Of a stretch of 64,000 nt of DNA, positions 1-64,000 are shown piece after piece. The notes under the pieces are model-generated. The model had not been told where the DNA came from, ran no database searches, and saw only the letters and a list, made by a program, of their open reading frames with translations. The position numbers and the translations under genes are program-made. Positions within the stretch are counted from its first letter, which is position 1. Each line of letters begins with the position of its first letter. Source of the DNA: Halobellus clavatus (lineage in GTDB: Archaea; Halobacteriota; Halobacteria; Halobacteriales; Haloferacaceae); assembly GCF_900107195.1 (NCBI RefSeq), contig NZ_FNPB01000005.1, positions 124,001 through 188,000 on the forward strand, given 5' to 3'.

Positions 1-846
1 GACGCGGCGGGCCCGGACGATCGCGGCGTCCACCCGTTCCCGGGCGGAGAAGCGGCCGCGCTCGACCGGCTCTCGGCGTATCTCTGGGAAGGCGATCACC
101 TCCGAGAGTACCGCGAGACCCGAAACGGGCTCCTCGGCGCGAACTACTCCTCGAAGTTCTCCCCGTGGCTCAACGAGGGCTGCCTGTCGCCCCGCCGCGT
201 CCACGAGGAGGTCGAGGCCTACGAGCGCGACCGCGTCGCCAACGACTCGACGTACTGGCTCCGCTTCGAACTCCGGTGGCGCGACTTCTTCCAGTTCCAG
301 GTGTTGAAACACGGCCGGCAGTTCTTCGCCCCCGGCGGTCTCAGACGCCGCGAGGACGTCGACTGGCGCTGGGACCCGACGGCGTTCGAACGGTGGGCCG
401 CCGGTGAGACCGGGATCCCGTTCGTCGACGCGAATATGCGCGAACTCGACGCGACGGGGTACCTGTCGAATCGTGGCCGGCAGAACGTCGCTTCGTTCCT
501 GACTAACGACCTCGGAATCGACTGGCGACGCGGGGCCGCACACTTCGAGACGCAACTCGTCGATTACGACGCCGCGTCCAACTATGGGAACTGGGCGTAC
601 ATCGCGGGCGTCGGCAACGACTCACGCGAGCGGGCGTTCGACGTGCTCGCGCAGGCCCGAACGTACGATCCCGACGCAGCGTACGTCACGCACTGGCTCC
701 CGGAACTCGAGGGCTTGTCGCCGGAACAGGCACACGCACCGTGGACGCTGTCGGCGGACGAGCAAGCCGCCCACGGGATCGAACTCGGCACTGACTACCC
801 ACGGCCGATGATCGACCCGACGACGTCCGGGGACGACCCAGTGTAA
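1..846 (+). CDS. Cryptochrome/photolyase family protein, DASH type (5'-truncated by the window edge)
   Basis: The reading frame is open from base 1 to a TAA at 844, so about 281 C-terminal residues are visible. They hold the helical FAD-binding part of the photolyase/cryptochrome family: the stretch RNGLLGANYSSKFSPWL followed by GCLSPR, the motif YWLRFELRWRDFF, then WAAGETGIPFVDANMREL and an N-rich SNRGRQNVASF helix ending in DYDAASNYGNWAYIAGVGND. This combination is typical of the DASH class, which binds FAD and an antenna cofactor and repairs cyclobutane dimers mainly in single-stranded DNA or acts as a blue-light receptor. The N-terminal antenna domain lies outside the window, so length and start cannot be judged. 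It converges on the DsbB-like gene 47 bp downstream. Confidence 0.9.
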   Translation, partial: DAAGPDDRGVHPFPGGEAAALDRLSAYLWEGDHLREYRETRNGLLGANYSSKFSPWLNEGCLSPRRVHEEVEAYERDRVANDSTYWLRFELRWRDFFQFQVLKHGRQFFAPGGLRRREDVDWRWDPTAFERWAAGETGIPFVDANMRELDATGYLSNRGRQNVASFLTNDLGIDWRRGAAHFETQLVDYDAASNYGNWAYIAGVGNDSRERAFDVLAQARTYDPDAAYVTHWLPELEGLSPEQAHAPWTLSADEQAAHGIELGTDYPRPMIDPTTSGDDPV

Positions 847-893
847 CCCGGCGGGCGGTCGGGCCGCGCCTGCGGACCGCGGTGGACACTCGC

Positions 894-1328
894 TCAGGAT
901 CCGGCCGTGCGGAAGCCGGACGCATCGACCCACGCGCCCGCCGTCAGCACACTCACGAGAACGAACGCGATCAGCGAGAGCCGCGGGATCGTCAGGAGCC
1001 CATCGAGCATTGGATACAGGATCGACGAACAGCCGCCGCCGACCGAGCAGGTGCCGCCGCTGCTCGGGAGCACTTGGATCGCGACGTGATACGCCGCCAC
1101 GACGACCCCCACTCCCGAGAGCGGGAGCGCCGTCCGCGCGACGCCCGGGCGATCTTCCAGCGCCGCCACGCCGAGTACGACGACCAGCGGGTACATCAGG
1201 ATCCGCTGGTACCAGCAGAGGTCACAGGGCACCAGGCCCAATCCGAGGCTGAAGTAGAGGCTTCCCACGGTCGCGACGCTCGCGACGGCGGTCGCCGCTC
1301 CGAGGACGACACGCGTGTTCGACGCCAC
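894..1328 (-). CDS. dsbB: DsbB-like disulfide bond formation membrane protein
   Basis: 144 residues from a GTG start; the frame is open further upstream but that extension is Arg-rich and unlike haloarchaeal coding sequence. Four hydrophobic segments are seen. The first periplasm-facing pair is in PCDLCWYQRILMYP (a CxxC followed by WYQR, the DsbB quinone-site signature), and the second Cys pair is in the loop SSGGTCSVGGGCSSI. In the known family DsbB reoxidises a DsbA-type thiol oxidase and passes electrons to quinone. No DsbA-like thioredoxin is next to it here. Both functional Cys pairs are present, so the enzyme is probably active. Confidence 0.88.
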   Translation of the reverse strand: MASNTRVVLGAATAVASVATVGSLYFSLGLGLVPCDLCWYQRILMYPLVVVLGVAALEDRPGVARTALPLSGVGVVVAAYHVAIQVLPSSGGTCSVGGGCSSILYPMLDGLLTIPRLSLIAFVLVSVLTAGAWVDASGFRTAGS

Positions 1329-1510
1329 GACTGGGTGTGACGGAAGCCGGGTGCTTGAACGGACCGGTCTCCCGCAGCGGCGGCCGGGTCGACTGCGGGT
1401 CCTCACCCCATCTGACAGAATCCGTTTATCACGGTTTTCTCCCATCGTAATCGCGGGAAGAAAGACTTATCATCGTTTCGTGACGGCAAATATCGTGAGG
1501 ATAGTTATCA

Positions 1511-2617
1511 ATGGGGATCAGCGAAACATACACACGCGGACGCGAGCTCGCGGTCACACGACCCGGGTCCGTTCTTCTGGGACTCGTCGGCGTCGTGCTG
1601 CTGTTCGACCTGCTCGTAAGCCTCGTGACCGGGACCCAGTCGCTAAGTGGTGTCGGATCACTCGTCTGGGACGGGCTGATGCGCGGCCTGGTCATCGGTC
1701 TCGCGGGTATCGGGCTCTCTATGACGTACAGTATTCTGAACTTCGCGAACTTCGCGCACGGGGACTACATCACGGCGGGCGCGTTCTCCGGGTGGGCGAC
1801 GACGTATCTGATCGCGGGACTGGGCCGCGCTGACGTCGGCGCGCTGCTGCTCGTCGGTGCCAGCGGATCGGTCTTCGGCGGGACGCTCGGCATCGGCGTC
1901 ACCGGGACGCCGGTGGCTGTCGTCGCCGGAATCGTCGTCGCCGGCATCTCGACCGTGTTGCTGGCGCTGCTCATCGACCGGACGGTGTTCAAACCGATCC
2001 GCGACGAGGACGGCATCACGCTGCTCATCACCAGCGTCGGCGTGGCGTTCGCCCTCCGCTATCTGATGCAGTTCGTGTTCAGTTCCAGCGTCCGGGGGAC
2101 GACGGCACAGCCGCCGTCGCTCTCGCTGTATCTCGTCGACGGGGCGGTCCGGATCAACGCACACGACATCGCTCTCGTCGTCGTCGCGGGCAGCCTGATG
2201 CTCGGCGTGCACCTGTTGTTACAGCTGACCAAACTCGGGAAAGCGATGCGGGCGATGGCCGACAACGAGGACCTCGCGCAGATCACGGGCATCCCGACGG
2301 AGCGCGTCGTCCGTGCGGTCTGGGTCGTCGGCGGCGGGCTGACCGGCGTCGCCGGCTACATCTTCATCCTCTGGAAGGGGACGCTCGGGTTTAACGACGG
2401 GTGGCTGCTGCTGCTGTTGATCTTCGCAGCGGTCATCCTCGGTGGGATCGGCTCGATCTACGGCGCGATCGTCGGCGGGCTCGCCATCGGGCTGACTGCG
2501 TCGCTCTCGGTCATCTGGATCCCCTCGTCGTTCTCTCGCGCGGCGGCGTTCTTCGTGATGATCGTCCTGCTACTCGTGAAGCCTGAAGGACTCTTCTCCG
2601 GGAGGTCGACCGCATGA
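1511..2617 (+). CDS. livH: Branched-chain amino acid-type ABC transporter permease (LivH)
   Basis: 368 residues, a polytopic membrane protein with about eight or more hydrophobic segments. LivH hallmarks: GLSMTYSILNFANFAHGDYITAGAF near residue 75, and KAMRAMADNEDLAQITGIPTERV, the cytoplasmic loop that contacts the ATPases, near residue 245. It forms the membrane channel with LivM. The ATG at 1511 has GAGG about 10 nt upstream (1497-1500) and a TATA-like TTATCA near 1466-1472. It overlaps livM by 4 bp (ATGA). The family transports branched-chain amino acids, but related systems carry urea, amides or aromatic acids, so the substrate is not settled. Confidence 0.93.
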   Translation: MGISETYTRGRELAVTRPGSVLLGLVGVVLLFDLLVSLVTGTQSLSGVGSLVWDGLMRGLVIGLAGIGLSMTYSILNFANFAHGDYITAGAFSGWATTYLIAGLGRADVGALLLVGASGSVFGGTLGIGVTGTPVAVVAGIVVAGISTVLLALLIDRTVFKPIRDEDGITLLITSVGVAFALRYLMQFVFSSSVRGTTAQPPSLSLYLVDGAVRINAHDIALVVVAGSLMLGVHLLLQLTKLGKAMRAMADNEDLAQITGIPTERVVRAVWVVGGGLTGVAGYIFILWKGTLGFNDGWLLLLLIFAAVILGGIGSIYGAIVGGLAIGLTASLSVIWIPSSFSRAAAFFVMIVLLLVKPEGLFSGRSTA

Positions 2618-3951
2618 GCGTCCGCGATGACCTCGCCGCCAGGATCCCCGGCGGCGACACCGGCCTCATCCTATCGATACTCCTGATTGTGTACGCCGCG
2701 TACGTGCTGGTCGGCGTCGGCCTCGGCTACTCGCTCCGCGGCCAGTTCAACACCATCGCCGTTCTGACGTTCTACATCGCCGTCTTCGCGATGCTGGCGC
2801 TCGCACTCAACCTCCACTGGGGGTACACGGGGCTGTTCAACATCGGCATCGTGGGATTCATGGCGATCGGCATCTACGTGATGGCGTTCGTCTCGAAACC
2901 GCTGTATCAGCCCGGGGGTGCGGCGCAGGTCGGCGGTCTGGGCCTCCCGATCATCGTCGGGATGATCGCCGGCACGGTCGCCGCGGCACTCGTGGGACTC
3001 GTGGTCGCCTTACCGGCGCTCCGGTTGCGGGCCGACTATCTCGCAATCGTGACGATCGCGATGTCGGAGATCGTCCGGTTCTCGTTCCTCTCGGGCGAAT
3101 TCGAACAGTTCGAGCTGTTCGGCACGCGCGTCGGATTCGGCGGCGGATCGGGGCTGATCCTCAACTACACGGATCCGCTGACGGCCTTCTTCGAGGTCTT
3201 CGGGTTGGGCGGGGCGTACCTCGGCCTCGTCGACGCCTTCGGCGCGCTGGTCCCCAACAACCCCAAACCGGTGGTCGACAGCCTCGTCTACGGGCTGCTC
3301 CTCCTCCTCTTCGTCGCGGCCTACTACTGGCTGCTGAAACGCACCGGCGAGTCGCCGTTCGGTCGCGTGCTCAAGGCCATCCGCGAAGACGAGGACGTCG
3401 CGAACTCTCTCGGGAAGGACACCAACCGGTTCAAGACGAAGGCGTTTATGCTCGGGTGCGGACTGATGGGGCTCGCTGGCGTGCTGTGGTTTATGCGAAG
3501 CGGCGCGGTCACGCCGAACACGTTCCGTCCCCGGATCACGTTCTTCGTGTGGATCGCGCTCATCATCGGCGGCGCCGGCTCGAACACCGGCAGCGTCCTG
3601 GGCGGCGCAGTCTTCGCCGCCTTGCTCTATCAGGGGCCGCGGTACCTGAAGAATCTCATCGACGCCGCTCTGCCGAACGCGAGCGCGCCCTCGGGGTTCG
3701 GCCCGGCTATCGCGCCGCTGGTCTCGAACGTCGACCCCACGCCCCTGCTGCTTTACACCATCGACAGCATCCGGCAGCTCCAGCTCGTGTTCATGGGGCT
3801 GGTCCTGATCTGGCTGATGCACAACCGTCCCGAGGGGATGCTCGGACACCGCAAAGAGACGGCAGCGGGGATTCCGCTGACGGCGTCGCAGGCTCGCGAT
3901 AAGACCGCCGAGACCGACGGTGGCACCACCGGGGGTGAGGCCGATGAGTGA
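2614..3951 (+). CDS. livM: Branched-chain amino acid-type ABC transporter permease (LivM)
   Basis: 445 residues, the second permease. It has the LivM signature LALALNLHWGYTGLFNIGIVGFMAIGIY (near residue 65), ALRLRADYLAIVTIAMSEIVRF, and the ATPase-contact loop GRVLKAIREDEDVANSLGKDTNRFKTKAFM around residue 255. The C-terminal tail after the last membrane segment is hydrophilic and carries HRKETAAGIPLTASQARDK. At 445 residues it is longer than most bacterial LivM (about 320-420) because of an extended loop with a LAAF/GLGGAYLG segment around residues 190-215. It starts inside the livH stop codon and overlaps livG by 8 bp, so the four genes are probably translationally coupled. Confidence 0.93.
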   Translation: MSVRDDLAARIPGGDTGLILSILLIVYAAYVLVGVGLGYSLRGQFNTIAVLTFYIAVFAMLALALNLHWGYTGLFNIGIVGFMAIGIYVMAFVSKPLYQPGGAAQVGGLGLPIIVGMIAGTVAAALVGLVVALPALRLRADYLAIVTIAMSEIVRFSFLSGEFEQFELFGTRVGFGGGSGLILNYTDPLTAFFEVFGLGGAYLGLVDAFGALVPNNPKPVVDSLVYGLLLLLFVAAYYWLLKRTGESPFGRVLKAIREDEDVANSLGKDTNRFKTKAFMLGCGLMGLAGVLWFMRSGAVTPNTFRPRITFFVWIALIIGGAGSNTGSVLGGAVFAALLYQGPRYLKNLIDAALPNASAPSGFGPAIAPLVSNVDPTPLLLYTIDSIRQLQLVFMGLVLIWLMHNRPEGMLGHRKETAAGIPLTASQARDKTAETDGGTTGGEADE

Positions 3952-4846
3952 TGTCCCGTCCAGTACCGGCAGCGAGATCGACACCGACGAACCCGACGGG
4001 GCGGCCGGCGTCCCCGACGCCGACGACGCCGAGTCGGGGTCGCTGGACCTGGGTGCCGGCGGCCCGGACGTCGGAGAGCCGTATCCGCTCGAGGTAGAGA
4101 ACCTCCGGAAGAGCTTTGGCGGGATCACCGCCGTCGACGACGCCTCCTTCAGCGTCGAGCGCGGGAGTCTCACCGGCCTCATCGGGCCGAACGGCGCGGG
4201 CAAGTCGACGACGTTCAACCTCATCACCGGGATGCTGCAGCCCGACGCCGGCTCCGTGACGTTCGACGGCGAAGAGATCACCGGCGAGACGCCACACGCA
4301 ATCGCGAACCGGGGCCTCGTCCGGACCTTCCAGATCGCCCGTGAACTCCAGGAGATGACGGTGCTCGAGAACATGATGTTGGCGCCGAAGTTCCAGCGCG
4401 GCGAGGCGCTCTGGCGCTCGGTCACACCCGGGTTCCGCGACGACGTGATCGAGCAGGAGTCTGAACTGCTCGAACGGGTCTGGGCCGTCCTCGAATTCTT
4501 CGAGATCGACCACATCGCCGAGGAGTATGCGGGGAACCTCTCGGGCGGCCAGCGGAAACTGCTCGAACTGGCACGGGCGCTCCTCACCGATCCGGATATG
4601 TTGCTCTTAGACGAGCCGTTCGCTGGCGTCAATCCGTCGCTCGAACGCCGGCTGCTCGACCACATTCACGAACTCCGCGAGCAGGGCTATACGTTCCTGC
4701 TCGTCGAACACGATATGGATCTGATAATGGAGAACTGCGAGCGGGTGATCGTCCTCCACCAGGGCCAGGTCCTGACCGAGGGCAGCCCCGACGAGATTCA
4801 GGCGAACGAAGAGGTTATCGAGGCGTACCTCGGAGGCAACGTATGA
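3944..4846 (+). CDS. livG: ABC transporter ATP-binding protein (LivG)
   Basis: 300 residues from the ATG at 3944; this start is chosen because it overlaps the livM stop (ATGAGTGA) as elsewhere in the operon. The first 45 residues are an acidic, Gly/Asp-rich extension. The nucleotide-binding domain follows: Walker A GPNGAGKST near residue 82, Q-loop in VRTFQIARE, signature NLSGGQRKLLELARAL, Walker B LLLDEPFAG and the switch His in LLVEHDMDLIM. The insert after GRIFQ-like region with LENMMLAPKFQRGEALW is typical of LivG rather than LivF. It powers LivHM together with LivF. Confidence 0.94.
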   Translation: MSDVPSSTGSEIDTDEPDGAAGVPDADDAESGSLDLGAGGPDVGEPYPLEVENLRKSFGGITAVDDASFSVERGSLTGLIGPNGAGKSTTFNLITGMLQPDAGSVTFDGEEITGETPHAIANRGLVRTFQIARELQEMTVLENMMLAPKFQRGEALWRSVTPGFRDDVIEQESELLERVWAVLEFFEIDHIAEEYAGNLSGGQRKLLELARALLTDPDMLLLDEPFAGVNPSLERRLLDHIHELREQGYTFLLVEHDMDLIMENCERVIVLHQGQVLTEGSPDEIQANEEVIEAYLGGNV

Positions 4847-5649
4847 GCGCCGACGCCGACTCCGACATCGCCACGGAGACCGTCGACAGCGACGACGCCG
4901 ACGCCGCCGGGGTCTCTCAGGAGACCGTTCCGGATCGGGAGCCCGACGCGCTGCTGGAAGTCCGCGATCTCGACGCCGGCTACGGCGACCTCCAGATTCT
5001 GACCGACGTCGACCTGGACGTCGCCGACGGCGAGTACGTCACCATCGTCGGCCCCAACGGTGCCGGCAAGTCCACCGTGATGAAGTCCGTCTTCGGACTC
5101 ACCAATCTGATGGGCGGAACCGTGCTGTTCGACGGCGGGGACATCACCGGACTCCGACCGGAGGACATCATCCACGAGGGGATCGGCTACGTGCCCCAGA
5201 ACGACAACGTGTTCGCGTCCCTGACGGTGCGTGAGAACCTCGAAATGGGCGCATATATCCTCGATGAGGTGCCACAGGACGCGCTCGATGCGGTCTTCGA
5301 TCGCTTCCCGATCCTCGAAGAGCGGGAGTCACAGAAGGCCGGAACGATGTCCGGCGGTCAACAGCAGATGCTCGCGATGGGCCGCGCGTTGATGCTCGAC
5401 CCGTCGCTGCTGCTCCTCGATGAACCCTCCGCGGGACTCGCTCCCGACCTCGTCGACGATATGTTCGATCGGATCGACGCCATCAACGACGACGGCACGG
5501 CGGTGCTGATGGTCGAACAGAACGCCAAGGAAGCACTCCGTCGGTGCGACCGCGGGTACGTCCTCGCGAACGGCAAGAACCGATATATGGACGACGGAGA
5601 CACGCTGCTGAACGACGAGCAGGTCCGTCAGGACTTCCTCGGCGGCTGA
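4843..5649 (+). CDS. livF: ABC transporter ATP-binding protein (LivF)
   Basis: 268 residues, overlapping livG by 4 bp. An acidic 35-residue leader precedes the ATPase domain. Walker A GPNGAGKST lies near residue 70, signature MSGGQQQMLAMGRALM and Walker B LLLDEPSAGLAPDLV near residues 170-200, and the LivF-type switch is VLMVEQNAKEAL. The segment IGYVPQNDNVFASLTVRENLEMGAY is characteristic of LivF. It is the last gene of the operon; 138 bp separate it from the convergent binding protein gene. No clear T-run terminator is visible on the plus strand. Confidence 0.94.
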   Translation: MSADADSDIATETVDSDDADAAGVSQETVPDREPDALLEVRDLDAGYGDLQILTDVDLDVADGEYVTIVGPNGAGKSTVMKSVFGLTNLMGGTVLFDGGDITGLRPEDIIHEGIGYVPQNDNVFASLTVRENLEMGAYILDEVPQDALDAVFDRFPILEERESQKAGTMSGGQQQMLAMGRALMLDPSLLLLDEPSAGLAPDLVDDMFDRIDAINDDGTAVLMVEQNAKEALRRCDRGYVLANGKNRYMDDGDTLLNDEQVRQDFLGG

Positions 5650-5760
5650 CGGTCGATTGCGTTCGCTCGAGACCGAGAGCCCGCCTCGAGTCGTCGGTCC
5701 CTGCCAAATCGGTGCCGCTGGCCGAACCGACGGTGCCGCGGCTCACAGTCGTCGCGGTGC

Positions 5761-5766
5761 AAAAAA
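5761..5766 (-). terminator. Oligo-T terminator for the binding protein gene
   Basis: A run of six A on the plus strand reads as TTTTTT on the minus strand, 22 nt after the stop of the binding protein gene. Oligo-T runs without a required hairpin are the usual termination signal in archaea. Confidence 0.5.
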
Positions 5767-5787
5767 TCCGGTGTCTGTGTGTTCCGA

Positions 5788-7107
5788 TCAGCTGTCGGGA
5801 GCCGAGAGCGCCGTCTCGACGACCGAGGAGTACGAGGATTCGCCGATGTTGAACGCGGTCTGGCGGTAGACCTCGCCGTCGAACGTGTCCTCGAACACGC
5901 TGGCGAAGCGGTTCGAGAGCTGCTGCCCGTAGTCGTTGTTGACGTACAGCGTCGAGACGCTGCTCACCTCGAGTCGCTCTGCCATCACCTGCGCCATCAC
6001 GCGGCCCTGCAGCCGGTCGGAGGGTGCCGTCCGGAAGATGTAGTCGTTGTCGTCCAGATTCGTCACCGACAGCGCCGTCGAGGACGGCGAACAGCCGACG
6101 ACCTCGTTGGGGATGAACACCTGCTGGGAGACCGGGACGTTGACCCCGGAGGACGCCGACCCGCAGACGCTCGGCACGCCGGCGCTGATGAGCGACTCGG
6201 CGGCGGCCGTCCCGGCGCTCGGGGACGTCTGGGTGTCTTCGACCTGCGCGTTGACCGAGAGCCCTGCGGGGTTCGCATCGTTGACCTGCATCGCCGGAAG
6301 CTGTGCGGCCTGGATCATCGGCGCCCCGACAGACGCGAGGTCGCCGGTCTCCGGCAGGAGGATCCCGACCGATATCTCGCGGTCGCTCCCGCCCGGACCG
6401 CTGTCGGCTGACGGGCCTGATCCCTCGGGGTTTTCGCCCTCGAAGCTCTGAACTTCCTGGGTCTCTGCAGCGCCCTCGTCGGCGTTGAACTCCCAGATCG
6501 CGTACGCCGCGGAGGCCGGGTCGCCGTTCTGGTCGAAGTTCGTCGCCGACGACGCGCCCTGGTAGTTCACGTCATCGCCGTTGGCGGCGGCCTCGACGCC
6601 CTCGACGAGGTTGTTCGGCGTGACGGTCATTCCCTCGGGATTCGCGATCCGTCGCATCTGATCGCGGATCGCCGTCCCGCTGTTCTCGCCCGCTGCCGCG
6701 TTCGCGAGTAACTGGAGCGCGACCGAGTCGTACGACTGGGACGTGAAGACGCCCGGCGACGAGCCGTACTCGTCCTGGAAGAGGCTGTTGAACGCGTCCT
6801 GGTTCGGGCCGCCGGCCGCGGGGGCCGTGCCCGTCACGTTCTCCATATCGTTCCCGACCTGCCCCGGCATCGCGCCGTCGCGGAGGCCGTCGGGGACCAG
6901 AATCTCCTCGCTTCCATCGGAGACACTGTAGTAGTCGCGGAACAGCTGGATCCCACTCTCAGGGTAGCCGATGACGACGAGGCCACCGGGGCCATCCGCG
7001 CCCCCGCCACCGCCGCCGCCGATACAACCGGCCAGTCCTGTCACTCCAAGCGCACCTGCAGCACCGGCGCTTTTGAGGAAGTCACGCCGTACGATATCAC
7101 GTGCCAT
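5788..7107 (-). CDS. Tat-secreted lipoprotein, branched-chain amino acid-type substrate-binding protein
   Basis: 439 residues. The N-terminus has a twin-arginine signal (RRDFLKSAGAAGALGVTG) ending in a lipobox LAGC, followed by a Gly-rich tether, so the protein is exported folded and lipid-anchored outside the membrane. The rest is a type 1 periplasmic binding fold: REISVGILLPETGDLASVGAPMIQAAQL near residue 245 and VCGSASSGVNVPVSQQVF, with the YVNNDYGQQLSNRF hinge region. The order of the conserved parts looks permuted in this listing only because the protein begins with a long lobe containing GSSPGVFTSQSYDSVALQLLANA. It is presumably the receptor for livHMGF, though it lies convergent to that operon and has its own promoter with a TATA box and dyad at 7131-7163. 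Confidence 0.88.
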   Translation of the reverse strand: MARDIVRRDFLKSAGAAGALGVTGLAGCIGGGGGGGADGPGGLVVIGYPESGIQLFRDYYSVSDGSEEILVPDGLRDGAMPGQVGNDMENVTGTAPAAGGPNQDAFNSLFQDEYGSSPGVFTSQSYDSVALQLLANAAAGENSGTAIRDQMRRIANPEGMTVTPNNLVEGVEAAANGDDVNYQGASSATNFDQNGDPASAAYAIWEFNADEGAAETQEVQSFEGENPEGSGPSADSGPGGSDREISVGILLPETGDLASVGAPMIQAAQLPAMQVNDANPAGLSVNAQVEDTQTSPSAGTAAAESLISAGVPSVCGSASSGVNVPVSQQVFIPNEVVGCSPSSTALSVTNLDDNDYIFRTAPSDRLQGRVMAQVMAERLEVSSVSTLYVNNDYGQQLSNRFASVFEDTFDGEVYRQTAFNIGESSYSSVVETALSAPDS

Positions 7108-7130
7108 ATTTCCCGAATTGTGTCTTCTCC

Positions 7131-7163
7131 CTATAAATGTGTCCGTTACAGGACTGAACGGAC
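7131..7163 (-). promoter_or_regulatory. Promoter of the binding protein gene: TATA box with adjacent inverted repeat
   Basis: On the minus strand a TATA box (ACATTTATAG, plus-strand 7131-7140) sits 24-33 nt before the ATG at 7107, the spacing expected for a leaderless haloarchaeal transcript. Directly upstream is a perfect 7-bp inverted repeat, GTCCGTT at 7141-7147 and AACGGAC at 7157-7163, with a 9-nt spacer. Its place next to the TATA/BRE fits a regulator binding site. A second TATA-like stretch (CTATATATAC) follows at about 7166-7175. Confidence 0.6.
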
Positions 7164-7353
7164 GTCTATATATACTGTTTTACCACGAAGGATATCCGAG
7201 CCTCCCGGTCCGTTGGCCCGGTGCTCGCCCCGGTGCGCACGACTCGGTCACCGCCGTGATCGACCAGAGACGACACACTGGCTCCCCACTGACTCACGCG
7301 TCTCCGCTCGCCCTCCGACAGTCTCAAGCGCTCGGGCGTTCCGGACCACACAT

Positions 7354-8046
7354 ATGAGTATCCCCTCGTTCGTCATCGGGATCGCCGGCGGGACCGGCGC
7401 GGGCAAGACCACGGTCGCCCGTCACGTCACCGAGGGCGTCGGTGACGCCGTCACCCGGATTCCGCTCGACAACTACTACGAGGACCTGAGTCACCTGGCG
7501 TTCGAGGAGCGCGAACAGGTCAACTACGACCACCCCTCGGCGTTCGAGTGGGAGCTTCTCAGAACCCAGCTCTCGACGCTGCTGGAGGGCCAGCCGATCG
7601 AGATGCCCGTCTACGACTTCGAGCGACACAACCGAACCGACGACCCAGAGCACGTCGAACCCACAGACGTCATCGTCTTAGAAGGCATCCTGGCGCTCTA
7701 CGACGAGGAGGTCAACGAGATGCTGGATCTGCGGCTCTACGTCGAAACCGACGCCGACGTCCGCATCCTGCGGCGCATCCGCCGGGACGTGATCGAACGC
7801 GGTCGGGACCTCGACGGCGTCATCGAACAGTATCTCTCGACGGTGAAACCGATGCACGAGCAGTTCGTCGAACCGACGAAGAAGCACGCCGACCTCATCG
7901 TCCCGGAGGGGGCGAACAACGTCGCGGTGAATCTGCTCGAAGAGAAGATCCGCGCCGAAATCGAGGGGTCGTCTTCGCGAACCTGGGAGCGCGAGTCGGC
8001 TGACGGGTCGGCGATGGACCAGCTTTCGGTCGACACCGACGAGTGA
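7354..8046 (+). CDS. udk: Uridine kinase / phosphoribulokinase-family kinase
   Basis: 230 residues from the ATG in CATATGAGT. The P-loop GGTGAGKTT is at residues 10-18, the uridine kinase motif DNYYED in PLDNYYEDLSHLAFEEREQVNYDHPSAFEW follows, then YDFERHNRT and a base-binding/acidic stretch VIVLEGILALYDE, the lid with RRIRRDVIERGRDLDGVIEQYLSTVKPMHEQFVEPTKKHADLIVPEG. This set matches uridine/cytidine kinases of pyrimidine salvage. The length is close to bacterial Udk (about 210). The gene stands alone, divergent from the binding protein gene. Confidence 0.9.
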   Translation: MSIPSFVIGIAGGTGAGKTTVARHVTEGVGDAVTRIPLDNYYEDLSHLAFEEREQVNYDHPSAFEWELLRTQLSTLLEGQPIEMPVYDFERHNRTDDPEHVEPTDVIVLEGILALYDEEVNEMLDLRLYVETDADVRILRRIRRDVIERGRDLDGVIEQYLSTVKPMHEQFVEPTKKHADLIVPEGANNVAVNLLEEKIRAEIEGSSSRTWERESADGSAMDQLSVDTDE

Positions 8047-8325
8047 GGAGGCTCGCCGGTGTGCGTCTATATATCCCTCAAGAGGACACTTAGCGAGTTA
8101 CTTGTACTGTTCTCGAAAAGTCCCTGTTGACGCGAGTGGGAAGCGGCCCGCGGGATGAGCTCCGCCGGACGTCGCTCGCGTCTCTTCGTGAGCCGGTCGG
8201 TCGGTGGCTCCCCCCGCCTCTCGACCGACCGTCACTTCTCTTCGACACCCCACACGCGGCGAGTCCCAGCGGGACGATACCGCCGGCAGCGCCACGTTCA
8301 AACCGGCGCGAGTCGAGGCCTCAGT
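8047..8325. other. Intergenic region before the AIR synthase-like gene
   Basis: 279 bp without a convincing gene. It holds GTCTATATATCCC near 8067-8080 soon after the udk stop and a GTTCAAAC element near 8296 that could serve as TATA box for the next gene. Open frames here are Arg/Ser-rich and not coding-like. Confidence 0.4.
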
Positions 8326-9360
8326 ATGGCGGAGCTGGGCAAAGTCGACCACGACTTCTTCGATCAGTACGTCTTCCCGCGGCTGGGTCGCGACCGCGAC
8401 GACGTCGCGATCGGTCCCACGCACGGCGTCGACTTCGGACTCATCGACCTCAACGGCACGGCCGTCGCAATCGCGACCGACCCGGTCTCGGTCATCCCGG
8501 ATCTGGGCTTCGAGCGCGCCGGCCGGTTCGCCCTCGACTTCGTCCTCGCCGACGTCGCCGTCTCGGGCCTCGCGCCGTCGCATCTGGCCATCTCGTTCAC
8601 CCTCCCGCCGGGGTTCGCCGACGAGGACTTCGCGACCCTCTGGGGGGCGATCCACGACGAAGCCGACGACCTCGGCGTCTCGATCGTCACGGGGCACACC
8701 GCTCGCTACGCCGGCTGTTCGTTCCCGTGGGTCGGTGGCGCGACCGCACTCGCGGTCGGCTCGCGGGACGAGGTGATCCGCCCCGACGGCGCGCAGGTCG
8801 GCGACGACGTCCTCGTGACGAAGGGACCGGCCGTCGAGACGACGGGCCTCCTCACGACGCTCTTCCCGGACCAGTTCGACCTCGACGCCGACACGCTCGC
8901 CGCCGCGCAGGCGCGCCTGGACGAGGCCGCCTGCGTCCGCGAGGCGATGACGGCGGCCGCCGCCGGCGGGGTCCACGCGATGCACGACGCGACGGAGTGT
9001 GGGCTCTTCGGAGCGTTCGTCGAGCTAGCGAACGGGGCCGGCGTGCGCCTCGACCTCCACACCGGGCCGATCCCGATCCGTCCGGGCGTCACCCAGACGT
9101 GCGAAGCGCTCGGCATCGACCCCTGGACGTCGACGACCGGCGGCACGCTGGTGCTCGCTGTCGATCCCGATCGGACGTCGGCCGTCGTTGACGCGCTCGA
9201 AGCCGAGGGAGTTCCCGTCGGGGTCGCAGGAACGGTAGCGTCGCCGGCCGAAGCGACCGGCGCCGGGACGGTCATCGTCGACGGTGATCCGATCGAACAC
9301 CCCGCGGTCGATCCGTCCTGGGCGGCCTACGAGGAACTCGCCCGCGCCAGCGACGAGTAG
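8326..9360 (+). CDS. AIR synthase-related protein (PurM/HypE/ThiL fold)
   Basis: 344 residues from the ATG at 8326; longer in-frame starts upstream give Arg/Ser-rich sequence and were rejected. The protein has the two-domain PurM-like ATP-binding fold: IATDPVSVIPDLGFERAGRFALDFVLADVAVSGLAPSHLAISFTLPPG corresponds to the dimer-forming N-domain, and GVHAMHDATECGLFGAFVELANGAGVRLDL to the glycine-rich C-domain. HypE-type proteins that dehydrate thiocarboxamides to the CN ligand end in a conserved Cys, but this one ends in ELARASDE, and no hydrogenase genes are near, so HypE function is unlikely. Known haloarchaeal family of unassigned activity; probably an ATP-dependent small-molecule enzyme. Confidence 0.82.
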   Translation: MAELGKVDHDFFDQYVFPRLGRDRDDVAIGPTHGVDFGLIDLNGTAVAIATDPVSVIPDLGFERAGRFALDFVLADVAVSGLAPSHLAISFTLPPGFADEDFATLWGAIHDEADDLGVSIVTGHTARYAGCSFPWVGGATALAVGSRDEVIRPDGAQVGDDVLVTKGPAVETTGLLTTLFPDQFDLDADTLAAAQARLDEAACVREAMTAAAAGGVHAMHDATECGLFGAFVELANGAGVRLDLHTGPIPIRPGVTQTCEALGIDPWTSTTGGTLVLAVDPDRTSAVVDALEAEGVPVGVAGTVASPAEATGAGTVIVDGDPIEHPAVDPSWAAYEELARASDE

Positions 9361-9365
9361 CCCGC

Positions 9366-9860
9366 TCAGTCGATCTGCTCGGCGTACTCGTAGTCGAGTT
9401 CGCCGGCCTCGGGGCGCTCACCGTCGATTTCGATCCGCCAGCCGTCGAGGGCGGCTGGATCGCTGAGCGCGGCGTCGAGTGTCGATCTGACTTCCACGAC
9501 GCCGACGCCGTAGTAGTCGTCTGGGACGCCGCGGAGGTACTGCAAGGCGGTCCGGAACAGCGAACGCATCCCGTCGTCGTCCTCGAAGTCGACGTGTTTG
9601 TACGCGCCCGCGGCCACCTGGACCATCCCGTGGAGGAACGCGCTCTCGGTCGTTCCCGAGCCGTAGTTGTACCACTCGTGCTCGAAGCAGTCGTGCGACT
9701 CGTGGTAGTCCTTCGAGTTGTACAGTCTGACGCCGTGAACCGTCGCTCGGCGGAGCGTTCCGTGTTTCCACCCGTTCGAGGTGTGGCGCTCGGGGTCCCA
9801 GCCCGTCGGTGAGCCGAACGGTGGGGGGCCGACGGTGTCGTCACGGGTGTGGTCGGTCAC
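9366..9860 (-). CDS. DUF309 domain protein
   Basis: 164 residues from a GTG at 9860 (a TTG nine codons further upstream is possible). The core motif [13 protein letters not shown] followed by [15 protein letters not shown] is the DUF309 signature, an all-helical bundle whose His/Glu residues line up on one face and may bind a metal. Function is unknown. The gene is divergent from the M14-type hydrolase with about 60 bp between them, and it converges on the AIR synthase-like gene 5 bp away. Confidence 0.85.
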
Positions 9861-9921
9861 ACGTGACCGTTCGCGGTCCACAAACAAAGAGATTTGACTC
9901 TCGACCTCCTGACCGAACGTG

Positions 9922-10740
9922 ATGCGAATTTACGAACTCGGGGAGGGGACACCCGAGGTCGCTGTCGTCGGATCGATCCACGGTGACGAGCCCTGCGGTG
10001 AGCGCGCGATAGAACGCTTCCGCGCCGACAATCCGAGCGTCGAGCGACCAGTGAAGCTGGTGATCGCGAACGAAGAGGCCCTCGAAGCGGGGGTCCGCTA
10101 CCTGGATGCGGATCTCAATCGGTCGTTCCCGGGCGATCCGAACGCTGACACGCACGAGGGGCGGCTCGCACACGACCTCGCCCGCGAACTCCGCGGGAAG
10201 ACGGTGCTCTCGCTGCACTCGACGCAGTCGTACGCCGAACCGTTCGCACTCGTCGAAGAGGTCGACGCCGTCGCCCGATCCGTCTGCCCGTACCTGCCGA
10301 TCGAGTACCTCGTCGAGACGGGCCGGTTCGCTGTCGGTCGACTCATCGACCACCCGCATACCATCGAAGTCGAGTGCGGCCTCCAGCGCAGCGACGAGGC
10401 CGCCACCAACGCGTACTGGATCGTCCGCGCGTTCCTCTCTGCGACGGGCGTCCTCCCCGCGCCGATCGAGGGCGACGTCGAGCCACCGCTGTCGCTCCAC
10501 CGGCGTGATGGAGACGAGGTGACGGTCTTCCGCCTGCTGGATCAGATTCCGAAGGGCCCGGCCGAGGACTACCGCGTCTTCGTCGACAACTTCCAGCGGG
10601 TCGCGCCGGGCGACCCCGTCGCTGCCGCCGACGGTGAAGCGTTCAACGCCGAGAACGAGTTCTACCCCGTGTTGCTCTCTGCGAACGGCTACGAGGACGT
10701 GTACGGGTACGCGGCCGACCGACTCGGAACGCTCGCCTGA
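9922..10740 (+). CDS. Succinylglutamate desuccinylase/aspartoacylase-like zinc hydrolase (M14 family)
   Basis: 272 residues from the ATG at 9922, directly after an alternative GTG. Zinc ligands of the AstE/AspA fold are visible: H20 and E23 in [11 protein letters not shown], and the later His in [21 protein letters not shown] supplies the substrate-binding Asn-Arg. The C-terminal part holds a small beta domain. Enzymes of this family hydrolyse N-acylated amino acids or deacylate related compounds. The presence of dgcN-dgcA 1.5 kb away makes it a candidate for the hydrolase that would release L-glutamate from N-acetyl-L-glutamate, but this is only an inference from proximity. Confidence 0.85.
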
Positions 10741-10744
10741 CCTC

Positions 10745-11200
10745 TCAGTCCGTCGACTCCGGCGGGGCGAGCTCCACGAGCGTCAGCTCACGGTCCAGAT
10801 AACAGAATTCGTGCGGCGGGTCGCCTCGCACCTCGTCGATCCGATACTCCGACTCGAAGTCCGCCCCGTCCGGGACGCAGTACTGATGGCTCGGGCACTC
10901 CGTGTGCGGGCACGGGCCGGGCAGGGACACCTTGCTGCCGGCGTAGGCGCCCTTCGAGGCGACGTTGGCGGCGATCGAGGTGGGTTCGACCTCGACCGCG
11001 CGAACCCCGGTGTCGTGGACGGCACAATCGAGGAGCTGACCGCTCTCTCGGACCTCGGTCACCTCGTAGCGGACGCCCTCGGTGAGATTGAGGCACTGCT
11101 GACGGTATGGGCAGCCCTCACACGCCGCGGACTCGCCCTCGTAGACGAACTCGGTCCCCGGGGACGCGAGCCGGTCTCCGATGAGCGTGACTATCGACAT
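10745..11200 (-). CDS. UPF0179 family cysteine-rich protein
   Basis: 151 residues, matching the archaeal UPF0179 family throughout. Eight cysteines are arranged as C27-x2-C30-x5-C36, C59, C97-x4-C102-x5-C108 and C133; such spacing suggests two metal or Fe-S sites. There is no membrane segment or signal peptide. Function is unknown. It converges on the M14-type gene with 4 bp between the stops, and upstream lies a 196-bp gap that carries its promoter (TTAAG near 11229). Confidence 0.85.
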   Translation of the reverse strand: MSIVTLIGDRLASPGTEFVYEGESAACEGCPYRQQCLNLTEGVRYEVTEVRESGQLLDCAVHDTGVRAVEVEPTSIAANVASKGAYAGSKVSLPGPCPHTECPSHQYCVPDGADFESEYRIDEVRGDPPHEFCYLDRELTLVELAPPESTD

Positions 11201-11396
11201 CTACGCGTTGCTAGTCGGCGCGCGCTGTTAAGCCTGTGTATGCTGGGTCCGTCGTGGCGAACAGTCGGCACTCGTCCGTGCGGCCCGCGCCGGTGTGCCG
11301 AGCGACCGCAAGACGGCGCGGGGTGAACGTCAGCTCACACGCCCACTGGCCCCGGGTTCGTATATAAACCTCCGCCCGACGTGGGGGGGTCGCGAC

Positions 11397-12449
11397 TCAG
11401 GGCTGTCTGGCGCCGGTGCCGACGAGCCCACGCTCTGAGAGTTCGTCCAGGCGGATCTCGCTCCCGTCCATCGGGACGCCGGCGAACTCGTCGGTGTCGA
11501 GCAGGAGCGCCCCGTCCAAGTCCGCGTAATCGACGAGTGGCGCGAGGTGACAGGCCGCAGCGATGGACGCGTTCGTCTCGATCATACACCCCAGCATCAC
11601 CTCCAGCCCGTGCGCACGGGCGGCGTGGACCATCCGCCTCGCCTCCCGCAGACTCCCGCACTTCATCAGTTTCAGATTCACGATGTCGACGCGGTCCGCG
11701 ACGGCGGGCACGTCCGGAAGTCGCACGCAGGACTCGTCGGCCGCGATCGGGAGCGCGGCGTGTTCGGAGACGAACCGGAGCCCTTCGGGATCGCTCGCCG
11801 GCACGGGCTGTTCGACGAACTCGACGTCGTGTGCTACCAGTTCATCGATGGTCTCGACGGCGTCTCGCGGCGTCCACGCCTCGTTGGCGTCGACTCTGAG
11901 TCGGGCCTCGGGAGCCGCCTCGCGGACGGCGGCGACGATCTCGGCGTCCCGATCCGTCCCGAGTTTCACTTTCAGTACGTCGTAGCCCGCCGCCACCGCC
12001 TCCCGGGTCTTCTCGCGCATCCGCTCGGTGTCGTCGAGTCCGATCGTATACGAGGTCTTCGGCGCGCGCGACGGATCGAGTCCCCACTGGCGGTACAGCG
12101 GGACTCCCAGTCGCGTGGCTGCGAGATCAGCGAGTGCGACGTCGACGGCGGCGTGCGCCGCAGGGTTGTCGCCGACGACGGCGCGGCGCTCCCGTTCGAT
12201 CCGCTCGCTCGCGTGGGGATCGCCGACGGACTCGACGACCGCCAGCAGGTCGGGGAGCACGGCCTCGACCGTCTCGACCGTCTCCCCGTAGTAACTCGCG
12301 GGTGCGGCGGCTCCGACTCCCGTCCGTCCCTCCCCGTCGGTGATCCGCACGACGACGTTCGCCGCGTCGGTCTGCGTCCCGCGAGCGATGGTGAACTCGT
12401 CTGCGAGCGGGAGCGTGAGCCGTTCGAAGTCTGTGGTGAGTGTCGGCAT
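11397..12449 (-). CDS. dgcA: DgcA-type N-acetyl-D-glutamate racemase (enolase superfamily, dipeptide epimerase-like)
   Basis: 350 residues of the muconate-lactonizing-enzyme/L-Ala-D/L-Glu epimerase subgroup. Catalytic residues are in place: K160-x-K162 in DVLKVKLG, metal ligands D187 (RVDANEAW), E213 (EFVEQPV) and D238 (IAADES), and the opposite base K263 or K260 in NLKLMKCG. It follows dgcN with 6 bp between, the arrangement of the D-glutamate pathway described for Pseudoalteromonas and reported to occur in Halobacteria, where DgcA racemises N-acetyl-D-Glu to N-acetyl-L-Glu. By sequence alone a dipeptide epimerase role is equally possible; the gene pair decides for DgcA. Confidence 0.83.
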   Translation of the reverse strand: MPTLTTDFERLTLPLADEFTIARGTQTDAANVVVRITDGEGRTGVGAAAPASYYGETVETVEAVLPDLLAVVESVGDPHASERIERERRAVVGDNPAAHAAVDVALADLAATRLGVPLYRQWGLDPSRAPKTSYTIGLDDTERMREKTREAVAAGYDVLKVKLGTDRDAEIVAAVREAAPEARLRVDANEAWTPRDAVETIDELVAHDVEFVEQPVPASDPEGLRFVSEHAALPIAADESCVRLPDVPAVADRVDIVNLKLMKCGSLREARRMVHAARAHGLEVMLGCMIETNASIAAACHLAPLVDYADLDGALLLDTDEFAGVPMDGSEIRLDELSERGLVGTGARQP

Positions 12450-12455
12450 CCGTGC

Positions 12456-13505
12456 TCACACCTCCTCGAGGACCGCATCCAGAACCGCGTCGGCGTCGAA
12501 CCTGACGGGGTCGGTCGCGGGGGCCGCCAGCGCGCCGGCGTACTCCTCGACGGCCGCCCGGGCCGCCTCGTCGTCTTCGATGGCCGAGGTGTTCAGTGCG
12601 CCGGCGACGACGTCGCTCTGGTGAACGGGCGCGGCGAGTCCCTCGTAGAGATCGACGTACTCGTCGATCGGCGGGAGGTCGAACGACTCGTAGCCGTGGA
12701 TGGCCTCCCGGCCCGCGCTGTGACAGAGGACCATCGCGTCCGGCATCGCGCCGTGGAGAATTCCACAGGTAACCGCGGAGTACGCTGGGTGGACGATGCT
12801 CCCCTGTCCCTCGACGAACAGGACGTCGTACTCGTCGCCGACCTCGACGAGCATCTCCTCGACCGCACCGGCGGTGAAGTCGGAGACGACCCGGTCGATC
12901 GGATTCCCCCAGCCGGCGATCATAATCCCCGTCTGGCCCGTCGGGACGAACCCGGCGTCCACGCCGCGGTGACGGGCGGCCGCCAGCAGTTCGAGCGCGA
13001 CGGTCATCTTTCCGACCGAACAGTCCGTGCCGACTGTCAGGACCACGTCGGCGTCGACATCGGCGCCCGCGCCCGAGGCGACCGTCAGATCCGCCGGTGG
13101 CTTCCGCACGTCTCTGAGTTCGACACCGTGTTCGGCCGCGAGTTCGGCGAACTCCGCGTCCGCTGAAAGGAAGGAGTGGAGTCCCGCGACGACGTCACAA
13201 CCGCGCTCGATCGCGGTGCGGACGTCCGGCCGCCAGGAGTCGTCGAACTCGCCGCCGATGGGGGAGATACCGATCAGGAGCGTGTCGGCGGTGGGGGCGT
13301 CAGCCATCGACTCGACGATCGGCACCGCCGGCAGGTCCGCGCGGTGGTCGGTCGTCGTGGTTCCGGCGCGGTCGCGATCGAGGACGGCGACGACGTCGTA
13401 CTCGGCGTACTTGAGGACGCCCGTCGCCGTCTTTGCGCGTTCGGGGAACTTCTCGTGCGCGAGGACGACGACCCGTTCGTCGTCGCCGTGTGTGTCTGCA
13501 GTCAT
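12456..13505 (-). CDS. dgcN: DgcN-type D-glutamate N-acetyltransferase (DUF1611)
   Basis: 349 residues. An N-terminal Rossmann-like part (VVVLAHEKFPERAKTATGVLKYAEYDVVAVLDRDRAG) is followed by the DUF1611 P-loop-like domain: VVLTVGTDCSVGKMTVALELLAAARHRGVDAGFVPTGQTGIMIAGWG near residues 155-200 and LFVEGQGSIVHPAYSAVTCGILHGAMPDAMVLCHSAGR. Established knowledge: DgcN acetylates D-glutamate to N-acetyl-D-glutamate, which DgcA racemises. D-Glu comes from bacterial peptidoglycan, so the pair would let the archaeon use bacterial wall debris. A TATA-like GATTAAC lies about 25-30 nt before the ATG. No DgcR-like regulator is adjacent. Confidence 0.83.
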   Translation of the reverse strand: MTADTHGDDERVVVLAHEKFPERAKTATGVLKYAEYDVVAVLDRDRAGTTTTDHRADLPAVPIVESMADAPTADTLLIGISPIGGEFDDSWRPDVRTAIERGCDVVAGLHSFLSADAEFAELAAEHGVELRDVRKPPADLTVASGAGADVDADVVLTVGTDCSVGKMTVALELLAAARHRGVDAGFVPTGQTGIMIAGWGNPIDRVVSDFTAGAVEEMLVEVGDEYDVLFVEGQGSIVHPAYSAVTCGILHGAMPDAMVLCHSAGREAIHGYESFDLPPIDEYVDLYEGLAAPVHQSDVVAGALNTSAIEDDEAARAAVEEYAGALAAPATDPVRFDADAVLDAVLEEV

Positions 13506-13587
13506 AGTCGTGAGGAGGACGACCGGTGTGTTAATCGTCGTGATCCCATTCCCGTCGGGACGCCTCTGGGCAATTCGCCGCCATCGC

Positions 13588-14517
13588 TCACAGCAGCGAC
13601 AGCCGAACGGTCCAGAACTCTCGCACGGCGTCGCGGAGTGCCCGATCCGGGTCGCCGGTGGCGTCGACGGCGGCGGTCCGGTCTGCGAGGTCGGTGAACC
13701 GACCGAGCACAGTCTCCTCGCCGAGGACGATCACGTCGGCGTCGGGCCCCGGGGCGACCGCGGAGTCCGCCGGACTGGCAGCTAGCTGTGCCTCCAGCAC
13801 CTCCCGGGCCCGGTCGAGGTGGTCGTCGACCTGCTGGTCGCGCCGTCGCTCGAAGCGAGCCTGTGAGAAGCCGCCTTTCGAGTGCGAGCCCATCACGTCG
13901 GACTCGATGTCGTCGACGAGGGTGACCTCGCTCCCGTCGTAGATCCCGAGCGCGAACAGGTCAGAGCGCACCAGCGCGACCCACACAGGCGCGATGGGAA
14001 CGAACCACGACGGGTCGAGGCGGAAGGACTCGCCCCACGTCGCAAACGGAGCAGGGGGCGTGGGCGGCGTCAGCGCCGCGGCGACGAGACCGGCGTCGTC
14101 GACACAGACGAGACACGGAGCGGCCCGTCGTACGAGCGCCGCGCGGTGGCCGAGCACGTCGGCGACGGCTTCGGGCACCGAATCCGTGACCATCGCCGTG
14201 AGTGCGCCCTCCGGACCGGTCTCGAACGACTGCAGCCGGTCGAGGACCTCCTCGCGGCGGCGACCGCGGATCGCTTCGGTTCGGCGGAACCCGACCTCGA
14301 TGTCGTCTTCGGCCGAGAGTCGCTCGACGCGCTCTTCGAGTCCCTCGATTCGATCCTCGAGTCGGTTTACTTCCGCTTCGGCCTCCTGGCGCTTCTTGGC
14401 CGCCTCCGAGCGGCGCTCCTCTTCAGCCTCGGCCCGCCGCTTCAGGTGGCGCTTCTCCTCCTCCAGTTCCTCGATCCGGGTTTTGAGTTCCGCCCGGCCG
14501 AGCAACTCGTCGAGCAT
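13588..14517 (-). CDS. Vms1/ANKZF1-family peptidyl-tRNA hydrolase (VLRF1 domain)
   Basis: 309 residues. The first 75 form a charged coiled coil (LKTRIEELEEEKRHLKRRAEAEEERR), and the rest is an eRF1-like VLRF1 domain with the signature GSHSKGGFSQARFERRRDQQV near residues 209-230. In eukaryotic Vms1 the Gln of this GxxQ-type loop cleaves or hydrolyses peptidyl-tRNA on split 60S subunits during ribosome quality control; here the Gln is present. The ankyrin repeats and the zinc finger of Vms1 are absent. Archaeal homologues are known only by annotation, so the cleavage role is inferred. The rhomboid gene is divergent, 154 bp away. Confidence 0.78.
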   Translation of the reverse strand: MLDELLGRAELKTRIEELEEEKRHLKRRAEAEEERRSEAAKKRQEAEAEVNRLEDRIEGLEERVERLSAEDDIEVGFRRTEAIRGRRREEVLDRLQSFETGPEGALTAMVTDSVPEAVADVLGHRAALVRRAAPCLVCVDDAGLVAAALTPPTPPAPFATWGESFRLDPSWFVPIAPVWVALVRSDLFALGIYDGSEVTLVDDIESDVMGSHSKGGFSQARFERRRDQQVDDHLDRAREVLEAQLAASPADSAVAPGPDADVIVLGEETVLGRFTDLADRTAAVDATGDPDRALRDAVREFWTVRLSLL

Positions 14518-14671
14518 GTCTCGACGGCCGGCCGCGGGCCACTTAGCGGTTGCCGTCGGTCCGGCGCGTCACTGAGAGGCCACTCCGGCCGCTTCAGACC
14601 GCCGCGGCCGCTCGATCGCCCACCACGCTGCTTCGGTACCCATTTGCCACGAGTGGCCTAATCGAGAGGCG

Positions 14672-15493
14672 ATGGACCCCTTCGGGAAGGCAGTGCGGGG
14701 ACGCACTCGGGCGATCGACGTGGTACTCCTCGCGGCCGTCCCGGTGGCCCTCGTGGCCGTGTTCGCCCTCCCGCGGCCGATCCGACAGTCGTTCGCGCTC
14801 TCGTACGCCGAGCCGACGCTCGTCGACGCCTACCTCTCGAACTTCGTTCACCTCTCTCTGGAGCACTTCCTGACGAACGTCCTCGTCTATCTCGTCTTGG
14901 CACCGACTGCGTATCTCTGTTACCTGCTCGCGGACGAAGCCGACCGCTTCCGCGTCGCTTTCGTCGTGTTCCTCGCGGTGCTCCCGTTCGTGCTGTCGGC
15001 GCTCAACGTCATCATCCTCCGGCCGCTCGTCGGCTACGGCTTCTCCGGCGTGAATATGGCGTTCTTGGGCCTACTGCCGCTTGCGCTCGTGGACTACGCG
15101 GGCGTGCAGTTCGACTCGAATTTCACGATCGACCACGCCCTGACGCTGTTCTTCGCTGGATCGATTTTGATCGCGGTGCTCATCGTCCCCTCCCGCGTTC
15201 CCGGCATCGTCGCCGTCGGGATCGCGACGCTCGGACTCGCCATCTACGGCTACGAAGTCGTTCGCGCGACGTCGGTCTCTCGTCTCTGTGACGCACACAC
15301 CGAGACGCCGCCGGGATACGGCGAACTCGCGGTCGCAGGGCTGTTGCTGTTCGGGCTGACGCCGTTCGTCACGTTCCCGCCGGTCAGCACCGACGCTTCG
15401 ACCGTGCTGAACTACTACACGCACTTTCTCGGCTTCTGTTTCGGATTCGTCGTCCCGTTCGTCACCTACCGCATCACCGACGCAGTCGGGTGA
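14672..15493 (+). CDS. Rhomboid-type intramembrane serine protease (putative)
   Basis: 273 residues with about seven membrane segments. Rhomboid hallmarks are seen: H60-x4-H65-x3-N69 in VHLSLEHFLTN, the catalytic serine S125 in GYGFSGVNMAFLG, and a His (H251) in the last segment, YYTHFLGFCFG. Ser plus this His would form the dyad that cuts membrane proteins in the bilayer. Two extra segments between the serine and histidine make it longer than simple archaeal rhomboids (about 200). Substrate unknown. It differs clearly from the shorter rhomboid at 62867. Confidence 0.72.
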   Translation: MDPFGKAVRGRTRAIDVVLLAAVPVALVAVFALPRPIRQSFALSYAEPTLVDAYLSNFVHLSLEHFLTNVLVYLVLAPTAYLCYLLADEADRFRVAFVVFLAVLPFVLSALNVIILRPLVGYGFSGVNMAFLGLLPLALVDYAGVQFDSNFTIDHALTLFFAGSILIAVLIVPSRVPGIVAVGIATLGLAIYGYEVVRATSVSRLCDAHTETPPGYGELAVAGLLLFGLTPFVTFPPVSTDASTVLNYYTHFLGFCFGFVVPFVTYRITDAVG

Positions 15494-15605
15494 CGAACTC
15501 ACTCGGGACTGCCGTCCACCGTCGAACGGCAAGAACGGCGTTGCTGCCGCTGTTGAGACGTGTGTGCGGCGAGAAACCGAAACGGCACCAAACGTGAAAA
15601 CGCCT

Positions 15606-16160
15606 TCAGCCGGAGCGGTACACGTAGAGGCCGGTGAAGACACCGACGATGACGACGATGCCGATGATCGTCGGGAAACTACCGCCCCCGAGCGCGCCCA
15701 CGGGGCCAGTGGCCGTCTGGGTCGGCGTCGGCGCGTCGTCATCGGTCGCGTCGGCGCTGTTCTCGCCGCGACTGGTGTTATCGCCGTCAGTACCGTCTCC
15801 GCCACCTCCATCGCTCGGAGCGCTCCCGCTGCTGCTGGACGGTGTGGCAGTGGCCGCCCGCGTGGTGGTGGACGCCGACGCGGTATTCTCTGTCGGGATC
15901 GGTGTCGATTCGGCGGGGATCTGGAAGCCCACCCGTTCGCTGCCCGCCGAACTGGACTCCCTCGTGCTTGATTCGCCCTCGACTCCGGAGGTGAGTGTCT
16001 CGGCGTCCTGCGTGACGTCTCCGTAGACCCGATCGTGTGGATGCGGTGGCGTCTCCTGTGCGGAGACCGCGATCGGTGCGATGCCGACGGCTACGAGGAC
16101 CGCGAGCGCGATGGCGAGGATTCGCACGGCCGAGCGCGTCTGAGGTGCGTCGTCTGTCAT
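15606..16160 (-). CDS. Surface-anchored Ser/Thr-rich protein, unknown
   Basis: 184 residues. A hydrophobic segment ending in AVSAQ (residues 13-35) looks like a Sec signal peptide. A Ser/Thr/Asp/Gly-rich low-complexity region follows (residues 60-150), probably O-glycosylated, and a C-terminal membrane segment (GGSFPTIIGIVVIVGVFTGLYVYRSG). This is the layout of a cell-surface stalk with most mass outside. It has no recognised domain, only the short ordered part HPHDRVYGDVTQDAETLTSG. Convergent with the rhomboid gene. Confidence 0.7.
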   Translation of the reverse strand: MTDDAPQTRSAVRILAIALAVLVAVGIAPIAVSAQETPPHPHDRVYGDVTQDAETLTSGVEGESSTRESSSAGSERVGFQIPAESTPIPTENTASASTTTRAATATPSSSSGSAPSDGGGGDGTDGDNTSRGENSADATDDDAPTPTQTATGPVGALGGGSFPTIIGIVVIVGVFTGLYVYRSG

Positions 16161-16247
16161 TGATTGTCGTCCGGGTTGGTTGGTGTGGTAATCAGCGTCG
16201 GGTCTGATGTGTCGATCAGGAAATTGGGGATGCGTGTGGGTCGGTAG

Positions 16248-16928
16248 CTAGCTGTTCGCTGCCTGTCGCAGGTCTACGGTAGATCCGTGAGTGGTCTCGG
16301 TCAACGCAGCAACGTCGTTGAAGACGTAGTCGATACCGTCATCGAAGCCCCGGGTGCTCTTGGTTAGGATGTACTCCTCGTCCTCCGTGACACAGCCACT
16401 CGGATCTAACTTCTCCAAGTCGTCGTCAGCGGGACCGTCCTCGAACGCCATCGCCCTGCCGACGGTCCGTGTCCCCCTCCGAAAGTGACCGGGGAGGGTC
16501 CACCGTTCTTCGACCCCTGTTGGGCTCGTGACGTAACCGGACGCCACCTCGGAACCGACGCTGGCGGCGTGGGAATCGCTGCGACCGAGCGTGTCAGTCG
16601 AGTCTATACTGAAGACGTTTATCCCGAAGACGTCTCCTCGTCCGCCGTCGAGCCCGTCGAAGTCGTTGCTCCCGCCGGCTCGGTTAGCGGACGACAAGTT
16701 ACGATCGGTGAGAGCAGGGATCGCCGAGCTCCGGACATCGATCGTGGCCGTCGAGGACCGACTGTCGTCGCTGATCCAGTCGTTCGACACGGTCGTCTCG
16801 ATCAGGTGCGTTCGTCCGACATCGTCCCGCGTGAGGGAGACAGTGCAGTGCTCGGGATGGATGTCAGTGACCCCCGCATCTTCGAGGGTGATACTGCTCA
16901 AGTACGCCCACACGTCGTAAGTTCGCAC
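16248..16928 (-). CDS. Hypothetical protein in lower-GC DNA
   Basis: 226 residues from a GTG directly after an in-frame stop, so the true start could be further inside. It is acidic (many Asp) as expected for a haloarchaeal protein, which favours this strand over the overlapping plus-strand frame 16485-16934. No domain, signal or membrane segment was recognised. It begins TYDVWAYLSSITLEDAGV and ends in FNDVAALTETTHGSTVDLRQ. Its base composition is less GC-rich than the neighbours, and it may be a fragment of a larger decayed gene. Confidence 0.45.
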   Translation of the reverse strand: MRTYDVWAYLSSITLEDAGVTDIHPEHCTVSLTRDDVGRTHLIETTVSNDWISDDSRSSTATIDVRSSAIPALTDRNLSSANRAGGSNDFDGLDGGRGDVFGINVFSIDSTDTLGRSDSHAASVGSEVASGYVTSPTGVEERWTLPGHFRRGTRTVGRAMAFEDGPADDDLEKLDPSGCVTEDEEYILTKSTRGFDDGIDYVFNDVAALTETTHGSTVDLRQAANS

Positions 16929-17168
16929 TGGTGAATGAGTCTCCGGCTATCCACTCGAGGGCGTCGGGCTCTCTCCCACTTGGCTCCGAAGGCCGTGGAG
17001 TCTCTCTCCATCACACCCATCTATGTCAACGGGGATACTAATAACCACGACAAGATACCTCACTGACTATTTCCCAACTACACGGCGAGGCACATAAAAA
17101 CAATTCATTCCCGCGCTGTCCGCCGTCCTGCCGGTTCAGTGCTCGCTGATGCCAGACGGCTCTCGCCG
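16929..17168. other. AT-richer intergenic region
   Basis: 240 bp with no convincing gene. It contains TACTAATAACCAC and ACATAAAAACAATTC stretches that stand out from the GC-rich surroundings and may hold the promoter of the minus-strand gene below or the terminator (AAAAA on the plus strand at about 17097) of the protein at 17169-17519. Confidence 0.4.
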
Positions 17169-17519
17169 TCAGGCCACCGCCTCGTCGTCACCGAATCGAT
17201 AGCCCGAGTATCGAAGAAGTTCGGCAGCGCGATCCGGCTTCGCGAGGAGGACGTCGCGCTCGCGCGGGAGGTCGTCATCGGTAACCGAGTCGGGAACGGC
17301 GAGCGTGCCCGAGGGTACCTCCTCGTCGCCGAGCACCGGGATGTGCCCGCTGTCGAGTTTCATCACGAGTGGGGCGTCGACCCGAAAGAGTCCGTCGTCG
17401 CCGTAGAGCTGCTCGTTCACCTGCTCGTGTTCCGTCCGTTGGATCGCCGGGACGTCGCGGTCGGACGGTTCGACGTACAGTCGACCCAGGTAGTAGCTCG
17501 TGGAGAACGGTCCAAACAT
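17169..17519 (-). CDS. Conserved haloarchaeal protein, probably DUF5802
   Basis: 116 residues. It opens with MFGPFSTSYYLGRLYVEPSD and contains LDAPLVMK-like (VDAPLVMKLDSGHIPVLGDEEVPSGTLAVP) and a C-terminal VLLAKPDRAAELL helix, a pattern I associate with the haloarchaeal DUF5802 family; I cannot verify the assignment. No membrane segment or catalytic motif. The gene has its own leader with TTATCAGCC near 17550, about 30 nt upstream of the ATG. Confidence 0.75.
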   Translation of the reverse strand: MFGPFSTSYYLGRLYVEPSDRDVPAIQRTEHEQVNEQLYGDDGLFRVDAPLVMKLDSGHIPVLGDEEVPSGTLAVPDSVTDDDLPRERDVLLAKPDRAAELLRYSGYRFGDDEAVA

Positions 17520-17614
17520 CTGTGCGAGAGGTTCTCACGCATACAGGCTGATAAGTCTTTCCGGAAACCTACAAGTCGAACTACAATCAGGGGGTTCGAC
17601 GTCCGGCGATTCGG

Positions 17615-17905
17615 TCAGGTCTCGTCGTCGGTAGTCGCTGCGGTCATCGCCCAGACTGCCGTGAGTCCGAGCGCGGCGGCGGGCAGGAGCGGGAGTACCA
17701 GCAACGACGCAACGTAGGGGATGCCGACCGCCGAGAGGAGTCCCGGCCGGACGTAGATGATTCCGGGGACGACGAGCAGACAGACGACGAGCACGGCGAT
17801 CAGGACCCACCCCCGGACGCCGAAGCCGTCGTTCGTGGTATCCGCGTCGCTCTCGGTCTCGGCCCCCTCGGGGCGGTGGACGTATCCCTCGTCGTCAGCG
17901 TTCAC
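17615..17905 (-). CDS. Small two- or three-segment membrane protein
   Basis: 96 residues from a GTG that overlaps the end of the upstream MDR gene by 11 bp, which supports translational coupling. An acidic N-terminal 28 residues precede hydrophobic segments VLIAVLVVCLLVVPGII and VASLLVLPLLPAAALGLTAVWAM. No family recognised. Coupling to the oxidoreductase suggests a shared transcript rather than a shared function. Confidence 0.72.
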   Translation of the reverse strand: MNADDEGYVHRPEGAETESDADTTNDGFGVRGWVLIAVLVVCLLVVPGIIYVRPGLLSAVGIPYVASLLVLPLLPAAALGLTAVWAMTAATTDDET

Positions 17906-18947
17906 TATCGGGGATTACGACCACTTTCCCAAAGCCCTCACGGTTCTCAATCATCTCGTGTGCGCGCGCAGTCTCACTCATCGGGAGGGTCGCGCGGATC
18001 CGAGGTTCGAGCGTGCCGTCCCAGACTAATTCGAGCACCGCTTCGGCCTGCTCGGGGGTCGCCATCGTCGAGCCGATGACCTCGAGTTGATTCCAGAAGA
18101 TGCGGTTGAGCGCCGCGTCGGGGTTCGGTCCCGAGGTCGCGCCACAGGTGACGAACCGGCCGCCCTTCCGGAGACTCGCGAGCGATCCCTCGTAGGTCGC
18201 CTCGCCGACGTGGTCGACGACGACGTCGACGCCACGGCCGTCGGTGATGTCGTGTACCGCCTCGGCGAAGTCCGTGGTTTCGTAGTTGATCAGGTGGTCC
18301 GCGCCACAGTCGGCGGCGTACTGCAGTTTCCCCTCGGTCGAGGCAGTCGCGGACACTTCACAGCCAGCGTGATCGGCGATCTGGACGGCCGCGTGGCCGA
18401 CCCCGCCGGACGCCCCGTGGACCAGCACGTGTTCGCCCGCGTGGACCGCCGCGCGGTCGATCAGCATCCGCCAGGCGGTCTGAAAGACGAGCGTGGCCGA
18501 CCCGGCAACCTTCCAGGGGACGTCCTCGGGCACCGGGAGCAGATTCGCCGCCGGGACCGCGGCGTACTCCGCGTGGACGCCACGACTGTGCTCGCCGATG
18601 ATGCTGAAGTCCGGCGCGAGTGTCGGGTCGTCGCGGCGCGAGGCGATACTCCCATCCGTCGGGCCGTCGCCGCCGGTGACTCCGGCGGTGAGCGCGACGC
18701 GGTCACCGGGCTCGAACCGCGTCACGTCGGTCCCGACTTCCTCGACGACGCCGGCCATATCGCTCCCGGGGATGTGGGGGAACGCCAACTCGAATCCCAA
18801 TCCACGCCTCGTCCAGACGTCGAGGTGATTCAGTGCGGCGGCCTTGACGTCGACCAGCACCTCGTCGCGGCCGACGTCGGGGACGGGAACCTCGGTGTAC
18901 TCGATGACGTCGCGGTCGCCGTGTTCGCTGAACGTGACGGCTTTCAT
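17895..18947 (-). CDS. Zinc-free MDR-family oxidoreductase (quinone reductase-like)
   Basis: 350 residues from the ATG at 18947 (MKAVTFSEHGDRDVIEY); the frame is open further upstream but Arg-rich there. The GroES-like domain has AALNHLDVWTRRGL and IPGSDMAGVVEEVG; the NAD(P)-binding motif is LVHGASGGVGHAAVQIADHAG near residue 170. The catalytic-zinc Cys of alcohol dehydrogenases is replaced in NHLDVW, and the structural four-Cys loop is missing, so it belongs with quinone oxidoreductases/crotonyl reductases. A loop GVTGGDGPTDGSIASRRDDPTL near residue 95 is unusual. Divergent from dnaJ by 121 bp. Confidence 0.85.
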   Translation of the reverse strand: MKAVTFSEHGDRDVIEYTEVPVPDVGRDEVLVDVKAAALNHLDVWTRRGLGFELAFPHIPGSDMAGVVEEVGTDVTRFEPGDRVALTAGVTGGDGPTDGSIASRRDDPTLAPDFSIIGEHSRGVHAEYAAVPAANLLPVPEDVPWKVAGSATLVFQTAWRMLIDRAAVHAGEHVLVHGASGGVGHAAVQIADHAGCEVSATASTEGKLQYAADCGADHLINYETTDFAEAVHDITDGRGVDVVVDHVGEATYEGSLASLRKGGRFVTCGATSGPNPDAALNRIFWNQLEVIGSTMATPEQAEAVLELVWDGTLEPRIRATLPMSETARAHEMIENREGFGKVVVIPDSER

Positions 18948-19068
18948 ACCCCGCCTCTCGTCCGGCGGGTACAAAAGTGTACGAGCGACCGCCCGCTCGC
19001 TCTCATCCGCGCGGCTCCGCCGACCCGGTCCGTTGAAGTACCTCAACCGATTACGACTCCGACAACGA

Positions 19069-20238
19069 ATGAGCGAGGACTTCTACGACGTGCTCGGTGT
19101 CTCCCGGGACGCGTCCGAGGACGAGATCAAGCAGGCCTATCGAAAGAAGGCCGCTGAGTACCACCCGGACGTCTCCGACGAGGCCGACGCCGAGGAGAAG
19201 TTCAAGAAGATCAAGAAGGCCAAAGAGGTCCTCACCGACGACGAGAAGCGCCAGATGTACGACCAGCTGGGCCACGAGCGCTTCGAGCAGGCCGAGAAAC
19301 GCGGTGGCGTCGGTGGCGGCGGCGCGGGTGGGCGCGGTCGCGGTCAGGGGGACCCGTTCGGCGGGATGGGCGGCGGCGGCCAGGGCAGTCCCTTCGAGGA
19401 CATCTTCAATCAGTTCTTCGGCGGCCGCGGAGGCGGTGCCCAGGGTCGGGACCGCCCCCGACAGGGACAGAACCTCCGGACCCAGGTCTCACTCGACCTC
19501 AGTGAGGTCTACGAGGGCGTCGAAAAGCAGTTCACAGTCGCCCGTCCGGAACGGTGCTCGGAGTGTAACGGCCGTGGGCATCCCGCGGACGCCGACGTCA
19601 CCACCTGTCCGGAGTGCAACGGCCGTGGCCAGACGACGACTGTTCGCGACACGCCGCTGGGGCGGGTCCAGCAGACCCAGAGCTGTCCGCGGTGTGATGG
19701 CTCGGGCGAGACCGTCAGCGAGACCTGTTCGGTCTGTGGCGGGGACGGCGTCACCCGCGAGGAGGCGACCCTCTCGGTGGACATCCCCGCCGGGATCCGC
19801 GACGGGCAGACCCTCCGGATGGAAGGCGAAGGTGCGCCGGGCGAGAACGGCGGCCCCAAGGGCGACCTGCTGATCGACGTCTCGGTTCGCGATCACGACG
19901 CGTTCGAACGCGACGGCGACGACCTCTATCACCGACACGCGATCTCGTTCCCGAAGGCGGTGTTCGGGGCGACCGTCGAAGTCCCGACCGTCGAGGGGAC
20001 GACCGAACTGGAGATCCCCGCAGGGACCCAGAGCGGCGAGGAGTTCCGGATCCGTAACGAGGGAATGCCCCACCTCCGCGGCCGCGGCCACGGCGACCTC
20101 TACGTCCAAGTGCAGGTCGTGACGCCCGAGGACCTCAATCAGGAGCAAAAAGAGGCGCTGGAAGCCTTTGCCGAAGCCGGCGGCGAGGACATCGAGATCA
20201 GCGAGGGCTTCTTCGAGAAGATCAAGAACTCGTTTTGA
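19069..20238 (+). CDS. dnaJ: Chaperone protein DnaJ
   Basis: 389 residues, the normal length for type I DnaJ. J domain at residues 1-68 with HPD in AAEYHPDVSD, a Gly/Phe-rich region (75-135), four zinc-finger repeats CSECNGRG, CPECNGRG, CPRCDGSG and CSVCGGDG (about residues 162-225), and the C-terminal substrate-binding domains with VEVPTVEGTTELEIPAGTQ. It stimulates DnaK ATPase and binds unfolded clients. The ATG at 19069 is chosen because upstream sequence is non-coding in style. DnaK and GrpE are not in the window. Confidence 0.97.
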   Translation: MSEDFYDVLGVSRDASEDEIKQAYRKKAAEYHPDVSDEADAEEKFKKIKKAKEVLTDDEKRQMYDQLGHERFEQAEKRGGVGGGGAGGRGRGQGDPFGGMGGGGQGSPFEDIFNQFFGGRGGGAQGRDRPRQGQNLRTQVSLDLSEVYEGVEKQFTVARPERCSECNGRGHPADADVTTCPECNGRGQTTTVRDTPLGRVQQTQSCPRCDGSGETVSETCSVCGGDGVTREEATLSVDIPAGIRDGQTLRMEGEGAPGENGGPKGDLLIDVSVRDHDAFERDGDDLYHRHAISFPKAVFGATVEVPTVEGTTELEIPAGTQSGEEFRIRNEGMPHLRGRGHGDLYVQVQVVTPEDLNQEQKEALEAFAEAGGEDIEISEGFFEKIKNSF

Positions 20239-20346
20239 GCACGACTGAGGACGCCGTGACCGGCGGACTGCACCCCTGACCGCGGCTGAATGGCCGGGAG
20301 GTGCGGTTCCGATTCGTTTATTTGTCAAACGAACGTACCTTTCGCT

Positions 20347-20610
20347 ATGGCGGGACGGAAACAGAACGTCGGTCGCCGCGACCGAATCGTACGAGCGATT
20401 CTCACGCCAATCGCTGTCGGACTCGCGGTCTGGCTCTTTTATTCGCTCCCACAGGACCCGAGTACGTTCGCAGCGATCGGTGTGCTTGCGGTACTCGCCT
20501 TTATTCTCGGAACCGGTGCGATCACCGGGACCTGTGGAGTGTACGCTGCGGTCGGTATCGATACGTGCAGTTGCGAGACCGACTATGCTAACGGGAACAT
20601 CTGGGGGTGA
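20347..20610 (+). CDS. DUF2892 (YgaP-like) membrane protein
   Basis: 87 residues from the ATG at 20347. NVGRRDRIVRAILTPIAVGLAVWLFY followed by a second segment and GAITGTCGVYAAVGIDTC matches the DUF2892 membrane hairpin with its conserved CxxYxxxGI/xTC end. In bacteria such hairpins are often fused to rhodanese domains; here it stands alone. It ends 8 bp before the convergent glycosyltransferase gene. Confidence 0.85.
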   Translation: MAGRKQNVGRRDRIVRAILTPIAVGLAVWLFYSLPQDPSTFAAIGVLAVLAFILGTGAITGTCGVYAAVGIDTCSCETDYANGNIWG

Positions 20611-20618
20611 CCGGCCGC

Positions 20619-21848
20619 TCAGCCGTCCCCTGAGGTCGTCGTCGAATCTGAATTTCCGTTCGGCGTAACAGCCTCTTCTTCCAGGTCGGGATTCAAGTCG
20701 TAGAGCGTCTCCATATCGACCCTGCCGGGCGTCTTCTCGGTGATTTTGAAGTCCCGTGCCGGCCGGATCACCCCCCACAGCGCTCCGACCGCGTGGAGTG
20801 CGACGACCACCGGTGTCAGCACGAGGTACACCGGCCACTTCTCGGGATACGTCCGGTACTCGACCATCCCGGCAATCATATACACGAACAGCATACTGAA
20901 CAGGGCGATCGAGGTGATCTGATAGAGGGTGTGCTGTGGGAGGAACGTCGGGTACAGAAACGCCAGTACTGACAGCAGTGGTATCACCGGCGACAGCGTC
21001 CACGTGAGTATCCGCGTGAACTGCAGCGGGAGATACCGGCGTGGGAGCCGATGCATATCTCGGATCGTCCCCGACATCCACCGCCGTCGCTGATTGAACA
21101 TCTCCCGGAGCGACGGTGGGGCCTGGTTTCTGAATCGCCTGTTGAGCAACCGATACTCGAAGCGGCCCCCCTGCCGGTCCACGTACTCTGCGGCCCGCCA
21201 GATAAACGTCGTATCCTCGGTGATCGTCGGGACGTCCCAGGTGACCTGATTCTCTAGTTCGTGACGGACGGCGACGGCGCCACCCCACGCATACAGCGGG
21301 TAGGCCATCCGATGAAAGGCGCGCTGTTCGCGCTGATAGCCGACCCGAAACACCTCACAGAGGTAGACGAACCACGACCCGGTTCGGAGCGGGTGTTCGG
21401 AGATCTGGATCAGATCCGCCGCCGGAAGCCCCTCGAAGTTGACCATAATACTGTCCTCGTCGAGATACAGGACGTACTCCTGTGCACAGTCGAGGTGCTG
21501 CCGAGCCCACTCGATCGCTCGGCCCTTCTTTTGCGCCTCACTCTCGAAATCGTCGGGCACGACGTGGACGGTTGCACCGTCGATGTCCATTTCGGCCTCG
21601 GCAATCACCTTCGTTTCGGCGATCTGCTCTGGGACCGAGTTCACGGTCACCTGCACCGTCGACGGCGAGTTGTACGTCAGAATGCGCACCTGAATACTGT
21701 CCAGGCCGATCTCGGTCTCGTCGTCGGCCCGCCATCCGTAGGCCAGCACAGTCACTTCGAGGAGCCACCAGAGCGAGGATACGCCGTACAGGACCAGCGT
21801 CACCCAGAACACGAGCGCGATCGCTGATTGCGCTATCGGTCCAAGCAC
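20619..21848 (-). CDS. Membrane glycosyltransferase, family 2 (egghead/cellulose synthase-like)
   Basis: 409 residues from a GTG. An N-terminal membrane segment (residues 10-35) is followed by the GT-A domain: YLDEDSIM (the DxD-type metal site) near residue 150, TITEDTTFIWRA (base region) and QRRRWMSGTI (QxxRW, acceptor/processive motif) near residue 255. Four C-terminal membrane segments follow, and a Thr/Ser-rich cytosolic tail. This layout fits a processive or lipid-linked sugar transferase that moves sugar from a nucleotide donor at the membrane; the nearest well-known relative is the egghead mannosyltransferase group. No other polysaccharide genes surround it. Confidence 0.82.
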   Translation of the reverse strand: MLGPIAQSAIALVFWVTLVLYGVSSLWWLLEVTVLAYGWRADDETEIGLDSIQVRILTYNSPSTVQVTVNSVPEQIAETKVIAEAEMDIDGATVHVVPDDFESEAQKKGRAIEWARQHLDCAQEYVLYLDEDSIMVNFEGLPAADLIQISEHPLRTGSWFVYLCEVFRVGYQREQRAFHRMAYPLYAWGGAVAVRHELENQVTWDVPTITEDTTFIWRAAEYVDRQGGRFEYRLLNRRFRNQAPPSLREMFNQRRRWMSGTIRDMHRLPRRYLPLQFTRILTWTLSPVIPLLSVLAFLYPTFLPQHTLYQITSIALFSMLFVYMIAGMVEYRTYPEKWPVYLVLTPVVVALHAVGALWGVIRPARDFKITEKTPGRVDMETLYDLNPDLEEEAVTPNGNSDSTTTSGDG

Positions 21849-22274
21849 CCGCCTCCTCCGATCCGGACCATCACTGGCGTCGCCCCGTGATACCCCGTCC
21901 TGTTATTTCGATCACTGTTTTTCGGACCGCAACGTCGATTACGCGCACGCGACTCGACGATTCTACCTCACGGATCGGACGCATAGATTTTTTCGCTTTT
22001 CCACGGCACCGCGACTCCCTGCCTCAGATCATTCGTGCCTTCGACGTCGGAGCCGCCTGCATCCGGTCCCTCCACCTGTGACCGCCTGTTTCGACCGACC
22101 CCGGAGGCAGTGTCCAAACCGAGCGGGTCTCGCCACTGCTCTCCGAGCAAAGAGGAAGTGACCGGGTCCGACCGACTCCAGTCCGCGCCACCGACTCTCG
22201 ACTCGACCAGAAACTGTTGAGCGCCGTGGGATGTCTGACGGTCACTTTTGTCGTTCCAGAACGACTCCGTTCGT
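21849..22274. other. 426-bp intergenic region
   Basis: No convincing gene. It probably holds the promoter of the glycosyltransferase (minus strand) close to 21880-21920, where AAAACAGTG and AATAAC stretches occur, and the promoter of the next plus-strand gene. A Ser-rich open frame on the minus strand (21968-22381) runs into the real gene and is not coding-like. An ATTTTTTCGC T-run at about 21988 could be a plus-strand terminator. Confidence 0.4.
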
Positions 22275-22694
22275 ATGAGCGAGGAAACATCAGACGCAGA
22301 CACAGGCACAGACCAGCAGCCCTCCAGTGACTCCGACAGCGCCGCTCCCGACACGGAGACCTCCGACGAGTCCCCGCTCACGATTGCGCTCCCTGACGGC
22401 AGCGAGAGCGTTTCGGATGCGATTATCGCTCACCGCGAGATGCTCTCCGAACCGCGCGATCACGGGCTGGCGACCGAGCAAGACATCACCCACCTCTCCG
22501 AGGCGGTCGAAGGACTTTCGACAGACATCGAGGGGCTCAGCCAACAGTACGAGGAGGACCGACCAGCGATCACCGAGTTGCAGAACGTCGTCGAGCAACA
22601 ACAACGACAGATCCGCGAACTGCAGTCGATGGTCACCTCGCTCGCTGAGATCCTGGGAACGGAGACGGAGTGGCAGACGTTCGACGACTCGTAG
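22275..22694 (+). CDS. Hypothetical acidic coiled-coil protein
   Basis: 139 residues from the ATG at 22275. The first 35 residues are a Ser/Asp/Glu-rich disordered tail; LTIALPDGSESVSDAIIAHREMLSEP is an ordered stretch, and residues 75-130 (HLSEAVEGLSTDIEGLSQQYEEDRPAITELQNVVEQQQRQ) form a coiled coil. No signal or membrane segment. Family not recognised; the strong acidity and regular heptads support a real protein. Confidence 0.65.
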   Translation: MSEETSDADTGTDQQPSSDSDSAAPDTETSDESPLTIALPDGSESVSDAIIAHREMLSEPRDHGLATEQDITHLSEAVEGLSTDIEGLSQQYEEDRPAITELQNVVEQQQRQIRELQSMVTSLAEILGTETEWQTFDDS

Positions 22695-22876
22695 GCGATT
22701 CCTGCGCGCGGTAGCCGCCGTCGCACCGTACGGATGGGGTCCTTCTTCCGCGCTGGGAGCCGCCTCACCCGTCGGGCCGTCAGTCCCTCTGTGTGTCGAC
22801 GGCCGCACTCGTCGGCTCCGATCCCGTCCGGACCGCAGTCCGAACGGTTATGCCTATCTGGAGCCAAATTAAAGAA

Positions 22877-23104
22877 ATGGCACCCGCTACCTCCACTGCC
22901 GAGCGACAGCCGCCCGACAAGGTGACGCTCTACTGTCCTGACTGCGGTCACGAAAGTCGTATCAACGGCGACTGGGTCCTTCACGTACTCGCCGAATCAC
23001 TCATTTACGAGTGTCCGAACTGCGGCGGCGTGATCGACTCCCGCCGGGACGAAAAAGCGCTGACCGAAACGGCCACTGGCGCGCTCCAGTTCGCCGAGAA
23101 CTGA
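22877..23104 (+). CDS. Small zinc-ribbon protein
   Basis: 75 residues from the ATG at 22877, chosen because a TATA-like TTATGCC (22848-22854) sits 23-29 nt upstream, right for a leaderless message. Two CxxC knuckles, YCPDCGHES (near residue 20) and YECPNCGG (near 50), make one zinc ribbon with WVLHVLAESLI between. Such one-domain haloarchaeal ribbons bind nucleic acid or proteins; the partner is unknown. Confidence 0.78.
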   Translation: MAPATSTAERQPPDKVTLYCPDCGHESRINGDWVLHVLAESLIYECPNCGGVIDSRRDEKALTETATGALQFAEN

Positions 23105-23331
23105 GGTGGACACGGACGGGTCCGTGCTCTTACGTCGACCCGATGAAGCCCAGTCAGCTGCTTCGATCTGTTACTGCGCCAGCGGGTCGAGCGTCGTCCC
23201 GACCCCTCACCGACTCGAGCGCTGTCAGACGCGAGTCTGGCCTTCGAGGACATCCAGCACTGGCAACGCACCGTCGAGTTCCCATCTCCTTTCAGTACAC
23301 CGACCGCCGCGTGTCTCCGGTAGACCCTGAT

Positions 23332-24141
23332 TCAATCAGACGATCGCCAGGCGGTCGCAGCCGCTTCGATCACCGCCACGGCGTCTCGACTTCCGGCTGC
23401 GTCACCCTTCTCGAAGTCGTCCTCGGTCTGTCCCAGTTGGTTCGTCACGTGCGCGAAGCACACAACTGGCCGCTCTCGAACCTCCGCAAACGTGTACAAT
23501 GCCGCTGCCTCCATCTCGACGGCGAGGATCTCTTCGGATCGTGCACGCGCAATCGCCGTCTCCGTCTCTCGAAACGGCGCGTCAGTCGTCCACGTGGCTC
23601 CCGTGTACACCGGCCGAGAGACGCGTCTGCAGGCCTCTTCGACCGACGCGCCGAGTTCGTCATCGAGCGCTGCGTAGCGACCTTCGGATCGATAGTGATG
23701 GCTCGTTCCTTCGTCGCGGAGCGCCCGTTCGATGAGCACGAAGTAGGGCGGGTCATCTTTGGGCACGATCTGTCCGGACGAGGTGACACTGATGAGGAAC
23801 TCACAGCCGGCAGCGAACAGTTGCTCCGCCAGTAGCACAGCGAACGATGCCCCCACAGCACACCCGACGATTCCGAACTCCTCGCCGTTTCGCTCGAACC
23901 GATAGAGATCCGTGTGATAGCCCGGCCACGCGTCGTCTTTCCGTGCGTCTCCAGCGGCCTTCAGTTGGCGCACGATGTCTCCGTCCGGATCGAGGACACA
24001 GACGTCCGGAACTGGTCGCTCGGAGAGGTCTTTTTGCTGTCGGGCGTTGTCCAGCAGGGCTTTCGGTGTGAACACGGACGGTTCGTCGTATTCCTTCGCA
24101 TCAAAAAGCGGAGACGAGTCCGAATCGGGTCCGTCAGTCAT
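23332..24141 (-). CDS. Nucleoside phosphorylase (uridine phosphorylase type)
   Basis: 269 residues from the ATG at 24141 (a GTG 15 nt upstream is possible). Family motifs: GCAVGASFAVLLAEQLFAAGCEFLISVTSSGQI near residue 95, the base-binding GATWTTDAPFRET, and the ribose-binding AVEMEAAALYTFA near residue 215. These enzymes split nucleosides with phosphate to base and ribose 1-phosphate. The N-terminal 45 residues (FTPKALLDNARQQKDL) are longer than in bacterial Udp, a feature of the haloarchaeal group. It is alone on its transcript; nucleobase specificity cannot be read off. Confidence 0.87.
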   Translation of the reverse strand: MTDGPDSDSSPLFDAKEYDEPSVFTPKALLDNARQQKDLSERPVPDVCVLDPDGDIVRQLKAAGDARKDDAWPGYHTDLYRFERNGEEFGIVGCAVGASFAVLLAEQLFAAGCEFLISVTSSGQIVPKDDPPYFVLIERALRDEGTSHHYRSEGRYAALDDELGASVEEACRRVSRPVYTGATWTTDAPFRETETAIARARSEEILAVEMEAAALYTFAEVRERPVVCFAHVTNQLGQTEDDFEKGDAAGSRDAVAVIEAAATAWRSSD

Positions 24142-24356
24142 ATGATTCGTGTTCACGCAACCCAGCCAAGGATATTGCGGTCACCCGGCTGGGCCCTCTC
24201 CCCACTCCGATGGTGGCGGTCGCCGGAGCAGCAGTCTCGACGGGGTCATCACCGGGGATCCCACAGACGACCGCCCCGCCAACCCCGTGTCGAGCGGGAG
24301 TAACTGATCGCGGTCCGAGCTGAACGGCGCACGGGTTGCCAGTCGTCTGTTGGCAG

Positions 24357-25091
24357 CTAATCGGCAGCCTGCTCGGCCCGTCGTGTCTCTTCGATCTGGA
24401 GCGGGTCGGCCGTGGACGTCGCGGTGACAAGGCGTAAGAACTGTCCCGCGTTCGTGAGCAGTTTGTTCTCTGCCTTTCGGAGGTGCTCTTCGTACGTCGA
24501 CCGAGCGACGGCGGTCTGATCGGCCAGATCTCGAAGCGAGGTCTGCCGCGGCTGCTCGTAGTAGCCACTTTCCAGGGCCAACTGGAGTGCTGCCAACTGC
24601 CGGTCGGTGATGCTCTCGAACAGTTGACTTGCCGGAGCCAGCATACTGTGGGGAATCTGCGTCTCTGAGATCGAGGTCTTCGAGAGCAACTCGATCTCCC
24701 TGTCAGCCCGCAACTCGCCGAGCAGCGCTCGAATGTCTGCACTGTCGAAGGCGACCATCGTATAGTGCTCCCAGCCCTGGCGGTAGATCGTCGGCGACTG
24801 ATACAGACAGTTGTGTTCCTCGAAGCGATCGATGATCGACTGTTCGAGGGAGCAGAGACAGGACTGCGTGACGACGTGGTAGCCGTCGTCGTCTTTCGAT
24901 TCGTGCAGAATCGTTCCGAGTTCGTCGATGTCCTCACGCAACTCGGCAGTCGGTGTCGCTTCTGCGGTGATCTCGAGTACTTGGCAGTCGCTCAGGGGCC
25001 ACTCACGGATGGTCAGATCCGGGTGACGCTCGGAGAGCTGCCGGTATGGACACTCGTGTTTGACCCGGACGGAGGCCTCGTACAGACTCAC
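24357..25091 (-). CDS. HTH-10 (Bat-type) transcriptional regulator, Cys-containing
   Basis: 244 residues from a GTG. The C-terminal HTH_10 domain (about residues 165-225) is seen in ITDRQLAALQLALESGYYEQPRQTSLRDLADQTAVARSTYEEHLRKAENKLL. The N-terminal sensor region carries five cysteines: C14 (HECPYRQLSE), C36, C78-x-C80 (QSCLCS) and C95. The gene is divergent from the rhodanese-metallo-beta-lactamase fusion and transporter, so it probably regulates them; the cysteines would suit a persulfide or metal signal. That link is inferred, not shown. Promoter: TTACAAAG at about 25101-25108 on the minus strand is close to the start, so the TATA may lie further up. Confidence 0.83.
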   Translation of the reverse strand: MSLYEASVRVKHECPYRQLSERHPDLTIREWPLSDCQVLEITAEATPTAELREDIDELGTILHESKDDDGYHVVTQSCLCSLEQSIIDRFEEHNCLYQSPTIYRQGWEHYTMVAFDSADIRALLGELRADREIELLSKTSISETQIPHSMLAPASQLFESITDRQLAALQLALESGYYEQPRQTSLRDLADQTAVARSTYEEHLRKAENKLLTNAGQFLRLVTATSTADPLQIEETRRAEQAAD

Positions 25092-25123
25092 ACGAACGAC
25101 TTTGTAATGGCGATGATTAACAG

Positions 25124-25152
25124 TGCCGGTTATGTCCGGCAGCGCCTATATG
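25124..25152 (+). promoter_or_regulatory. Inverted repeat and TATA box in front of the rhodanese-MBL gene
   Basis: A perfect 6-bp dyad TGCCGG (25124-25129) / CCGGCA (25136-25141) with a 6-nt spacer lies just upstream of CTATATG (25146-25152), which is about 29-35 nt before the ATG at 25181. Within the 89-bp gap between divergent genes it is the best candidate site for the neighbouring HTH regulator. A weaker GAGGATCCCTC dyad lies at 25154-25164. Confidence 0.5.
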
Positions 25153-25180
25153 CGAGGATCCCTCGTATTCGGGAGTACCG

Positions 25181-26293
25181 ATGCAGGAGATTTCACCGGA
25201 AGCACTCAGCGAACGGTTGCACACTGGCGACGACGGCCCGCTCGTCCTCGACATTCGCCACGAAGCGGACTTCGAGGAGTGGCACATTCCGGGGAGCGTC
25301 CACGTCGACGTCTACGACGAACTGACTGCGGGCTCTGCACAGGCCGCTGAAGCCCTCTCAGACCTCCCCCGTGACGAACAGATCGTTACCGTCTGTGCTG
25401 CCGGTGTCGTCTCGGAGACCGCGACGGAAGTGCTCCAGACGCTGGGCTACGACGCGGTGACGCTCACCGACGGAATGAACGGTTGGAGCCGTGTCCACCG
25501 GCACGCACCAGTGCCGGTCGACCTCGATGGCACGCTCATTCAGGTCGCACGGCCGGGGACGGGCTGTCTCTCGCATCTGCTCATCTCGGACGGCGAAGCC
25601 GCAGTCTTCGACCCGTCACAGTACCTCGACGAGTACGAAGCGATTCTCGACGAGTACGACGTCGAACTCACCGGTGTCTTCGACACCCACGCCCACGCGG
25701 ATCACGTCTCCGGCGCTGCGGAACTCGCCGACCGACACGGCGTCCCGTACTACCTCCACCCGAAAGACGCGCTCGCAATCGATGCGACGCCAGCCGAGGA
25801 CGGACAAACTGTAACAGTCGGCAGTCTCGACATCGAGGTCATTCACACGCCGGGACACAGCGAGGGCAGCGTCTCGTTCGACATCGACGGTGCCGCCCTG
25901 CTCACGGGCGATACACTCTTCCACGAGAGCGTGGGACGCGTCGAACTCGGTGTGGAAGCGGGAATCGAAGACTCCGACGTTGAGCAGAACGCCGCGACGC
26001 TCTATGAGAGCCTGCAGCGCCTGCTGGACCGACCGGACGACGCGGTTGTCCTGCCAGCACACGACCCTGGCTCGCCTGACCCGCCGGTGACCGCGACACT
26101 CGCGGCGGTCAGCGACCGGAACGACGAACTCGGCCGCGACCGCGCGGATTTCGTCACAGCACTCGCCTCGGACATCCCGGAGCATCCCCCGAACTTCGAG
26201 CGCGTCAAGCGAACGAATGTCGGTCGAGAGGCAGTTCCCGCCGACGAGTTGGCTGAACTGGAACTGGGCCCCAACAACTGCGCCGCCGAGTGA
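25181..26293 (+). CDS. Rhodanese-metallo-beta-lactamase fusion, persulfide dioxygenase-like
   Basis: 370 residues. Residues 1-107 are a rhodanese domain with the active-site loop starting at C72 (TVCAAGVVS). Residues 115-370 are a metallo-beta-lactamase fold with THAHADH (169-175), the metal-bridging GD in LLTGDTLF and PAHDPG. The tail HPPNFERVKRTN matches the conserved end of ETHE1-type persulfide dioxygenases, which oxidise glutathione or low-molecular-weight persulfide to sulfite. Known bacterial fusions mostly have the rhodanese after the MBL; here it comes first. The protein ends LGPNNCAAE with a C-terminal Cys. The MFS gene follows by 4 bp. Confidence 0.85.
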   Translation: MQEISPEALSERLHTGDDGPLVLDIRHEADFEEWHIPGSVHVDVYDELTAGSAQAAEALSDLPRDEQIVTVCAAGVVSETATEVLQTLGYDAVTLTDGMNGWSRVHRHAPVPVDLDGTLIQVARPGTGCLSHLLISDGEAAVFDPSQYLDEYEAILDEYDVELTGVFDTHAHADHVSGAAELADRHGVPYYLHPKDALAIDATPAEDGQTVTVGSLDIEVIHTPGHSEGSVSFDIDGAALLTGDTLFHESVGRVELGVEAGIEDSDVEQNAATLYESLQRLLDRPDDAVVLPAHDPGSPDPPVTATLAAVSDRNDELGRDRADFVTALASDIPEHPPNFERVKRTNVGREAVPADELAELELGPNNCAAE

Positions 26294-26297
26294 ACCG

Positions 26298-27587
26298 ATG
26301 AGCACAACCACTGAGATCACACAGGGCATCCGCGAACACCTCGGGCAGTTCTCGCTGCACGTCCTGCTGGTGTTCGCCACCGGTCTGACTATCGGATCTG
26401 AACGCACCGTCGTCCCCGTGCTGGGCGAGGAGGTCCTCGGCGTCGAGTCGTTCTTCGTGATCGGCTCGTTCGTCGTCTCGTTCGGGATCGTGAAGTCGAT
26501 CCTCAATCTCTACGCTGGCAAATGGGGTGAGGAGTACGGCCGCAAGCCGGTGCTCGTCGCCGGGTGGGCGACGGCGCTTCCCCTGCCGATCATCCTCATC
26601 TTCGCTCCCAGTTGGGGCTGGATCACGGTCGGGAACATCCTGCTGGGTATCAACCAGGCGTTGACCTGGAGTATGGCGATCAACGCGAAGATCGACCTCG
26701 CGGGCCCCGATCAGCGCGGTCTCGCTGTCGGCATCGACGAATCGTTCGGCTACAGCGGCGTCGCAGTCGGTGCCTGGATCACGGGCCTCATCGCCGGCCA
26801 GTGGAACCTCCGGCCCGAACCGTTCTACTTCCTCGCCGTCGTCGTCGTATTGGCGTTCCTCATCTCGATCTTCCTGATCACAGAGACGGTCCAGTACGCC
26901 CAGGCGGAGGGAGACGACGATCACCACGACGCGAACCTCCCGTTCAACGAGGTGCTGACGCGCGCCACCTACGGTGATCGGACGCTGTTCGCGGCCGCGC
27001 AGGCCGGCCACGTCGAGAACTTCGTGGACACGCTGTTCTGGATCGCTGTTCCGCTCTACCTGGTGAGCCAGGGCCTCGGTATCGGGGCAGTCGGGGTCGT
27101 GGTCGGCGTCCACAGCGCGATGTACTTCTTGCAGATTGCGACCGGTGGGCTTGCGGACCGCATCGGACGCCGGCCGCCCGTTATCGCGGGGATGTTCCTC
27201 GCAGGCGCGGGTGTGCTTGGGATGGTACTCGTCGACGGGTACCTCGCGTGGGCTGTCCTGGCTGCGGTCTCTGGGCTCGGGATGGCTCTCCTGTATCCGA
27301 ACTTGATGACCGTCCCCAGCGACGCCGCCCACCCGACGTGGCGGTCTGCGGGGATGGGGGTCTACCGGATGTGGCGCGACTCCGGCTATGCCGTCGGAGC
27401 CGTACTCATCGGGCTCTCGATGGAGTTCGTGAACGCCGAAGCGGCGTTCTATCTGACTGCACTCTTGATGTTCGTCTCCGGCGCAGTCGTCTACGGCTGG
27501 ATGGAGGAGACCCACCCGGACTTCGGGACGCACGAACCGCCGGCCCCCGCGACAGGGCCCCCGGCCGAACCAGTCGCTCAAGACTAG
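26298..27587 (+). CDS. MFS transporter linked to the rhodanese-MBL gene
   Basis: 429 residues with about 12 membrane segments. MFS motif A occurs in both halves: GKWGEEYGRKPVLVAGW and GGLADRIGRRPPVIAGM. The first half also has LGINQALTWSMAINAKIDLAGPDQRGLAVGIDESFGYSGVA. The central loop is acidic with a His pair (EGDDDHHDANLPFNEV). The start is the ATG at 26298, 4 bp after the preceding stop, so it is in an operon with the persulfide enzyme. Substrate unknown; from context export of sulfite/thiosulfate or uptake of a sulfur compound is plausible. Confidence 0.86.
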   Translation: MSTTTEITQGIREHLGQFSLHVLLVFATGLTIGSERTVVPVLGEEVLGVESFFVIGSFVVSFGIVKSILNLYAGKWGEEYGRKPVLVAGWATALPLPIILIFAPSWGWITVGNILLGINQALTWSMAINAKIDLAGPDQRGLAVGIDESFGYSGVAVGAWITGLIAGQWNLRPEPFYFLAVVVVLAFLISIFLITETVQYAQAEGDDDHHDANLPFNEVLTRATYGDRTLFAAAQAGHVENFVDTLFWIAVPLYLVSQGLGIGAVGVVVGVHSAMYFLQIATGGLADRIGRRPPVIAGMFLAGAGVLGMVLVDGYLAWAVLAAVSGLGMALLYPNLMTVPSDAAHPTWRSAGMGVYRMWRDSGYAVGAVLIGLSMEFVNAEAAFYLTALLMFVSGAVVYGWMEETHPDFGTHEPPAPATGPPAEPVAQD

Positions 27588-27974
27588 GTCGGCAAGCGTT
27601 CCTGCGGTAGCGACCGCCGTGGCGGTTTTCCCTGTCACAAGTACGCCCACGACGACAGACGACGACCTGCCGAAGATAGCGGCTGCACTTGGGATGATGA
27701 ATGGTCACACGGATGGGATCTGAACGAGGTAACGAACACCGTTCACAACCAGGAACCCGGAGTGGAGGGCTTGAACTCCCGTGTGGCGTCACGAACAACC
27801 GCTCAGAAACCCAGTTGCGTTGCACCGCGACCGAGCAACTCGCCACGATCACGACTACGCAATGCGGTCGCATTTTCGACGACTGGTGCACTGGCGTCGT
27901 GCACGGAGTCGTACCGGGACGGCAGCACCGCGGCCTCCCTCGATAGCGTGTGTCTCCCTCCGCCGACCGCCAGT
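27588..27974. other. 387-bp intergenic region between convergent genes
   Basis: No gene or RNA recognised. Open frames are Arg/Ser/Thr-rich and unlike local proteins. The stretch is less GC-rich than the flanks (for example GGGATGATGAATGGTCACACGG region around 27690). GGCGGTTTTCCCTG near 27622 may be part of a plus-strand terminator. Confidence 0.4.
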
Positions 27975-28364
27975 TCACCCCTCTTCTTCGACGACGTAGG
28001 CCCCGAAATCCTCGACCGACCCGACCGGCGGCGCCCCGAACGCGAGCCACACGTGCGTCTCGTCGTCGCTGTGGTTCCGGAGATTTCGTGTCGTCTCCGG
28101 CGGGACGCGGACGACGTTTCCCGCCGCGATCTCGTGGACTGTCCCCTCGATACCGATCTGGCCCTCGGTCATCGCGACGAACACCTCCTCCTGCCCGTCG
28201 TGTGTGTGCGGCGTGGTCACCTCGCCCGGTTGGACGATCACCTGATTCACCCGGAGTTCGGTCGCACCGAGCCGCTCGCTGAGCTTCCTGACTGACGTCT
28301 CGCAGGTGGTGAACTGCTCTGTCGGCACGTCCTCGGGGTCGACGACGCTGAACTCGCGGCTCAT
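27975..28364 (-). CDS. Cupin-domain protein
   Basis: 129 residues from the ATG at 28364. The cupin core is complete: PGEVTTPHTHDGQEEVFVAMTEGQI (first motif, His pair plus Glu) and NVVRVPPETTRNLRNHSDDETHVWLAFG (second motif, with Asn in place of the usual metal His? the sequence reads TRNLRNHSD). A single-domain cupin, probably binding one metal; substrate unknown. Divergent from another cupin 113 bp away. Confidence 0.83.
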   Translation of the reverse strand: MSREFSVVDPEDVPTEQFTTCETSVRKLSERLGATELRVNQVIVQPGEVTTPHTHDGQEEVFVAMTEGQIGIEGTVHEIAAGNVVRVPPETTRNLRNHSDDETHVWLAFGAPPVGSVEDFGAYVVEEEG

Positions 28365-28477
28365 AGTCGCCCGCACAGCAGCCAGTGGCAAATACGTGGT
28401 CCCGAGTCGCGCCCCACTGTCGTCCGGTTCCTCCGCAACCCTCACTTTCAGGTTGCACTCGGCCGTACGTCGGAACG

Positions 28478-28795
28478 ATGTCGTACACGAAAACGTACTA
28501 CGCCGATGGCGACGAGAAGGCACCGGGACTGTACTTCCTCCGAGAGGACCTCGACTGTGAGAACCTGGGGTTCACCGTCATCGAAGTCGACGCCGGCTGG
28601 GAGGGGATGGAACACGATCACGAGTCCGACGGACAGGAGGAAGTGTACTATCTCGTCGACGGCGCGGCCACCCTCGACATCGAGGGCGACGAGGTGGAAC
28701 TCGAACCGGGCGACGCGGTGCGCGTCGCCGGAGACACCGGACGGCAGCTGACTGCTGAGGAAGCGAGCACGTTCGTCGCAGTGGGCGCGCCCTGA
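28478..28795 (+). CDS. Small cupin-domain protein
   Basis: 105 residues. First cupin motif in AGWEGMEHDHESDGQEEVYYLVDGAATLDIEGD (His-x-His and Glu), second in LEPGDAVRVAGDTGRQLTAEEASTFVAVGAP, where the usual metal-binding His is replaced by Gln. So the metal site has three ligands at most. The start of the protein, YTKTYYADGDEKAPGLYFLREDLDCENLGFTVIEV, is a conserved haloarchaeal pattern. It follows the divergent promoter region shared with the cupin at 27975-28364. Confidence 0.83.
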   Translation: MSYTKTYYADGDEKAPGLYFLREDLDCENLGFTVIEVDAGWEGMEHDHESDGQEEVYYLVDGAATLDIEGDEVELEPGDAVRVAGDTGRQLTAEEASTFVAVGAP

Positions 28796-28853
28796 CGCTC
28801 CGCTCGGGCCACCCATCCGACGGCGTTTTGCGGACCCGTAACTGAGCCCCGGT

Positions 28854-29729
28854 ATGCCCACTGATCCCGACAGCGACGCCGACGCCGGAGCCGACGGCGA
28901 GCCTGCGGAGTCGGACGAGTCGTGGCCCGCGCCCTGTTCGGACCCGCAAACGCTCGGAGACCTCGTCGCTCGCGACCGACGGACGTCCGGGGTCGCGCTC
29001 CGGGCGCCGTCGTCCGGTCGGGCCTACAGCTACCGCGACTTCGTCACGACGTCGTACAAGTCGGGGAACGTCCTCCGGTACCTCGGGGTCCGCGGCGGCG
29101 ACGAGGTGCTCGTGGTTCCCGGCACCGCCCCGGAACCCGTCCTCGCGCTCTACGGCGCGGCGCAACTGGGCGCCGCGACACGGTTCGCCGACACCGTCCG
29201 CGGCGATCCGCCCCGGACCGTCCTCGCGCCAGTCGCCCGCGAGCGGGAGTTCGCCTTACCGCCGGGGCACAACCTCGCCGTCCACGGCGGGCCGCCGGAC
29301 GATCCAAAGACGACGCACTGGGAAGCCGAGGTCTGGAGCGAGAATCCCGCGGTCCACCCGGCCGATGTCGCCCCCGACGATCCGCTCCTGCTCGCTGAGG
29401 ACCGAACGTACACCCACGCAGCAATGCTCTCAGCGGCCGTGACGGTCGTCGACAGTGCGGGGCTCTCCCCGGGCGATACCGTCGTGATCGACGAACCGAT
29501 CAGGGAACCCGGCGTCGTCGCGGCCGGTCTCGTCGCGCCCATTCTCGCCGGGGCGACGACCGTCTTGCCCGACGGGGACGAGCGGCCGGCGGCCGCAGCG
29601 GATGGCAGTCTCACGGACGATCCCGGACGGACCGTCGTCATCGCTCGCGGGGGACCGAACGCGGACCAGTCGGTCGTCGACGCGGGACAGTACGTCGACC
29701 CGGACACCGTCGAGTTCGATGGTCACTGA
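28854..29729 (+). CDS. Truncated ANL-superfamily (acyl-CoA synthetase N-domain-like) protein
   Basis: 291 residues. After an acidic leader it shows the first part of an AMP-forming synthetase: TLGDLVARDRRTSGVALRAPSSGRAYSYRDFVTTSYKSGNVLRYLGVRGGDEVLVVPGTAPEPVLALYGAAQLGAATRF, then TYTHAAMLSAAVTVVDSAGLSPGDTVVIDEP. The SGTTG-type phosphate loop and the whole C-terminal AMP-binding core and lid, including the catalytic Lys, are missing; the family is normally 500-650 residues. There is no frameshift remnant downstream, and the sequence keeps a high-GC coding style, so it looks like a maintained short paralogue rather than fresh debris. Activity as a ligase is unlikely. Confidence 0.75.
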   Translation: MPTDPDSDADAGADGEPAESDESWPAPCSDPQTLGDLVARDRRTSGVALRAPSSGRAYSYRDFVTTSYKSGNVLRYLGVRGGDEVLVVPGTAPEPVLALYGAAQLGAATRFADTVRGDPPRTVLAPVAREREFALPPGHNLAVHGGPPDDPKTTHWEAEVWSENPAVHPADVAPDDPLLLAEDRTYTHAAMLSAAVTVVDSAGLSPGDTVVIDEPIREPGVVAAGLVAPILAGATTVLPDGDERPAAAADGSLTDDPGRTVVIARGGPNADQSVVDAGQYVDPDTVEFDGH

Positions 29730-29928
29730 CCCAGGACCGTCGGACCGGGGTGCACCGTCCGAGCCGCCCCGGCCTGTTCCAACGGTGTGTCTCGTACTCA
29801 GAAAACTCCTGGAACCCAGCGCCGGGGAGAGAGACGTTCACCGCACGGCGCTGCCTCCGTTCCGTCGAATCTGCCGGGCAGAAGGTCACAAAATACTTGT
29901 GTGCCGTGGTAATTAGATGTAATTACCG

Positions 29929-30111
29929 ATGCACCACCTGCCGAACGGAGCCCCGACGCGGTTCGACTACGTCCTGGGCGGGATGGGACTCAGTCTGGCG
30001 TGTGGCGGTGTCGTCGGCGTCGCGTCGACGGTTCCGCTCGTGCTCGCAAGCAGCGTCGCGTCGCTCGTGGCTGCCGCGCTGTTGTTCGTCGGCTCTGTGG
30101 GACAGTTCTGA
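29929..30111 (+). CDS. Small membrane protein
   Basis: 60 residues: MHHLPNGAPTRFDYVLGGMG followed by two hydrophobic helices, the second ending VAAALLFVGSVGQF. A TATA-like AAATACTTG (29890-29898) and TAATTAGATGTAATTACCG lie just upstream; the latter contains the palindrome-like GTAATTA/TAATTAC pair. No family recognised, but the pattern of a short haloarchaeal hairpin membrane protein and the clean promoter support it. Confidence 0.6.
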   Translation: MHHLPNGAPTRFDYVLGGMGLSLACGGVVGVASTVPLVLASSVASLVAAALLFVGSVGQF

Positions 30112-30264
30112 GACCGCGAGTAGGTGCCGTTCCCGCCGGCCGACGCTGTTCCGCCGCTCGACAGCGCTCCTACCAGCCGACGTCGTTCCCGCCAGCACCC
30201 ACACCTCTCGGTGGTCGCGACCTGAATCCGGGGACTCTTGTGCCGGGGCGGTCCTGGAGGTGGT

Positions 30265-30711
30265 ATGAGCCTGGAAGTCGCCGTCGCCGTCCCGTTCAAG
30301 CAACAGGGGACGACGCGGCTGGGCGAGGGCGAGTTCGTCGTCGCGCTCGCGCTCGATAGAAGCTGGTTCTCCCCCGATCAGGCCAAGCGGCTCATCGACG
30401 TTGGGGCGAGTCGGGGCCTCCTCGGCCGCGAGGACGGCGAGGTCGTCGCGCAGTTCGACCCGAGCGAGGTGTCGGTCCCCGAGGAGTTCGAACCGGACGA
30501 GTCGATCCTTCGAGAACAGTCGACGTTCGAGCAGATCCTCGACGCGCTCGTCACCGCCGGCCACGATAAACAGGAGGCGGTGGCGGCGATCAACGAGAAA
30601 CAGCGGACGCTCGGAATCTCCGTCGAGGCCGCTGCGGCCCTCTACGCACGCCGGCACGACGTGGCAGTCGGTGCCGTGGCGCAGGCGGCCCGGGACCAAC
30701 TCGGCGAGTGA
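30265..30711 (+). CDS. DUF2240 family protein
   Basis: 148 residues from the ATG at 30265. It matches the archaeal DUF2240 pattern: SLEVAVAVPFKQQGTTRLGEGEFVVALALDRSWFSPDQAKRLIDVGASRGLLGREDGEVVAQFDPSEVSVPEEFEPDE, then a helical C-terminal part ILDALVTAGHDKQEAVAAINEKQRTLGISVEAAAALYARRHDV. The middle looks like a winged-helix. Function unknown. The next gene follows by 64 bp in the same direction. Confidence 0.83.
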   Translation: MSLEVAVAVPFKQQGTTRLGEGEFVVALALDRSWFSPDQAKRLIDVGASRGLLGREDGEVVAQFDPSEVSVPEEFEPDESILREQSTFEQILDALVTAGHDKQEAVAAINEKQRTLGISVEAAAALYARRHDVAVGAVAQAARDQLGE

Positions 30712-30775
30712 TCCCGGTGCGCGACCGTGCGCTCGCGAACGGAGCCCTCTTTTCGCCCTGGGGTGAAACGGGTGT

Positions 30776-31174
30776 ATGGTCGAGGACCGACTGACCGACG
30801 GCCGGCGCATCGCGCAGTTTCTCGCTTCGGAGATCACCGGTCACGACGCCCTCGCTGCGCTCGCGGTCACGGATCCTGCCCCCGACGTCGAGCCGACGCC
30901 AGACGGGGCGTTCGCGTACGCCATCGAGTATCACGACGACGGCCACTCAGAACGCGTCGCGACGGTCTCGGTCCAACCGGACCGCGTCCGCCTGGCCTTC
31001 GAGCGCGCCGTCGACGCCGTCGCAGAGGCCGCCGAGGCCGAGGGGCTCCGCGTCAGACCGAAGGCCGTCAGGCCGCCGAAGACGCTGGTCTTCGTCGAGG
31101 ACGGCGCGCAGGTCAAGTGGCTCCTGCCAGCGCTCGACACCGTCGTCGGTGAACTGTCGGAGCCGACCGCATAA
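30776..31174 (+). CDS. Conserved haloarchaeal protein, unknown
   Basis: 132 residues with mixed alpha/beta character: HDDGHSERVATVSVQPDRVRLAFERAVDAVAEAAEAEGLRVRPKAVRPPKTLVFVEDGAQVKWLLPALDTVV. No signal, membrane segment or catalytic motif was seen. It is read in the same direction as the DUF2240 gene and may share its transcript. I do not recognise the family. Confidence 0.7.
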   Translation: MVEDRLTDGRRIAQFLASEITGHDALAALAVTDPAPDVEPTPDGAFAYAIEYHDDGHSERVATVSVQPDRVRLAFERAVDAVAEAAEAEGLRVRPKAVRPPKTLVFVEDGAQVKWLLPALDTVVGELSEPTA

Positions 31175-31206
31175 GGGTCACAGACCGCTGCCCCGGACGC
31201 TCGCGA

Positions 31207-31866
31207 TCAGAGTTCTGTGAGCAGGTCTGGCAACCGCGAGACGAGTTCGTCGCGTGGGACGTGTGCGGCCGCTTTCGGTGACGGCTCGGGACCGCCCTCG
31301 AAGAGTACCTGGATGGGGACCAATCCGGCGTTGGCCGCGCCGGCGATGTCGGCGGTCACGTCGTCGCCGACGTATGCGGTCTCACCGGGCTCGGTTCCGA
31401 GCGCGTCCAGCAGGGCCTCGAAAGCGATCGGATCCGGTTTTCCGGCGTCGAGTTCGCCAGTCACGAGCGCGGCGTCGAAGCGATCCGTCCAGCCGAGCGT
31501 GCTCAGTTTGTCGCGTTGGGCCACCCGCGGGCCGTTGGTGAGCAGCCCCACGCGGTACTCGTCGTGCAGTCGGTCGAGAAACGACTCGATGTCGGGGACG
31601 GGGACCAGCGCGTCGGCGATCTCGTTGCGGTACGCGGTGGCGACGGCTTCGGGGTCGACGTCGGTCTCGTACGCGGAGAGCAAGTCGGCGAAGATCGGCG
31701 TCCGGGTTTCGCCGGTCAGATTCCGGCGGTGGGCGTCGAGGTACGCCTCGCGGGAGAGCGGTGGTGCGTCGGCGATCGTTGCGGCGTCTCCGAGGATCGT
31801 CGCCCGGTCCCGTGTCGGGACAGCGAGCGTCTCGTCGAGATCGAACCCCACCGCGGTGATAGTCAC
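31207..31866 (-). CDS. HAD-superfamily hydrolase
   Basis: 219 residues from a GTG at 31866; the frame extends further but the extension is Arg-rich. HAD motifs are complete: GFDLDETLAVP (nucleophile Asp and acid Asp), LLTNG (motif II), K in AGKPDPIAFEALLDALG (motif III) and YVGDDVTADIAGAANAG (motif IV). The alpha-helical cap lies between motifs I and II. It resembles YjjG/GPH-like phosphatases acting on small phosphate esters such as nucleotides or phosphoglycolate; the substrate is not clear. Divergent from nurA with 77 bp between. Confidence 0.87.
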   Translation of the reverse strand: MTITAVGFDLDETLAVPTRDRATILGDAATIADAPPLSREAYLDAHRRNLTGETRTPIFADLLSAYETDVDPEAVATAYRNEIADALVPVPDIESFLDRLHDEYRVGLLTNGPRVAQRDKLSTLGWTDRFDAALVTGELDAGKPDPIAFEALLDALGTEPGETAYVGDDVTADIAGAANAGLVPIQVLFEGGPEPSPKAAAHVPRDELVSRLPDLLTEL

Positions 31867-31943
31867 GCGCGCCCATAGAGCGTCGTGACGTATGACTGTT
31901 CCCACTCGGGGGCTTTTTCTCGCCCGCCGCCGAGAGTGCGGAT

Positions 31944-33230
31944 GTGACACTCGACCCCGTCCACGTCGACAGCATCGCGGATCTCGCGGCGTATCTCGCG
32001 AGCCAGGTGGACGACACGGACCACGCCGACGTCGCCGCGCGGATCTGGTCGCAGTTTCTCGATCCCCTCTACGGCCCGGAGGGACGCGTCGTAATCGAGC
32101 CGATCGGCGAGCAGCGACTCCGGGCGGCCGACGCTGAGGCTGTCGCCCTCGCCGACAGCCCGTTCGAGACCGTTCACGGTCTCGACTCGGGGACGATCAA
32201 CCCCACCACGTTCAAGAACGGACTCGTCGTCGACCTCGCGCAGGCCGCGATGGCATCGGTGCCGTCCGATCTCGATCTCCACCGCCACCGGAGCATCGTC
32301 GCGGCCACGCACGTCACCGACGCCACCGTGCCGCTGGACGAGCCCTGGCGGAAGGTCGACGACGGCTACTGTCGATGGCGAGTGCTCAACGTCCCGCGGG
32401 TCAACCGCTACGCCGAGGGGATCGTTCACGCGCTCGCACTCTATCTGGCCGAGAGTTCGCACGCGCTCGAACACGCCGAGACGGTCTCAGATCTCCTGAT
32501 CCTCGACGGCCCGCTCTATCCCGTCGAGTTGCTCAACTGGCGCGAACGCGACGCCGAACTCCGTGCGCTCTCGGAGGAACTCAAGCCCCGCTCGATCGTC
32601 GAGAACTACGTCCGCCTCGTCGAATCGTTCGTCGAGCGAGGCGTCCCGCTCTGCGGGTTCGTCAAGAACCCAGCCTCGAAACGGATCGTTGGAACGCTCC
32701 GGAACCGGGAGGGAGACGGCGCGGTCGACGTCCCGTGGACCGACGACGCCGCGTTCTTCACCCGACTCCTCGAACGCCGCGAGGGCGACTTGGGCCCGGA
32801 CGAACCGACTCACGGCCGTGAGGGCCGCCGCACCGCAGCGGTGACGTTCACGAACTGGTTCGTCTCCCGCGGCGGCGTCGACGCCACCGTCGCGGCCGAC
32901 GGCGACGCCTACGGCGTCGAGCGCCGACTCGATCCCGAACTGTACGAGACGTGTTTCTTCGCCATCTACGAGCCACAGACCGACGTGCTTTATCGTGTCG
33001 AGACGCCGCGGGCGTTCGCCCGTAACGAATCCATCAGGGACGCGCTCACGCGGCAGTTCGTCGGGGAGGTAGCGGCGCGGCGCGGGCCGCCCGAGGCCGT
33101 CGCGAAGGCGGACGAACTCGCACGCATCAGCGCCGGCGAGAAGTCCGCGCTCCGGCGGAAGTTCGAGGAGACACTCGAGACCGACGAGGTCAAGCGCTAC
33201 GACGAACTCCGCTGGGGCGACTTCGAGTAA
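31944..33230 (+). CDS. nurA: NurA domain DNA-end-resection nuclease
   Basis: 428 residues from a GTG. The NurA RNase H-like core shows the first Asp in ETVHGLDSGTINPTTFKNGLVVDLAQAAMAS, a Trp/Asn-rich middle LLILDGPLYPVELLNWRERDAELRALSEEL (second Asp in LDGPLYP) and FVKNPASKRIVGTLR. NurA works with the HerA hexameric translocase to resect double-strand breaks to 3' overhangs for RadA. herA lies 466 bp downstream in the same orientation, with one small opposite gene between. The length is above that of Sulfolobus NurA (about 340) because of acidic insertions. Confidence 0.87.
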   Translation: MTLDPVHVDSIADLAAYLASQVDDTDHADVAARIWSQFLDPLYGPEGRVVIEPIGEQRLRAADAEAVALADSPFETVHGLDSGTINPTTFKNGLVVDLAQAAMASVPSDLDLHRHRSIVAATHVTDATVPLDEPWRKVDDGYCRWRVLNVPRVNRYAEGIVHALALYLAESSHALEHAETVSDLLILDGPLYPVELLNWRERDAELRALSEELKPRSIVENYVRLVESFVERGVPLCGFVKNPASKRIVGTLRNREGDGAVDVPWTDDAAFFTRLLERREGDLGPDEPTHGREGRRTAAVTFTNWFVSRGGVDATVAADGDAYGVERRLDPELYETCFFAIYEPQTDVLYRVETPRAFARNESIRDALTRQFVGEVAARRGPPEAVAKADELARISAGEKSALRRKFEETLETDEVKRYDELRWGDFE

Positions 33231-33264
33231 GCGTCGTGTGGCCGAGATGGCGGCTGCGTCCGGC

Positions 33265-33612
33265 TTACGAGTGCTCTGCGCTCGGTTCTTCTTTCAGCAC
33301 CTCGATCTCGACGTCGGACTCGGCGACGCCGACACGGGCGAACTGCGTCCGGACGTGCTCGCGGGCGGATTCGAGCGCCTGCTCGCGCGTCTCGAAGCCG
33401 CGTGGCATCGGCGATTCGAACGCCACGTGCTTGGTCTCGCCGTCGATCGTCGTCTCCGAGCCGCCGCTCTCGACCTCGTAGAAGGCATCGCAGACCCAGA
33501 CGTACGGGGCGTCCTCGTCGGGCGCGCCCTTGTACGACGGCGCGCGTTCCCCCCGTTCGAAAATCGTCCCGGTGAGCGTCGTCCCACCACCGTGACCGCG
33601 CACGAGCAACAT
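33265..33612 (-). CDS. Conserved haloarchaeal protein between nurA and herA
   Basis: 115 residues from the ATG at 33612. It begins MLLVRGHGGGTTLTGTIFERGERAPSYKGAPDEDAPYVWVCDAFYEVESGG, with a beta-rich first half, and ends in a helix with REQALESAREHVRTQFARVGVAESDVEIEVL. The layout suggests a small folded alpha/beta protein; I do not recognise a named family. Its position on the opposite strand between two functionally linked repair genes is noted; it converges on nurA (34 bp) and is divergent from herA (83 bp). Confidence 0.7.
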   Translation of the reverse strand: MLLVRGHGGGTTLTGTIFERGERAPSYKGAPDEDAPYVWVCDAFYEVESGGSETTIDGETKHVAFESPMPRGFETREQALESAREHVRTQFARVGVAESDVEIEVLKEEPSAEHS

Positions 33613-33695
33613 ACAGGTGATAGGCGTCCGGCGGTGAAAAGGCCCCCGCCGCGTGCGAGGCGTTTTAGTCGCTGCCGACGCAGACCGTAGACGAG

Positions 33696-35612
33696 ATGGA
33701 TCTCGGGGACTTCGAGCCGGGTTCGGACGAACGGCCGACGAGTGACAGCGACGCAGGCGAGGACGCGCCACCGACCGACGCCGGCGAGCCGGCATCCTCC
33801 GGCGAAGCGTCCGAGTCTCCCGGCGATCCCGGTGCCAGCACCGACCCGACGTCAGACGGCGGCGAGGCGACCGGTCCGGACGTCGACTTCGAGTCCTACG
33901 ACGCGTCGCCGGCGGGAGAGGACCGCGGCCTCGGCGCGATCGCCGTCTCGCAGGGACTCCGCGTCGCCGAGGACGGCGACGAGACGACGTTACGCGCCTA
34001 CGTCACCACGGACAACCGCGACACCGTCCGACTCGGGAAGTACCTGCTCGTTCCGTACCCGGACGACGAGCTGCTGTTCGGGAAGATCACCGCCCTGGAG
34101 TACGCCCAGGAGTTCCAGACCGACGACGCTACCGAGATCCACGCCCGGCGCGCGATGCGTCGCGACGAGTTCGAAGAGCGCGATTACAAGTTCGTCGCCG
34201 AACTCGACCCGCTGGCCGTGCTCTTCGAAGACGGCGACGCGAGCGGGGAGGACGAGGACGCGGCGCTGAAACGACGGATGGTGGATCGCGTCCCCAAGCC
34301 CGGTGCGATCGTCACCGAGGCGACCGACCCCGACCAGATCAAGACCGGGCTGAAGATCCCGGGCGATGGGATCTTTCTCGGGCACCTCTCTGTGGGCGGC
34401 GAGAAGGTCCGCACCGCGGCTCAGCCACCGACGATCGACTACCGCCTCCGCGACGACTACGCCGACGGCGACCCCTTGCTCTTCCGTCACACGCTCGTCG
34501 CCGGCGGCACCGGTTCGGGGAAGACCCACGCCACGAAGAACGTCCTCAGGCAACTGCTCGCCGACGACCGGACCTACGAGATGGACGACGGTCGCGACGC
34601 CAGACTCGCCGTCGTCCAGTTCGACCCGCAGGACGAGTACGCGCAGATGCACGACGACAACCCCGCAATGGATCCTGCGACCGCCAGGCGCTACGAGCGC
34701 GAGGGCATCGTCCACGGCGGCCACGACGACACGCTCGCTCTGGTCCCGAAAGAAGACGGCATCTCCTACGGCGGCGGCAACCATCGCGCAGAGCAGTTGG
34801 CGTTCACGATTCCGTTCTCGATGGCACAGGACCGCCCGTGGCTCGTCGCGGGGAGCAGCCTCAACGAGAACCAATACCCCGCGCTCCGGCAGCTCCTGAA
34901 CCGCTTCTTCGGGGAGTACGGCGACGGAGGAACCTACGCGGAGTTCCTGACGTTCCTCGACAACCCGGCTCTCAAATCGGAACTCGACGAGGCGGGGCGG
35001 GTCCACGAGGCGACGTTCGACGCTGTCAAGCGACGGGTTCGCGGGATCCCAGATGGCGTCTTCGATCAGTCCGCCCGGCCGATCACCGAACTCGACCACC
35101 AGCTCGTCCGCCCCGGCGGGCTGACGGTGATCCCGACGTACCACCTCTCGACCAGCCGGGCGAAGGAACTGTTCGTGCTCGCGGTCTCCAGTATGCTCAT
35201 CGACGACAAACTCTCGAACGCGCCCGACTCCGCTCGCATCAAGGAGACCCCGCTGCTCTTGGGGATGGACGAGGCGCACAACTTCCTCGCCGACGCCGAT
35301 ACCGTTCAGGCGCGCAAGGTCATCTCGAAGTTCACGGAAGCCGCGAAACAGGGCCGGAAAGAACGGCTCGGGCTCTGTTTGGTCACGCAGGACCCCCAGG
35401 ACGTCGCCGAGTCGGTATTCAAACAGATCAACACCCGACTCGTCCTCAATCTCGGCGACGAGGACGCCATCCAGAGCGTGAACATCCCTCCGACGCTCGA
35501 AGACAAGGTGCCATATATGGAGAAGGGGCAGGCCGTCGTGTACTCGCCTGACAACTCCGAGCCGGTCGAACTCGTCGGGCTCCCGGTCTGCCTCACTCGT
35601 CACGGTGAGTGA
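33696..35612 (+). CDS. herA: HerA-type DNA translocase/helicase
   Basis: 638 residues. An acidic disordered leader (1-70) precedes the HAS barrel (GLRVAEDGDETTLRAYVTTDNRDTVRLGKYLLV). The FtsK-like motor has Walker A AGGTGSGKTH near residue 270, Walker B LLGMDEAHNFL near 522 and the sensor LVTQDPQDVAESVFKQINTRLVLNLGD. HerA forms a hexamer that pumps DNA into NurA during end resection with Mre11-Rad50. At 638 residues it is longer than Sulfolobus HerA (about 500), mainly by the leader and an insert with DGRDARLAVVQFDPQDEYAQMHDD. Confidence 0.9.
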   Translation: MDLGDFEPGSDERPTSDSDAGEDAPPTDAGEPASSGEASESPGDPGASTDPTSDGGEATGPDVDFESYDASPAGEDRGLGAIAVSQGLRVAEDGDETTLRAYVTTDNRDTVRLGKYLLVPYPDDELLFGKITALEYAQEFQTDDATEIHARRAMRRDEFEERDYKFVAELDPLAVLFEDGDASGEDEDAALKRRMVDRVPKPGAIVTEATDPDQIKTGLKIPGDGIFLGHLSVGGEKVRTAAQPPTIDYRLRDDYADGDPLLFRHTLVAGGTGSGKTHATKNVLRQLLADDRTYEMDDGRDARLAVVQFDPQDEYAQMHDDNPAMDPATARRYEREGIVHGGHDDTLALVPKEDGISYGGGNHRAEQLAFTIPFSMAQDRPWLVAGSSLNENQYPALRQLLNRFFGEYGDGGTYAEFLTFLDNPALKSELDEAGRVHEATFDAVKRRVRGIPDGVFDQSARPITELDHQLVRPGGLTVIPTYHLSTSRAKELFVLAVSSMLIDDKLSNAPDSARIKETPLLLGMDEAHNFLADADTVQARKVISKFTEAAKQGRKERLGLCLVTQDPQDVAESVFKQINTRLVLNLGDEDAIQSVNIPPTLEDKVPYMEKGQAVVYSPDNSEPVELVGLPVCLTRHGE

Positions 35613-35713
35613 GCGACGGCGTCGACGGTGGGCGTCCGGTGGGTAGTCGTCGGGGACACGTTCACCCCTCCCGCGGACGCCGTTTTTTATACGACGGCGC
35701 TGTAGGCGGAGGT

Positions 35714-36148
35714 ATGCCGAGGCACGTGCTGGTCCCGATCGACGGTTCGCCGCAGTCGATGCACGCGCTCCGATTCGCCGCCGGGGAGTGGGGCGACGCC
35801 AGCGTGACGCTGCTCCACGTGATCAATCCCGTCCAGGCGGGCTACAGCGCCGGCGTCCTCCCGACGGATTCGGAGGACTGGTACCAGGAGGCGAAAGCCG
35901 AGGCCGAAGCGACCCTCGACGACGGGCGCGACCTGTTCAGCGCCGAGCGTGCGGGTGACGGCAGCGTCGAGACGGCCGTCGAGGTTGGTCGGCCGGCCGC
36001 GACGATCGTCGAACAGGCCGACGAGCGCGACGCCGACCACGTCGTCGTCGGCAGTCACGGCCGTCGCGGCGTCTCGCGGTTGCTCCTCGGGAGCGTCGCC
36101 GAACACGTCGCGCGCCGCTCACCGGTCCCAGTGACAATCGTCAGATAG
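35714..36148 (+). CDS. Universal stress protein (UspA family)
   Basis: 144 residues from the ATG at 35714. The ATP-binding motif G-2x-G-9x-G-S is present in VGSHGRRGVSRLLLGSVAEHVARRSPVPVTIVR, and VLVPIDGSPQSMHALRFA forms the first strand and helix. Usp proteins bind ATP or cyclic nucleotides and respond to stress; the haloarchaea have many copies. A TATA-like TTTTTATACG is at about 35683-35692, 22-31 nt upstream, suggesting a leaderless message. It converges on cdc48. Confidence 0.9.
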   Translation: MPRHVLVPIDGSPQSMHALRFAAGEWGDASVTLLHVINPVQAGYSAGVLPTDSEDWYQEAKAEAEATLDDGRDLFSAERAGDGSVETAVEVGRPAATIVEQADERDADHVVVGSHGRRGVSRLLLGSVAEHVARRSPVPVTIVR

Positions 36149-36184
36149 CGCGGCGAAATCGAGACGCGAGTCGGCCCGGCCCCG

Positions 36185-38410
36185 TTACTGGAAGCCGATC
36201 CGGCCGCCACGACGGTCGCTGAGCCCATCGCCACCGCCGCCTTTGAACTGCTCTTGCATCTCCTCGTAGTAGTCCATCAGATCGTCCGTGATGGTCGGCC
36301 GGACGGATTCCATCGCCTGGCGGAAGTGCCGCATCTCGATCGCCTCGGCCTCACCGTCCTCGCGGAGTGCCTCGATAGCGGCCTCGCGACCGATCGTCTC
36401 GAGGTCCGAACCGACGTACCCCTCGGTGATCTCTGCGATCTCACGCAGGCTGACGTCGGGTGCCAGCGGCGAGTCGCGCGTGTGGATCTTGAGGATCTGT
36501 TCGCGACCCTCCTCGTCGGGCTGACCGATCATGACGAGGCGGTCGAACCGACCCGAGCGGATCAGCGCCGGATCGATCATATCCGGCCGGTTGGTCGCCC
36601 CGATCACCATCACGTTGCCGTTCTCCTCCAGCCCGTCCAGTTCGGTCAGGAGCTGGTTGACGACTCGTTCGGAGACGTTGTTGCCGGTCTCACCGCCCCG
36701 GCTGGGCGCGAGGCTGTCGAGCTCGTCGAAGAAGATGATCGTCGGGCTGACCTGCCGGGCTTTCCGGAACGTCTGCCGGATGGCTTTCTCGGACTCGCCG
36801 ACCCACTTCGAGAGCAGTTGCGGTCCCCTGACCGAGATGAAGTTCGCGTTCGTCTCGTTGGCGACGGCCTTCGCGATCAGGGTCTTGCCCGTCCCCGGCG
36901 GCCCGTACAGCAACACCCCCTTCGGCGGATCGATCCCCATCCGTTCGAACCGGTCCTTGGACGTCAGCGGCCACTCGACGCTCTCCTGGACGGTCTGTTT
37001 CGGATCTTCGAGTCCGCCGACGTCGTCCCACGACACCTTCGGCAACTCGACGAGGACCTCCCGCATCGCGGAGGGTTCGACGTCCGCGAGCGCCCCCTGG
37101 AAGTCCTGTCGCTTGACGATCATCCGATCGATGAGGCTCGGCGGGATGTCCTCCTCGTCGAGGTCGATCTCCGGGAGGTACCTGCGGAGCGCTTTCATCG
37201 CGGCTTCTTTCGTCAGCGACTCGATGTCGGCGCCGACGAACCCGTGGGTCTCGTCCGCGAGGTGATCGAGGGAGACGTCGTCCGACAGCGGCATTCCGCG
37301 GGTGTGAATCTGGAGGATCTCCTTCCGCCCCGTTTCGTCGGGCACGCCGATCTCGATCTCGCGGTCGAACCGCCCCGGTCGGCGGAGCGCGGGATCGACG
37401 CTGTCGACCCGGTTCGTCGCCGCGATGACGATGACCTGGCCTCTGGTCTCGAGGCCGTCCATCATCGTGAGCAACTGGGCGACGACCCGGCGCTCCACCT
37501 CGCCGGTGACGTCCTCGCGCTTGGGCGCGATCGAGTCGAGTTCGTCGATGAAGATGATCGACGGCGACTCCTCGGTGGCGTCCTCGAAGATCTCGCGCAA
37601 CTGCTGTTCGGACTCGCCGTAGTACTTCGAGATGATCTCCGGCCCCGCGATCGAGAAGAAACTGGCCGATGTCTCGTTGGCGACGGCCTTCGCGAGCAGG
37701 GTCTTGCCCGTCCCCGGCGGGCCGTGGAGGAGCACACCCTGTGGCGGCTCGATCCCGAGTTTCTTGAAGATCTGCGGGTGCTTCATCGGGAGTTCGACCA
37801 TCTCGCGCACGCGCTGGATCTCACTCTGGAGGCCGCCGATGTCCTCGTAGGTGATCCCCCCGCCGGTCTTCTCGAAGCCGGAGATGGGCTCTTCGCGGAG
37901 TTCGACCTCGGTGTCCTCGGTCACGAGACAGACCCCGTCGGGTTCGGTCTCGACGGCGATCAGCGGGATCGCCTGCCCCGGCGACCGCATAAACGGATGG
38001 TTCGTCGACGACATCACCGGGACGATGTCGCGCTCGACGACCGGGCGCTTGAGGATCTGCCGTTTGACCATTCCGGCCGCGTCGGAGCCGAACTGGACGC
38101 TCGCTTCCTCCGGCGGCGCGAGCACCAGTTTCTCGGCTTTCGTCTCCTCGGCCTTGCGGATCGTCACCCGTTCGCCGATGCTCACGTCGGCGTTCTGTCG
38201 CGTGAATCCGTCGATGCGGACCGTATCCGTGTTCCAGTCCTGCCGGTCCGCGCGCCACACTTTCGCGGCCGTCGTCTCTGCGCCTTCGATTTCGATGATG
38301 TCACCCGGTGAGAGCTTGAGATGGAGCAGCGTGTCCGGGTCGAGACGGGCGATGCCGCGCCCCGAGTCGTTGGGGTACGCCTTCGCCACTTCGAGTTGAA
38401 CTTCGTTCAT
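36185..38410 (-). CDS. cdc48: CDC48/VCP-type AAA+ ATPase
   Basis: 741 residues with the usual archaeal layout: double-psi barrel and N-domain (residues 1-185, starting [22 protein letters not shown]), D1 with Walker [19 protein letters not shown] near residue 230 and [12 protein letters not shown], and D2 with Walker [19 protein letters not shown] near residue 503 and [12 protein letters not shown]. Arg fingers are in [12 protein letters not shown] and [12 protein letters not shown]. The C-terminal tail is Gly-rich ([20 protein letters not shown]) and lacks the eukaryotic HbYX-like end. The hexamer unfolds substrates, feeding archaeal proteasomes. Long open frames on the other strand across the gene are shadows. 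Confidence 0.96.
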
Positions 38411-38599
38411 GATTGGGTCGCGGGGATACGTCCCGCCAGTCGGTCACGGCCGGGGTTAAGTCCTTCCCTGCCGCCGCTCGATGGAACTCTCGGCCGGATC
38501 CGTGACACCTTGTAACAACCTTGGCCTCCGGGGTACAAATCCTTACCGACAGCGGCATCGATGCGTGGGTCTTTGCCGCCGCGTCACGACGACATTCGT

Positions 38600-39985
38600 A
38601 TGCGTACACTCGCCTTCGACGGCCGGATGGGTGCCAGCGGCGATATGCTGCTGGCCGCTCTCTTGGCCGCCGGTGCCGACCGGGACGCGCTCGCCCCGGT
38701 CGAGGACGCGCTCGATATCCGCTACGACGTCGAGACCGTCGACGAGCACGGGATCGCAGCCACGAGCGTCCACGTGGTGATGGAGGGGTCCGAAGACGAG
38801 GAGACCGCTCACGACCGGACTCACACGCACGACGACCACTCGAACACCGACGATCACGCTCACGACGGCCACTCGCACGATCATTCCCACGCTCACGACG
38901 ACCACTCGCACGATCATTCCCACGCTCACGACGACCACTCGCACGATCATTCCCACGCTCACGACGACACCGACGCGACGCTTGCAGAGGGTCACGGCCC
39001 GCATCGAACCTACGCCGAGGTGCTCGACATCGTCGAGTCGATGGACCTCTCGGAGTCCGCCGAAACCGATGCGAAAGCCATCTTCAGACTCCTCGGAGAG
39101 GCGGAATCGACGGTGCACGACACCGAGCTCGACGGGACGCAGTTCCACGAGGTGGGCGCTGACGACGCCATCGCCGACGTCGTCGGCGCCGTGCTCCTTC
39201 TCGCGGACCTCGGCGTCGAGCGCGTCGTCACGACGCCGCTGGCTACCGGCGGTGGCTCGGCGGGGATGGCCCACGGTGAGTACCCCGTCCCCGCGCCTGC
39301 CGTCGTCGAAATCGCCGCGGACGCGTCGTGGTCGCTCCGCGGCGGCCCGGTCGACGCCGAACTGCTCACGCCCACCGGCGCGGCCATCCTCGCACACGTC
39401 GCAGAGGGCGTCGACACCCTCCCGACGCTGGACGTCGCAGACGCCGGGTACGGCGCGGGCGGATACGACTTCCCCGACCGCCCGAACGTGCTCCGTGCGA
39501 TCGTCGGCGACGGCGGCGCGGCGCTCGACCGAGAGCCGATCACCGTCTTAGAGACCAACCTCGACGATGCCTCGCCGGAACTCCTCGGCGGCCTCCAGGA
39601 GCGGCTGACCGAAGCGGGGGCCCGCGACGTGAGCATCGTCCCGACGACGATGAAGAAGTCCCGGCCGGGACATCTGGTGAAGGTGATCGTCGCCCCCGAG
39701 GACGCCGAGCGCGTCGCTCACCGACTGGCCCTCGAAACCGGCACACTCGGGGTGCGCGAACACGGGGCGGGCCACCGCTGGGTCGCCGCTCGGACGTTCC
39801 GAACCGCCTCGCTGGAGATCGACGACGAGACCTACGACGTCGCCGTCAAGATCGCCTCCGACGCCAGCGGAGAGCCATACGACTACAGCGCCGAGTACGA
39901 CGACGCGCTCGCCGTTGCGGAGGCGACGGACCTGCCCGTCCGCGAGGTGCTCCGCCGCGCCGAGAACGCCGTTCGCGACGAATAG
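38600..39985 (+). CDS. larC: Nickel-pincer cofactor biosynthesis protein LarC (single ORF)
   Basis: 461 residues from the ATG at 38600. FDGRMGASGDMLLAALLAAG starts the family; HEVGADDAIADVVGAVLLLADLGVERV and the C-terminal ETNLDDASPELLGGLQERLTEAGARDVSIVPTTMKKSRPGHLVKVI are conserved. LarC is the CTP-dependent nickel insertase finishing the cofactor of lactate racemase LarA. In Lactobacillus it is made through a programmed frameshift (larC1/larC2); here it is one frame. A His/Asp-rich loop (about residues 74-125) holds three copies of an 11-residue repeat and is likely to store nickel. No larA, larB or larE is visible nearby. Confidence 0.9.
   Translation: MRTLAFDGRMGASGDMLLAALLAAGADRDALAPVEDALDIRYDVETVDEHGIAATSVHVVMEGSEDEETAHDRTHTHDDHSNTDDHAHDGHSHDHSHAHDDHSHDHSHAHDDHSHDHSHAHDDTDATLAEGHGPHRTYAEVLDIVESMDLSESAETDAKAIFRLLGEAESTVHDTELDGTQFHEVGADDAIADVVGAVLLLADLGVERVVTTPLATGGGSAGMAHGEYPVPAPAVVEIAADASWSLRGGPVDAELLTPTGAAILAHVAEGVDTLPTLDVADAGYGAGGYDFPDRPNVLRAIVGDGGAALDREPITVLETNLDDASPELLGGLQERLTEAGARDVSIVPTTMKKSRPGHLVKVIVAPEDAERVAHRLALETGTLGVREHGAGHRWVAARTFRTASLEIDDETYDVAVKIASDASGEPYDYSAEYDDALAVAEATDLPVREVLRRAENAVRDE
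38861..38959 (+). repeat. Three tandem 33-bp repeats in larC
   Basis: Three 33-bp units start at 38861, 38894 and 38927, nearly identical at DNA level, each encoding an 11-residue HD(G/D)HSHDHSHA unit; a partial fourth begins at 38960. The near identity suggests recent expansion or copy-number variation of the metal-binding loop. Confidence 0.9.
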
Positions 39986-40007
39986 TCGGGGCGGCCGCTT
40001 CGCTCGG

Positions 40008-40769
40008 TTACTCTCTCCCCGTCCCGCCGTCCGGCCCGCCGTCGCGGTCGCGGTGGGTCTCGAGCGCTTCCGTGACGCTGAGTTCACCCGCGGCGACCCG
40101 TCTCGCGAGTCCCTCGTCGATCGTGCGGTCGTCATCGGACTCCCGCCGGGATCGGTCTTTGATCCGCTGGAGTTCCCCCGCGGTGGGCTCGATGTCTCTG
40201 CTGTTCACTTCCTCACCGGAAGTGAGCGCGATGTTGACTGCCGCGAGGATGTCGTCCATCCCCCGCGCACCGGTCCCGAGATACGGCGTGGTTCCGGTCT
40301 CGTCGACGAGTTCGACCGTGACGTCGTCGAGTTCGTTGACCAGTTGCGCCCCCTGCAGCCGTGCCCCGTCGCCGACCCGGACGACCGGGTCCGGCGCGTC
40401 CGCGACCTCCCGGCGGACGGTCTCGACCGCGTCGGTTAGCGGAACCTGAAACGCCGCCACCACGGTCTCGCCGGTCAGGACGGCGATGCCCGGCCGCGTT
40501 CCGGGGTCGACGCCGACGACCGTCTGGCCGCCGCCCCCGCGGAGCATCGAGACCGCCTCCTCGACGGCCCGACGGGCGTCGTCGGACTCGGCGGTCACCG
40601 CCTCGACGGCAGCCGGAGCCGACGCGTCCGACGGGGCCCTGATCACGACCCGCGTGCGATCGGGAAGGTCCTCGCCCGGCTCCTGGGTGGTGAAGCTCAC
40701 GCCTCGGTCCCGCAGTTCGGCGACGACATCGTGGTACAGTTCGAAGTCGTCGGTCGCGACGACGATCAC
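40008..40769 (-). CDS. RNase H-fold (RuvC/YqgF-like) protein
   Basis: 253 residues from a GTG. Residues 1-80 form a separate alpha/beta domain (VVATDDFELYHDVVAELRDRGVSFTT). Then GGGQTVVGVDPGTRPGIAVLTG near residue 82 is the RuvC-type first strand with its Asp, VVRVGDGA supplies the second strand, and GARGMDDILAAVNIALT near residue 190 gives the C-terminal acidic helix (Asp-Asp) of RuvC-like nucleases. A positively charged tail with RRIKDRSRRESDDDR follows. It may be a structure-specific nuclease or a pseudo-nuclease; I do not know a characterised member. A TATA box (40791-40800) sits 22-31 nt upstream. Confidence 0.72.
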   Translation of the reverse strand: MIVVATDDFELYHDVVAELRDRGVSFTTQEPGEDLPDRTRVVIRAPSDASAPAAVEAVTAESDDARRAVEEAVSMLRGGGGQTVVGVDPGTRPGIAVLTGETVVAAFQVPLTDAVETVRREVADAPDPVVRVGDGARLQGAQLVNELDDVTVELVDETGTTPYLGTGARGMDDILAAVNIALTSGEEVNSRDIEPTAGELQRIKDRSRRESDDDRTIDEGLARRVAAGELSVTEALETHRDRDGGPDGGTGRE

Positions 40770-40790
40770 TGGTGGCGTTTCGGCGTGATC

Positions 40791-40800
40791 GTATATATAC
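40791..40800 (-). promoter_or_regulatory. TATA box of the RNase H-fold protein gene
   Basis: GTATATATAC lies 22-31 nt upstream of the GTG at 40769, the distance expected if transcription starts at or next to the start codon. It marks this gene as an independent transcript. Confidence 0.65.
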
Positions 40801-40913
40801 TGTCGCCCGCCACGCGGGCGGCCGGATCTGAGACGGGATCGGGTGGTCTCGACGGCGTCGGAGCAAGGGCCGGAGTCGGGAGCTGTCGCCCGATTCGGCT
40901 CTGTGCCGGGGGC

Positions 40914-41513
40914 TCAGAGTAACTCCGGATCGACCTTCCGACCGACCAACAGCAGGCTCCCGATCAGCATCGCGAAGGCGATGGGGACGAGGAACTGAAA
41001 GCCGGTGACGATGGTCGCACTCGCCTGTACGCCGACGACGAGCAGGATCGTCGGTCCGCAGCAGGCGGCCCCCGACACCAGCGCCGGCACGCCGGCCAGT
41101 ACCCCGGTAGAACTCTCGAGCCCGCAGGCCCGCGGCTGGACGACGCCGAGATACGTGAGTGCGAGGTTGGCTCCTACGAGCGCGCCGAGCGAGAGTCCGA
41201 GAAGCACGTTGAGCGGCGAAAACAGGTAGGTGATCGGCCCTGCAGAAAGTATCGCGATCGCGTCGAATCGGAAGAACCCGAGGCTCACGAACGCCCGCGA
41301 GAAGTCGGCCGCGGTTCGGACTGTGAGCCTGCCGGACCCGCCGTCGACGACGGCGAGGTCGCCGACGGTAACGAGGTAGGCAGCGAGGTAGCACACGCCC
41401 GCAACGGCGAAGACGAGCCGAGAGTCTGTGCGGCCCCCGGCTACTTCGAGCGCGGCCCTCGTCCGACCGAACGTGCCCGTCGCCGCCGCGATTCGGTGTT
41501 CAGTCGCTGGCAT
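40914..41513 (-). CDS. Membrane protein with a CCGP motif
   Basis: 199 residues from the ATG at 41513, which overlaps the end of the DUF3179 gene by 14 bp. About five hydrophobic segments are seen. The motif SGAACCGPTILLVVGVQ near residue 145 places a Cys pair inside a membrane segment, as in MerT-like and some heme- or copper-handling proteins; a further Cys is in QPRACGLESS. No close family recognised. Tight coupling to DUF3179 suggests the two act together. Confidence 0.75.
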   Translation of the reverse strand: MPATEHRIAAATGTFGRTRAALEVAGGRTDSRLVFAVAGVCYLAAYLVTVGDLAVVDGGSGRLTVRTAADFSRAFVSLGFFRFDAIAILSAGPITYLFSPLNVLLGLSLGALVGANLALTYLGVVQPRACGLESSTGVLAGVPALVSGAACCGPTILLVVGVQASATIVTGFQFLVPIAFAMLIGSLLLVGRKVDPELL

Positions 41514-42648
41514 ACAGTGTCGTGTCGGGGTAGAAGCCGCTCCAGGCGAACCACATTGCGTCGAGCGCGAGTAGTCTCTCGCCAGGGAGCCCGGTCGGAT
41601 CGTGCGCTTCGCCCGCCGCATCGACGACCTGTCCGTCGCGGTACTCGTACTGTTCTTCGTCCGGGTTGCGATAGACGTAGCCGGTGTCCAGCGTCGGTTC
41701 GTACACTCCGACGATCGGGGTGTCGCCGAGCGCTCCGTGGAGCACCTTCTGGTCCCTGAGAGCCCGTTTCTCGAAGGCAGCTGCCCCTTCGGAGGTTCGA
41801 GTGCCGATGACGACCCGCTTTGGTTCGAGGCGATCGTCGTCAGACAGCGACCGAAACATCGTGCCGGAGTCCGGCTGGTAGTAGCCCGAGCGTGGATTGT
41901 ACGACCCGTACGGATCCCCGTCGTAGTTGTTGGCGAACCCGGTATTTCGCGACAGCACCGTGGTGTCCGGATACGCGCTGGACCACCGCTCCCAGGTCGT
42001 CCAGACGACCCGAAACTGCGACAGCGACTGGATCTGCGGGTCTTCCCGCCAGGGGCCGGGGATCGCTGTCGAGAGGACCTGCGGCCACCACGTCTCGGTG
42101 GCCCGATCGTACATTATGAGGTTGTTGTTTACCAGGCGTCCCGAGACGCCGAACGTCGTCTCGCCGCGCTCGAACCCCATTGCGGTCCCGGTGAGCGGGC
42201 AGTAGGTGACGCTCACGGGCGTGCCGTCGAGGACGTCGTTACAGATTTCGTGGCTGACGAGGATCGACTGCGGATAGGCCTTCGTCTCCTCCCCGCGCGT
42301 GACCCCGAATACCGGATCGCCGGGGTTGAGCCACTCCGACGCCGACGCCGCAGCGACGAACGACGGGTCGTCGATCGACGGGATCCCGTCTTTCGGCGGT
42401 CCACCGGAGACCGCGTTGTCCTCGATCGAGGCCGGCTCCATCGGGAGGGGAAGTCGCTCGTCGACGGTCGGAACGGGCGGGCGCTCCGGTGTCGCGGTCG
42501 ACGCCGTGGTGGTGTCGCCTCCGGTCTCTGGTGCCTCGGTCTCGGGAGACCGCTGGGTCGTCGAGCCGTCCGACCCGCCCAGGCACCCGGCGAATGCGCC
42601 GGCACCGAGCGCAGCGAGGACGGCTCTGCGAGTCGGTGTGTCACTCAT
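41500..42648 (-). CDS. DUF3179 lipoprotein
   Basis: 382 residues from the ATG at 42648. A twin-arginine signal (TRRAVLAALGAGAFAGC) with a lipobox Cys, then a Thr/Glu-rich tether, then the DUF3179 domain with SILVSHEICNDVLDGTPVSVTYCPLTGTAMGFERG (residues 130-165; two conserved Cys), GVSGRLVNNNLIMYDRATETWWPQ and the end LALDAMWFAWSGFYPDTTLYA. The family is widespread, extracellular and of unknown activity. It is followed by, and overlaps, the CCGP membrane protein. Confidence 0.87.
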   Translation of the reverse strand: MSDTPTRRAVLAALGAGAFAGCLGGSDGSTTQRSPETEAPETGGDTTTASTATPERPPVPTVDERLPLPMEPASIEDNAVSGGPPKDGIPSIDDPSFVAAASASEWLNPGDPVFGVTRGEETKAYPQSILVSHEICNDVLDGTPVSVTYCPLTGTAMGFERGETTFGVSGRLVNNNLIMYDRATETWWPQVLSTAIPGPWREDPQIQSLSQFRVVWTTWERWSSAYPDTTVLSRNTGFANNYDGDPYGSYNPRSGYYQPDSGTMFRSLSDDDRLEPKRVVIGTRTSEGAAAFEKRALRDQKVLHGALGDTPIVGVYEPTLDTGYVYRNPDEEQYEYRDGQVVDAAGEAHDPTGLPGERLLALDAMWFAWSGFYPDTTLYASD

Positions 42649-42802
42649 ACACACGCCTTGTCGTTCGACCGACAAAAGGCCGCGCTAACCACGACGTAAC
42701 CGCGGACCGATCCGCTCTGCGACGACTGAAGGGTCTGAGAGCGACCGTTCGACCACCGATTCGAGACGCCGAACGCCGGACGGCTATCGGTCGGGACTGG
42801 CG

Positions 42803-43195
42803 CTACCCAGCCGAGGATTCCTCCTCGGCGGGCTCGCTGAGGTGTTCGAGCCCCCAGTCTCGCATCTCGTAGATCACGGGTCCGAGCGACTCTCCGTGCA
42901 ACGTGAGCGAATACTGGACGCGGAACGGCTTTTCGCTCACGACCTCGCGGTCGACGAGCTGTTTTTCGCCGAGATCATCGAGGCTGTCTGAGAGCACTTT
43001 GCTCGAGATTCCGTCGACGTCGTCTTTGAGTTCGTTGAACCCGCTGGGGCCGTGTTCGAGCAATCGGTGGAGGATGACCGGATGCCACTTCTTGCCGATG
43101 AGCGACGACGTGGTCGTCACCGGACACCACTCTTCGCCCGCACACCACACTTCGAGTTGCCCCGCGGCCTCGGACTCGTCAGTCGTGTCTGTCAT
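42803..43195 (-). CDS. HxlR-family winged-helix regulator
   Basis: 130 residues. The HxlR domain is recognised in SLIGKKWHPVILHRLLEHGPSGFNELKDDVDGISSKVLSDSLDDLGEKQLVDREVVSEKPFRVQYSLTLHGESLGPVI. Two Cys (WCAGEEWCPV, C18 and C24) lie just before it, as in redox-sensing HxlR members such as HypR. Promoter dyad at 43204-43222. The target is unknown; the nearest gene on the same strand is the DUF3179 pair. Confidence 0.9.
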   Translation of the reverse strand: MTDTTDESEAAGQLEVWCAGEEWCPVTTTSSLIGKKWHPVILHRLLEHGPSGFNELKDDVDGISSKVLSDSLDDLGEKQLVDREVVSEKPFRVQYSLTLHGESLGPVIYEMRDWGLEHLSEPAEEESSAG

Positions 43196-43203
43196 ACTCT
43201 CTC

Positions 43204-43222
43204 ATACACGCGTGGCGTGCAT
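43204..43222 (-). promoter_or_regulatory. Dyad in front of the HxlR gene
   Basis: ATACACGC (43204-43211), a 3-nt centre, and GCGTGCAT (43215-43222) form an inverted repeat with seven of eight pairs, 9-27 nt upstream of the ATG at 43195. Its place suits autoregulation by the dimeric HxlR protein. Confidence 0.5.
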
Positions 43223-43344
43223 AACAGTTACCGAGAGATACTCGCTTACTGTCAGTGACCACTCGGGCGGACGAGCCGTTCGTGGCCCCGCTTTTCGCTC
43301 TAGTACCGACTGCGGTCGGCGGCGTCACCACTCGCAGGTGGTCC

Positions 43345-43351
43345 AAAAAAA
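43345..43351 (-). terminator. Oligo-T terminator of the stalk protein operon
   Basis: Seven A on the plus strand read as TTTTTTT on the minus strand, 67 nt after the L12 stop. It is the only T-run in the gap and marks the likely end of the L1-L10-L12 transcript. Confidence 0.6.
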
Positions 43352-43417
43352 GCGATCTCGAGACGGATCGGCACGACGTCCGGATCGGACGGTCGGCGTC
43401 TTCGGGTCCGTCCCGGT

Positions 43418-43762
43418 TCAGCCGAAGAGGTTGCCGAGGCCCTCGCCGCTGGCCTCTTCGTCGTCGTCGCCTTCGTCGGCTTCCTCGGCCTCGTCGGCCT
43501 CGTCTTCGGCCTCGTCGGCGGCCTCGTCTTCCTCGTCGGCGGTCTCGACTTCGCCCGAAGCGCCACCCGCGGCGGGCGCGGGAGCGGCGGCGGCGGTCTC
43601 GACGGCTTCCTCGATGTCGACGTCCTCGAGCGCGGCGACGAGCGCCTTCACTCGGGACTCTTCGACGTCGACGCCGGCGGCCTCGAGGACCTCCGTGACG
43701 TTGTCTTCGTTGATCTCTTCGCCCGATTCGTTCAGGATGAGAGCTGCGTAAACGTATTCCAT
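43418..43762 (-). CDS. rpl12: Ribosomal stalk protein P1/L12
   Basis: 114 residues. The helical dimerisation domain [46 protein letters not shown] is followed by an Ala-rich hinge, a very acidic region and the factor-binding end EGLGNLFG, shared with L10. Six copies usually bind L10 on the stalk and recruit elongation factors. It is last in L1-L10-L12, 18 bp after L10. Confidence 0.97.
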
Positions 43763-43780
43763 TGTTGTGTACCTCGTGTG

Positions 43781-44836
43781 TTATCCGAACATCGCGCCGA
43801 GTCCTTCGGCACCGTCGTCGTCATCGTCGTCGTCGGTCCCGCCGTCGTCGGCGTCAGTGTCCGCGTCGTCTTCGTCTGCCGATTCGTCTTCCTCGTCGCC
43901 CGCCTCGTCCGCCGCCTCGGCGGCCGGTTCGGGCGCCTCGACGCCCCGGAGTTCCTCCGGGAGCGCCTCCTCGTCGTCGATCTGGGCCGCGAGCGTGCGG
44001 ACCTGCGCGTCGGCTTTCGCGACGAGATCAGGCAGCACGTCGGGGTCTTCGATCGCGGCGAACAGGCCGAGGGCCTTCGCCTCGCCGGCGGCCTTCGAGA
44101 GCAGCGCCGGCGTCGACTCCGCCGTCGAGAACGCCGCGTTGACCGCGAGGTTCCGAGCGGCCGCCGCGGCGGACTCGACGTCCGCGCGGTACTCGTCGAT
44201 GTCGAGGGCGAGTTCCTCGGGCTCGAACAGGACGCCTTCGGAGAAGACGCCACGGAGGTCGAGACCGACCTCCTTGGGCTCGATACCGAGTTCGGCGAGG
44301 ACGGCTTCGAGGTCGCTCGAGACCTCCCCGCCGGCCTCCAGTACCTTCGAGTCCTCGGTGACCTGGATCGATCCGTCCTGGATGCGAGCCGCGGCACCGA
44401 CCTGCTGGAGTTCGCCCACGAACGGGCCGGGGTCGACGCCCGTGTCACCCTCGGGGATGACGATGTCGTTGGGCGCAACCTCGCCGGCGCTGATCGGCGC
44501 GGGCGTCTTCGAGGCTTCCAGCTGCTGGTAGAGCCCGAAGGGGTTGTCGTTGGTGCCGACGAATGCGACCTGGCCGGAGACGTACTCGGTCAGCTCTTCG
44601 AGACCGTCGTCGACCTCCTCGAGCGCGCGGACAGTGAGCGTGTTACGGCTCATCCGGAGCTCCGCGCTGCCGTGGAGTTCACGGCGCATACTCTGGAGCT
44701 GCCGGCTCGGGATGCCAGCGACGTCGACGATGCCGACCGACTGGTAGCGCTCGAGGAACTCGACGAGTTCGGCGACCTCCTCGCGCTTCCACTCCGGAAT
44801 CGTGTCAGTGCGCCGCGCGGAGGCACTCTCGCTCAT
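43781..44836 (-). CDS. rpl10: Ribosomal protein L10 (P0)
   Basis: 351 residues. The rRNA-binding domain contains [39 protein letters not shown], the archaeal insertion domain follows, and helical spine segments bind L12 dimers. The acidic tail ends EGLGAMFG, the same factor-binding end as in L12. Its ATG overlaps the L1 stop by 4 bp, so translation is coupled. Confidence 0.97.
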
Positions 44837-45471
44837 GCGGGTACCTCCACGGACGGGCCCATCGTCGTCTTCACGTACATCGAATCGATGTTGAGCGGGC
44901 CCTTCTCGAGGCTCGCTTCGAGACGACGGACGATGACGTCGACGTTGTCCGCGATCTCCTCGGCGTCCATGTCCTGAGCACCGACTCGGGTGTGGAACGT
45001 TCGGCGATCGCGGGAGCGGAGTTGCACCGTGTTCTTCATTCTATTCACCGTCTCGACGACGTCGTCGTCCGGTTGGAGCGGGGTCGGCATCTTCCCGCGC
45101 GGACCGAGGACCGTCCCTAAGTAGCGGCCGATGTCCTGCATCAGATCGGCTTCAGCCACGAAGAAGTCGGTCTCGTCCGCGAGGTCTTTTGCCGCGTCGG
45201 TGTCGTCTCCGAGCTCTTCGAGGTCGTCGCCGTCCAGAACCTGGTCGGCGGCCTCCTCGGCTCGGAGCGCTGTCTCACCGCTCGCGAAGACGACGATCTG
45301 CGTCTCCTGTCCGGTCCCGGACGGGAGAACGACAGACTCGTCGACACGTTTCGACGGGTCGTTTAGGTCGAGATCGCGCAGATTCACGGCGAGGTCTACC
45401 GTCTCACGGAAGTTCCGCGGGGGGGCCTCGTCGAGTGCGCGAGAGACTGCGTCAACTATCGTATCTGCCAT
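44833..45471 (-). CDS. rpl1: Ribosomal protein L1
   Basis: 212 residues, the normal archaeal length. Motifs: [36 protein letters not shown] at the start and [17 protein letters not shown] around residue 117, the RNA-binding loop of domain II. L1 binds 23S helix 77 and in archaea represses its own operon by binding the message. A strong SD (GGAGGTGA, plus 45475-45482) and a hairpin at 45481-45507 precede it. Confidence 0.97.
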
Positions 45472-45782
45472 TATTCACCTCCGTAGTACGCAGGATTGCT
45501 CCTACGGGTCAGTGAAACAGGCGTCTGCCTGTCTCGTCGAATCGAACGGGGATGGCGGACTTAAGTCCGTCGAAGCGGAGCCCGCGTACCGTCCGTTCTC
45601 GGCCCCGAACCGCCGGATTCGTGGGAATCGTGGACACGGACTGTCTCGGGACGGCTACGCACGGTGTCCGCTCCGACCGGGAGACGTCTCGGTCGCCAGA
45701 GCCGAAAACGAGCGATGATAGCGAGATTTCAGCGCTCGACGCGCGGAAGCCGGATTGAGACGACCGCCCACCGCGGAGCCCT
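45472..45782 (-). promoter_or_regulatory. Leader and promoter region of the L1-L10-L12 operon
   Basis: 311 bp without a gene. On the minus strand, the last part carries a 27-nt hairpin and the SD of L1. Further up, ACTTAAGTCC at about 45559-45568 is a TATA-like element, giving a leader of about 65-70 nt, long for haloarchaea, as expected for a regulated ribosomal operon. The rest shows no further feature. Confidence 0.5.
45481..45507 (-). promoter_or_regulatory. Candidate L1 autoregulatory hairpin
   Basis: On the minus strand the leader can fold into an outer stem CCGU/ACGG, an asymmetric loop GCGUACU, an inner stem AGGA/UCCU and a GCAA tetraloop. The hairpin overlaps the SD, so a protein bound there would block initiation. 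Archaeal L1 is known to bind such a kinked stem in its own message. The exact L1 contact bases were not checked. Confidence 0.55.
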
Positions 45783-45908
45783 ATGAGACGACGCACCTTC
45801 GTCGCAACTGCGGCCGGGGCCGGGAGCGTCCTGCTCGCCGGCTGTTCCGGCGGGGGCAGCGGGGACGGCGGCGGGGACGGCGGACAGCCGACCGAGTCCG
45901 GGGCCTGA
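45783..45908 (+). CDS. 41-residue lipoprotein (orphan or remnant)
   Basis: ATG at 45783 to TGA at 45906 encodes MRRRTFVATAAGAGSVLLAG, then a lipobox Cys and a Gly/Ser/Asp-rich tail. The signal is Tat-like (RRRTF) and the lipobox LAGC is perfect, but the protein ends after only 20 residues past the Cys, where haloarchaeal lipoproteins normally continue into a folded domain. Either it is a genuine micro-lipoprotein or the exported domain has been lost. It sits between L1 and L11 on the opposite strand. Confidence 0.55.
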   Translation: MRRRTFVATAAGAGSVLLAGCSGGGSGDGGGDGGQPTESGA

Positions 45909-46085
45909 CCGGGTTCGCCGCGCTTCGGGTTGACTCTGTTCGTTGGACGTCGATGTGACCGAGCGGGCTCTCGCGACCCGAATGCGGGTGGCTAGAGACG
46001 TGGCTCGGAGCTGTGAATCGTGTCGAAACGGTACCCGAGTCGGAGCAGAGGACCGACGTTCCCGCGAACGGCTGCGATTTCTCCG

Positions 46086-46562
46086 TTATTCGGCGAAGAC
46101 GTCGTCGTACTCGCCGTCTTCCATCCGCTCTTTGAACTCGCGCGGATTGTTGCCTTCGATCGTGACTCCGAGCGAGGTACACGTTCCGACGACTTCTTTC
46201 GCTGCGTTGAACGAGTCGTACGAGAGCAGATCCGAGGACTTCTGCTCGGCGATCTTCTTCACCTGCTCGACCTCGAGGTCGGCGACGAAGTTCTCCTGCG
46301 GTTCGCCCGACCCCGTCTCGAAGCCGGCTTCGTCTTTGACGAGTTCGGCCGTCGGCGGAACGCCGACAGAGATGGAGAAGGCGCCGTCGTCCTCGTATTC
46401 GACGGTCACGGGAACTTCCATCCCGTCGAACGCCGCCGTCTCCTCGTTGATCTCCTGGACGACGTCCTGAACGTTCACGGGGGTGGGGCCGAGTTCCGGA
46501 CCGAGCGGCGGACCGGGATTGGCCTCTCCGCCGGGAACGAGTACTTCGATGGTTCCAGCCAT
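46086..46562 (-). CDS. rpl11: Ribosomal protein L11
   Basis: 158 residues. GTIEVLVPGGEANPGPPLGPELGPTPVNVQDVVQEINEETAAFDG shows the Gly/Pro-rich L11 N-domain, and the C-terminal domain binds the GTPase-associated rRNA. It lies upstream of L1 but is separated by 614 bp and a small opposite gene, matching the separate L11 transcript known in Halobacterium. TATA-like TTAAAAG (minus strand, about 46588-46594) is 26-32 nt before the ATG. Confidence 0.97.
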   Translation of the reverse strand: MAGTIEVLVPGGEANPGPPLGPELGPTPVNVQDVVQEINEETAAFDGMEVPVTVEYEDDGAFSISVGVPPTAELVKDEAGFETGSGEPQENFVADLEVEQVKKIAEQKSSDLLSYDSFNAAKEVVGTCTSLGVTIEGNNPREFKERMEDGEYDDVFAE

Positions 46563-46731
46563 ACCTCACAACACCCTGCGCCGACTTTTAACGGTTTTCT
46601 TTCGACCGAACGGCCGTGTCAGGGTTCGACACGCTCGTCGCCGTCGACCGACAGTTGGCTCTTCGTGCCGTCGCTTCCATCGACACTAACGTCCACAACG
46701 GTTTTTTGTCGGTTGGCGGTGGATATGTGAT

Positions 46732-47199
46732 ATGAGCAACAAATCAATCACGCTGCTCGAACTGCACCTGCACGACGGATTCGACTTCACCGCCACCGCC
46801 GAGAACACGGCCCCTGCGATCGGCAGTCTGGGCGGCCTATTCAGATCGGACGACACCGACGACGACGCCGCTGTCGACGGTGCGGGTGACACCGACGACG
46901 CTGCCGACGACGGTGAGGAGGCGCTCGACACCGACGACGCTGCCGACGACGGTGAGGGAACGCTCGCGGCCGGCGACGCCGCCACCGACGGTGAGGAGGC
47001 GCTCGACGACGCTGCCGACGACACCGCAGTCTCAGGCGCCGATGCGCCGTCCGGGGACGACGACGATAGCGTCGTCAGTTCGGGCCCCGTCCTCGCGGCC
47101 GGCCTCCTGTTGCTGGCCCTCGTGGCCGCCGTGGCACTCGCGTACTCGAAGCAGGGCGACGACGGCACCGAAAGAGCCGACGTCGACGACGAGGAGTGA
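46732..47199 (+). CDS. Acidic repeat protein with C-terminal membrane anchor
   Basis: 155 residues. MSNKSITLLELHLHDGFDFTATAENTAPAIG is an ordered start, and GGLFRSDD leads into a very acidic region of repeats (DTDDAADDGEEAL and variants). VLAAGLLLLALVAAVALAYSK is a single membrane helix, ending in an acidic cytosolic or outer tail. No signal peptide, so the acidic part is probably cytoplasmic. Family not named; divergent from L11. Confidence 0.72.
   Translation: MSNKSITLLELHLHDGFDFTATAENTAPAIGSLGGLFRSDDTDDDAAVDGAGDTDDAADDGEEALDTDDAADDGEGTLAAGDAATDGEEALDDAADDTAVSGADAPSGDDDDSVVSSGPVLAAGLLLLALVAAVALAYSKQGDDGTERADVDDEE
46891..47007 (+). repeat. Three 39-bp repeats in the acidic membrane protein gene
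   Basis: Units starting at 46891, 46930 and 46969 encode TDDAADDGE(E/G)(A/T)L-type 13-residue repeats. The first two are almost identical; the third has diverged (GDAATDGEEALD). This looks like slippage-prone coding DNA. Confidence 0.8.
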
Positions 47200-47235
47200 G
47201 GCCGCCGGTCGTCTGCGCTATGCAACGGCCTGCTC

Positions 47236-47271
47236 TGCGCCACCCGTCTGTTTTGCGCCACCCGTCTGCGC
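47236..47271 (+). repeat. 18-bp direct repeat upstream of mvk
   Basis: TGCGCCACCCGTCTG occurs at 47236-47250 and again at 47254-47268, with TGCGCC a third time at 47272, so an 18-bp unit. The 15-bp matches are exact. It lies 55-90 nt before the mevalonate kinase start. Confidence 0.8.
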
Positions 47272-47323
47272 TGCGCCGCCGCCGGTCGGATGGCTTAAGC
47301 GGGACCCCCCGCATTCGTCCCGT

Positions 47324-48391
47324 ATGACCGTCTCGAGCGCCCCCGGGAAGGTGTACCTCTTCGGGGAGCACGCGGTCGTCTACGGCGAACCGGCGGTCCC
47401 CTGCGCCATCGAGCGCCGGGCGACGGTCACCGTCGACGCCCGCGAGGACGACCACATCAGAGTCGAGGCCCGAGACCTGAGCCTCGACGGGTTCACCGTC
47501 GAGTACGCCGGCGATACGGCGGAGCGTCCCGACGTCGACGTTCCGGAAGGCCTCGTCGACGCCGCGATGGGCTACATCGACGCTGCCGTCGAACAGGCGC
47601 GCGACGCGGCCGACGCCCCCGACGCGGGGTTCGATATCACCGTCGAGAGCGAGATCCCGCTCGGCGCGGGACTGGGCTCGTCGGCCGCTGTCGTCGTCGC
47701 CGGCATCGACGCGGCCACCCGGGAACTCGGCGTCGAACTCAGCCCGGCGGACATCGCCGACCGCGCCTACCGCGCGGAGTACGACGTACAGGACGGGCAA
47801 GCGTCGCGCGCGGACACGTTCTGCTCGGCCATAGGCGGAGCCGTCCGCGTCGAGGGCGACGACTGCCGGCGGATCGAGGCGCCGAACCTCCCCTTCGTCG
47901 TCGGGTTCGACGGCGGTGCGGGCGATACGGGCGAACTGGTCGCGGGCGTGCGAACGCTCCGCGAGGAGTACGACTTCGCCGCCGATACCGTCGAGAGCAT
48001 CGGCGACATCGTTCGATCGGGCGAAGCACTCCTCGCCGACGCCGACCCAGATTCCGAGCCGACGCCCGAACTGCTCGCTGAGCTCGGCCGCCTGATGGAC
48101 TTCGATCACGGCTTGCTCGAAGCGCTCGGTGTCTCCTCGCGCACGCTCGATAATATGGTGTGGGCCGCCCGAGAGGCCGGCGCGCACGGCGCGAAACTCA
48201 CCGGTGCGGGCGGCGGCGGCTGCATCGTCGCGCTCGATGCGACGCCGGAAACCCGGACTGCGCTCCGCTACACCGCCGAGTGTCGCGACACGTTCCGAGC
48301 CGAACTGGATCGGGAAGGCGTCCGCGCGGAGTCGGCCTCGGACCCCGACGGCGACACCGACGCGGACGGGACCGGGGGCGATCGGACGTGA
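47324..48391 (+). CDS. mvk: Mevalonate kinase
   Basis: 355 residues from the ATG at 47324. GHMP motifs: SSAPGKVYLFGEHAVVYGEPAVPCAIERRATVTV, the phosphate loop PLGAGLGSSAAVVVAGIDAATREL and AKLTGAGGGGCIVALDATPET. It phosphorylates mevalonate for archaeal isoprenoid lipids. The frame is open upstream from 46880 but that part is Arg/Pro-rich, non-coding style. The IPK gene overlaps its stop by 4 bp (GTGA), consistent with the haloarchaeal alternative mevalonate route. TATA-like TTAAGC at about 47295-47300. Confidence 0.96.
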   Translation: MTVSSAPGKVYLFGEHAVVYGEPAVPCAIERRATVTVDAREDDHIRVEARDLSLDGFTVEYAGDTAERPDVDVPEGLVDAAMGYIDAAVEQARDAADAPDAGFDITVESEIPLGAGLGSSAAVVVAGIDAATRELGVELSPADIADRAYRAEYDVQDGQASRADTFCSAIGGAVRVEGDDCRRIEAPNLPFVVGFDGGAGDTGELVAGVRTLREEYDFAADTVESIGDIVRSGEALLADADPDSEPTPELLAELGRLMDFDHGLLEALGVSSRTLDNMVWAAREAGAHGAKLTGAGGGGCIVALDATPETRTALRYTAECRDTFRAELDREGVRAESASDPDGDTDADGTGGDRT

Positions 48392-49134
48392 CTGTCGTCC
48401 TCAAACTCGGCGGCAGCGTCGTCACCGACAAGGAGACGCCCGAGACGGTCGACGACGACGCGCTCGACGCCGCCGTGGACGCAATCGGCGACGCCGCCCT
48501 CGACCGCCTCGTCCTCGTGCACGGCGGCGGGAGTTTCGGCCACTACCAGGCCGACAGACACGGCGTCAGTCTCTCGGTGGGGAGTCACGACGCTCCCGGC
48601 GTCTGGGCGATCCACGACGCGATGCGCCGACTGAACGACGTGATCGTCGAGCGCCTCCAGGCGGCCGGCGTCCCGGCGCTCCCGGTCCACCCGCTGTCGG
48701 TCGCCGTTCGTGACGCGAACGCGGATCTGACGCTCCCGCTCGAACCGACTCGGACGATGCTCGCAGAGGGGTTCGTCCCGGTTCTCCACGGCGACGTCGT
48801 CGCAGAGGCGGAAGCGGGCGCGACCATCATCAGCGGCGACGAACTGGTGACGCGCCTCGCCACCGGGCTCTCCGCGGACCGCGTCGGTCTCTGCTCGACG
48901 GTCCCGGGCGTCTACGACGACGACGGCGCGGTGATCCCGCGAATCTCCGGGTTCGCGCAGGTCGATGCCGTCCTCGGGGGCTCAGAGTCGACCGACGTGA
49001 CCGGGGGAATGGCCGAGAAGGTCCGGGCGCTCTTGGCACTCGATTCGCCCGCCCAGATCTTCGGCCCCGAGTCGCTCCCGGCGTTTCTGGCCGGCGAGTC
49101 GGCCGGCACCGTCGTCGACGGCGGGGCCGAGTGA
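48388..49134 (+). CDS. ipk: Isopentenyl phosphate kinase
   Basis: 248 residues from a GTG that overlaps the mvk stop. Amino-acid-kinase fold: K6 in VVLKLGGSVVTDK, the IPK-specific His (H52) in VHGGGSFGHYQAD, and ISGDELVTRLATGL plus FGPESL-type ending (SPAQIFGPESLPAFL). It turns isopentenyl phosphate into isopentenyl diphosphate, the last step of the archaeal mevalonate pathway via phosphomevalonate decarboxylase; that decarboxylase is not in the window. Confidence 0.95.
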   Translation: MTVVLKLGGSVVTDKETPETVDDDALDAAVDAIGDAALDRLVLVHGGGSFGHYQADRHGVSLSVGSHDAPGVWAIHDAMRRLNDVIVERLQAAGVPALPVHPLSVAVRDANADLTLPLEPTRTMLAEGFVPVLHGDVVAEAEAGATIISGDELVTRLATGLSADRVGLCSTVPGVYDDDGAVIPRISGFAQVDAVLGGSESTDVTGGMAEKVRALLALDSPAQIFGPESLPAFLAGESAGTVVDGGAE

Positions 49135-49398
49135 CGGCCGGAACCGATAGAGCCCGCTCGTCCGGGAGCATCGGCTTCAGGCGGTCACTAGCTCCCTGCT
49201 GCGCGGCCGCTCCGGAACTGCTGATTCCTCGACGAATCGGCCGCGTTGTGTGGTTTCCGTCGTGATCACAGACGGAATCTCGTGTCTGCACAGAAATTCT
49301 TCAATATACGTATTTTCTGGATGATCGTCTATTCTCCGGTGCGATAGTAATACGAATACGGAAGAGTTATCAGTCGAGGAGACGTTCGTTGTATTGCA
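49135..49398 (+). promoter_or_regulatory. AT-rich upstream region of cspA
   Basis: 264 bp without a gene. The last 120 bp are AT-rich against the local average and contain the palindrome ATACGTAT at about 49305-49312 and two further TACGAATACG/AATACG-type repeats near 49350. TATA and GAGGA (49376-49380) precede the start. Confidence 0.5.
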
Positions 49399-49593
49399 AT
49401 GGCAAACGGTAAGGTTGATTTCTTCAACGACACAGGCGGTTACGGTTTCATCTCGACGGACGACTCTGACGACGACGTGTTCTTCCACATGGAAGACGTT
49501 GGCGGCGAGGATCTGACCGAAGGGACGGAGATCGATTTCGAAATTGAACAGGCCCCCAAGGGCCCCCGCGCGACGAACGTCGTCCGCAACTAA
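49399..49593 (+). CDS. cspA: Cold shock protein (CspA family)
   Basis: 64 residues: ANGKVDFFNDTGGYGFISTDDSDDDVFFHMEDVGGEDLTEGTEIDFEIEQAPKGPRATNVVRN. The RNP motifs are GYGFI and VFFHM; the family is a nucleic-acid chaperone. It lacks the usual KW after the first glycine (here KVDFF) and has an acidic Asp run, as in other haloarchaeal CspA. A TATA-like AGTTATCAG (about 49364-49372) lies about 30 nt upstream, in an unusually AT-rich 260-bp gap. Confidence 0.95.
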   Translation: MANGKVDFFNDTGGYGFISTDDSDDDVFFHMEDVGGEDLTEGTEIDFEIEQAPKGPRATNVVRN

Positions 49594-49697
49594 ACGCTAC
49601 GTTTCGTACGATCGCTTCACGGCGACACGACGGCTCAACGTTTTTCTGATACCTGCGCCCCGAGAGCGCCAGCGATGGCGATCGCGACGGCTTGACG

Positions 49698-50633
49698 CTA
49701 CGAGTCTTCGAGCCACTCGTTCCGCGCCGCCCACGGCCGGAGTATCGCGTAGACGGCCTCGTTCATCGGCACCGCGATGTCGTGCTCGCGGGCCCGGCGG
49801 ATGATCGCGCCGTGGAGCCCGTCGAGTTCCATCGGTTTCTCGTGCGTCAGGTCGTAGTGCAGTGACGAGTACGAGTCCCCGTCGAGTCCCTCGGCGAACT
49901 CCATCCACTCCTCGACGGTCTCGTCGGTCAACTCGACGCCGGCGGCCCGCCCGACGCGACAGACCTCCTCGAAGAGCCGGCGGTACATCTCCCAGGACGC
50001 CTCGTGGCCGCGGACGTCGCCGAGCGGGAGTCGAGTCGCTGCTGTCATTCCCGCGTGGGCACAGATGAACGCCGCCTTCTCCCAGAGTTCTGTCCGGATC
50101 GACGTCGACGCCTCGGCGCTCACGCCGTCGGCGCGCTCGCACCACTCGACGAATCGCTCGACGCGCTCGCTGTGCGACCCGTCGAGTTCGCCGACGGTGA
50201 AGCTCGTCGGGCCGCCCGTGTGCTCGATGACGCCGGGTTCCGCGATGGTCGAAAAGATGTAGGAGACGCCCCCGAGGACGTGTTCGCGGCCGATTTCGTC
50301 GGCGATGAGCCGCTCGTTGTCGACGCCGTTCTGTAGCGAGAGCACGGCGGTGTCCTCGCCGACGAGCGGATCCAGGTCCTGTGCGGCCGCCTCGGTGTCG
50401 TACGATTTCACGGTGAACAGGACGTAGTCGCACGGCCCGACATCCGCCGGGTCGTCGGTCGCGGGCACGTCGACGGCGAAATCGCCAGCGACGCTCTCCA
50501 CGCGGATGCCGTCCTCACGGAGTGCGTCGAGGTGTTCCCCCCGAGCGATCAGGTGGACGTCGGCACCAGCCTGTGCGAGCCGGCCGCCGAGGTAGCCGCC
50601 CACGCCGCCCGCACCGTAGACGGCGATCGTCAT
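49698..50633 (-). CDS. panE: 2-dehydropantoate 2-reductase-family protein
   Basis: 311 residues from the ATG at 50633. NADPH-binding GAGGVGGYLGGRLAQAGADVHLIARGEHLDALREDGIRV, LFTVKSYDTEAAAQDL (catalytic Lys), LQNGVDNERLI and the C-terminal ELDGLHGAIIRRAREHDIAVPMNEAVYAIL are all typical. The family reduces ketopantoate to pantoate for coenzyme A. Archaeal CoA synthesis uses this step, but several PanE paralogues exist, so the substrate is probable rather than sure. Confidence 0.88.
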   Translation of the reverse strand: MTIAVYGAGGVGGYLGGRLAQAGADVHLIARGEHLDALREDGIRVESVAGDFAVDVPATDDPADVGPCDYVLFTVKSYDTEAAAQDLDPLVGEDTAVLSLQNGVDNERLIADEIGREHVLGGVSYIFSTIAEPGVIEHTGGPTSFTVGELDGSHSERVERFVEWCERADGVSAEASTSIRTELWEKAAFICAHAGMTAATRLPLGDVRGHEASWEMYRRLFEEVCRVGRAAGVELTDETVEEWMEFAEGLDGDSYSSLHYDLTHEKPMELDGLHGAIIRRAREHDIAVPMNEAVYAILRPWAARNEWLEDS

Positions 50634-50972
50634 TCGGTACCCTCCATCCGTGCAGTGGTTCGTGTGGCGGTCACTCTCGACGGGTTGTGGTTGAATCCCG
50701 TTAATTATTCCCACCGACCACCCTCCGGTGTGGCGGTCCCTCTCCGGTGCCGACCACGACCGCACGCTTCTCGTGGCAGATCACGCCGAGCGACTTCCGG
50801 GATCGTCCCACTTTCAGACCCCGTTCACAGATCACATTCCTCGATCGTCGAGGACCCACGTGTGGCACACGGCGTCGATCACGTCACGAGTGCGTCCTGA
50901 TCCGTTGGGACACCCGCCGAGTACTGCCGCCCCACCTGGAACTTCCTGCCGCCGCTGGGTGATCCTCAGCCG
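50634..50972 (-). promoter_or_regulatory. 339-bp intergenic region upstream of panE
   Basis: No gene seen. On the minus strand GGGAATAATTAACGGG (about 50701-50716) is a TATA-like element about 70-80 nt before the panE start. The rest is of normal GC and shows no repeat. Confidence 0.4.
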
Positions 50973-52334
50973 CTATCCGTCGTGGCTGACCGCGGAGTTG
51001 AGGTTTCGCTCCAGCGCTTCGACGCTGTGACGGATCTCGGCGACCTGGTCGGTCTGTCGCTGATTGGCGGCGGCGAGTTCGGCGACCTCCTCGGCGATTC
51101 GCTCGACGCCTTCGACGGTCGTTCCCAGCATCGCGGAGATGTCTTCCGCGCTCGTCGCCTGCTCGTCGGTTGCGGTTGCGATCTGCTCTAACTGCTCTGA
51201 GACGTCCGCGATCGCGTCCTGGATCTCGCGCTGGTTCGCGTTCACGGTCTCGATCTGGGCCTCGATCTCGTCGACGCGCTGGGCGGTCTGTTCGACCCCG
51301 TCGACGGTCTGGGTCGCGATCGTCGCGACCGACTCGACGAGTCCTTCGATCCGCTCGGCCTCCTGCTTCGACTCCGTCGCCAGCGATTTCACTTCGTCGG
51401 CGACGACGGCGAAGCCCTCCCCAGCCTCACCGGCGCGCGCGGCCTCGATCGACGCGTTCAACGCCAGGATGTTGATCTGGTCGGCGATGTCGTCGATCAC
51501 GGCCACGACGTCGTCGATCTCCTCGACACGATCGGCGAGATCCGCTGCGTCGTCCGCCATCCGGTCGCTCGCGTCGGCGACGTCTTCGACCGTGCCCAGC
51601 AGTTCGGTCGTCGATGCCTCAGAGTCCGCCGCGAGGTCGGCGGTCTCGGAGCTCTGCGTCGAGATGGTCTCGACGCTCGCGGCGACCTCCTCGGTGGTCG
51701 CGCTGAACGTCTGGATCTCGTCGTCGACCTCCCGGACGTGTTCGGCCTCCTGTTCGGCCACGTCGGCGATCACGTCGACGTTCTCTGTCACCTGCGAGGA
51801 GGTTCCTTCGAGGTCGCGGACCGTCGACTCGAGTTCCTCCTGGACCTGCTCTTGGACCCGCTGCATAGACTTGCGCTGTTCGACGAGGTCTGTAACCCGG
51901 GTGACGACCTCGAACGCGCCCACGACGTCCCCGTCTGGGCCCTCGAGCGGGACGCTCTTGGCTCTGATGTGCCAGTCTTCGCCGTCGGGGTGTGAGCCGG
52001 ATCTGATCTCCGCTTCCCGGATCGCCTCTCCGGACTCCATCACGGTCTCTGCGAGCGTTTCGCTCTCGCTCTCGGTCCCGACGAGTTCGTAAGCGTGCTC
52101 GCCGACTGCCTCGTCGGCCGAAACTCCGAGGAACGACTCGTTCACCTCGTTCCACTGGGTCACCCGGCCCCCCGCGTCGACGGTGAACGCCGGATCGGGG
52201 AATTGCGCTATCAGTTCCTCGAAGAGATGCCGCCAGTAGTCTCGTTCCCTCCGGTACTGTTCTGCTTCGCTCGCGCTGTCGGAAACGTCCGGGGCCAAGG
52301 TCGCTTCGCTGGAGACGCGGGCTTGCTGTGCCAT
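50973..52334 (-). CDS. Soluble PAS-domain chemotaxis transducer (methyl-accepting protein)
   Basis: 453 residues from the ATG at 52334. There is no membrane segment. Residues 40-155 form a PAS domain (HLFEELIAQFPDPAFTVDAGGRVTQWNEVNESFLGVSADEAVGEHAYELVG, with a PAC-like IRAKSVPLEGPDGDVVGAFEVVTRVTD). A long coiled coil then forms the signalling domain, with the hairpin tip INILALNASIEAARAGEAGEGFAVVADEVKSLA near residues 290-320. It should feed CheA/CheW from the cytoplasm, sensing redox, light or a cofactor. No che genes are nearby. TATA-like GATATAAAC about 30-38 nt upstream. Confidence 0.92.
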   Translation of the reverse strand: MAQQARVSSEATLAPDVSDSASEAEQYRRERDYWRHLFEELIAQFPDPAFTVDAGGRVTQWNEVNESFLGVSADEAVGEHAYELVGTESESETLAETVMESGEAIREAEIRSGSHPDGEDWHIRAKSVPLEGPDGDVVGAFEVVTRVTDLVEQRKSMQRVQEQVQEELESTVRDLEGTSSQVTENVDVIADVAEQEAEHVREVDDEIQTFSATTEEVAASVETISTQSSETADLAADSEASTTELLGTVEDVADASDRMADDAADLADRVEEIDDVVAVIDDIADQINILALNASIEAARAGEAGEGFAVVADEVKSLATESKQEAERIEGLVESVATIATQTVDGVEQTAQRVDEIEAQIETVNANQREIQDAIADVSEQLEQIATATDEQATSAEDISAMLGTTVEGVERIAEEVAELAAANQRQTDQVAEIRHSVEALERNLNSAVSHDG

Positions 52335-52458
52335 TACTTCACGCACCTCGATGGAGGTATTTCAGTTTATATCCCTAAATATCAGTACTGATTCCCTTGT
52401 CGTTGGAGACCACCCGACGGATCCGGAGGTGGATTCCGTCGGCTGGCAATGGAGGCCG

Positions 52459-53187
52459 CTACAGTTCCGGCTGTTCGACCTTTCGCTCCCAGAACGCGTC
52501 CCGAGTGTACTTGTCGTACGCGCCGCGGTAGGTGCCGAGGCGAGCGAGCGGAGCGAGCACCGAACGCAGCGGTCGACCGACGACCGGATCCAGTTCAGTG
52601 AACTCGGTGTTGCCGTCGAGTCGCTGGGCGATGGCCGCCTGCTGGAGCGGGTCGCTCAGGGTCATCTCGTCGTCGTGTGCGAGTCCGCCGAGCGTCGGCA
52701 GCACGTAGCGGAGACGCCCCGGTGAGCGGATCTCGACCAACATATAACAGAGGTCGTCGCCGCCGACGCTGAACGTGTGGCGTTCGCCCGTCTCGACGGT
52801 CACCGTCTCACCGGCCGTGACGTGTTCGACCCGGTCGTTGATCGCGAACGTCGCTTCCCCCGACAGGATCTCGAAGTGCTCGACGCTGTGCTCGTGGTAG
52901 TGTTCCGGCGGCCCGTCGTATCCCGGCCGGTAGATCCCGACCGAGCGGGCCGTCTCCGAATCCGACTTCGGAGCGGGAAGCGGCGCGCTCCAGACCGCCT
53001 GCGAGGGGTGAGACGTCATCGCGCCGGTCCGCCGGCCGAGCAGGTCCGCGAGTTCCCCGTCGGGAGGAAGATCGAATCCCGTTCCCGGGATGGGTCGGCC
53101 ATCGCCGTCCAGCGTTCGACCGGTAGTGAGCATACCGTCGGCAGGGGCTCTGCCGAGGAAAATCTTCTGCCCGGTCGCAGCACCCAT
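52459..53187 (-). CDS. Cupin-domain protein, operon with YeiH
   Basis: 242 residues from the ATG at 53187. A cupin core at about residues 100-170: GYDGPPEHYHEHSVEHFEILSGEATFAINDRVEHVTAGETVTVETGERHTFSVGGDDLCYMLVEI, with the complete metal set (HYHEH, E, H). A C-terminal helical extension contains PLARLGTYRGAYDKYTRDAFWERKVEQPEL. It starts 13 bp after the YeiH stop, so they share a transcript. Function unknown. Confidence 0.84.
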   Translation of the reverse strand: MGAATGQKIFLGRAPADGMLTTGRTLDGDGRPIPGTGFDLPPDGELADLLGRRTGAMTSHPSQAVWSAPLPAPKSDSETARSVGIYRPGYDGPPEHYHEHSVEHFEILSGEATFAINDRVEHVTAGETVTVETGERHTFSVGGDDLCYMLVEIRSPGRLRYVLPTLGGLAHDDEMTLSDPLQQAAIAQRLDGNTEFTELDPVVGRPLRSVLAPLARLGTYRGAYDKYTRDAFWERKVEQPEL

Positions 53188-53200
53188 CGACGTCAACGGC

Positions 53201-54199
53201 TCACCCGAACAGCGTCCAGGTCACAGCGAGCGTCACCGACGCTACCACAGCCCACGTCAGGAGCACGACGACGACCGGCGCTTTGCCGCCCCGGACGAAC
53301 ACCGACCGGCGGAGTTCGGTCCCCAGGCCGACGAACGCGAGCAGAAACAGCCAGTCGTACGTGGTTTCGAGGAACTGCACCTGTTCGGCCGAGAGGAGGC
53401 CGGCGGTGGCCGCGACGGCCAGCACCAGAAAGCCGAGCACGAACGTCGGAAACTCCGCCCAGAGTGCGGCAGCGCCCGCGTTCGCGTCGGTTCCACGCCG
53501 CGCGTAGTACGCGGCGTAGACGAGGACCACCAGTCCGATCAGCGCGTTGCGGCCGAGCTTCGTGATCGTCGCCCACTGGCCCGCGATTTCGGCGTAGGCG
53601 AATCCGGCCGCGACGACCGGGCCGGTGCTGAACATACTCAACCCGGCCCAGATCCCGAACACCTGCTCGGGGACCGCCAGAGCCGATCCCAGCGCGGGGT
53701 ACAGCGCGAGCGTCACCGCGTCGAACAGCAACACCGTCCCGGCCGCGTACGCGATCGTTTCCTCATCGGCATCGATGCTCCCGGCGACGGCGGCGATCGC
53801 CGAAACGCCACAGATGCCCGTCCCGGCAGCGAGCAGCGATCCCAGTTCCTCGCGGATCTCGAACACACTCCGGGCGGTCGCTTCGAGGACGATCACGGTC
53901 AGGACCACAGTCCCGACCACCAGCGCGAGGACGATCGGACCCCCATCGAGTAACGCCCCCAGCGACACCGACGCGCCCATCAACACGATGCCCGCACTCA
54001 GCCAGAGCCCGTGCGTCTGGATGCCCGGCTCGATTCGTCCGGGGATGCCCACGACGTTGCCGAGAAGGAGGCCGATCACGACCGCGAGGAGGAGGGGATC
54101 CGGCCACGGAAGGACCGCACCGAGCGCCTTGGCCCCGATCGCTCCCAGCACGAGGACGCCGATCCCGAGCGCGGTGTTCACGGCGTTCGTCGCGTTCAT
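53201..54199 (-). CDS. YeiH/UPF0324 family membrane protein (putative sulfate exporter)
   Basis: 332 residues from the ATG at 54199. About ten membrane segments. Family motifs: VVIGLLLGNVVGIPGRIEPGIQTHGLWLSAGIVLMGASVSL, LLAAGTGICGVSAIAAVAGSIDADEETIAYAAGTVLLFDAVTLALYPALG and FLLAFVGLGTELRRS near the end. In bacteria these are linked to sulfate or sulfonate export; in haloarchaea untested. Upstream there is a 748-bp gap. Confidence 0.85.
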   Translation of the reverse strand: MNATNAVNTALGIGVLVLGAIGAKALGAVLPWPDPLLLAVVIGLLLGNVVGIPGRIEPGIQTHGLWLSAGIVLMGASVSLGALLDGGPIVLALVVGTVVLTVIVLEATARSVFEIREELGSLLAAGTGICGVSAIAAVAGSIDADEETIAYAAGTVLLFDAVTLALYPALGSALAVPEQVFGIWAGLSMFSTGPVVAAGFAYAEIAGQWATITKLGRNALIGLVVLVYAAYYARRGTDANAGAAALWAEFPTFVLGFLVLAVAATAGLLSAEQVQFLETTYDWLFLLAFVGLGTELRRSVFVRGGKAPVVVVLLTWAVVASVTLAVTWTLFG

Positions 54200-54947
54200 C
54201 ACCGCGATCGCACCTCGACACTCATCCCGACGGGCCACCGAGACCGACGAAGCGGGGGCGCTGCACGATGGTGCCCGCCGGAGCAGTCACGCGACGCTGC
54301 CACCGGGGGACAGACTGCCGTCGTCGGTGTGTCGGCTGCTCCGATCGGTTTATACACCACGCGGGCGATACCGACTGCTCCACGGAGTGCAGTTCCCGAC
54401 TCGGGTAATTAAATGTGCATACACGACCCGAGCCAAGAGCGCAGATCCCGCGGCAGCAAAAGCCGACGTGTCGCCCAAGACACTACCGAACGAGAAACGA
54501 CCGGGAGGCCCGATGAACGGGTGATTCGCTGCGAAAGAACCTCTCGATCATCGTCTCCCTGCTTGTACATTCCGTAGCCGGGTTTCCCGAGTAATCTTCA
54601 AGCACCCAACAAAAAATGACAACTATCTGTCAAAATCAGCTTGCAAGATACAGAGGATGTGTGCCGCACCCCAGCACTCGACAGTTGTTGAGATAGCCTC
54701 ATACTGTCGGACAGAACTATGTGAAAATTATCGGCACCTCGTGGGTGCCAAAACGATTCACGAACTTCTGTCCGACAGTATCAAGCCCACGATTCACCAG
54801 GCTTCTGCAATCGGTGGCTCGCCAAGCAATGGCGGATGTGAACACAGTAGTCGGCAGGTAGCAGAGGATGGCGACAGCCCACCGAATTGCGACGGTCGCT
54901 ACACCCTCCTCCACGAGACACATATAGCTCTGTTCTCTGTCTACCAT
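54200..54947. other. 748-bp regulatory/intergenic region with a long palindrome
   Basis: No gene is convincing here. The first 230 bp contain the YeiH promoter and CGGTTTATACACC (about 54346-54358). From 54410 onward the DNA is clearly less GC-rich. It contains AATTAAATG, the IR TGACA(54617)/TGTCA(54628), CGACAGT at 54679 and the 81-nt palindrome at 54701-54781. A TATA-like CATATAG (54921-54927) lies 21-27 nt before the amidohydrolase ATG. The frame open from 54657 into the amidohydrolase is not coding-like before 54948. Confidence 0.6.
54701..54781. repeat. 81-nt nested palindrome
   Basis: Outer arms ATACTGTCGGACAGAA (54701-54716) and TTCTGTCCGACAGTAT (54766-54781) are perfect inverted copies of 16 bp. 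Inside, at equal distances, GTGAA (54721-54725) pairs with TTCAC (54757-54761), and GGCACC (54733-54738) pairs with GGTGCC (54744-54749) around a 5-nt loop. Unpaired segments are 4 and 7 nt on both sides, so the element is length-symmetric around 54741. Each outer arm also contains its own palindrome CTGTCSGACAG. Operator pair, structured RNA, or end of a mobile element are all possible. Confidence 0.85.
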
Positions 54948-55973
54948 ATGGAAGAGATCGAGGGAACTGTCCTTGCCGGACAGTCGTTTGAGCCGATCCA
55001 CGGGCGAGTCGTCGTTGAGGACGGATACATAACGGCCGTTGAGGAGGTATCCGAGCGGGATGGCGATCCAGACCGGATCATCCTGCCGGCGTTCGTGAAC
55101 GCGCACACCCACGTCGGTGACTCAGTTGCCAAGGAGGCGGCTGTCGGACTCGGCTTGGAAGAGGCAGTGGCACCGCCAGACAGTCTGAAACACCAACGAA
55201 TCGAAGCGGCCGACAACGAGACGCTCGTCACCTCGATGCATCGCACACTCCGATTTATGCAGCGAACCGGCACCGCGGCGTTCCTCGACTTCCGGGAGTT
55301 CGGCGTCGACGGTGCAAGGGCGTTACGCGAAGCCGCTGCGGGACTCGATATTGCGGCCTTCATATTCGGGAGCGATGACCCCGCTGTGTTGGACGTGGCG
55401 GACGGATTCGGTGCCAGTGGCGCAAACGATGATGAGTTCACCGCCCGGCGGGCCGCCGCCGAGGAACGTGGAGTACCGTTTGCGATCCACGCCGGCGAAC
55501 CGGACGCCACCGATATACACCCGGCACTGGATTTGGAACCGGACCTACTGGTCCATATGGTCCACGCTGAAGCGGAGCACCTCAGACGGGTGGCCGATCA
55601 AGACGTACCCATCGCTGTCTGTCCCCGTGCAAACCGTGTCTTGGGAGTCGGGCGCCCGCCGATAGAGACACTGCTCGAGTACACATCCGTGGCGCTTGGG
55701 AGTGATAATGTGATGCTGAACTCCCCCTCGATGTTCCGTGAGATGGAGTACACCGCAAAGACGTTTGACCTCCCCTCGCGGACGGTGCTTCAGATGGCGA
55801 CGACCGCTGGAGCCGAGGCTGTCAATCTCGACTGCGGTGTCATCGAACCGGGCCGCCGGGCCGCACTATTGGTACTTGACGGCGATTCCGACAACCTCTC
55901 GGGCATCGCGGACCCGGTCGATGCGATCGTTCGACGAGCGTCCGCGTTGGACATACAACGCGTCATCGCCTGA
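54948..55973 (+). CDS. Amidohydrolase-superfamily protein (nucleoside/base deaminase-like)
   Basis: 341 residues from the ATG at 54948. Metal site: FVNAHTHVGDS (HxH) near residue 47, HAGE near 184 and SDN in LGSDNVMLNSPSM near 265 (metal-binding Asp). The C-terminal MATTAGAEAVNLDCGVIEPGRRAALLVLD is the usual end of the chlorohydrolase/deaminase subgroup. It lacks the usual longer N-terminal barrel region, so it is on the short side (family 380-450). Substrate unknown. It precedes the P450 by 138 bp in the same direction and shares its lower GC. Confidence 0.85.
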   Translation: MEEIEGTVLAGQSFEPIHGRVVVEDGYITAVEEVSERDGDPDRIILPAFVNAHTHVGDSVAKEAAVGLGLEEAVAPPDSLKHQRIEAADNETLVTSMHRTLRFMQRTGTAAFLDFREFGVDGARALREAAAGLDIAAFIFGSDDPAVLDVADGFGASGANDDEFTARRAAAEERGVPFAIHAGEPDATDIHPALDLEPDLLVHMVHAEAEHLRRVADQDVPIAVCPRANRVLGVGRPPIETLLEYTSVALGSDNVMLNSPSMFREMEYTAKTFDLPSRTVLQMATTAGAEAVNLDCGVIEPGRRAALLVLDGDSDNLSGIADPVDAIVRRASALDIQRVIA

Positions 55974-56097
55974 CGTGGCTGTCGGACTACTGACGCCCTC
56001 ACTGATCACCTGATTCACCCGTGAATCGGTGACGCAAACTCTGTGAGGATGTTTCTACGACACGCTCTGGCGGGAAAATGACTATTGGCAATCATTC

Positions 56098-56111
56098 ATG
56101 TAAGCTTACAT
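56098..56111 (+). promoter_or_regulatory. 14-bp perfect palindrome at the P450 start
   Basis: ATGTAAGCTTACAT reads the same on both strands and ends exactly at the base before the ATG at 56112. If the transcript is leaderless, a bound regulator would cover the transcription start, so it is a candidate repressor operator. Confidence 0.55.
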
Positions 56112-57488
56112 ATGACTGGTGGTGACACCGGCTCAGGTCCTGATGGTGGAATCGACAAGCTTCCGCCGGGCCCGGATGGGCTCCCGGTGCTGGGAAACAC
56201 CCATCAGTACGTCAAGCAGCCAATGGGATTTTTCGACGAGCTTGCTGATTACGGGGATGTCGTCCACTGTGAATTTCCGCGTATCGACGCCGTCGCTGTC
56301 TTCCACCCCGAGCACATCGGAGAGGTATTACTGGGACAAGGCACCTACGAGCGGTGGAATTTCGACGAACTGAAAGAACTCCTCGGCTACGAAATCGCAC
56401 CGCGAGGCCTCACATTCACACGTGGTGAGGAATGGAAACAACAGCGCCACTTCCTTCAGCCGATGTTCGGGCTGAACCGGTTGCGAGGGTTCAGTTCGGC
56501 TATGGTTGCTGCCACGGAACAACTGATCGGGGAGTGGGACGACGGCGAAGAAATCGTCATCAACGAGGAATTTTCGGAGCTGACGCTGTCGATACTCACG
56601 AATTCGCTGTTCGATTTCGACCTCGGCGAGCATCGGCAAGTGATCACCAAGGCCGCCGACGAGCTACAGACCGTGGCCGATATGAGTGGACTCAGTGCCG
56701 TAGAAATGCTCTTGCCGTCGTGGGTACCGACCCACAGGAACCGACGGTATACGCAGGCTATGGATGCGTTCGATAACACGGTCGATACGCTCATTGAAGA
56801 GCGGAGAGCGAACCCTGGGCAGTACGACGACTTCCTGACGATGATGCTGGAAAAGGAGGACGACCACGAGTATGCGATGGCCGATGCAGAAATTCACGAC
56901 CACTTGATTACGTTCCTCATCGCTGGTCACGAGACGACAGCGATGGCGCTGACGTTCACGTGGTTGTTGCTGGCGACCCATCCCGATGAGCGGGACCGAT
57001 TAACGCAGGAAGCCACGACTGTGCTTGACGGCCCACCTACGGCGGAAGACCTTGCCGACCTCACCGTTACCGAGCACGTCGCAAAGGAAGCGATGCGGCT
57101 CTATCCGCCAGCGGGGATGCTGTTCCGCGAATCTGTCGAGGAGACAACGCTTGGAGGGTATCACATTCCCGAAGGAACGAAAATTCTACTGCCACAGTTC
57201 ACTGTCCACGAGGACGATCGATGGTTCGACGCGCCCGAGCAGTTCCGGCCCGAGCGTTTTACCGATGCTCGGAGTGACGGACGGCCGGACTTTGCGTACT
57301 TCCCCTTTGGCGGTGGTCCCCACCAGTGTATTGGGATGCACTTTGCGATGATGGAGTTGAAACATATCGTCCCGATGCTTGCCCGAAATGTGGAATTCGA
57401 GCTGTTGAGTGCACCTCAGCCCGAGATAAATATGGAGTTGACGTTGCAGCCTTCCGAGGATGTTCGGATGCGTGTTCACAAACAGTGA
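56112..57488 (+). CDS. Cytochrome P450
   Basis: 458 residues from the ATG at 56112. Canonical motifs: proline-rich start KLPPGPDGLPVLGNTHQY, I-helix AGHETTA near residue 272, ExxR in KEAMRLYPPAGM near 327, PERF in FRPERFTD, and the heme loop FGGGPHQCIG with Cys near 406. It is close in style to CYP102/CYP4-like fatty-acid and terpene hydroxylases. It has no membrane anchor and no fused reductase; electrons would come from a ferredoxin elsewhere. Codon use and GC are less extreme than in the neighbours, suggesting acquisition by transfer. Confidence 0.95.
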   Translation: MTGGDTGSGPDGGIDKLPPGPDGLPVLGNTHQYVKQPMGFFDELADYGDVVHCEFPRIDAVAVFHPEHIGEVLLGQGTYERWNFDELKELLGYEIAPRGLTFTRGEEWKQQRHFLQPMFGLNRLRGFSSAMVAATEQLIGEWDDGEEIVINEEFSELTLSILTNSLFDFDLGEHRQVITKAADELQTVADMSGLSAVEMLLPSWVPTHRNRRYTQAMDAFDNTVDTLIEERRANPGQYDDFLTMMLEKEDDHEYAMADAEIHDHLITFLIAGHETTAMALTFTWLLLATHPDERDRLTQEATTVLDGPPTAEDLADLTVTEHVAKEAMRLYPPAGMLFRESVEETTLGGYHIPEGTKILLPQFTVHEDDRWFDAPEQFRPERFTDARSDGRPDFAYFPFGGGPHQCIGMHFAMMELKHIVPMLARNVEFELLSAPQPEINMELTLQPSEDVRMRVHKQ

Positions 57489-58021
57489 CTCACTGTAGCG
57501 ACTTAGCGACGAAAAATCTGGATCTGTCCCATCAGTGGGGGCTGCCGTATCGGTCAACGTGAACGCGGAGTGTGCAAGAGACGCACTGTGTATACAGCAC
57601 GGCCATCTGAAGCTGACAGCTGCCAGTACTCCCGGCAGCCCTCATTCCAGGCTCGTCATCATCGGTAGTTTTCATGATCCGGCGAGAAAGAGATGCTACT
57701 ACGGGTGTCTCCTATTCAACAATCAACTCTGACTGAAGCTATTTATATTATTTGCAGATAATACTATTAACACATCTGAAATGTCGCCCGGAACACTAAC
57801 GGCCGGCCTCATCCCAGGGCTGCGTGCCGTGTCGGCCGGGAAACCCTCGTGTCGGGCGGTCCGTCTTTCGGGCGCGGACAGTCCACAGATGTCGCACACC
57901 CGGGTTCGCCGCCGTGTCATCGCTCCCGTGACAGGAGTACTCGGGCGGGGACTAAGGGTGCGCATCTGAGTAGACACGGTCAAGACGCAAGGTCGTTCCG
58001 ACTCCACCGACCCGACTGCCG
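57489..58021. other. 533-bp intergenic region after the P450 gene
   Basis: No gene recognised. Short open frames on both strands have basic, Cys/Pro-rich translations unlike haloarchaeal proteins. An AT-rich core GCTATTTATATTATTTGC (57736-57753) resembles a promoter or terminator. The region marks the right edge of the lower-GC island; normal GC resumes at about 57790. Confidence 0.45.
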
Positions 58022-59404
58022 TTACAGCGCGTAGTCGGACTCGGTGATCTGCACGTACTTGCCGTTCCGGAATGAGAACTTCGTGCGCTTGTACGTCGTG
58101 ACGAGTCTGGCCGCACCGAAGCCCGCCTTGAGGTTGCTCGTGTCGAACAGGCCGTACCCCTCGCTGTTTTCGAGCAGTTTCCGCGCGGTCGAGAACGCCC
58201 AGTCCCAGTCGTCGGGTTCGTAATCGTGGACGATATCGGCCATCGCGACGTTCCGGAGCACCTCGTCACCGATCGCGTCCTTCCAGCGCTCGTTGTACGG
58301 CGACAGATCGCCCGATGCGGCGAGTTCACCTGCAATCGCGCCGGTGCGGACCGCCGTGTGATCGCCGCCCTCGTGGAAGGCCGACGTCGCACCCATCGCG
58401 CCGCCGACCACGGCGATTCCCGCTCCGGTCGGGGAGTCGATCGGCTGCGTCGAGGAAATCGCGTAGGTCTCTGTCCCGTCGGACTTGCCCCGGTCTTCGA
58501 CGAGCGGGAAGTCGGCCTCGATGTCGTACTCGTCGCCGTACTCGTGTTCGAGGAGGCGGCGGATGTACTCGCTCCCCTGGGGTATCCGTTCGTCGCCCGG
58601 TTGGAGCAGGGGGTACGCCTCACGGTTCTCGATCTCTTCGATGTCCAGTCCGATCGGCATCGTGAGCCCGATCCGGGCCACGTTGCCGTCGTTCGGGAAG
58701 ATCCACGGATAGGCTGTGTGCCCCGGCATATGCCCCCACCAGAACTTGATCGCCCCGGCGACCTCCTCGAACACTTCTTCGGGGAGGCGCCGGTGCTCCT
58801 GGTAGGCGATGTGGTTCGTCTTCCGAGTCGAGAGCCGCTCGGTCACGTCGAACGGCAGGTACTCGTCGATGACGCGGTTGGTCACCTGTCGCTGCGGTCC
58901 GTCGGCGAGGATCAGGAACGCCGCGCCGATTTCCTCGCCGCCCGCGAGTTCGAGTCGGTGTCGCGGCCCGTCGCCCGCTCGATCCGTCTCGACGTCGCGG
59001 ACCGACACGCCAGCTCGGTACTCGGCACCGGCCTCCTCGGCGCGGTCGCGGAGGAAGTCGTCGAAGCGCGCCCGGTGCATACAGAACCCGAAGTTGTCGT
59101 AGGAGGACTCGATCCCCGTCGAGCGGAGGGTGAGCGACTCCGAGGGACCGATGAACTCCGCGCGATCCAGTTCGCCGAGGACGACCTCTTCGGGCATCTC
59201 GTCGGGGTGAATGCCCATAATGTCGACCCAGTAATCGAGGATGCCAGCCGCGTCTGTCGAGTCCGGCCCCAGCCGGTCCGGCCGATCCGACCGCGGGACG
59301 CCCTTCTCGAAGGCTACCGCCGACGCGCCGGCCGACGCGGCGGCGTGTGCGGCCGCCGCGCCGGCTGGACCCCCGCCGACGATTGCCACGTCGAATCGCT
59401 CCAT
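58022..59404 (-). CDS. Geranylgeranyl reductase-family flavoprotein
   Basis: 460 residues. FAD motif VAIVGGGPAGAAAAHAAASAGASAVAFEK at the start; the second, GIAVVGGAMGATSAFHEGGDHTAVRTGAIAGELAA (around residues 325-360), holds the GD that binds FAD. AYPWIFPNDGNVARIGLTMPIGLDI is typical of the group that reduces geranylgeranyl chains of archaeal lipids or menaquinone tails. The C-terminal extension (LKAGFGAARLVTTYKRTKF) is unusual. TATA-like AGTATAATACC lies about 26-35 nt upstream on the minus strand. Which of the two reductase roles it has cannot be told. Confidence 0.87.
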   Translation of the reverse strand: MERFDVAIVGGGPAGAAAAHAAASAGASAVAFEKGVPRSDRPDRLGPDSTDAAGILDYWVDIMGIHPDEMPEEVVLGELDRAEFIGPSESLTLRSTGIESSYDNFGFCMHRARFDDFLRDRAEEAGAEYRAGVSVRDVETDRAGDGPRHRLELAGGEEIGAAFLILADGPQRQVTNRVIDEYLPFDVTERLSTRKTNHIAYQEHRRLPEEVFEEVAGAIKFWWGHMPGHTAYPWIFPNDGNVARIGLTMPIGLDIEEIENREAYPLLQPGDERIPQGSEYIRRLLEHEYGDEYDIEADFPLVEDRGKSDGTETYAISSTQPIDSPTGAGIAVVGGAMGATSAFHEGGDHTAVRTGAIAGELAASGDLSPYNERWKDAIGDEVLRNVAMADIVHDYEPDDWDWAFSTARKLLENSEGYGLFDTSNLKAGFGAARLVTTYKRTKFSFRNGKYVQITESDYAL

Positions 59405-59696
59405 ACCGCTACAGCGTCACCGCCCGGGTATTATACTGTCGGAGGCGGTTCTCCATCGGCACCTGCCGGCAGTATCGGCTGTACCCAGGGTCCCGTCGCC
59501 GCCCGGAGTTTATGTACGATGACGGGGCCAGCAGCCGTGTGCACTGACAGCGATCCCGCGTCGGGCAGCGGTTGTTCGGCACACCGGCGCGGGCGAACGT
59601 GCGGGTGCCGACTGTTTGCCTGCGGCACCCCGTCCGCCCCCGGTCACACTCGGCCCAACCCGGCCATTCTTGCGCGACGAGGCCTAACCGTCCGGT

Positions 59697-60782
59697 GTGC
59701 GCCCCCAGTCCCGCGCTCGCGACCTCGTGTCTGCGCTCCGGCCGCCGCCGCGACTCGTCGACTGGTCCATCCTCGCCGTCGTCGTGTTCGAGGCCGTCTC
59801 CGGACTGGTTTCGTTCACGATTGCCACCCCGGAGGGGTGGCCTCTGTTCTGGGCTCACCGGATCGCCGGGCTGACGCTCATCTTCCTGCTCGGATACAAA
59901 CTGGCCCGCGTCCGTCACCGGCTCACCGACAGCACGCACTGGCGGCCAACGACAGCCCTGTCAGTGGTGACGCTCCTCGCGGCGGTCGGCGCGCTGGCGA
60001 CGGGCATCGGGTGGGTCGCCGGCGTGGACGTCCGCCTCGCCTACTGGACGCTCTTGAGCGTCCACGTCGGGTTCGGGCTCGTGCTGGTCCCCCTCGTCGT
60101 CGCCCATCTGACGACGCGGTTCCGGCTGCCCACCCGTCGGGACTTCCATCGCCGGCGGACGACGATCAAGTACGCGGGACTCCTGGCCGGTGGAGCGCTC
60201 CTCTTCCGTGCGCAGACGTTTCTCAACGAAGTCCTCGACACGCCCGGCACCGACCGTCGGTTCACCGGCTCACAGCCCAGATCCGGTGACGGCAACGAGG
60301 CGTTTCCGGTGACCTCGTGGGTCGCGGACGACCCTGAGCCGATCGACCCGGAGGCGTGGTCGCTCTCGATCCGCGGTGCGGTCGAGACGCCGCTATCACT
60401 CTCCTACGACCAGCTGTCCCCAGAGAGCGAATGCGAGGCGCTCCTCGACTGCACGAGCGGGTGGTACACCGTCCAACGCTGGCAGGGGGTGCGCGTCGGG
60501 GCACTTCTCGATGCGGCCGCCGCCGTCGACGATGCCGCGTACGTCCGGTTCGTCTCGGTCACGGGCTACCGGTGGTCGCTGCCGATCGAGGAGGCTCGCG
60601 AGGCGCTGCTCGCCACGCACGTGGGCGAGGAACGGCTGAGCCACGGCCACGGCGGGCCGCTGCGTCTGATCGCGCCCGGGAGGCGCGGCTTCCAGTGGGT
60701 CAAGTGGGTCGAGCGCGTCGACGTCCGCCGTCGGGGCGACCCCGCACAGTGGATCGTCACGCTCGTCAGCGGCTTCGACTGA
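59697..60782 (+). CDS. Cytochrome b-like membrane domain fused to a molybdopterin oxidoreductase domain
   Basis: 361 residues from a GTG. Residues 20-160 hold four to five membrane segments with His in WAHRIAG (near 52), VHVGFG (near 122) and VAHLTTRF (near 136), likely ligands to b-type heme. Residues 195-361 form the sulfite-oxidase/YedY-like Moco domain: Cys252 in LLDCTSGWYTVQRWQGV as molybdenum ligand, then VSVTGYRWSLPIEEAREALLATH and PLRLIAPGRRGFQWVKWVERVDV. It is a one-gene counterpart of the two-gene MsrP-MsrQ (YedY-YedZ) pair, with the membrane part first. No Tat signal is seen, but the membrane part would place the Moco domain outside or at the membrane. Substrate unknown. Confidence 0.85.
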   Translation: MRPQSRARDLVSALRPPPRLVDWSILAVVVFEAVSGLVSFTIATPEGWPLFWAHRIAGLTLIFLLGYKLARVRHRLTDSTHWRPTTALSVVTLLAAVGALATGIGWVAGVDVRLAYWTLLSVHVGFGLVLVPLVVAHLTTRFRLPTRRDFHRRRTTIKYAGLLAGGALLFRAQTFLNEVLDTPGTDRRFTGSQPRSGDGNEAFPVTSWVADDPEPIDPEAWSLSIRGAVETPLSLSYDQLSPESECEALLDCTSGWYTVQRWQGVRVGALLDAAAAVDDAAYVRFVSVTGYRWSLPIEEAREALLATHVGEERLSHGHGGPLRLIAPGRRGFQWVKWVERVDVRRRGDPAQWIVTLVSGFD

Positions 60783-60815
60783 CGGGTTCCGGTCGCCCTC
60801 GGCGACCGCCGAACG

Positions 60816-61769
60816 CTACGCGAACGCCGCTTCGAGGTCCGTGGCGATCGCCTCGTGCGCCTCCTGTGCTGTCTCGAGAGCGACCGGCTCACTGACGTGG
60901 CTGAAGAACCCGTGAGTCATCTCGTCGTAGTGGTGGTGAGTGACCGGGACACCCGCGTCCGCGAGTCGTTCAGCGTACCGCACGCTGTCGTCGCGCAGCG
61001 GGTCGAATCCCGCCGTAACCACCGTCGCCGGCGGCAGTCCGGAGAGGTCGGCCGCCCGCCGCGGCCGCGCGTAGACGTTGCCCCTGTCGGCCTCGTCGGC
61101 GTAATAGCACGCGTCGAACCACTCCATCTCGGTCCGTTCGATGAAGTAGCCGTCGTTTGTCTCCGCGGACTCGGTTTCGGCCCACTCGCCCGTCGGGGGG
61201 TAAATCAGTACCTGATACGCCGGCATGGGACCGTCGCGGTCGCGAGCGAGCAGCGCCGTCGCCGTCGCCAGGTTCCCGCCCGCGCTGTCGCCCGCGAGGA
61301 CGATCCGATCCGCGTCGCCGCCGAGATCAGTCGCCGCCGCGTGTGCCCACTCCAGTGCTGCGTAACAGTCTTTCAGCCCCGCGGGGAACGGGTGTTCTGG
61401 TGCGAGCCGGTAGCCGACGCTGACGACGACGTCGTCGGTCGCCTCGGCCACCTTCCGACAGGTCTCGTCGTAGGACTCGATGTCGCCGAGGACCCAGCCG
61501 CCGCCGTGGAAGAAGAGGATCGTCGAACGCGGTCGCTCCCCACCCGGGTCGTAGATCCGGACGTCGATCTCGCCGTCCGGTCCGGCGATCGTCCGATCCT
61601 CGACGGCCGCGAGGTCGATCGTCGGTTCCGCGACCGTGAGCATCTCCTGGTGCATCGCGCGGGCTTCAGAAATGGGGATCTCGTGAAGCGGCGGCGCGTC
61701 GGCCGCACTGCGTGCGTCGAGAAGGGCCTGGACCTCGGATGCGGGCTCCGCTGCGCGAGTCTCTCTCAT
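60816..61769 (-). CDS. Alpha/beta hydrolase, hormone-sensitive lipase (HSL) family
   Basis: 317 residues from the ATG at 61769; the frame is open far upstream but the sequence there is Arg-rich. HSL motifs: oxyanion HGGGW (88-92) in ILFFHGGGWVLGDIESYDETCRKVA, nucleophile S162 in GDSAGGN, and the C-terminal GFDPLRDDS (Asp) and MTHGFF (His). These esterases cut short acyl esters. YRLAPEHPFPAGLKDCYAALEW is the family's cap-region anchor. It converges on the Moco fusion gene with 33 bp between. Confidence 0.92.
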   Translation of the reverse strand: MRETRAAEPASEVQALLDARSAADAPPLHEIPISEARAMHQEMLTVAEPTIDLAAVEDRTIAGPDGEIDVRIYDPGGERPRSTILFFHGGGWVLGDIESYDETCRKVAEATDDVVVSVGYRLAPEHPFPAGLKDCYAALEWAHAAATDLGGDADRIVLAGDSAGGNLATATALLARDRDGPMPAYQVLIYPPTGEWAETESAETNDGYFIERTEMEWFDACYYADEADRGNVYARPRRAADLSGLPPATVVTAGFDPLRDDSVRYAERLADAGVPVTHHHYDEMTHGFFSHVSEPVALETAQEAHEAIATDLEAAFA

Positions 61770-61901
61770 ACGCGCTGACAATACCGCGATCGGTATATAA
61801 TGCTGTGGCGAGGCCGGAGGGACGAACGCGGGGGGCCGTCGAGCGGTGATCACCTCCGATCGGCCGGAACGCATAGGTCCAGTGCGGTTCTGGTGGAGGA
61901 T

Positions 61902-62375
61902 ATGTCGATGTTGCAGGTGGCCGCCTCGCCGTCCGTCCCGCTGCTGTTTCTGCTCGGGATCGGTGCGGGCGTCGTGGCCACGCTCGCGATGGACGTCGTG
62001 ATGGCTCGCCTCGATGAGGGCGAAACGCCGCCACAGATCGCTAGCGGGGTGCTGACCGGCACCGATCCAGACCGTGCGCCGGCGCGACTGGCCTCGGTCG
62101 TGCACTACGTCGCGGGGATGCTCACTGGGCCGCTGTTCGTCTGGTTGGTCCTCACAGCGTCTGTGCTCCTCGGCAGCGGGCCGACCGCGGTCGTCGCGGC
62201 CGTCGCGGTCTGCTATCCGCTGATGGTGGGCTTCTTCGCGCTGGTCGTGCTCCCGCGGTCGCAGGGCCTGTCCCGTCAGCGACTGTCCGCGATCCGGCGC
62301 GCGTGGAGCATCGAAGCGGCGGTGTATCTCCTCGTTCTCGCCCCCATCGTTGGCGGCGTCGCGAGCGTCTTCTGA
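61902..62375 (+). CDS. Small polytopic membrane protein
   Basis: 157 residues from the ATG at 61902 (next ATG 6 nt later also possible). About four hydrophobic segments; LATLAMDVVMARLDEGETPPQIASGVLTG and LSRQRLSAIRRAWSIEAAVYLLV are the loops. No named family recognised. The promoter region is shared with the divergent esterase (132 bp gap). Confidence 0.72.
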   Translation: MSMLQVAASPSVPLLFLLGIGAGVVATLAMDVVMARLDEGETPPQIASGVLTGTDPDRAPARLASVVHYVAGMLTGPLFVWLVLTASVLLGSGPTAVVAAVAVCYPLMVGFFALVVLPRSQGLSRQRLSAIRRAWSIEAAVYLLVLAPIVGGVASVF

Positions 62376-62438
62376 TCGACGGCGTGACCCACACGCACAA
62401 GTAGCACCGGCGTCCAGAGCCAGTACTGGAGTGCACAC

Positions 62439-62702
62439 ATGACGACCGATCCGGCGACGGAACTGTACGAGTGCCTCGAAGCGACGGCGGAACTCCCCGT
62501 CGACCGAACTGCCAGTCGCCTGCTGGGTGAGGCGCAGGCGGTCGCGGCGGACGTTCGCGACGTCGACGACGCAGCAGTCGCGACCGAGCGGGCGGGGGTC
62601 GTCGCCGACCTGCTCGCGGAAGTCGACGGTACCGGGCACCCGGCGGCCGACGAACACGTCGCTCGGGCCCGTGAACTCGCCGCACGGCTCTCCGAGCCGT
62701 AG
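62439..62702 (+). CDS. Small helical protein, unknown
   Basis: 87 residues: TTDPATELYECLEATAELPVDRTASRLLGEAQAVAADVRDVDDAAVATERAGVVADLLAEVDGTGHPAADEHVARARELAARLSEP. All-helical, acidic, no membrane segment. It follows the membrane protein by 63 bp, same strand. A conserved haloarchaeal-style protein, family not named. Confidence 0.7.
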   Translation: MTTDPATELYECLEATAELPVDRTASRLLGEAQAVAADVRDVDDAAVATERAGVVADLLAEVDGTGHPAADEHVARARELAARLSEP

Positions 62703-62866
62703 GTGGCCGGAATGGGAGTTATTGGGACGGTACCCGAGTCTCTCCGACGCGGGTCACGACCGCGCCAGACAGCCCGCAATGTGCAGTCGCCCAGCGATCT
62801 CTCGGCTCGGTAGTCTGCTCTCATCACTGCAGCCAGCTTTACGCCCGACCACCCCAAGCAGTGTAT

Positions 62867-63472
62867 ATGGCCGCTGGCTCACCCGCTGACGGGAGCCTGT
62901 CCGGGGCGATCGCACGCAACCCGGTCGTCCAGACACTCGTGGTGATGACCATCGCCTCGCTGGCGACTTGGACGGCCACCCTCGTCGGCGCGGCGCGGTT
63001 GTTCGTCCTCACATCACCGATCGCCAGCCGGCCGTGGGCACTGGTGACGAGCGTCTATGCACACCTCGGGCCGGGACACCTGCTCGCGAACAGCGTACTG
63101 GTCGTCCTCGCCGGTGGCGTCGTCGCGCTCTCGACGTCTCCAGCCCGGTTCCACCTGTTCTTCGTCGCGACCGGCGCCGCCGCCGGTGTCGTGCAGGTCC
63201 TCGTCGCGGGAGTCCTTGGGACGCCGGTCGCCGTGTTGGGTTCGAGCGGGGCCGCCTTCGCATTGGTCGGCTATGTGATGACCTCGAATCCGGTCTCGCA
63301 GTACGTGACCGGGTGGCTGAACCTCTCGGCCCGGGTCGGCCTCGTCGTGGTGGCGATCGCCGCGACGTGGCTCACCGTCGAGTGGAGTGCCCCCGGCAGT
63401 GCCTTGTTCGCACACGGCGCCGGGGCGATATTCGGCCTTCTGGCCGGGCACTACCGCATCCTGCATCGGTAG
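62867..63472 (+). CDS. Rhomboid-family intramembrane protease
   Basis: 201 residues from the ATG at 62867. Six membrane segments. H66 and H71-x3-N75 in AHLGPGHLLANS, catalytic S127 in GSSGAAFALVGY and H183 in FAHGAGAIFGLLAGHY form the complete rhomboid site. This is the standard compact archaeal form. Substrate unknown. A TATA-like TTTACGCC lies near 62838. Confidence 0.85.
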   Translation: MAAGSPADGSLSGAIARNPVVQTLVVMTIASLATWTATLVGAARLFVLTSPIASRPWALVTSVYAHLGPGHLLANSVLVVLAGGVVALSTSPARFHLFFVATGAAAGVVQVLVAGVLGTPVAVLGSSGAAFALVGYVMTSNPVSQYVTGWLNLSARVGLVVVAIAATWLTVEWSAPGSALFAHGAGAIFGLLAGHYRILHR

Positions 63473-63633
63473 CGGCTCCACGAGCCATCCGATTGGGGAC
63501 GCAGCCACTGTCTCGCATTCGGACACGGAGAGACGGGTTCTTCGGGCCGCACTCACCCCTACTCGACGCGGTGAGACCTCCCGAACGAACCGGACGCGCC
63601 AGCGTCTTGTGCGTCTCTCCCTAACCGAACGTA

Positions 63634-64000
63634 ATGGTTCGGCAGCGCGACGGCGACGAGGTCGGTCTGCTGGATTCGTCGATCCGAACAGTCGGCGGCG
63701 CCCTCGTCTCCACGCCGCTGTACGTCCTCAGTGGGGTCGTCTACGCCGCAGTGACCTCGCCGGCAGCCACCGGAACGTTCTTCTTCGTCTCGATCGCGAC
63801 AGCTCTGGTCCTCCGCCCGATACGGGGTATCAGTCAGACGTTACAGAAGGTCGGCAGCGAACCCGGCGAACGCGTCGGTTCGTATCTCGGTGTGGCGCTG
63901 TTGTTCGCGGCCGGCTACTTGCTGGTCGGCAGCGGCGTCGCGACGCTCCTCGCCGATATCCTCACCCGTCGAACGGTGTTCACCGCAGGACTCCTCGTTC
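63634..64000 (+). CDS. Polysaccharide flippase (MATE/Wzx-like), 3'-truncated by the window edge
   Basis: The ATG at 63634 opens a frame to the window end (122 codons). The visible part has an acidic start, then membrane segments (TVGGALVSTPLYVLSGVVYAAV, FFFVSIATALVLRPIRGIS, YLGVALLFAAGYLLVGSGV) with SQTLQKVGSEPGERVGSYLG between. The repeat of Arg-rich short loops and long helices is typical of haloarchaeal oligosaccharide flippases, which move lipid-linked glycans. The rest is outside the window. Confidence 0.7.
   Translation, partial: MVRQRDGDEVGLLDSSIRTVGGALVSTPLYVLSGVVYAAVTSPAATGTFFFVSIATALVLRPIRGISQTLQKVGSEPGERVGSYLGVALLFAAGYLLVGSGVATLLADILTRRTVFTAGLLV

Follow-up and report, generated by a model that had tools for sequence, protein, structure and literature searches.

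MITEs (non-autonomous mini-transposons) and small mobile repeats of haloarchaea (SMRs) have been described from Haloquadratum walsbyi, with HqIRS families among them, and some of the Haloquadratum MITEs have no intact partner in the genome (PMC3119063). Hairpin-shaped MITEs are also known from bacteria, among them Correia, Chunjie, QMITE and others (reviewed in PMC10969869). In eukaryotes, the NuwaII group of PHIS (PIF-Harbinger), relatives of IS5, uses a C-TNA-G target and leaves a 3-bp TNA duplication (PMC4482050).

Here we describe a 79-bp hairpin from Halobellus clavatus which, with a probability that we put at about 0.94, is one copy of a haloarchaeal family of hairpin-shaped MITEs that is moved in trans and joins (C)TNA(G) targets. 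Like the Haloquadratum walsbyi MITEs (PMC3119063), its members are short, non-coding and multicopy, have terminal inverted repeats and are mobile without a transposase of their own. From the SMRs, one of which is 80 bp long and which have no target duplication (PMC3119063), the family is set apart, on the descriptions, by its 3-bp TNA duplication. With the bacterial hairpin MITEs it shares small size, inverted ends, direct repeats and copies near genes (PMC10969869). Those elements nevertheless have other sequences and other hosts. Their target duplications are also other than those of the haloarchaeal family. The C-TNA-G target with a 3-bp TNA duplication, as found here, is that of NuwaII/PHIS (PMC4482050). 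Those elements are eukaryotic, and as our search found no transposase with the ends of this family, we regard the link as one of resemblance, not membership. TNA is also the sequence duplicated by the IS1031 group of IS5.

Structure and fold of the palindrome

The window (the whole 64-kb stretch of DNA that was analysed) has a 0.7-kb gap between two divergent genes, a minus-strand gene at 53201-54238 (PF03601) and an amidohydrolase gene at 54948-55973 (PF01979), and the element is placed in this gap, 167 bp upstream of the amidohydrolase start at 54948. The initial annotation had described a nested, length-symmetric palindrome here, and a direct read of the sequence agrees with it throughout: the 16-bp arms are perfect (ATACTGTCGGACAGAA, 54701-54716, and TTCTGTCCGACAGTAT, 54766-54781), they enclose an inner 5-bp pair (GTGAA/TTCAC, 54721-54725 and 54757-54761) and a central 6-bp hairpin (GGCACC/GGTGCC, 54733-54738 and 54744-54749), and the unpaired stretches of 4, 7 and 5 nt lie symmetrically about the palindrome centre at 54741. 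The lower-GC island that it had noted is likewise present, with a GC content of about 0.69 leftward and of 0.49-0.54 at 54550-54999.

The RNA fold of 54690-54790 has an energy of -45.8 kcal/mol compared with -20.5 ± 3.4 kcal/mol for shuffled sequence (z = -7.45; 0 of 200 shuffles reached it), a real folding gain, and the DNA fold of the 79-nt element strand gave z = -8.5. At 54702-54780 the palindrome is the longest inverted repeat within the window. No Rfam family matched. Because A54701 and T54781, which pair at the outer tips of the 16-bp arms, are target DNA and part of a duplicated target (TCA ... TCA), the element proper is 79 bp long. Its features are as follows, with their basis in brackets.

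54699-54701, no strand: left copy of the 3-bp target duplication TCA (sequence; TNA duplication in 69 of 94 family members)
54702-54780, plus strand: the 79-bp element, very probably a MITE, without coding capacity (genome copies and haloarchaeal relatives)
54702-54716, plus strand: left terminal inverted repeat, TACTGTCGGACAGAA (exact partner at 54766-54780)
54720-54725, plus strand: inner stem, left side; six pairs in the fold, the outermost T-G (fold)
54733-54739, plus strand: central hairpin, left side (fold)
54743-54749, plus strand: central hairpin, right side (fold)
54757-54762, plus strand: inner stem, right side (fold)
54766-54780, minus strand: right terminal inverted repeat (sequence)
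54781-54783, no strand: right copy of the 3-bp target duplication TCA (sequence)

Copies in the host genome and in other haloarchaea

We found many further copies of the element, both in its own genome and in other haloarchaeal genomes. The palindrome has both copies elsewhere and a folding gain, two properties whose lack the initial annotation had said would speak against it. Ten inverted pairs of the arm core TACTGTCGGACAG, of constant spacing, are present in the own genome, along with one decayed copy. The ten full copies are near-identical, with identical arms and few substitutions in the core, and they lie in both orientations in unrelated surroundings.

Presence of the element is patchy, even inside the genus: a scan of the 170 genomes of the host's taxonomic family gave a match in seven, of which six are of the window's genus (the own genome included) and one is of another genus. 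The sister species Halobellus inordinatus YC20 (G086) has 123 TNATACTGTCGG sites, compared with 0 and 1 for the reversed control, and from this count it carries about 60 copies of the element. Plasmid records with a match are those of Halobellus ramosii (90%) and H. limi (75%). Among 392 Halobacteriales genomes, 54 contain the exact 16-bp arm. When 84,980 species were screened for pairs of perfect arms separated by 49-79 nt, all 32 stretches obtained were haloarchaeal and came from Halobellus, Natrialba, Natronorubrum, Natrarchaeobius, Natrinema, Natronococcus and a Halobacteriales MAG. In a search for carriers, the element was unmatched in phages and viral contigs.

Evidence for insertion

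The window copy is flanked by TCA on both sides, a target duplication of the kind that the initial annotation had suggested looking for. Identical 3-bp repeats flank 69 of the 94 distinct copies collected and are TNA every time (TGA in 29, TCA in 27, TAA in 8 and TTA in 5); flanking repeats of 1, 2, 4 or 5 bp are rare. In the 72 copies with TNA on both flanks, the middle base agrees in 69. The base before TNA is most often C and least often A, so the target is roughly C-TNA-G. The own genome has two exceptions: one copy (L002) lacks a TNA repeat, and another (L020) has TGA at one flank but TCA at the opposite one.

An empty site was found for the copy L012, which is inserted at the 3' end of a MATE gene. 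Two related genomes (G090 and G094) share the gene order of this locus; queried with the joined flanks, they are collinear over 499 bp with no length difference, and they keep GCCGACGACTG at the insertion point and then continue without the element. A further copy (L018, G000:C19 ~147377) splits a 343-aa frame, probably a gene for a Thr-rich lipoprotein, which is open once the element and one TNA are removed. The left flank of the window copy has no counterpart in the genus.

Since copies are dispersed and flanked by TNA, since relatives have an empty site and since a reading frame is split, we conclude that the palindrome is a mobile element, which was one of the options in the initial annotation. 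Several traits of a MITE are present: the element is short and has no transposase gene (79 bp in the window and 77-108 bp in the family), it has terminal inverted repeats that are perfect over 15 bp, it has a 3-bp duplication of the target, and it occurs in multiple dispersed copies with empty sites. These traits also bear on a possible origin as a PATE or another product of the IS200/IS605 group, elements that are abundant in haloarchaea and have palindromes near their ends (PMC3119063). Such elements move by single-strand hairpin transposition and have neither terminal inverted repeats nor a target duplication (PMC3119063), whereas both are present here, and we give this origin a very slim chance.

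The same evidence bears on another option in the initial annotation, the binding of two regulator dimers, read here as an operator that would control the amidohydrolase and other genes. An operator would account for the CTGTCSGACAG palindromes in the arms and for the position in a divergent intergenic region. It finds no support in the ten own-genome copies with their unrelated contexts, however, for copies adjoin unrelated genes, many of them at gene 3' ends or inside genes; what is repeated is a whole 79-bp unit with conserved loops, superfluous for a binding site, and the flanking target duplications are needless for one. We consider the operator highly improbable. A TATA-like motif, ACATATA, lies some 27 nt ahead of the start at 54948 and points to a separate promoter for the amidohydrolase gene, so nothing here implies that the MITE acts in its expression. 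An amidohydrolase context shared with the Halobellus limi copy was considered and rejected, as the amidohydrolase downstream of that copy is not homologous to that of the window.

Elsewhere in the window, at 59429-59440, the motif TTATACTGTCGG (which reads CCGACAGTATAA on the opposite strand) precedes the start of a minus-strand gene at 59404 by about 27 nt and looks like a BRE/TATA promoter; there are five TTATACTGTCGG sites outside MITEs in the own genome. The MITE ends together with the TNA target resemble this promoter-like motif, and judged by this likeness MITE copies might supply outward promoters.

Family lengths and paired changes at the ends

The 94 copies fall into length classes of 77-79, 98-99, 102 and 107-108 bp; a 160-bp family entry was discounted as a false join. 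The ends are common to all classes, and the cores differ. The 79- and 108-bp types are related, because they share further bases beside the ends (GAACTAT-TGAA-AT on one side and TCAC--ACTTCTG on the other). The 77-79, 98-99 and 107-108 bp classes are spaced by roughly 20 and 10 bp, near whole helical turns, which may reflect descent only.

Some variant forms were also seen. An adjoining element at L049 (G242:C22) has altered ends, TACCATCGG...CCGATGGTA, with matching changes on both sides. Half elements that consist of a single arm without a partner occur at L073 (G370:C29, ~1500) and L076 (G233:C1, ~1501), and past the lone arm of L073 the sequence runs into a reading frame that by eye is integrase-like.

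We examined covariation in the short class with 13 divergent members. Within the 15-bp outer stem, 92% of cells are paired, and five pairs are altered on both sides (position 13, for example, is G-C, U-A or C-G). Both-sided changes occur in 15 cells compared with 6.9 expected, and the covariation score is above those of all 500 shuffles and of all slid versions, which shows that the two element ends change together. Covariation of this kind is also expected of a transposon, whose two ends have to match, and so is not in itself proof of an RNA function.

Folding as RNA had been another option in the initial annotation, and part of it stands: the fold is real and paired changes preserve its stem, although the identical ends of a transposon would have the same effect. 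If the element were a functional RNA or a transcription-terminator hairpin under selection, and not a selfish element, then the very stable fold, the paired changes in the stem and the many copies directly behind a stop codon (see below) would be accounted for. The lack of a match in Rfam and the patchy presence, in 7 of the 170 genomes, argue against it, and the target duplications and empty sites show insertion; we judge it unlikely. The mobile element may still act as RNA once inserted.

Insertion at stop codons

In three of the ten own-genome copies (L012, L004 and L006) a long coding-like frame has its stop codon at the duplicated TNA, in L004 a conserved frame of 477 codons, and in insertions of this kind the target duplication keeps the stop codon intact. 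The window copy has no recognisable stop codon at its TNA. Across the family, with gene calls that are crude (length and codon-position GC) and with some copies that may share the descent of one insertion, in 20 of 69 clean insertions (about 28%) the TNA terminates a coding-like frame of 100 codons or more, compared with 77 of 3645 nearby stop-like sites; neighbouring TNA sites are stop codons in 2-6%.

One explanation for this excess is selection after insertion rather than targeting. Insertions into genes and promoters would be lost, and those at stop codons would be harmless, in line with copies such as L012 and L004, where the duplicated TGA or TAA leaves the gene product intact. We rate this explanation at even odds. 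Against it, the excess persists when non-coding TNA sites alone are considered: with coding regions masked, 19 of 51 insertions are at stops compared with 35 of 1129 sites, and no simulation reached 19, the conservative locus-by-locus expectation (insertion site included) being 9.2. It persists also in matched C/G context (17 of 38 compared with 17 of 307; P about 0.003 in a conservative test). Loss of insertions from promoters may still contribute to it. A bolder reading is that an undescribed archaeal transposase has a TNA preference that makes stop codons hot spots, and that each insertion rebuilds the stop and puts a strong hairpin behind the gene, thereby spreading ready-made 3' ends among the genomes of haloarchaea. 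We think this doubtful.

Search for an autonomous partner

No autonomous relative with the same ends, and no convincing end pair at the spacing of an IS, was found among the end sites listed (at least 100 each) in G000 and G086. The PF01609 and PF13358 transposase loci that we fetched from MITE-rich genomes, with ends checked by script, have other ends, and the only inverted end-like pair 0.6-4 kb apart in the fetched loci consists of two neighbouring MITEs. In the MITE-rich genomes searched, PF13359 gave no match and PF13586 gave one, below its cut-off. PF07592 gave no match in MITE-rich genomes, which says little because control genomes gave none either. We take one end-pair candidate (G000 C10:3056-5305) to be due to chance: its right end falls within a long reading frame of 451 aa that by eye is P450-like, and its flanks are not a duplication. 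The partner search covered draft assemblies, where full-length IS copies are often missing.

Discussion

We propose, as the most likely mechanism, that the family is mobilised in trans. A transposase encoded elsewhere would grip and cut the element at its ends (TACTGTCGGACAG...) and join it to a (C)TNA(G) target that it cuts with a 3-nt stagger; gap filling would leave TNA on both sides of the element. We infer from the sequences that the enzyme would be a DDE transposase, as the matching ends, the fixed 3-bp stagger and the preferred target fit cut-and-join.

As a MITE the element is of an ordinary kind, and the family is new in the openly readable literature that we searched (ISfinder not included), where a search with the element-end sequence returned nothing related. 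A striking palindrome is hereby explained as a mobile element. With its ends, target, length classes and hosts the family is well bounded, and annotators of haloarchaeal genomes can mask or trace it; the many copies in Halobellus inordinatus should make finding the missing transposase tractable. Finally, the duplication of a stop codon at about a quarter of insertions indicates that a target preference can render a mobile element almost harmless to its host.
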